This document shows, piece after piece, positions 1 to 21,135 of a stretch of DNA of 21,135 nucleotides. The DNA comes from a virus: the IMG/VR virus record IMGVR_UViG_3300042448_002009, positions 1-21,135 of that record. One strand, 5' to 3'. Each line of letters starts with the position of its first letter. Positions within the stretch are counted from its first letter, which is position 1. The position numbers and the translations under genes are program-made. Below the pieces are notes generated by a model. It ran no database searches. It worked only from the letters and a program-made list of their open reading frames with translations, and was not told the origin of the DNA.

Positions 1-565
1 CACCATTTAATGCATAGTGAATTACTGCTTGAACTTCTTCAGGTAATTGTTGAAACAATTGTACTGGAGCATTTTGTGCAACTTCACTTGTTTGAGATTG
101 TAGATTAGCTTGGATCAACTCTTCAAAGTCATCTACTGTATAATCAGCAAGAGGTTTTCCATCATCAAATGGTTGAAGGATTCCTTTATCAATTAGTCTA
201 TTTGCAGCTTCAACCATTGCATCTTTAACTAATTTAGGTCTTCCTCCTTTATTTACTTGATTAGCATCATCATTGTCATCATCTTCTTCATTGTCCAGCA
301 AAGGAGCATCTACTATTGCAGAAACTGCTGCTTTTGCTACTTCTGGATCTTGAAGTGATTCTGTATCATCATCACTAATTTCATCAAGGAACGATATGTC
401 AACTTTGTTAGATTTTAATACACTTGGTTTTCCTTCTGTAGGAGCAATTACTGAACTTGCAGATGGTATTCCTAAAAGATCATCAATGTTATCAAAATCA
501 ACTTCCGTTACCGTTGTACCGGAATTTTGTGCTGCCTCTTGAGCAGCTTTTTCTTCTTCTGTCAT
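1..565 (-). CDS. Acidic protein after portal, C-terminus outside window (head scaffold or head-assembly candidate)
   Basis: An open frame starts at the ATG at 565-563 and runs off the left edge without a stop, giving 188 visible residues. The protein starts MTEEEKAAQEAAQ and is strongly acidic in its first 100 residues, with runs such as DEISDDDTE and DNEEDDDNDD. A short basic patch (GGRPKLVKDA, near residue 107) follows, then helical, glutamine-rich sequence. I do not recognise the family. It is the first gene after the portal on the same strand, and a low-complexity acidic helical protein between portal and capsid genes is often a scaffold or head-assembly factor; that role is inference only. 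The leader is A-rich without a clear Shine-Dalgarno, and a promoter-like stretch lies in the 125-bp gap before it, so it may have its own start of transcription. Confidence 0.8.
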   Translation of the reverse strand, partial: MTEEEKAAQEAAQNSGTTVTEVDFDNIDDLLGIPSASSVIAPTEGKPSVLKSNKVDISFLDEISDDDTESLQDPEVAKAAVSAIVDAPLLDNEEDDDNDDANQVNKGGRPKLVKDAMVEAANRLIDKGILQPFDDGKPLADYTVDDFEELIQANLQSQTSEVAQNAPVQLFQQLPEEVQAVIHYALNG

Positions 566-587
566 AATTGTTGGTTTTACTGACTAA

Positions 588-622
588 TAATAATATAAGC
601 AAATTTATCTAATTGTAAACAA
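588..622 (-). promoter_or_regulatory. Candidate Bacteroidota-type promoter before the acidic head gene
   Basis: On the minus strand a TTG at 622-620 lies 22 bases before TATATTATTA (597-588). A second box, TAAATTTG at 607-600, fits the Bacteroidota -7 consensus TAnnTTTG exactly but has no TTG at the usual distance. The same TATATTATTA string follows a TTG by 20 bases at 17940-17931. Either box would start transcription 20 to 35 bases before the ATG at 565. Confidence 0.45.
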
Positions 623-628
623 TATATG

Positions 629-677
629 TTTAACTATTTTTAGTGTTCAAAAAACTTTTTTGCATACTATAGTTAAA
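629..677. repeat. AT-rich inverted repeat between portal and next gene
   Basis: TTTAACTAT at 629-637 and its exact complement ATAGTTAAA at 669-677 form 9-bp arms 31 bases apart. The interval also contains A and T runs that can pair. No T-run follows in the direction of transcription, so a terminator is unlikely; an operator or a weak hairpin is possible. Confidence 0.4.
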
Positions 678-690
678 ACACATATTTATT

Positions 691-3426
691 TTACTTTTTA
701 GGTTTTTTGTCATCATATTTATTCTTATTTTCTTGCGCAATTGCTAATTCCATTTGCTTATTTCTAGATTCCATTGCAATTTTTTCTCTTTCAATGTCTA
801 ATTTTTGTTGGTGTAAGTCATTTTTATTAGATTCTTTTTCTCTATTAAAATTCATCGTAGCTTGATATTGCTCAGATTGCTTAACATCTTTTAGAACATC
901 TTGGAAATCAGATTCTTGATTTTTATTTACATCTTGCATAGCACCATAACCAGCAGCTTTAATTTCAGCTTCAAGAAGTCTTGCTCTACGATCTTTCTCT
1001 TTTTCACGGGACTCATGATCCATAGCAAATCGTTTTTCATCTTGTTTAGCTTTAATTTCAGCTTCCTGCATTTCTTTTTCATGTTGCATTTGCTGTTGTC
1101 TTTGCTCTTCTGTTTTTTGTTCAATATCTTTAAGAATAGTATTTAAACTTCCAATAGAATCAGATTGCATAGCTTTTCCTAAATCATAAATAGATGCACC
1201 GGTTGTATTATTGCTCATAAAAATTTGCTTGAGTTGTTCAAGCATATTTCTATTTGTAGCATTTGTTTGACAGAATACATTTAAGTCAACAAGTAATAAA
1301 TCAGTACCGTTTATTTCAAAGTTTGTTCTTTCATCTGGTGAAATCATTCCTTGTAATCTAACAGATGATTTATTTGAATGGTAATATTGTGCCAAATCAG
1401 TTCTCATTTGGTGAACTCTTGGCATTAAATAATCTGAATGTTGAATAAAGTAAACTTCTGTTTGAGCATAAGATCCAGCAACTGCTTGTTCAACACCGGT
1501 TGCTGTATTTGTTTGTCCAAGTTGTTGTCCCATCCTTTGAGGATTTAAACCTACAACTTCCATGGCTTGCTGTTTAAAGTAATTAGCCAATTGGATTCTT
1601 GACATTAATCTATTTGATTGCTCAAGATTTAATACTTGATAATGTTGAAAGTTTGTTGCATTTTCTGTGTTTGCAATACTTGGATCCAATGGTAACATGC
1701 TAAAGTCTTTCATAGCCACATAAGCTTTAGCTAAATTGTTTTTACCCCAATCTTCTCCCATTGAGTGTTTTGGAATTGCATTTTGATCTAATACTATTAC
1801 TGAACCTAATTCATCAATTAGAATATCTGCAATTTGATTATTACAGATATTGTATCCAATTTGAGCCGGTTTCATTTGGTCAACTAGTGAAGTTGATTTT
1901 GTATTTCTATCAGAGAATACTTTTCCTTCTATAGGAAGTTTACAACCATATAAAGTTGTATCCCCTCTAAACTGGAATTTTAATGGTCCTGGTTTGGTTC
2001 TATCAATTCCTATATAAATTGGATCAAAATCAGTATCGGTTTCAGTATTAAAGATTGTTCTATTATTTCCAATCTTTACGCCACCCCAAACTTGATTAAT
2101 CCAAAACCAATCTATATGATCACCAAAAACTAAATTTTCAGCGGTTTCTTTTTTCTCAAATACTTTATTGTAAACTGGTTTTGTTGTAACAACATAGTTT
2201 TCATCTACAATTTCTGTAACAACGGAACCATCTTCATCAATTTTGGTAAGATTTCCAACTCTACGTTGAGTCTTCCAGTAAACTGTAGAAACTCTTAATA
2301 ATTCAACTGTATGTAAATTTCCAGAATGTTCACTTTCTCCAATTATATAAGAAACTACATCATGTGGATCATGTGCATTTTCAAGAAATGAAAGATGCCT
2401 TCTCATATCTACACCGGATCTTCTATTAGATTCATAAGTATCATCAGTATTATACAAAGAACCGTCATTTGGAATACCATCAATCATATATCTTGCTGAA
2501 CGTGCAGGATGTAATAACTCTAATGTTTCTAATTGTTCAGCTGTCATCAAATAACCATATTTATCTACAACATCTGAAATTGTAAGCATGTCAATCCAAC
2601 CAGCCCAGTTACCTTGAGATATGTAATGAACATTAGGAGATTTGTGATAAAAAGAAAGTGCAGGATTTAATAATTCAATATTGTAGTCATCTTCTAACAT
2701 TTTAAAATGCCAAAATTCACTATCTGTAATTAGTGAATCTCTAAATGCAATTTCTTCCATTTCATCCATTCGGAATCTATTTACATCAATTGCATGTTGT
2801 TTAACCGCCCACTTTTCTGCAAGTGTTTGATATTTTTTTGAGTAGAAATCTTCAATTTCTGGAAGTTTTTTTAATGCATCTGGATTTAATTGTTGTTGAG
2901 CTTCTTCAGAATTAGGATCTAATCCCATCTCAACCATTTTAGAAATTAATTTTTGTTGAGCATATTCAACTAAGACTTGGCTTATTGCTTCAGTCTTTTT
3001 TTCCATTATTTCATTGTATGAGTATTCATCTACTGCTCTGTAATCTACTTTGGTGTTTCTTTTGGCAAATTCAGAAACCATTGTGTTAACTACATTTGGA
3101 ATAATAGGATAGAATTTTAATTCTAATACTTCATCTGGACCTTGTGTTAAAACTTCTAACATTTCTGTCATTTCATTTTCAACATGTGGTAAATAATCTG
3201 TTTTATCAATTACACCTTTGGCAAGTTTGTAATTTTTCATTATCCTTCTTGCTTTGGCCATGATTTGTTTAATACCTTGCCATTCCAACCAGTCCATATT
3301 CCATTTAGCCCACTCCTCATCTTTTTCATCTTGAGGAATAAATTGGATAGGTTGTGTAAAAACACCAAATCTATTCTTTTTAGTTCTTTTACCTTTTTTA
3401 AGGTCTATTGCATTTAATATTTCCAT
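691..3426 (-). CDS. Portal protein
   Basis: A 911-residue protein starts with its ATG overlapping the terminase stop (TAATG, one shared base). Portal rings sit at the capsid vertex and pass DNA during packaging and ejection. The N-terminal part contains the portal-like stretch FYPIIPNVVNTMVSEFAKRN (about residues 105-124). The middle carries mixed alpha/beta sequence with many aromatic residues. From about residue 765 to 905 it becomes a long, highly charged, glutamine-rich coiled coil ending in KKPKK. Typical portals have 450-750 residues; 900-residue forms with a charged C-terminal extension fit crAss-like and related Bacteroidota phages. Position directly after the large terminase is the strongest support. 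The identification rests on context plus general similarity, not on a short diagnostic motif. Confidence 0.8.
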   Translation of the reverse strand: MEILNAIDLKKGKRTKKNRFGVFTQPIQFIPQDEKDEEWAKWNMDWLEWQGIKQIMAKARRIMKNYKLAKGVIDKTDYLPHVENEMTEMLEVLTQGPDEVLELKFYPIIPNVVNTMVSEFAKRNTKVDYRAVDEYSYNEIMEKKTEAISQVLVEYAQQKLISKMVEMGLDPNSEEAQQQLNPDALKKLPEIEDFYSKKYQTLAEKWAVKQHAIDVNRFRMDEMEEIAFRDSLITDSEFWHFKMLEDDYNIELLNPALSFYHKSPNVHYISQGNWAGWIDMLTISDVVDKYGYLMTAEQLETLELLHPARSARYMIDGIPNDGSLYNTDDTYESNRRSGVDMRRHLSFLENAHDPHDVVSYIIGESEHSGNLHTVELLRVSTVYWKTQRRVGNLTKIDEDGSVVTEIVDENYVVTTKPVYNKVFEKKETAENLVFGDHIDWFWINQVWGGVKIGNNRTIFNTETDTDFDPIYIGIDRTKPGPLKFQFRGDTTLYGCKLPIEGKVFSDRNTKSTSLVDQMKPAQIGYNICNNQIADILIDELGSVIVLDQNAIPKHSMGEDWGKNNLAKAYVAMKDFSMLPLDPSIANTENATNFQHYQVLNLEQSNRLMSRIQLANYFKQQAMEVVGLNPQRMGQQLGQTNTATGVEQAVAGSYAQTEVYFIQHSDYLMPRVHQMRTDLAQYYHSNKSSVRLQGMISPDERTNFEINGTDLLLVDLNVFCQTNATNRNMLEQLKQIFMSNNTTGASIYDLGKAMQSDSIGSLNTILKDIEQKTEEQRQQQMQHEKEMQEAEIKAKQDEKRFAMDHESREKEKDRRARLLEAEIKAAGYGAMQDVNKNQESDFQDVLKDVKQSEQYQATMNFNREKESNKNDLHQQKLDIEREKIAMESRNKQMELAIAQENKNKYDDKKPKK

Positions 3427-5651
3427 TATCTTATATTTTTAAAAGGATTTCTAGGTTTCTTCATTCCTAAAGATTCTCCTCCAGTTCCAATATGTCTATA
3501 GGGACTCTTATTTAATTTATACAAATTTTCTGACTTTTCCAAATATTCTGCATCATCATACTCTACTCTTTTCTTTAATCCTCTACTTGCTTCTTGTATT
3601 TTTACAAAGGTAATTAAAGCTGCTAATGAAATTAATCTATCCACGTTGACACCTGGTTGATAATGTTCCATTTCAATCATAACCATATAATCAGGTATTC
3701 TGGATATTCCATAATACTTTTTATAAACTTTTCCATCATCGCCAATTTCCTCATCAATTTCTTCTCTAAGGTACTCAATTAAATAACTCAACATTATTGT
3801 TTTAAAAATGGTTGACACGTTTCTCCAACCATATTGTTGAAATTGTGTTTTAGACAACTGAACTTCTTTAGAGAATACAATTTGAGATGATGGGACCAAA
3901 TACTTCTGTTTTCTTTTGAATTGCATGTATTGAATAAATAAAGGCACGTTGTTCTCTACAACAGTCCATGCTTGATACCATTCAATAATTAATTCAAGTC
4001 TTTCATGTGTTTTGTTAATATCATCAAATCGTCCAGTCCAAGCACACACAATTTTATCTCCTTCTACAAATGTTTCTACTTCACCATTAGTAAGTACTCT
4101 TTGTACTTGCACCGGGTTTTTGTAAACATGTATAGAACATAATGAATCAGAGGTAACTGTTTTACCCTCTGATACAGGATCGACTGAAGCAAAATATGTA
4201 GTGCAAAATTCTTTTTCTTCATCCGGTTCTTCCCAAACAACTATGGCTCCAGATTTATCTTCAGAATTTTTTTCAATCGGAAATGTCAGAATTGGTTTTT
4301 TAGTAGTTGGTGATGCTATAATTTCTCCAATATTATTATATGCAAGATTCATGCACATGTAAGGGTGTTCTCCTTCTTCAATACTACGCTTGTGAGATTT
4401 AACCAATTCAAGTGGAAATACACTTTCTCCTCTAAAGGCAAAAGCTTCTTCCATGTTTGTAGGTCGCTGAGAACATCTAATCTGATATGTTTCCGGATCT
4501 AAGTTTTTTTTCCATTCAGCTTTCATTTCTATTAGGGCTTCTAAAGCTTCTTCTACTTTAGAATTTCCCCATTGATCAATGTATGGAGGCATTGACCATT
4601 GTTCTGGAATAAATAATCCTGTATTTAAAACTGTTCCTTTTGAATCAGACCATTTGTTAGGAATTTCATAAAAGCCGTTGGCATTTGCTTTGTATATATA
4701 CTTCCTTAAAGGTTCACATTGTTTCAAATCCCCTACGGTTCCAGATGCTATAAAATAACCCGTTGTAATTTCACCAGCTTGTAGTGCAGGAAGCATGAAC
4801 TCATAAGTTTTGTCCATACTTTTAGCAATACCTGCTTCTTCATAAAAAAACAGAGTACACAAACCCCCTACACCGGCAGTATCTGATTGTTCAAAAGATA
4901 AAGCTTGTAATACACCTTTTCTTCCTTTTTCAGTTTTCCTACCTCCTTCTACATATTCAATTTTCTGTTGCCATTCTCCAACACCACCTGGATTCATTGG
5001 TCTATACCAAGCAGTATTGGTATTTAAAAAGATTCTGTATTCTTGAAGCATTTTCCATGTACCATTTACACCGGTAACATAGGCACTTAATGAAGAACCA
5101 ATTTTTAATACTGGAGAATATTCAAACCAAAGTATGTTAATCAATTTAGCAGCATGATAAAATGATGAACCAAACTGACGCTTTTTTAAAACAATTCCAT
5201 GCTTGTATTTTAATTCACCAATAAATTCATACAATGACATGTGATACTGTGCATCATGAATATCCGGAAAATCTGTTTTTCTTTTAATTTTATCAATGAT
5301 TGGAAGAAAGTTTATCCAGAAGTAATAATCTCTAGGTAAATAATATTTACGGTCATCTTTCCAAAACAAAACACCTTTTCTTGATTTTAATTTTTGATCA
5401 TCCCAGTAATCAATAAAATCTTTTGTTCCATCTGGAGCATCACAGAAATAACCATCTTTTTTAAACTTTCTTCCTTGTGATTGAAAGTCCAGCACAATGT
5501 CATCAAACTCATACTGACCTGGTTCTTTAAAGTAATCATTCTCTAAAGTTTCGGCCATTTCTTCTCTGCTTGGAAAACTATATGTACTCCAAACACCATT
5601 ATGCCAAATAGGTATATCTTCATATACCTCACCTAAATCATCCTTAATCAT
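3426..5651 (-). CDS. terL: Terminase large subunit (packaging ATPase and nuclease)
   Basis: This 741-residue protein drives DNA into the procapsid and cuts the concatemer. The ATPase domain shows a Walker A-like KKRQFGSSF (about 156-164), a hydrophobic Walker B with paired acids LFFYEEAG (267-274), and a coupling motif ASGT (302-305). The C-terminal RNase H-like nuclease begins near YFASVDPVSEG, with D491 as the likely first metal ligand, E565 in VVENN as a second, and a late acidic site in VNVDRLISLA. The length is on the large side, as in crAss-like phages. The ORF overlaps the previous gene by 8 bases and the portal by 1 base, so the three are probably translationally coupled. No intron or intein interrupts it. 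Confidence 0.95.
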   Translation of the reverse strand: MIKDDLGEVYEDIPIWHNGVWSTYSFPSREEMAETLENDYFKEPGQYEFDDIVLDFQSQGRKFKKDGYFCDAPDGTKDFIDYWDDQKLKSRKGVLFWKDDRKYYLPRDYYFWINFLPIIDKIKRKTDFPDIHDAQYHMSLYEFIGELKYKHGIVLKKRQFGSSFYHAAKLINILWFEYSPVLKIGSSLSAYVTGVNGTWKMLQEYRIFLNTNTAWYRPMNPGGVGEWQQKIEYVEGGRKTEKGRKGVLQALSFEQSDTAGVGGLCTLFFYEEAGIAKSMDKTYEFMLPALQAGEITTGYFIASGTVGDLKQCEPLRKYIYKANANGFYEIPNKWSDSKGTVLNTGLFIPEQWSMPPYIDQWGNSKVEEALEALIEMKAEWKKNLDPETYQIRCSQRPTNMEEAFAFRGESVFPLELVKSHKRSIEEGEHPYMCMNLAYNNIGEIIASPTTKKPILTFPIEKNSEDKSGAIVVWEEPDEEKEFCTTYFASVDPVSEGKTVTSDSLCSIHVYKNPVQVQRVLTNGEVETFVEGDKIVCAWTGRFDDINKTHERLELIIEWYQAWTVVENNVPLFIQYMQFKRKQKYLVPSSQIVFSKEVQLSKTQFQQYGWRNVSTIFKTIMLSYLIEYLREEIDEEIGDDGKVYKKYYGISRIPDYMVMIEMEHYQPGVNVDRLISLAALITFVKIQEASRGLKKRVEYDDAEYLEKSENLYKLNKSPYRHIGTGGESLGMKKPRNPFKNIR

Positions 5652-6156
5652 CGTAACTTAATTTTTGTCCACCTCTTGCTCTTGATGATTGTTCTTCTTC
5701 AAGATCTTTAGCAACACCTTTGAATGATTTTCTAATTGCATCAAAGTTTTTTGCAGCACTTACAATAGCTGAAATATTTCCATCTCTACCATCAGTAATG
5801 GTTTGAGTTTCCATGTAAAATGCTAATTTTTCCAACATATTTGCAATACCGTTATAGGCTCTAACAGTTGGTGTTTCATACATTTCTTTGCATCTGTCTA
5901 ATGCCATTCTAATGTATCTATCTTCCGGATCAAAAGTTGCTTCTAAATCTCTTAGAATTTCTTCTTGCAATTCTTCTTGTGGTCTATTAAAATAAGGATT
6001 CTCAGAACTCCTACAAGACATGTAAAACAAATAAGCAAATATTTGTAAATGATTGTCTTTATACTCTTCAAGTATTCTTCTTAAAAAAGGAATGGTGTGA
6101 CAATGTTCTGTAGGAACAACTTTGCCTCCTTGTATGTCAAATAATTTAATGGCCAT
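5644..6156 (-). CDS. Unknown helical protein just before terminase (small-terminase position)
   Basis: The 170-residue product is mostly charged and helical, with aromatic-rich segments such as NHLQIFAYLFYMSCRSSE near residues 36-53 and a basic-acidic tail. I do not recognise the family and see no helix-turn-helix. It lies between the nuclease gene (11-bp overlap) and the large terminase (8-bp overlap), the position where a small terminase subunit is commonly found. That makes a packaging accessory role plausible but unproven. No membrane segment or signal peptide is present, so it should be cytoplasmic or a virion-assembly factor. Confidence 0.75.
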   Translation of the reverse strand: MAIKLFDIQGGKVVPTEHCHTIPFLRRILEEYKDNHLQIFAYLFYMSCRSSENPYFNRPQEELQEEILRDLEATFDPEDRYIRMALDRCKEMYETPTVRAYNGIANMLEKLAFYMETQTITDGRDGNISAIVSAAKNFDAIRKSFKGVAKDLEEEQSSRARGGQKLSYDD

Positions 6157-6985
6157 GATTTAATATTTTATCTCTATGTTCTTGAACAAATTTAAACATT
6201 GCAATTACCTCTTTCTTTAGATATGGTAATTCATAAGGTGTTACAGTTTTTACTAATGGATCACCCATTGCATCTGTAGCAACAATCGGATAACCATTTT
6301 TATCCAACTGGTCTATTTCAAATACAACATGATCTAATTGAATTTTTCCTGGTTTTAATTGATGATTGTGTTTTAAAATCATGTACATATAAGTACTTAA
6401 TTGCAAAGCATAATCATTATAATTGCAATCATCTAAATGAGATAAAGGAGGAAGCATTTTTTTAGTTTTTCCTGACTTATCTTTAAATCCTTCTTTTTTG
6501 ATTTCTTTATTTGTTTTGTAATCATATACATCTACAAGATCATATACAATTTCAACTCTATCTGATTGACCACAAATACCTGCTGATTTAAGATAAACCA
6601 AATGTTCCGGATATATTCCTTCTACCAGTTGTTGAACAGGAGCCAGTTTTATATCTCCATCCATTAAAGGATTTATGATTTCTAACTCTTTTCCTTGTCT
6701 TGTAATTGTGTTACATGCAAGCAAATCTTTTTCTCTTTGATCATGATACCATGAACCTAATTTAATTGCTCTTTTGTTTTCACTATCCCATAGTTCAATA
6801 ATTTGCTCTGGTGTCAACTTATTATACTTAGGATTTTTTCCTTTAGAAGCAAGTTCAGCTTGTTTAACTTTATCAAATGGTTCTTTAAAAAAGTGAATTA
6901 GTCTTGTTACACTAATCCAATCAATTTTTTCAGAGTCATCTTCGCTAACATACTTGTGCTCTTCTGAATAAAATTTTAAACTCAT
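6146..6985 (-). CDS. PD-(D/E)XK nuclease of the RecB/Cas4 type
   Basis: The 279-residue protein shows the full motif order of RecB-family nucleases. There is a G77-x-x-x-H81 motif (KLGSWYHD), a first acid in GQSD (D142), the core D155-Y-K157 in VYDYKTNKE, and the trailing Q195-x-x-x-Y199 in LQLSTYMY. These residues bind metal and cut DNA in characterised relatives. No Cas4-like cysteine cluster for an iron-sulphur centre is evident. The gene sits two genes before the large terminase, with a 4-bp overlap upstream and 11 bp downstream, so it belongs to the packaging operon. Processing of DNA ends, recombination or resolution of packaging intermediates are reasonable roles; which one cannot be told from the sequence. 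Confidence 0.88.
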   Translation of the reverse strand: MSLKFYSEEHKYVSEDDSEKIDWISVTRLIHFFKEPFDKVKQAELASKGKNPKYNKLTPEQIIELWDSENKRAIKLGSWYHDQREKDLLACNTITRQGKELEIINPLMDGDIKLAPVQQLVEGIYPEHLVYLKSAGICGQSDRVEIVYDLVDVYDYKTNKEIKKEGFKDKSGKTKKMLPPLSHLDDCNYNDYALQLSTYMYMILKHNHQLKPGKIQLDHVVFEIDQLDKNGYPIVATDAMGDPLVKTVTPYELPYLKKEVIAMFKFVQEHRDKILNHGH

Positions 6986-7383
6986 AATTTAGTTTTTTCA
7001 TTTAAAAATATTTCTCCTAGTTTTCTTACTTCCGGATCTTTACTTTTTAAAAGCATTTTTAATTTAAAAAATTCAGCAGATGTAATTACTTGACCTGCTA
7101 ATAAATCAGCAGCTATTTCAATTTTTTCCAAATACCAATGTTCAACTTTTGAAAGTGTTACTGATGGTTCCCATGGAACATTAGTTTCTGTCATCTGACT
7201 CCATATTCCATCAGTTACAGTATTTGCATTATTTACAACGGCTTTATTAATCAAATCCATGAAATTATTATTTGCTTGATTGTCATCATGATTAAAATTA
7301 GTTGAAAGAATACCTGGACCATTGTCAATAGGTGACTTAGCAGGTGCACTATTGTACAAATTACTTTTTTTCAGATTGTTCAT
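6982..7383 (-). CDS. Unknown 133-residue protein
   Basis: The first 60 residues are rich in asparagine and look disordered. The rest (about 70-130, from EPSVTLSKVEHWYLEKIEIA) is probably helical with a charged C-terminus. No known motif is visible. The ATG overlaps the end of the eight-cysteine gene by 23 bp, and the stop overlaps the nuclease start by 4 bp, so it is a genuine member of the tightly packed operon. The disordered-then-helical shape would suit a small assembly or DNA-packaging partner, but nothing in the sequence fixes a function. Confidence 0.75.
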   Translation of the reverse strand: MNNLKKSNLYNSAPAKSPIDNGPGILSTNFNHDDNQANNNFMDLINKAVVNNANTVTDGIWSQMTETNVPWEPSVTLSKVEHWYLEKIEIAADLLAGQVITSAEFFKLKMLLKSKDPEVRKLGEIFLNEKTKL

Positions 7384-7687
7384 CGCTCAATTTTTTTTGT
7401 AGTAAATAATTTTCTTCATGGTTTAATATTGCCGGCCATTTTCCTTCCGGACATTCACTACCAAGAGATCTTAATTTTAATCCCATACTGCATCCACAAG
7501 AACCGCAACATGGTCCTGTGCCTGGAACTAAACACTTAGATCCTTCTTTATCAAGTAACGGACATCCTTCACATATAACCCATCTTTCACTTGCAATTTC
7601 TTCAACATGTTCAGTTTTAAAGATGTTATTCTTTATTCCTTCCAGAATTTGCCCTTTTGCTTTCCAGATTTTTATAACGCTTTTCAT
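7361..7687 (-). CDS. Eight-cysteine, probably zinc-binding protein
   Basis: The 108-residue protein has eight cysteines at 39, 42, 52, 60, 61, 64, 66 and 79, arranged as CEGCP, KCLVPG, CCGSCGC and SECPEGKW. Two four-cysteine metal sites would account for all of them. Similar small cysteine-rich proteins are, from memory, common in Bacteroidota phages, but without an assigned function. There is no signal peptide, so cytoplasmic zinc ribbons are more likely than disulphides. It overlaps the IHF-like gene by 62 bp in a different frame, one of the longest overlaps in the window; both frames look like real protein. A DNA- or protein-binding adaptor in head assembly or late regulation is a reasonable guess. 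Confidence 0.8.
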   Translation of the reverse strand: MKSVIKIWKAKGQILEGIKNNIFKTEHVEEIASERWVICEGCPLLDKEGSKCLVPGTGPCCGSCGCSMGLKLRSLGSECPEGKWPAILNHEENYLLQKKLSDEQSEKK

Positions 7688-8021
7688 ATATTTCTTTATA
7701 ATAGTTATTACAAATTTCTAAACTTGCCTTTTTTTCTTCCAACATGGACTTAGAGAGATTATACTTTACTACCTTTTTAAAGTCTTCTTGAGAATTGCTA
7801 TTAAGTAATTTTTCAAGGTTTTTAATATTTGATTCAAGTTTTTTTCTGCTAATTCTCAATGTACCTAGCCCATGTAAAAATATTGTTGGATCTTTTAATG
7901 ATTCAATTTTTTTAATTACAACTGAATAATAAAAGTCAACAACATCTCCTACCATTTCAGCAGGTAAGTTTAATTGCTCTGCTGTTTTCTTTATTAGTTC
8001 TTTACTTCTGGTTGGTTTCAA
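7626..8021 (-). CDS. HU/IHF-like DNA-binding protein
   Basis: The 131-residue protein starts with a helical pair (to about residue 43) followed by TIFLHGLGTLRISRKK (47-61), the beta-turn element that in HU/IHF family members reads as a hydrophobic strand, GLGTF and a basic strand. The C-terminal half (65-131) is an added lysine-rich helical region instead of the usual short DNA-clamping arm and last helix, so it is a divergent, longer form. IHF-like subunits encoded beside structural genes are known from crAss-like phages. DNA bending during packaging or compaction is the likely role. It overlaps its upstream neighbour by 20 bp and its downstream neighbour by 62 bp. Confidence 0.72.
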   Translation of the reverse strand: MKPTRSKELIKKTAEQLNLPAEMVGDVVDFYYSVVIKKIESLKDPTIFLHGLGTLRISRKKLESNIKNLEKLLNSNSQEDFKKVVKYNLSKSMLEEKKASLEICNNYYKEIYEKRYKNLESKRANSGRNKE

Positions 8022-8373
8022 GATGATATACTTTTAAATTCAATAAAATTGTACCTTCTGTTAAAAGTTCAAGGTTCTTATTTATTGAAACTAATTTGTT
8101 ACCTAAACCACTTCTAACAACTAATCCATCTTTAACACACTTGGTAATAAAGTTTCTTGTAGTTTGTACATTTCCAAATATTTCTTCTGAAACAACTTCA
8201 CTACAAAAATCAGACATGTTCATATCCCCATATAGCCCTAATAACGCAAGACAATCTAATTGCGCAGGACTAAGCCTAATCTTATTAATAAAGCAATACA
8301 TGTTTATTTGAAACTTGATCACTTCTTTTAAAGATAAAGGCACTTGTTTATCTACAACTAACGCCTTTGCCAT
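8002..8373 (-). CDS. Small winged-helix-type DNA-binding protein
   Basis: The 123-residue protein has the layout of a MarR-like winged helix. A first helix pair contains LSPAQLDCLALLGLYGD (about 34-50), then a turn and a recognition-like helix FGNVQTTRNFITKCVKDG (66-83). Next comes a wing-like beta pair LVVRSGLGNKLVSINKN (84-100) and a hydrophobic tail. No ligand or metal site can be seen. It starts two bases after the stop of the coiled-coil gene and overlaps the IHF-like gene by 20 bp. It is the second gene after a promoter region containing three TAAATGTTTA boxes, so it is a natural candidate to bind them, but this is inference. Confidence 0.68.
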   Translation of the reverse strand: MAKALVVDKQVPLSLKEVIKFQINMYCFINKIRLSPAQLDCLALLGLYGDMNMSDFCSEVVSEEIFGNVQTTRNFITKCVKDGLVVRSGLGNKLVSINKNLELLTEGTILLNLKVYHLETNQK

Positions 8374-8375
8374 AA

Positions 8376-8648
8376 TTACTCAGATTTTGATTCTTCTTTT
8401 TGTTCTTCTTGAGCAGCGGCTTCCTCCTCTTCCGCTTCTTTCATTGCTTGATTAATCTGCATCATTCTCATAGAATAATCAAATGCTTCAAACTGTGCTT
8501 TCTTAATTCTTGCTTTATATTCCTCAACAATACATTGAGCAGCTAAAACTTTTTCTTGACTTTTGTAATAAGCAATAGTCTTATCACGCATTTGGCGAAT
8601 TTCTTGTTCTGTAAACTCGCGTTCTTCTTGGTTGGTTTCTTCTGACAT
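8376..8648 (-). CDS. Small acidic coiled-coil protein
   Basis: This 90-residue protein is almost entirely helical. Charged heptads run through EIRQMRDKTIAYYKSQEKVL and the following segment, ending in an alanine-glutamate tail (EEEEAAAQEEQKEE). No enzymatic motif or membrane segment is visible. It is the first gene of the packaging operon, following a terminator, a promoter-like box and repeated operator-like sites. Small coiled-coil proteins of this sort occur in phage structural clusters, where they may be scaffolding or connector partners; I cannot choose among these. Confidence 0.75.
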   Translation of the reverse strand: MSEETNQEEREFTEQEIRQMRDKTIAYYKSQEKVLAAQCIVEEYKARIKKAQFEAFDYSMRMMQINQAMKEAEEEEAAAQEEQKEESKSE

Positions 8649-8653
8649 AATAT

Positions 8654-8707
8654 TAAATGTTTATTGATGTCAAATATAATAATAAATGTTTAACTATTAA
8701 ATGTTTA
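8654..8707. promoter_or_regulatory. Triple TAAATGTTTA operator-like array with embedded promoter box
   Basis: The near-palindrome TAAATGTTTA (TAAA-NN-TTTA symmetry) occurs exactly three times, at 8654-8663, 8683-8692 and 8698-8707. Between the first two, TATATTTG on the minus strand (8678-8671) fits the Bacteroidota -7 box TAnnTTTG. The region lies between a terminator and the first packaging-operon gene. Repeated dyad sites around a -7 box are what an operator array looks like; the binding protein is unknown. Confidence 0.55.
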
Positions 8708-8710
8708 ATG

Positions 8711-8742
8711 AAAAAAGAACCCGTGTAACAGTATTACACGGG
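8711..8742 (-). terminator. Rho-independent terminator before the packaging operon
   Basis: On the minus strand TTACACGGG-type arms (8734-8742 and 8720-8728) form a 9-bp stem with a 5-base loop, followed by TTCTTTTTT. It ends the transcription unit that includes the lysis genes and the small basic proteins. Confidence 0.9.
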
Positions 8743-8772
8743 CGGCCCATAAATGCTATTTAATGGGGGAGG

Positions 8773-9066
8773 TTACTTTCTTTTTGGTTTTCCACCTTTG
8801 CCATTTCTAGCACGGTTTTTAGATGCTTTTTCACTTACAAGTTTACCCGACTTTGTGTGAGATTTATCAACTCCATCTTTGTTTCCATAAGTTCCCGATT
8901 TTCTATTAGCTGCATTTAGTTCCTCTCTGTATTTAACACGAGTAGGTGAAGAATGATACTCTTTATTGTATGCATTCTTTTTTCTTCTGGCTTCCGGATT
9001 TTCTGCAAAGTATTTTGCAGATTTACTCTTACCAGTAGATTTACCAGCTAATGAATTTCTAGCCAT
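8773..9066 (-). CDS. Small, very basic phage protein
   Basis: The 97-residue protein begins MARNSLAGKSTGKSKSAKYF and is rich in lysine, arginine, asparagine and glycine throughout. The central stretch YREELNAANRKSGTYGNKDG (about 46-65) followed by SHTKSG resembles, from memory, a small family common in tailed phages with no known function. The basic charge suggests nucleic-acid binding or a virion-packaged DNA-associated protein. Its ATG overlaps the stop of the preceding gene (TAATG). Its first ten codons fall inside the 28-bp repeat that occurs again at 9398-9425. A terminator follows 31 bases after its stop. Confidence 0.82.
   Translation of the reverse strand: MARNSLAGKSTGKSKSAKYFAENPEARRKKNAYNKEYHSSPTRVKYREELNAANRKSGTYGNKDGVDKSHTKSGKLVSEKASKNRARNGKGGKPKRK
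9037..9064. repeat. 28-bp direct repeat, copy A (start of the basic-protein gene)
   Basis: This stretch is identical to 9398-9425 over 28 bases. It encodes the first residues after Met of the 97-residue basic protein. The two copies are 361 bp apart and enclose the 93-residue gene. Confidence 0.95.
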
Positions 9067-9347
9067 TATTCTTTTCCTTTCATGTTTTTATAAAGAAGAC
9101 CACCAAGTCCAGCAGCAATACCTGTTCCAATAGCAGATAATACACCACCTCTTGTTTCACTTGACGAACCTCTTGATCTTGATTTTGATTTTCTGCGACA
9201 ACCTTTTCCACCATCTGATGTAGTTTCACATACTTCTCCACCTTCTTCTCTACGAAGTAAACTTCCTCTTGACCTATTTGAAGGTGCATAATTTAAAGCA
9301 TCTACATTCTTTGTATATGCTAATCCCTTAAATTGATTTTTACTCAT
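9066..9347 (-). CDS. Small basic protein with C-terminal hydrophobic segment
   Basis: The 93-residue product has an N-terminal polar half, an RS-rich basic middle (RRKSKSRSRGSSSETRGG, about 51-68) and a glycine-alanine hydrophobic C-terminal segment (GVLSAIGTGIAAGLGGLLYK). The last segment could cross or dip into a membrane, or could be a glycine-zipper helix. Two cysteines lie at about 40 and 50. I do not recognise the family. The gene is almost exactly enclosed by the two 28-bp direct repeats, which suggests it arrived as, or could leave as, a 361-bp unit. It follows the M15 peptidase by about 70 bp and overlaps the next gene by one base. An accessory lysis or virion role is possible but unproven. 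Confidence 0.72.
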   Translation of the reverse strand: MSKNQFKGLAYTKNVDALNYAPSNRSRGSLLRREEGGEVCETTSDGGKGCRRKSKSRSRGSSSETRGGVLSAIGTGIAAGLGGLLYKNMKGKE

Positions 9348-9397
9348 GACTTTAAAGATTTTAACATTGTAATTAATTTTGGTTGAGGGGACACATC

Positions 9398-9425
9398 AGA
9401 TTTACCAGCTAATGAATTTCTAGCC
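9398..9425. repeat. 28-bp direct repeat, copy B (end of the M15 peptidase gene)
   Basis: This copy is identical to 9037-9064. The TAG stop of the M15 peptidase (9422-9420) lies inside it, so that gene ends on sequence that elsewhere is the start of the basic-protein gene. Confidence 0.95.
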
Positions 9426-9884
9426 GTTGTATGGTAAATATTTTGTCCCTCCTGCAGTCTTAACCGCTTTTAGAATTTGTTTTCTCTGTTTCCCCGTAGA
9501 CTCATAACTTACATGAACCCAGTCCGGATTTTTATCTGTACCAAACTCCCAAATCATTTGGTCAAAGTTCAGATTATCTTTAACAAAATCAAAGATCTGT
9601 TTGTTGGTGATTGATGTACCGTCCATGTCAATATCAATCGCTTCACCCTGGCAATGCTGGCTGGACAAACTTCCTCCAATAGCAGTATTCAACTCTTTGC
9701 TTCTGTATCCAGATGAAATACGGATAGGAACACCAAAATGGTCACGGATTGGTTGAAACACATTCTCAGCTAACTTCTTAAAGTTTTCAATGTGTTCTGG
9801 TGTTGGCATATTGCTGATACCTTTTCTTTTTGCAGTTTCACTTCTTGTTACTTCTGACAATGTTAAATTTTTACTTAATTGCAT
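9420..9884 (-). CDS. M15-type zinc peptidase, probable endolysin
   Basis: The 154-residue protein matches the peptidase M15 family that cuts peptide crosslinks in peptidoglycan. The order SGYRSKELN (58-66), GGSLSSQHCQGEAIDID (70-86) and WVHVS (122-126) gives the zinc ligands H77, D84 and H124, with E113 in IWEFG as the probable catalytic acid. The length fits a single catalytic domain without a cell-wall binding module. No signal peptide is present, so release to the periplasm would depend on a holin. It follows the GH24 lysozyme by four bases, giving the phage two hydrolases with different bond specificity. The stop codon lies inside a 28-bp repeat, so the last two residues and the stop may be a recombination product. 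Confidence 0.92.
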   Translation of the reverse strand: MQLSKNLTLSEVTRSETAKRKGISNMPTPEHIENFKKLAENVFQPIRDHFGVPIRISSGYRSKELNTAIGGSLSSQHCQGEAIDIDMDGTSITNKQIFDFVKDNLNFDQMIWEFGTDKNPDWVHVSYESTGKQRKQILKAVKTAGGTKYLPYNG

Positions 9885-9888
9885 GATT

Positions 9889-10347
9889 TTATTTTTTAAA
9901 ATATAATTCTGATTCTGCTTCTCTGCGTCTAACCAAACCTTTTAAAGTTTTACCTCCGGCTTTCACCCATTTCATAAACTCTAATTTGATTGATTCATCA
10001 TTGGGATTTGCATTTACTTTTTTAAGTAAAGTGGAAGCTTTTAAATTTGCTGGTCCTAAGTTGTAAGCAAATGAAACTAATGCATCAAACTGATTCTGTG
10101 TAATAGTATCTACACAGTAGCTGTCTACATATTTCTCAAAGCTCACAAGCATATTTGCCAATAATTCAACAGCCTGCTCTTCTGTTATAGCTGCATCCGT
10201 CATTGTTACCTTTTTACCACCAGGATAAAATGTAGCTCCGTATCCTATTGTAGGGACACCTGCAGAACATTTGTAAGGAGTTCCTCTAAACCCTTCAAAA
10301 GCTTTAATCATCTCAATTCCCGCTTTCCCCGTCTTGGTTATTTTCAT
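9889..10347 (-). CDS. GH24 phage lysozyme
   Basis: The 152-residue protein is a glycan-cutting lysozyme of the T4 type. Motif E18-8aa-C27-5aa-T33 in FEGFRGTPYKCSAGVPTIGYG fits the accepted E-8aa-D/C-5aa-T signature, so the cysteine in place of aspartate is a normal variant. NQFDALVSFAYNLG (about 101-114) is the typical later motif. I use the ATG at 10347, which gives MKITKTGKAGIEMIK and a normal family length. A longer frame to 10407 adds 20 residues unlike the family and extends far into the upstream gene. Even so, the ORF overlaps the membrane-protein gene by 35 bp. No signal peptide is seen, so a holin is required. Confidence 0.92.
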   Translation of the reverse strand: MKITKTGKAGIEMIKAFEGFRGTPYKCSAGVPTIGYGATFYPGGKKVTMTDAAITEEQAVELLANMLVSFEKYVDSYCVDTITQNQFDALVSFAYNLGPANLKASTLLKKVNANPNDESIKLEFMKWVKAGGKTLKGLVRRREAESELYFKK

Positions 10348-10588
10348 TTTGATTGTTTTTTTTGTTTGACATAATTTTACCTGCTGTAGTAATTCCAAAG
10401 GCTCCAAGAGTAATGATCATAAAGCCATCAAAGATAAATTCTTTTATGACCAGTTCTTTACCCCAAATACCTGTAACTACATCAACTATTAAAATAAATA
10501 CCATAGCAAAGAATGCTACTACTCCTACAAATGATTGCTCATTTATTTGATTATTATCTGAAACCAGTTCTTTAAAAATCTTTCTCAT
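10313..10588 (-). CDS. Two-helix membrane protein, holin candidate
   Basis: The 91-residue protein has two hydrophobic segments, GVVAFFAMVFILIVDVVTG (about 22-40) and FMIITLGAFGITTAGKI (about 56-72). A hydrophilic, asparagine-rich C-terminus ends NNQDGESGN. Size, two membrane spans and a charged tail, directly before the lysozyme and overlapping its start by 35 bp, are what class II holins look like. Holins open the inner membrane at a set time and let endolysins out. The family is not recognised with certainty; three other membrane proteins lie in the same module, so which of them triggers lysis cannot be decided from sequence. Confidence 0.75.
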   Translation of the reverse strand: MRKIFKELVSDNNQINEQSFVGVVAFFAMVFILIVDVVTGIWGKELVIKEFIFDGFMIITLGAFGITTAGKIMSNKKNNQNENNQDGESGN

Positions 10589-10594
10589 ATTATT

Positions 10595-11710
10595 TTATTT
10601 TTTTTGTTTACCACCTTCTTGAGTAGCGTACTTAATACCCATGATTGTACCAACTATAGAAAAGGCATTTGTTAATAATACACTAAACATATTACTCCAT
10701 GTTGATCCAATGATTTGAGTATCTTGATTTGTAATAATTGCCATCCAGTATAATACTGTTGTTACAACTCCTACTCCAACTATAACAGCTAAAGCAACTT
10801 TAACAATAATTTTTATTAACTCACCCTGGCTTTTTTTCATTACTACATCCAAATCATTTAGGGCCGCATCTTTTTCTAATTCTATTGAGTGTTTAAGTTT
10901 TTCAGAGTTTTCTAGTTCTATTTGTAAATTTTTTGAAAGGTCATCTATTTTTTTCTTATTGTTTACCGCATCAGTAATATCAGTTGCAATTTTAACTACA
11001 TCTGTGATATTTCCTTTACTGTCCGTTACAGGATTATAAGATGCTTGTAAATAAATAGTAGAGCCGTCTACTTTTCTTCTTTCAAATATTCCATCAAAGT
11101 GCTTACCTTTTCTCAAGCTTTCCCAAAACTTAGCATACTCATCAGACTTTGAATATTCATAACTAACAAAAACACTATGATGTTTACCAATGACTTTACT
11201 TTGTTCATTGGCTTTATAACCCATAGTTTCTAAGAATATAGAATTAACTTCTGTTATAAAACCATCAATATTAAAACCAATAAGAGCTGTACTTCTGTTA
11301 ATGGCATCTATTTGTTTCTTACTATTGACAATTGCACTAATGTCAGTAGCAATCTTCATTATTTTGGTGATCTTACCCTCCTCATTTAAAATAGGATTAT
11401 AAGTTGCTTGAAGATTAATAAGACTTCCATCCTTTTTTCTTCTTTCAAATTCTCCAGTGTAATACTTACCACTTCTAAGAATGTCCCAGAACTTTTCATA
11501 CTCAAGTGACCTTGCATAATCATCACATACAAAAATGCTATGGTGCTTACCAATGATGTCATCATGATTACCTTTACCATAACCCATTGCTTCCAAAAAA
11601 ATGTCATTAACCCCTAGTATAATACCGCTAAGGTCAAAGTAGATAATAGCATTGCTTCTATTAATAGCTTCTAATCTACTTAACAATTCTTCTTTTGGTA
11701 GATTTTTCAT
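10595..11710 (-). CDS. Tandem-PAS sensor protein with C-terminal membrane hairpin
   Basis: The 371-residue protein has two PAS domains (about 10-125 and 132-247) that are copies of each other: IIGKHHSIFV and VIGKHHSVFV, GEFERRKKDGS and GIFERRKVDGS, ATYNPI and ASYNPV, IATDIS and IATDIT. This PAS subtype is known from methyl-accepting chemotaxis and BdlA-like proteins, where it binds flavin, haem or other ligands. A charged coiled coil (about 250-298) leads to two membrane helices (about 301-325 and 338-360) and a short basic tail. No chemotaxis signalling domain, kinase, GGDEF or other output domain is present. The gene sits inside the lysis module, six bases before the two-helix membrane protein. 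It could be a sensor-controlled holin or antiholin, or a modifier of host signalling; the first fits the position best. Confidence 0.88.
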   Translation of the reverse strand: MKNLPKEELLSRLEAINRSNAIIYFDLSGIILGVNDIFLEAMGYGKGNHDDIIGKHHSIFVCDDYARSLEYEKFWDILRSGKYYTGEFERRKKDGSLINLQATYNPILNEEGKITKIMKIATDISAIVNSKKQIDAINRSTALIGFNIDGFITEVNSIFLETMGYKANEQSKVIGKHHSVFVSYEYSKSDEYAKFWESLRKGKHFDGIFERRKVDGSTIYLQASYNPVTDSKGNITDVVKIATDITDAVNNKKKIDDLSKNLQIELENSEKLKHSIELEKDAALNDLDVVMKKSQGELIKIIVKVALAVIVGVGVVTTVLYWMAIITNQDTQIIGSTWSNMFSVLLTNAFSIVGTIMGIKYATQEGGKQKK

Positions 11711-11719
11711 TTTTGGTTG

Positions 11720-12013
11720 TTATTTTTTAAATTTTTTTACCAAAATTTTAGATATTAACTTACCTGCTGCTTTCAATAAAGAATTTTTAGAATCTACTAC
11801 TACTGTGGTTCCTTCATCAGTTTTTTTTACATGAATATCTAAATTCTCTCCATCTAACTTAAACTCTTTATTGTTGCCTTCTTTATTAAGTTCAACATCT
11901 ATTTTTGGAGTATCAACATTTACTTTTATGTTATCTCCTTGTTTTTCAATTTTGACATCTGCTTTTTTAGTATCAACATCAATTTTGAAATCTTCAATTT
12001 TTTTCTTTGCCAT
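11720..12013 (-). CDS. Beta-repeat protein with cationic amphipathic C-terminus
   Basis: The 97-residue protein shows alternating short strands and turns: FKIDVDTKKADVKIEK, DNIKVNVDTPKIDVELNK, FKLDGENLDIHVKK, TTVVVDSK. This gives about four similar hairpin-like units with D/V/I alternation. The end (LLKAAGKLISKILVKKFKK, about 79-97) is a strongly cationic amphipathic helix like membrane-active peptides. No family is recognised and no signal peptide is present. It lies between a small hydrophobic protein and the PAS-membrane protein, three and nine bases away. A membrane-disrupting, spanin-like or PAS-partner role would fit the position; these are guesses based on the helix and the neighbourhood. 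Confidence 0.75.
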   Translation of the reverse strand: MAKKKIEDFKIDVDTKKADVKIEKQGDNIKVNVDTPKIDVELNKEGNNKEFKLDGENLDIHVKKTDEGTTVVVDSKNSLLKAAGKLISKILVKKFKK

Positions 12014-12016
12014 GAC

Positions 12017-12241
12017 TTATTTTGTTTTATGATTATCAACTGTTAATTGTGACAACGTAGCTGTTACCCCACCAACCGCTACAAGATACCCCGCACCAGT
12101 TAAAATTGCTGCCGGTAATGCTATCGGTGCTGCAAGTAAAGCTGCTCCCACAGCTCCAGCTACTAGTCCAATTCTTTGTACTTTTTTCCAAAATTTTGGT
12201 GTTTTTGCTTTCCATCTTTCTTTAATTGTTTTCTCTTCCAT
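12017..12241 (-). CDS. Small hydrophobic lysis-module protein
   Basis: I use the ATG at 12241, giving 74 residues beginning MEEKTIKERWKAKTPKFWKK. An ATG at 12262 would add seven residues and a longer overlap. The N-terminus is positive with tryptophans, followed by about 45 hydrophobic, alanine- and glycine-rich residues (from IGLVAGAVGAALLAA to VGGVTATLSQL), enough for two membrane spans with a short turn. It starts within the end of the holin-4-like gene (20-bp overlap). The shape is holin-like, and similar small proteins are common, from memory, in Bacteroidota phages. It could be a second holin, an antiholin or a pinholin. Confidence 0.75.
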   Translation of the reverse strand: MEEKTIKERWKAKTPKFWKKVQRIGLVAGAVGAALLAAPIALPAAILTGAGYLVAVGGVTATLSQLTVDNHKTK

Positions 12242-12767
12242 TATTTTTTGTTTTAGGTTCATCTTTAATGTACTTTGACAGTTGTCGAAGTATAGGTAAA
12301 TACTCAGTCCATCCTAATCTTTTAAAGTTCTCTAAGTTAGACCAAATTAAATTAATTAACACAAAGTTATAAAATCCATAGTGAAGCCAAGCATAAATAT
12401 TAAAGTCCCAACTAAAAAAAGATTTAACTGGTACATGAACTGCTAATGCATGAGAACATCCAATCATGATCATATAAATTAATAATTTTAACCAACCTTT
12501 TCCAAATAATTCTGAGTCAAATGTTTTGTTTTCTTTTCTAGAAGCTCTTATTCCAGTAAACATTTCTAAACCAAAAAGAATAATTAAAACTATTCCTACA
12601 GGTAACTCAATCCCAAATATTACATTAAAGTAATAAGCAATTGTTGCCAGTATTGTACTTGCACTAATTGCAATTCCTGCTAAGTTTGGATGAAATGCAC
12701 TATTTAAAAAATGATCTACGTTGTTATATCCGGCACTTTGAACTATTTTACAAAACATTGTTTTCAT
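12222..12767 (-). CDS. Holin of the phage holin-4 type
   Basis: The 181-residue protein has about four membrane spans: AGIAISASTILATIAYYFNV (near 30-50), VGIVLIILFGLEMFTGI (near 57-73), LKLLIYMIMIGCSHALAV (near 93-110) and NIYAWLHYGFYNFVLINLIW (near 123-142). The loop after the second span reads TGIRASRKENKTFDSELFGKGWLK. This follows the pattern of the phage_holin_4 family: a conserved glycine after the span, a basic stretch, then a serine/glycine turn before the next helix. It is the first gene of the lysis module, after the fibre genes and 29 bases past the last one. The C-terminal tail is charged and cytoplasmic. Confidence 0.78.
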   Translation of the reverse strand: MKTMFCKIVQSAGYNNVDHFLNSAFHPNLAGIAISASTILATIAYYFNVIFGIELPVGIVLIILFGLEMFTGIRASRKENKTFDSELFGKGWLKLLIYMIMIGCSHALAVHVPVKSFFSWDFNIYAWLHYGFYNFVLINLIWSNLENFKRLGWTEYLPILRQLSKYIKDEPKTKNNGRENN

Positions 12768-12796
12768 TTTTAAGTATTAATTTTTTTGAATTTGTA

Positions 12797-13813
12797 TTAT
12801 TGTATATATAATGTTGCATTATGATAAACATCCGTAGGAGGAGTAGTCCAAGCTGGACAAATAATTCTTATTTGCAACTGATCGCCTGCATTTACAAAAA
12901 GTGGAGTTGGTAATATAAAATTATCATTTCTTGCTCTATTAATTAATGCCAAAGAATTTAAACCATAAGTAGTAGTAGCATCTACAAACACTCCCGTAGT
13001 CCGATTAAATACTCTTAATATAATACCTTCAGATGTGGAAAAAACATTTCCAACAAAACTTACAAATTGAAGAGAAACAACATTACCAGCTCTTGGACAT
13101 ATAACTCTAAATCTTGGAGATTCATTAGCTAAAAGTGCAGGTGTGTATAAAGAACTTCCTCCCATTACATAAGTACTGCCAGCTGCAGGACTATAAACAC
13201 TTCCTGCAAAATAAAGTAAAAGCTCATTGCTGCCACCGCCACCTATTGTCAAATCTCCACTACCTAATAGTGAATTTCCATTTACTGTTTTGATATTAGT
13301 AGCTGATACTAAGGTATTTTGTTTTGCATTTAATGCATTTTGCAAATCAGTTTGACTTCCAAGAGTTCCAGTTATACCTCCCCAAACAGCATTAGGTTGT
13401 GCAACTTCAACATAAACAGTTCCTGACCATCTATACACCTTGTTAGTATCCAATGTAATATAGATTTTACCTGTTTCTCCTGTTACAGGTAATGCAGCAA
13501 AGTTTGCTACTTCAATTACATCATCAACATAACTAGGTAGTTGACCTGCAGGAACTCGTCCAGTTCCATCTAGTCCTGCATAACCATTTGCTATACCTTT
13601 GTTAGCTGTATTTTCAGGTGTAAATCCAAGTCCTGCAGGAAAAGGTGTTCTTATTGCTCCTGTTGAATCTTTAAAGTAAACAAGTTTGTCAGGTCTGTTA
13701 TAAAAATAAGTATTGTTTGGTAATAATGGATCTGTCCAATCTGCAGAACTATCTGTAATATGTGTATAGTTTATTCCTGCCGCTGTTCCTATAGTTAAAG
13801 CTGTTACTGCCAT
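12797..13813 (-). CDS. Tail-fibre-like virion protein
   Basis: The 338-residue protein shows modular fibre features. There is a linker GFTPENTANKGIANGYAGLD (about 62-81), a proline-glycine turn GRVPAGQLPSY, a beta-strand module GETGKIYITLDTNKVYRWSG (about 111-130), and NALNAKQNTLVSATNIKTVN with a GSGDLTIGGGG turn (about 159-194), a common fibre repeat. From about 200 a jelly-roll-like C-terminal domain follows, which may be the receptor-binding head. It is the last gene of the appendage block, just before lysis. No chaperone or protease domain is visible. Fibre or baseplate-tip protein is a safe general call; the receptor is unknown. Confidence 0.82.
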   Translation of the reverse strand: MAVTALTIGTAAGINYTHITDSSADWTDPLLPNNTYFYNRPDKLVYFKDSTGAIRTPFPAGLGFTPENTANKGIANGYAGLDGTGRVPAGQLPSYVDDVIEVANFAALPVTGETGKIYITLDTNKVYRWSGTVYVEVAQPNAVWGGITGTLGSQTDLQNALNAKQNTLVSATNIKTVNGNSLLGSGDLTIGGGGSNELLLYFAGSVYSPAAGSTYVMGGSSLYTPALLANESPRFRVICPRAGNVVSLQFVSFVGNVFSTSEGIILRVFNRTTGVFVDATTTYGLNSLALINRARNDNFILPTPLFVNAGDQLQIRIICPAWTTPPTDVYHNATLYIQ

Positions 13814-13815
13814 GA

Positions 13816-14112
13816 TTATTTATTTTTTATTAATGTTATAAAAGAATCAAATACTTCTTTTTGTTCTTCTGTCATAGAATCATAATCAACATTTATAAAC
13901 CTATTAGGAACAGACTCATTTATATTGTAAAATTTTACTATTCTAGGTAGTGGATTATAAATATTTACAGTTAACAAGTCTTGAGTATCTGAAAAAGCAT
14001 TTATAAAAAAATCATACTCACTTGTTAAAGAATATGTTTCTTGAGTGTTTGCTAATTCATCATAGCAAAAAATGCTGTTACCCGTTATGTCTATTTTAGT
14101 TACTGTTTCCAT
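13816..14112 (-). CDS. Unknown 98-residue protein in fibre block
   Basis: The product is acidic and mixed in structure, with aromatic residues scattered through EYDFFINAFSDTQDLLTVNI (about 28-47) and a helical C-terminus (MTEEQKEVFDSFITLIKNK). No motif is recognised. Its ATG overlaps the stop of the 891-residue spike gene by one base and it ends two bases before the 338-residue fibre gene. A small gene between two fibre genes is often a fibre assembly chaperone; this is an inference from position alone. Confidence 0.72.
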   Translation of the reverse strand: METVTKIDITGNSIFCYDELANTQETYSLTSEYDFFINAFSDTQDLLTVNIYNPLPRIVKFYNINESVPNRFINVDYDSMTEEQKEVFDSFITLIKNK

Positions 14113-16787
14113 TATACAAATATGTTACCTTGATTATCTTCTGTTGATGTTATTGCCTGAGTTAAATTAGAATTATAAACTGCACCTCCTCTATAAATAT
14201 TACTTGCAAATTCTATTGCTTTTGCTACACCTCCATTGTTTAAATATGGAGCTAGTGAACTATTTAATATGAATGTGCATCTATAAAATCCTTGTGGAAA
14301 TTGTCCAATGTTACCTAATACTCCTACACCTGTTGCACTAGCAAAATTACTAATGATTTTGCAATCATATAATCTCATTCCTCCGCCTGTATCATTAGTA
14401 TTCCAAATAGCAGCATTATTATCAGAAATTGCTGTACAACCAATTATTCTTATAACAGATGATAATTGCATACCATAACCACTAGAACTAATTCCTTCAC
14501 AATTTAATAAAAACCCTCCTTGCGAATTTATTCCAACACCACTTGTACTAATACCTTTACAAGAATATAAATTAAGCAAATTGGCAATACCTATTCCACT
14601 GTTACTTCTACCTATGCAATCATAACAATTACTTGCAACATTTATTCCAGTATTAGTATCTGATATACCAATACAATTATTTAAAGTTGTACTAGCTGTT
14701 TGTGCATAAATTCCAAAATTAGATGATGAAATTCCAATACAATTGGTATAATTTCCACCATTTACAGACCATATACCAATACCAGAGGTTGATATACCTT
14801 CGCAATTCTTTATAATCTGACTAGAATTGTTTGTTGATATACCTAATTGGCTTATTGAAATTGCTCTTAAATTAGATATTTCAGCTCTTGTTGCAGACGC
14901 TGCTGAAAATCCAGTTCCTGTTCCTGTATTTCTCATTACAGTCCCAGTAAAATCTATAATAACTGTACTATTTGTTCCAAGTTGCATTACACCAGCTGTA
15001 CTTGAACTTCTAATTAAAGTTATATTATTTATTGAACAAGATGTTGTTACTCCTGTTGTTGTAGTAAAAGCATTTACAGAACTGGTGTTACTTAAAGTAT
15101 AAGTATGTCCATTACCATTTATATTAACTCCATTTTTAAGAGTAACTGTAACTGCTCCAGTTTCTGTAACATCAGCAAACATTTCAACTGTTTGACCTGC
15201 TACGGCTGCTGTAATTGCTGCTTGAAATGTAGAATAATATGTATATATACCATTTATATCAGCTATTCCAAATCTACCTGATTGAGAAGTAAAAGTTCTA
15301 TAATCAATTCTATTAGTTGATACTAGCGGTATACCTACTGTAATACCAATATTTTTATTTAAAAGAGTTGGATTCCATGTAGGTGTGTAGTAATTTCCTG
15401 CAAATGGCGAAACATTATGAGAACAAAATACAATTCTCAATGCTTTATTAAATCCTGCAGCAAGATCATCAATTCTTCTTAATGTCCATCTTGTTGTTGC
15501 ACTACCCGGATTGATCACTTGATATGTACCATTATGTCTTGGTTCAGCTTGATCTTTTACTAATAATGTTGTAAATGTTGTAAGAGAAGTTGTACTAGAT
15601 CCTGCAGTCATACCAGATAGAACTAATAATCCAGAAGAATTTGCTTGTAAAGTAGCTCCTACACCAGGTTTAGTTACATCTGTTCCTGGTACATAAGTAC
15701 ATAAAGGTAATGGAGCCGCTGTTGCATGATCAACAAATGTAATTTGTAACGGTGCTGTAGTAAGTGTGGTAAGAGCAAAAGTGATGTCAGCAAATCCAAC
15801 TACAGGTGGAGTAGTATTACCCCATGCTGTATTTGTTTGTGTAAAGTATTTACTTCCGTTTACTAATCCTTGAAACGCATTTATTTGTAAAGGAAATAAT
15901 TCTTCTGGAGCATCAACTTCCACACTTCTGGTTAAAGTATAGGGTGTAGTAGCACTTCCCGGATTTGTAATTTCATAAACTCCATTGTGAAATGGATTAA
16001 CTTGATTCTTTACAAGTATTAAATCTCCTGCTTCAGGTATATAATTTGTATCAATTCTACCTACTGCGGTATTATCTGTTAATATGCCATTTGTCGTAGC
16101 AATTAATGTTGCACCAATACCATCATTTAAAGTACCATTATTATATCCTGGACTTCCTCCTAATGCAGCTTCTGTAGCTGCCATTACAAATACAAGAGGT
16201 GACTCATCTTGATTTACAACAGATTTAGCTTTCCACAAATTTGTAGCAGCTTCATAAGTGAGAACTTGTCCATCTGTAGGAACATTACCAGTACCTTTTA
16301 ACTGAACATCATGTAACTCATCTAACTCAAAACCATTTTGTGTTTTAACATAAATTTCACCTACCGTTGGGTTTGCTTCTACAACAACTCCGATAAATAC
16401 TAAATGCTTTGGTGCATAAGGTTTATTTGCAAGACCATAAATTAAATTACCATTTGTTCCTAACCACACAGGATCACCTGCTACTGCGCCACTCGTATTC
16501 AAAGGCAAACTACCCGTACCTTTTAAGGAACCCTGTGTAATAACTTTACTAAATGCATTATCTGCACCAGACGTTATTAAAAGACCTAAAGTTTTAGATG
16601 ACGTTGCTTCTGTTGTATTATCTGCTTTAGCAACAAGTATATTAGTGCCAGATGCACCATTTACATAAACAGCTTGCCCTCTTAATATACCACCGGTTTG
16701 ACTGATTTTTACATCAAGAATTAATTCTTTTGCTGTTGTATTTACTGTACCGCCACCAGAAGATGCTAAATTTATTAATGTACTCAT
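14112..16787 (-). CDS. Large beta-helix tail spike or fibre protein
   Basis: The 891-residue protein is modular. Residues 1-190 form a glycine/threonine-rich fibre head. Two related domains follow (about 192-340 and 344-490), each with GVGATL, LVKNQ or LVKDQ, HNG, Y, then NPGSATT and T-L-x-R. Around 530-840 lies a right-handed beta-helix. It has about seven coils of 19-25 residues built on CxGIS-S/T-x-x-x-GI, with one cysteine per coil from C662. A short C-terminal region may form the trimer tip. Spikes of this fold bind or cut surface polysaccharide. No clear hydrolase residues can be assigned. It is preceded by the LamG protein and followed by small and medium fibre genes. Confidence 0.85.
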   Translation of the reverse strand: MSTLINLASSGGGTVNTTAKELILDVKISQTGGILRGQAVYVNGASGTNILVAKADNTTEATSSKTLGLLITSGADNAFSKVITQGSLKGTGSLPLNTSGAVAGDPVWLGTNGNLIYGLANKPYAPKHLVFIGVVVEANPTVGEIYVKTQNGFELDELHDVQLKGTGNVPTDGQVLTYEAATNLWKAKSVVNQDESPLVFVMAATEAALGGSPGYNNGTLNDGIGATLIATTNGILTDNTAVGRIDTNYIPEAGDLILVKNQVNPFHNGVYEITNPGSATTPYTLTRSVEVDAPEELFPLQINAFQGLVNGSKYFTQTNTAWGNTTPPVVGFADITFALTTLTTAPLQITFVDHATAAPLPLCTYVPGTDVTKPGVGATLQANSSGLLVLSGMTAGSSTTSLTTFTTLLVKDQAEPRHNGTYQVINPGSATTRWTLRRIDDLAAGFNKALRIVFCSHNVSPFAGNYYTPTWNPTLLNKNIGITVGIPLVSTNRIDYRTFTSQSGRFGIADINGIYTYYSTFQAAITAAVAGQTVEMFADVTETGAVTVTLKNGVNINGNGHTYTLSNTSSVNAFTTTTGVTTSCSINNITLIRSSSTAGVMQLGTNSTVIIDFTGTVMRNTGTGTGFSAASATRAEISNLRAISISQLGISTNNSSQIIKNCEGISTSGIGIWSVNGGNYTNCIGISSSNFGIYAQTASTTLNNCIGISDTNTGINVASNCYDCIGRSNSGIGIANLLNLYSCKGISTSGVGINSQGGFLLNCEGISSSGYGMQLSSVIRIIGCTAISDNNAAIWNTNDTGGGMRLYDCKIISNFASATGVGVLGNIGQFPQGFYRCTFILNSSLAPYLNNGGVAKAIEFASNIYRGGAVYNSNLTQAITSTEDNQGNIFV

Positions 16788-16798
16788 TTTTATTTTTT

Positions 16799-17524
16799 TT
16801 AAATTCCAAATCTTGCTCTATTTGCATTAAAGTTTTGCAACACTTCTGCTGCAGTTAAAGCTCTATTATACAATCTTGTAAGTCCTATTCGACCATTAAA
16901 AGCTTCATTAGTAAATGCTGATCGTCCAACTTTTAATGGATTTGAATTAGCAAGTGTTATAAATAAAGGTGAAGTATTTCCAGAACCAGATATTGTCTGT
17001 GCAACTCCATTTATATAAATTGCACCTGTAGTACCATGTGTAACTACAAGATGATACCATTGATTAGTATTAATGGTTGCGTTTGTTGAATAACTTTTTG
17101 CTGCCACTTGAGCAATAAATTCTACACGATTAGAATTATTTACTCTAAATCTATATCCAGAGTTTCCATTTTTATCTAATATGTTTCCTTGAGCAGTAAA
17201 AGAATTTCCATATATAAAAGCTTCAATAGTAATACCTGTTGTTAACCACAAAGATGAGTTATTACCATCTATAAACTCATTTGTTGATCCATTAAAAGTA
17301 AAATAACCACCGTTACCAGCATTATAAACTGGTGGTGTTGTTGACATTACTAAGTTATTAGCATTTGATGTTAAATCAAACCAAGTAGTTCCGGTTCCCG
17401 GATAAGATGTAGGATTAGCCGCATCAACATGAAAAACAAGACCACTTGTAACAATAGGAGATACAGGAGCAGAATATGCCGATGCTAATTGAATATTAGT
17501 ACCACCTCCTAAAATTACAGCCAT
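16799..17524 (-). CDS. LamG/concanavalin-fold carbohydrate-binding virion protein
   Basis: After a short N-terminal arm, residues about 28-225 form one LamG-like (concanavalin A-type lectin) domain. The order is GLVFHVDAANPTSYPGTG (28-45), TWFDLTSNANNL, GITIEAFIYGN, GNILDKNGNSGYRF, QWYHLVVTHGTTGAIYINGV, LKVGRS and FNGRIGLTRLYNRALTAAEV. These are the typical strand signatures of secreted bacterial and phage lectin-like domains. It would bind sugar on the cell surface. Position between the 125-residue protein and the beta-helix spike places it in the adsorption apparatus. No signal peptide is present, as expected for a virion part. Confidence 0.87.
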   Translation of the reverse strand: MAVILGGGTNIQLASAYSAPVSPIVTSGLVFHVDAANPTSYPGTGTTWFDLTSNANNLVMSTTPPVYNAGNGGYFTFNGSTNEFIDGNNSSLWLTTGITIEAFIYGNSFTAQGNILDKNGNSGYRFRVNNSNRVEFIAQVAAKSYSTNATINTNQWYHLVVTHGTTGAIYINGVAQTISGSGNTSPLFITLANSNPLKVGRSAFTNEAFNGRIGLTRLYNRALTAAEVLQNFNANRARFGI

Positions 17525-17526
17525 GA

Positions 17527-17904
17527 TTAGTTGTTGTAAATAATTATTAATTCGGTCCCATTACCATTATAGGTAATTGTATTGGCTGCGTAAAAATTAT
17601 TCATTGAACCAGCTGAAAAGTTTAAAACTTCACCCGGTTTAATTGTTTGACCTAGAATAATTCCGTTTGCTGTACCAACATTGGCTACTGAAAAATCATA
17701 TACACTAACTGCAATAGTTCCCGCTGTTGGACCAGAATGCCTTATTATATTAGGGAGTCTTACTCTTGAAGCAAGTAATGCTTCAACATCATCTGTATTA
17801 ACACTTATATTTACATCTTGTAATTGTTCAATTACGCCTTGTAGTCCTCTTAATACATTTAATTGCCAGTTGGTATTTAAACCGTCTGAATTTATAATGG
17901 ACAT
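17527..17904 (-). CDS. Small beta-rich virion protein, first of appendage operon
   Basis: The 125-residue protein has a short helical N-terminus (NVLRGLQGVIEQLQDVNISV, about 17-36). It continues as beta-strand and glycine-rich turns, ending GNGTELIIIYNN. It looks like a small collar, adaptor or fibre-base protein with an N-terminal trimerisation helix, but no family is recognised. It is the first gene after a terminator and promoter region, two bases before the LamG gene, so it opens the appendage operon. Confidence 0.75.
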   Translation of the reverse strand: MSIINSDGLNTNWQLNVLRGLQGVIEQLQDVNISVNTDDVEALLASRVRLPNIIRHSGPTAGTIAVSVYDFSVANVGTANGIILGQTIKPGEVLNFSAGSMNNFYAANTITYNGNGTELIIIYNN

Positions 17905-17930
17905 AACTTATGAATTTAATAAACAATATC

Positions 17931-17971
17931 TAATAATATACAAAAAACTTTTTGTTTCTGCAACAAATATA
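17931..17971 (-). promoter_or_regulatory. Promoter region of the appendage operon
   Basis: On the minus strand a TTG at 17963-17961 lies exactly 20 bases before TATATTATTA at 17940-17931. A TATATTTG (17971-17964) also fits the Bacteroidota -7 box TAnnTTTG but has its nearest upstream TTG 24 bases away. The same TATATTATTA sits before the gene at 565. It follows a terminator directly and precedes the ATG at 17904. Confidence 0.55.
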
Positions 17972-17974
17972 AAC

Positions 17975-18007
17975 AAAAAAAAGACCTTGCGTTAACAAGG
18001 CCTTTTT
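17975..18007 (-). terminator. Rho-independent terminator after the accessory operon
   Basis: On the minus strand GGCCTTG and CAAGGTC (18002-17996 and 17989-17983) pair with one G-U and a 6-base loop, followed by eight T. An A-run on the other side makes it potentially bidirectional. It separates the accessory operon from the appendage operon. Confidence 0.92.
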
Positions 18008-18023
18008 ATAGTTTCAGTAAAGT

Positions 18024-18305
18024 TTAGTATTTAGCAATACAATCTGATTCTTTAGAGATAAATTTAGTACTTCCTTCAATCTCCATTACATCACAAAAAG
18101 ATAATTGACGAGGAGTTATCATTACTTCATCTCCAGGTTTGCAAAAAGTTACTTCTTGTCCAACTGCATGTACTGTAAGACGAGTGTAATGTTTTACTAA
18201 GTCTGCTTCAATAATTGCTTGGTCAGCAGGACTTAACTCTAATCCTTTAATTTTTGGTTCATAAACCGGTTTGTCTAAAATGACAATTTTTCCTTGATAG
18301 ATCAT
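18024..18305 (-). CDS. GroES-like co-chaperonin candidate
   Basis: The 93-residue protein fits the GroES fold pattern. RLTVHAVGQ (42-50) corresponds to the GEVLAVG strand, KPGDEVMI (56-63) to the VGD-V-I strand and turn, and KFISKESDCIAKY (81-93) to the C-terminal strand with ESDI. Residues 17-38 (PKIKGLELSPADQAIIEADL) would occupy the place of the mobile loop that contacts GroEL, though with a different composition. Phage co-chaperonins such as T4 gp31 let host GroEL fold capsid proteins. The call is a pattern match only; a different small beta-barrel is possible. It is the last gene of the accessory operon, before a terminator. Confidence 0.6.
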   Translation of the reverse strand: MIYQGKIVILDKPVYEPKIKGLELSPADQAIIEADLVKHYTRLTVHAVGQEVTFCKPGDEVMITPRQLSFCDVMEIEGSTKFISKESDCIAKY

Positions 18306-18318
18306 AACTATTTTTTAT

Positions 18319-18633
18319 TTAAAACAATTTAAATTGAATTTGGCGAGATACTACTACACCATTTTCTATAATATCCACAATTTCTGCATTTGGAACTGTA
18401 GTTACTGCTTCCGCTACAGCATAAGAACCATCCGGATTTCTTTGTTGCGTTGTAACTTGAACAACTACATTATGTCCAGCTTGCATTGCTTTTGTTGATT
18501 TCATCCAACCTTCTGCTTTAGAAGAAGCTTTAGAAATAAGTTTGAATGTGTCACCATCTCCCCAAAAAACAATGTCCTTGACATTTTTTCTAGCACCGTT
18601 GGCATCAGTGTTTTGTAATGATTTTGCTTCCAT
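18319..18633 (-). CDS. Small conserved phage-type protein, unknown function
   Basis: The 104-residue protein contains KLISKASSKAEGWMKSTKAM (about 31-50) and VVVQVTTQQRNPDG (about 56-69), then beta-strand sequence ending in QIQFKLF. From memory this pattern recurs in small proteins of Bacteroidota phages, without known role. No enzyme motif, membrane span or cysteine cluster is seen. Its ATG overlaps the stop of the Acb2-like gene by one base, so the two are probably made together, and a shared role in counter-defence or host takeover is conceivable. Confidence 0.75.
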   Translation of the reverse strand: MEAKSLQNTDANGARKNVKDIVFWGDGDTFKLISKASSKAEGWMKSTKAMQAGHNVVVQVTTQQRNPDGSYAVAEAVTTVPNAEIVDIIENGVVVSRQIQFKLF

Positions 18634-18875
18634 TATTTTAAACCTTTAGCAATTCCTTTTACTGCGTACATTTGAGCTGTTTCTAACTCTGTCATTGCAA
18701 TACTAAAACATCTTTTAGCTTCACCATCCTCAGTTGCCAATAATTCCTCTTGACAATAATCAATAGCATCAGCCATCATTCTTTTAAATGTTCCAATCTT
18801 ATCATCCGAAGATGGATTAAAATCAATATGACATCTTTTTTCTCCTAGTGTCATTACTTTTGCGTTTTCTTGCAT
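18633..18875 (-). CDS. Acb2/Tad1-like cyclic-oligonucleotide sponge (anti-CBASS/anti-Thoeris candidate)
   Basis: The 80-residue protein fits the small helical-hairpin Acb2/Tad1 family. A short N-terminal stretch ends in F19-N-P-S, then an amphipathic helix FKRMMADAIDYCQEEL (30-45). A second helix follows with A-M-T-E-L-E-T-A-Q-M (60-69) and VKG (72-74), corresponding to the usual T-x-LE-x-A-x-M and V/A-K-A signature. Characterised members form hexamers that bind cyclic di- or trinucleotides and gcADPR, and so block CBASS or Thoeris. The length is typical. It sits in the accessory operon between a two-domain phage protein (two-base gap) and the 104-residue gene (one-base overlap). Ligand specificity cannot be read from sequence. 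Confidence 0.74.
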   Translation of the reverse strand: MQENAKVMTLGEKRCHIDFNPSSDDKIGTFKRMMADAIDYCQEELLATEDGEAKRCFSIAMTELETAQMYAVKGIAKGLK

Positions 18876-18877
18876 TT

Positions 18878-19495
18878 TTATTTATTTACAGGGGTTAAAC
18901 ATACTTCTTCCAATCTTCTTAGAACATCTTTTGCAGAATGTCCATCATAAGATTGCTTAACAATTTCTACTTCTTCACATTGGAATAAATCCCAATCTTC
19001 CATTTTGTAATGGTTGCTAATTTGACCACCTGGTAAAACTGCCATTACAATAAACCATCCTCCACCAAAACAAAGTGTGCCATCGGAATGTCTGATTGAT
19101 TTATGTACATCATACAATCCTTCTTTAGCCCAAGCATTGAATGCAGCCGCATTGTACATCTTGCGGAAATCATACAACTCATTAAAAGTGTGGTAGCCAT
19201 CAGAGATTTCTCCTTTATCAACTAGACCTTCTTTATCATAAGACTTAAAGAAAATATCTGGTTTGCATGGATAAAATTCACCATGGATTCCTTTGATAAT
19301 CATATCACCGATACTTGCAAAAATTGGTCCTTCTAATGTTTGAATTTTAATTTTTGGATCTGCTGTGTTGTCATCAAAAACAATTTCTTGTTCTTGCTCC
19401 ATGAACTCAGATATTGCATCCAATGTACCTAATGTTGCATCAACAAATTCTATAGCCTCAATTGTAATGGGCTTTTTTGTAAATCTATTTACCAT
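18878..19495 (-). CDS. Two-domain phage protein, unknown function
   Basis: I use the ATG at 19495 (MVNRFTKKPITIEAIEF, 205 residues). A start at 19531 would add 12 lysine-rich residues lying inside the coding part of the 39-residue gene. The first 90 residues read TKKPITIEAIEF, IQTLEGPIFASIGDMIIKGI and GEFYPCKPDIFFKSYD. From memory this matches the small phage domain with the pattern KP-IEA, T-EG and GD-IIKG-GE-YPCKPDIF. The last 100 residues (SDGYHTFNELYDFRKM, DGTLCFGGGWFIVM, SYDGHSAKDVLRRLEEV) match another phage domain usually found separately. Neither has a firm function. The fusion is notable. Confidence 0.82.
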   Translation of the reverse strand: MVNRFTKKPITIEAIEFVDATLGTLDAISEFMEQEQEIVFDDNTADPKIKIQTLEGPIFASIGDMIIKGIHGEFYPCKPDIFFKSYDKEGLVDKGEISDGYHTFNELYDFRKMYNAAAFNAWAKEGLYDVHKSIRHSDGTLCFGGGWFIVMAVLPGGQISNHYKMEDWDLFQCEEVEIVKQSYDGHSAKDVLRRLEEVCLTPVNK

Positions 19496-19604
19496 TTTCT
19501 TTTTTGTTTTTGTAGTATTCAACAATTTCAATTATAGCAATAACAAATCCAATTCCGGCAGATGTTCCTATAAATACTCCAATTGCAATTTTTAAGATTT
19601 CCAT
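19485..19604 (-). CDS. 39-residue single-span membrane peptide
   Basis: An ATG at 19604 opens MEILKIAIGVFIGTSAGIGF and continues VIAIIEIVEYYKNKKENGK before a TAG at 19487-19485. A glycine-containing hydrophobic helix (about 4-27) is followed by a positive tail, so a single membrane span with cytoplasmic C-terminus is expected. It starts one base after the preceding stop and its last codons overlap the next ATG (19495) by 11 bases, filling a gap that otherwise would be empty in a compact operon. Function unknown. Confidence 0.66.
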   Translation of the reverse strand: MEILKIAIGVFIGTSAGIGFVIAIIEIVEYYKNKKENGK

Positions 19605-19605
19605 T

Positions 19606-20112
19606 TTATTTGTTTTTAAGGTTAATATACGCTTTCATGATTGCCAAATAATTGATGGCATCTTCAATGGTATCAGTGATTTTTTCATCTTTTACCATTG
19701 CTTCTTTGTCAAGTAATGTAGAAATACGCGACATTTTATCCATTAATCTAACAAGGATTCCCTTTTCTACAGTTACTCCGGCAATTGTTGAGTTGCGAAA
19801 ATTGGCAAATGGATCATTATTGGAACCACCGTAATCATTGTTTTTGGCAATTGCTGTGCTTATACAATTTTCAAATGTTTTAAGCATCTCTTTTAAAAGA
19901 GGATTTGACTCCAAAAGATCTAATGGTTTTTCTGATTGAGCATCTTCTTCATACTCTACACAGTCTTCATTAATCCATCTCAAATCACCATTTCCGATAT
20001 TCAATTGGATTTCTGGTCCTTTTCTATCTACTACTGGAAACCATTGTCCTACATAGTCATTATACCAAGAATGATTTGGCATGCTTCTTTTAATAATTCT
20101 TACTCTCTCCAT
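19606..20112 (-). CDS. DUF1599/MazG-like protein with N-terminal beta domain
   Basis: The 168-residue protein has two parts. Residues 1-55 look like a small SH3-type beta barrel (MERVRIIKRSMPNHSWYNDY, then VGQWFPVVDRKG and RWINEDCVEYEE). Residues about 78-166 match DUF1599, an all-helical domain with NDYGGSNNDPFANFRNS (91-107), GILVRLMDKMSRISTLL (119-135) and IEDAINYLAIMKAY. DUF1599 resembles MazG-type helical bundles with acidic residues, and is associated in phages with nucleotide metabolism or modification. Nucleotide handling is thus the best guess, not shown. It abuts the upstream gene (stop at 20113) and leaves one base before the 39-residue gene. Confidence 0.82.
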   Translation of the reverse strand: MERVRIIKRSMPNHSWYNDYVGQWFPVVDRKGPEIQLNIGNGDLRWINEDCVEYEEDAQSEKPLDLLESNPLLKEMLKTFENCISTAIAKNNDYGGSNNDPFANFRNSTIAGVTVEKGILVRLMDKMSRISTLLDKEAMVKDEKITDTIEDAINYLAIMKAYINLKNK

Positions 20113-20529
20113 TTATTTTAGTTTAAAAAATTTACCAAGTATGTTTCCGTTAAGAAACTCATCACCCTCTAATACACCCAATGCAAATTGATATTTACAT
20201 TCATAGTATGAAAGTTCTATCTTGCTGTAACAGATATGAAGCATTTCTCTACGAATAGTCACTCCTTCTGCATGAGCTTTCTTCAATACTTCATTACTGC
20301 TATAGTAATTTTTATATGTACTTTTCCTTACTCGCTTGTAAGTCTTTAGTCTTTTGTCAGTTGGCATTTCTTTCTTACCAAGTTTGGTTTTTACATCAGC
20401 AAAGAAATTTTTTTTTCCAATGTATCTAACCGGTTTTCCATCAATGATTGAAAGCATCTCGTAAATAAATCCTACTGCTCCCTCTGGTATCATTTCATCT
20501 GCAAACTCTTTTCCTTGGTATATCCACAT
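20113..20529 (-). CDS. GIY-YIG-like phage endonuclease family protein
   Basis: The 138-residue protein carries G20-F-I-Y23 and Y36-I-G38 in GFIYEMLSIIDGKPVRYIGKK, fitting the spacing of the GIY-YIG core. It continues with KSTYKNYYSSNEVLKKA (about 69-85), the downstream R in IRREMLHIC (92-100) and an acidic residue in the helix SYYECKYQFALG (107-118). From memory a small phage family reading GFVY, YIGKK, DWK-YYGSS, REIL and YE looks the same and is related to Seg-type nucleases. The tyrosine, arginine and glutamate positions could serve catalysis. It may cut host or rival DNA, or have lost activity. It follows the 61-residue gene by five bases. Confidence 0.72.
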   Translation of the reverse strand: MWIYQGKEFADEMIPEGAVGFIYEMLSIIDGKPVRYIGKKNFFADVKTKLGKKEMPTDKRLKTYKRVRKSTYKNYYSSNEVLKKAHAEGVTIRREMLHICYSKIELSYYECKYQFALGVLEGDEFLNGNILGKFFKLK

Positions 20530-20534
20530 GCATT

Positions 20535-20720
20535 TTATTTTTTATAAATTTTGCTTGCTGTTTCGCATAGTTCTTTTTTCCTCTTAACAGGTCCCAATGA
20601 TTTTCCAGTAGTATATCTATAATACACTGGAGTAAGCTGATCCATTCCGATCCCAACACAGAAATAAGCCCTGCAAAATTTAATTTTAAATCCATTAATA
20701 ACCTTGTAAAATATTTTCAT
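20535..20720 (-). CDS. Small basic protein, first gene of accessory operon
   Basis: I take the ATG at 20720, giving 61 residues starting MKIFYKVINGFKIKFCRAYF. An upstream TTG at 20744 is rejected because it lies in the promoter -7 box. The protein is basic and aromatic-rich (YKVINGFKIKFCRAYFCVGI, PVYYRYTTGK), with a lysine-rich C-terminus (KRKKELCETASKIYKK) and cysteines at 18, 22 and 52. I recognise no family. It is the leader gene of the accessory operon and is likely expressed early, which for small basic phage proteins often means interaction with host machinery. Confidence 0.72.
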   Translation of the reverse strand: MKIFYKVINGFKIKFCRAYFCVGIGMDQLTPVYYRYTTGKSLGPVKRKKELCETASKIYKK

Positions 20721-20741
20721 ACTAAGAACTAAGTATTTTAA

Positions 20742-20770
20742 CAAAAGTAATAAACATTTTTAATTTACAA
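20742..20770 (-). promoter_or_regulatory. Bacteroidota-type promoter of accessory operon
   Basis: On the minus strand TTG (20770-20768), 18 bases, then TACTTTTG (20749-20742) match the Bacteroidota pattern TTG-N17-23-TAnnTTTG. The predicted start lies about 10-15 bases before the ATG at 20720, so that ATG must be the start. The spacer holds TAAACATTTT, a one-mismatch copy of the TAAANNTTTA box. Confidence 0.75.
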
Positions 20771-20772
20771 TG

Positions 20773-20808
20773 AAAAAACAAACCCTCACTGATAGAAAAG
20801 TGAGGGTT
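20773..20808 (-). terminator. Strong rho-independent terminator after the 46-residue gene
   Basis: A perfect 10-bp stem (20781-20790 with 20799-20808) with an 8-base loop is followed on the minus strand by TGTTTTTTC. It separates the basic-protein gene from the promoter of the accessory operon three bases later. Confidence 0.93.
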
Positions 20809-20863
20809 GCTGACAGCGGAGCCGTCTGAGAAACCTGGATGGGAGAGAATCAACCAGGCAAAA
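20809..20863 (-). other. GC-rich structured 3' stretch, possible small RNA
   Basis: This 55-base interval is clearly richer in G and C than the surrounding genome. On the minus strand it can fold into GCCTGG-15 nt-CCAGGT and CAGACGGC-TCC-GCTGTCAG (one mismatch and one G-U). A terminator follows directly. No open reading frame with sense is seen in it and it is not a tRNA. A stabilising 3' UTR or a small RNA released by processing is possible. Confidence 0.35.
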
Positions 20864-21004
20864 TTATTTTCCTTGACCTCGGTAAGCCTTCTTGTAGTTC
20901 TTAGAACTTTTAAGTTTTGAGGTCTTAGTCTTTGCATGTACACCAGGACGACTAACTTTATAGGAAAGTTTAGTGTTGGTAGATTGGGTGCTAATTTTTG
21001 CCAT
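20864..21004 (-). CDS. 46-residue basic phage protein
   Basis: An ATG at 21004 opens a 46-residue frame starting MAKISTQSTNTKLSYKVSRP and ending SKNYKKAYRGQGK, with a TAA at 20866-20864. It contains 11 lysines and 3 arginines. The ending SKLKSSKNYKKAYRGQGK resembles, from memory, small conserved proteins in Bacteroidota phages of unknown function. The high positive charge and small size suggest nucleic-acid binding or a virion core component. It is bracketed by a partial gene 24 bases upstream and by a GC-rich stretch and terminator downstream. A longer frame covering 21099-20722 crosses the terminator and is discarded. Confidence 0.78.
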   Translation of the reverse strand: MAKISTQSTNTKLSYKVSRPGVHAKTKTSKLKSSKNYKKAYRGQGK

Positions 21005-21028
21005 TGCTTTTTGTTTAGAATTACAAAT

Positions 21029-21135
21029 CTATAAAAATAATCTATATACACTATACATAACATGTGAATGAAAATAAGCTTCAGCTTCCATTTCTTCATC
21101 TCTGTTGAGAAATTGAGGTAGAAACTCCTGACATA
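21029..21135 (-). CDS. C-terminal end of an unknown gene (partial)
   Basis: The frame that begins at 21133 and ends with TAG at 21031-21029 gives 34 residues with protein-like composition: QEFLPQFLNRDEEMEAEAYF, then HSHVMYSVYRLFL. It has acidic and aromatic residues unlike the adjacent frames. The upstream part lies outside the window, so no function can be given. It ends 24 bases before the ATG of the 46-residue gene. Confidence 0.5.
   Translation of the reverse strand, partial: CQEFLPQFLNRDEEMEAEAYFHSHVMYSVYRLFL

Follow-up and report, generated by a model that had tools for sequence, protein, structure and literature searches.

A tandem-PAS gene lies in the lysis cassette of a virus record

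The window analyzed here is the whole of a 21-kb virus record (21,135 nucleotides), with its main genes on the minus strand. Read 5' to 3' on that strand, tail-region genes (assigned by eye) are followed by a Phage_holin_4_1-type holin (positions 12222 to 12767; Pfam E value, 2.3e-8), an 81-amino-acid small membrane protein (12017 to 12262) that locus comparison showed to be a recurrent upstream partner of the PAS gene, and a 97-amino-acid charged protein (11720 to 12013) that lies directly upstream of the PAS gene and ends 9 bases before its start. The PAS gene itself (10595 to 11710) begins with ATG and encodes 371 amino acids. It is followed by hol91 (10313 to 10588), a 91-amino-acid, two-transmembrane (two-TM), holin-like gene that tends to accompany the PAS gene and has no curated Pfam match, and then by two endolysins. 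The first is a GH24 lysozyme (9889 to 10347; Phage_lysozyme E value, 7.9e-43; phrog_7 endolysin), whose ATG at 10347 makes it overlap the end of hol91, and the second is an M15 peptidase (9420 to 9884; Peptidase_M15_3 E value, 2.1e-21; phrog_894). All of these features are on the minus strand. Elsewhere in the window, an HU/IHF-like DNA-binding gene at 7626 to 8021 fell just under the Pfam cutoff (21.3 versus 22.4 bits), and 50 bases at 19251 to 19300, inside a 217-amino-acid gene, are 94% identical to Streptococcus phage 33888, an isolated short match.

Pfam recovered PAS_3 in two stretches of the protein (E value, 6.7e-25), which makes it a tandem PAS_3 protein. PAS domain 1 covers residues 14 to 131 (minus strand, 11318 to 11671; Pfam PAS_3 and alignments to NifL and MmoS), and PAS domain 2 covers residues 135 to 253 (minus strand, 10952 to 11308; aligned to Aer, 8dik). 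Residues 246 to 327 (minus strand, 10730 to 10975) form an unbroken helix in which a coiled-coil signaling helix runs into membrane helix 1 (about residues 301 to 323), and residues 331 to 363 (TQIIGSTWSNMFSVLLTNAFSIVGTIMGIKYAT; minus strand, 10622 to 10720) make up a turn and membrane helix 2. The AlphaFold2 model (mean pLDDT, 80.6; pTM, 0.38) shows two confident PAS folds, with pLDDT mostly about 90 over the PAS block, then one continuous helix spanning residues 246 to 327, and a further helix at residues 332 to 367. Because the pTM is low, the predicted placement of the domains relative to each other is undetermined. Hydropathy gave two hydrophobic segments, centered near residues 301 to 323 and 341 to 359, which fall inside the modeled long helix and second helix; an N-in/C-in topology is inferred only. 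The Pfam search revealed no kinase, cyclase, MCP, or other output domain, with both HATPase_c and the MCP signaling domain absent. The protein consists of two PAS domains, one long helix, and a two-helix membrane hairpin, without a known output domain.

A first-pass annotation, made from the sequence alone, had described two PAS domains, a coiled coil, and two membrane helices with no output domain, encoded between holin-like genes and the lysozyme. The layout was confirmed by Pfam, AlphaFold2, and hydropathy, and the position by the Phage_holin_4_1, hol91, GH24, and M15 assignments. The claim that the PAS domains are near-identical was too strong, the two being 56% identical.

Neither Pfam nor PHROG gave a holin family match for the PAS protein or a clear match for the hairpin. 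Along helix 2, S, T, N, and G residues line one face (P = 0.0018), in a stripe test that was picked after inspection of the sequence; the hydrophobic moment of the helix was not significant (P = 0.17). Comparison of hol91 with the hairpin by hhalign, on shallow alignments, showed no profile similarity and no support for a common origin, and common ancestry of the two was rejected on that basis.

Conservation of the tandem-PAS protein

Two scans of IMG/VR gave 172 and 258 confirmed relatives of the tandem-PAS protein, and 80 relatives from each were retained that were at least 81% identical to their own query and nearly full length. Across 80 homologues, the median pN of the gene was 0.060, with a pS of 0.506, and the terminase in the same phages had a pN of 0.242. 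These figures indicate that the tandem-PAS protein is under strong purifying selection and evolves more slowly than the terminase. A reading of 10595 to 11710 as a chance open reading frame was rejected on the same pN and pS values.

Residues 331 to 363 are invariant among 17 diverse tandem-PAS members. This invariance was not built in, as the first scan used no helix 2 search pattern. Since hol91 varies much more than membrane helix 2, helix 2 more probably pairs with another copy of itself or with a conserved component of the host than with hol91, and a TM contact between helix 2 and hol91 fits poorly. Every contig tested carried one PAS gene. The sole strong match to a "phage" in GenBank, MT836939 (L082), was set aside; it resembles a PAS-PAS-MCP contig of bacterial origin and is uninformative on phage context. 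Read by eye, this "Bacteriophage sp." record (MT836939.1) looks like a fragment of a bacterial chromosome, with PAS-PAS-MCP and GGDEF/EAL-type proteins.

Proximity to lysis genes persists across phage backbones

There were 84 distinct tandem-PAS loci, 80 of which had genes on both flanks and were used for counts; GH24, M15, GH19, amidase, and a peptidoglycan-binding protein called LDT-like by eye were counted as endolysins. An endolysin lay within three genes of the tandem-PAS gene in 74 of the 80 loci, hol91 in 68, and one or the other in 78, with neither found nearby in L025 and L124. On contigs of at least 13 kb, 29 of 32 PAS genes were within three genes of an endolysin, compared with only 3 of 207 genes lying eight or more genes away. 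Loci within one clade are not independent of each other. The terminases of PAS-gene contigs gave strong matches to phrog_6681 in six contigs and to phrog_2 in four others, and proximity to lysis genes persists over at least two unrelated terminase classes and through changes in endolysin, spacing, and order. The first-pass annotation had inferred a lysis role from position and had held that homologues consistently away from lysis genes would refute it; that test did not refute the role, which is supported by the 78 loci. Where hol91 was not near the PAS gene, it was often elsewhere on the contig: of the 13 contigs that reach at least 38 kb, 11 have it. Two long contigs, G002 and G004, showed no hol91.

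Other neighbors were observed in some loci. In L048 (7232 to 7747) and nine similar loci, a unimolecular-spanin-like protein with an N-terminal lipobox and a C-terminal TM segment is encoded two genes upstream of the PAS gene. In L038 (3520 to 4140), L045 (9138 to 9740), and L054 (9138 to 9740), the PAS gene directly adjoins a gene for a TM-anchored protein that looks GAF-like (FHNGGHFYPTG); Pfam gives this protein no GAF match, and its relatives, which belong to a Microcystis phage and to uncultured phages, are distant.

The PAS gene occupies an exchangeable slot upstream of hol91

Scans with single hol91 proteins as queries yielded 122 distinct loci. The PAS gene is missing from 98 of them, so it is not an obligatory component of the lysis machinery. 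Upstream of hol91, 26 loci had the PAS gene only, 112 had only coil-type genes (membrane or secreted, mostly coiled-coil genes), 2 had neither, and none had both. The PAS gene and coil-type genes are mutually exclusive in this slot, and in the colinear cassettes L184 and L203 a coil pair and the PAS gene replace each other. In an isolate, Flavobacterium phage immuto, an unannotated relative of hol91 (L408, 5938 to 6246) lies upstream of a chitinase-type endolysin and a holin, and there is no PAS gene at this site.

From its occupation of a slot for coiled-coil membrane genes, the PAS protein might be read as a spanin-like or structural part of the envelope machinery. The mutual exclusion with coil-type genes upstream of hol91 speaks for this, as does one coil family having weak Rz-like matches. 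Against it, the PAS domains, the long helix, and both termini are predicted to be cytoplasmic, and in several loci spanin candidates, either lipobox-plus-TM or Rz-like, coexist with the PAS gene, directly upstream. We regard this reading as very unlikely.

It is possible, though unlikely, that the protein is instead a sensor-gated holin or small channel, in which the PAS state would open a hairpin oligomer, the membrane would be depolarized or perforated, and lysis would be triggered with hol91 as a helper. The two-TM hairpin, the one-sided S/T/N/G stripe of helix 2, a strict invariance suggestive of self-assembly with fixed geometry, and the two long contigs in which no hol91 was seen are all in favor. 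Against it, hol91 is present in most of the contigs of 38 kb or more, most related cassettes, including that of the isolate Flavobacterium phage, have hol91 and an endolysin without the PAS gene, and the hairpin has no profile similarity to hol91, with the reservation that the alignments were shallow.

One hairpin is found behind several sensors

In three hol91 loci (L173, L174, and L176), hol91 and lysozyme are found with a 540-amino-acid membrane PAS-PAS histidine kinase, a 143-amino-acid receiver, and a 189-amino-acid coiled-coil protein, here called the docking-helix protein, that ends in the window-type hairpin. The kinase-receiver-hairpin row beside hol91 and lysozyme (L173, 4708 to 7332) has hundreds of IMG/VR relatives, and Pfam matches to HATPase_c (E value, 1.7e-12) and Response_reg (E value, 1.6e-8) establish its two-component membership. 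An IMG/VR scan gave 248 relatives of the docking-helix protein, and among 56 distinct loci, 54 have the receiver immediately upstream and 49 the kinase upstream. No match to this protein was found in annotated phages. It shares about 60% identity with the window protein over the coil and hairpin, with helix 2 nearly unchanged, and AlphaFold2 likewise modeled a long helix running into the membrane. The conservation of TWSNMFGI in this family is partly built in, as that stretch served as a search pattern. In L495, a GAF domain (E value, 2.3e-17) is fused to the window-type coil and hairpin in a 341-amino-acid protein encoded directly upstream of hol91.

A DNA search pattern covering part of the hairpin matched at least 120 stretches of IMG/VR, a sample not chosen for lysis genes. 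It included 37 tandem-PAS, 33 kinase-receiver-hairpin, 17 single-PAS, and 1 GAF-hairpin arrangements. Where both flanks were available, lysis genes lay within three genes in 24 of 25 tandem-PAS loci, 10 of 21 kinase-receiver-hairpin loci, all 12 single-PAS loci, and the 1 GAF locus. The hairpin thus appears to be a portable domain carried behind tandem PAS, single PAS, GAF, or a kinase-receiver relay, its role as the output being inferred from sequence, context, and modeling only. That the GAF and two-component versions share this hairpin had not been seen in the first-pass annotation. In L363 and L359, the kinase-receiver-hairpin row was observed away from recognized lysis genes, beside late-sigma-factor-like and tail/baseplate-like genes (by eye).

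These counts bear on another alternative, that the protein senses host state or superinfection in the late phase without acting on lysis and accompanies the lysis genes because these move as an exchangeable block. The two-component version is away from recognized lysis genes in 11 of 21 loci, and the conservation of helix 2 would suit a conserved host partner. However, the PAS gene stays close despite differing endolysin classes, gene orders, and backbones, the single-PAS and GAF forms are also near lysis genes, and the PAS gene fills a slot in the cassette that is otherwise taken by membrane or secreted genes of the coil type. We consider this alternative unlikely.

Origin of the module and its putative ligand

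A model of the hairpin found no match in 395 class-level and 395 phylum-level Bacteroidota genomes (partly overlapping sets); the same model detected phage copies at E values of 1e-55 to 1e-60. The hairpin has so far been found only in phages, with no cellular homologue in the genomes searched, and a host origin was set aside as unsupported by either draw. The tandem PAS of the window protein is 38 to 41% identical, over residues 8 to 301, to Flavobacteriia GAF-PAS-PAS hybrid kinases. As these are the closest relatives of the PAS part, we infer that a host protein of this kind was probably the source of the sensor, which became fused to an output part of phage origin. Reading by eye also showed tandem PAS of the window type in a bacterial contig, ahead of an MCP-like region, and in Winogradskyella, ahead of a hybrid histidine kinase, and the initial description of the domains as of the chemotaxis/BdlA type was accordingly fair.

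The best solved-structure relatives of the phage PAS domains by sequence were the FAD sensors MmoS, NifL, and Aer, and MmoS was also the top structural match by fold; FixL and DosP matched by fold only. In FAD-binding PAS domains, a tryptophan of F-alpha is the main determinant and a histidine and an asparagine are secondary, with every cluster conserving two or more of the three (PMC10468136). The corresponding flavin-contact residues of Aer are W70, H53, and N85 (PMC9668731). His57 and Trp75 of PAS 1, and His178 and Trp196 of PAS 2 (Aer 8dik alignment), are at the H53 and W70 positions and are invariant in the alignment; the Asn85 position is occupied by Arg90 and Arg211. Both domains meet the residue criterion for FAD-binding clusters 4, 9, and 14, a Trp plus His or Asn (PMC10468136). 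A LOV domain reading was rejected, the reactive cysteine being missing and His57 and His178 standing at the Aer 53 position. The tandem-PAS proteins BdlA and McpS are predicted to bind FAD (PMC8694187). Given these predictions, the Trp and His kept in both domains, and the FAD-sensor relatives, FAD is the leading guess for the ligand; binding is inferred, and a heme reading was not examined. Redox sensing, proposed in the first-pass annotation, gains support from the FAD signature residues, with cofactor binding and an effect on lysis remaining inferences.

A proposed role in lysis timing

The reading that we favor, by a modest margin and on sequence, context, and modeling only, is that of a membrane-anchored redox or energy sensor that regulates the timing of phage lysis. 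The two cytoplasmic PAS domains, most likely FAD binding, would respond to redox or energy conditions in the host. Changes in the PAS domains would move the one continuous helix, by which the signal would reach the membrane hairpin as the output part, and the hairpin, probably as an oligomer, would alter the inner membrane or the holin complex. A change in its state would advance or delay holin triggering, so that endolysin is released earlier or held back. Membrane depolarization triggers holins prematurely, and a hairpin that altered membrane potential would fit with this.

Position, independent backbones, exchange of the sensor front end, slot exchange, selection, the FAD residues, and the unbroken helix support this lysis-regulator model. 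Domain layout, conservation, near-constant proximity to endolysin and hol91, the swapping of sensor modules in front of one hairpin, and slot exchange are shown directly; FAD binding, topology, the direction of the effect, any action on lysis, and the mode of action of the hairpin are inferred and unproven. Against the model, all functional evidence is guilt by position, and the two-component version is near recognized lysis genes in fewer than half of its loci. A bolder reading, in which a phage-specific hairpin on interchangeable sensors gates lysis as a general signal-controlled switch in phages of Bacteroidota-type hosts, remains tentative, and we would not yet favor it.

If the proposal is true, a modular sensor-to-membrane output exists in hundreds of phage contigs with unrelated backbones, and pre-lysis reading of redox or energy state becomes testable. 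Phage-encoded two-component systems would gain a physical, nontranscriptional output, and the hairpin would be a new signaling output domain, usable in engineered signal-controlled lysis.

Comparison with known systems

A literature search, with most subscription journals outside its reach, found no paper that links PAS domains to phage lysis or describes phage two-component systems encoded near lysis genes. A hairpin output shared by PAS, GAF, and two-component sensors is, as far as this partial search extends, a new point, with no family or paper found that describes the hairpin.

The phage tandem PAS is of what we take, going by the motif, to be the BdlA type. BdlA and McpS of Pseudomonas aeruginosa (PAS-PAS-MCP) likewise have two tandem PAS domains, both predicted to bind FAD (PMC8694187), but the phage-encoded protein has a membrane hairpin in place of the methyl-accepting domain. 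MmoS, NifL, and Aer are the closest solved structures by sequence (MmoS also by fold), with the FAD-pocket Trp and His conserved, whereas the phage protein has no kinase, HAMP, or MCP output and has Arg at the Aer Asn85 position. Where the Flavobacteriia GAF-PAS-PAS hybrid histidine kinases carry kinase and receiver domains, the phage protein has the hairpin instead.

Class II holins also have a two-TM hairpin beside endolysins, and for the phage protein an N-in/C-in topology like theirs is only inferred. Unlike them, the phage protein is a 370-amino-acid sensor with no holin family match, and its helix 2 is nearly invariant whereas hol91 varies. A PAS domain is found in another phage-encoded sensor, VqmA of vibriophage VP882, a quorum-sensing receptor (PMC8284805). 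VP882 VqmA affects the lysis-lysogeny decision; it differs in being a DNA-binding transcription factor and not a membrane protein in a lysis cassette.

Lysis timing is usually seen as a clock of holin accumulation, and T4 lysis inhibition is the best-known sensed exception. The T4 antiholins RI and RIII tie lysis timing to a signal, RI sensing from the periplasm. They have no PAS or GAF sensor and, to our knowledge, no homology to the hairpin. The phage protein described here would likewise couple the timing of lysis to a signal.
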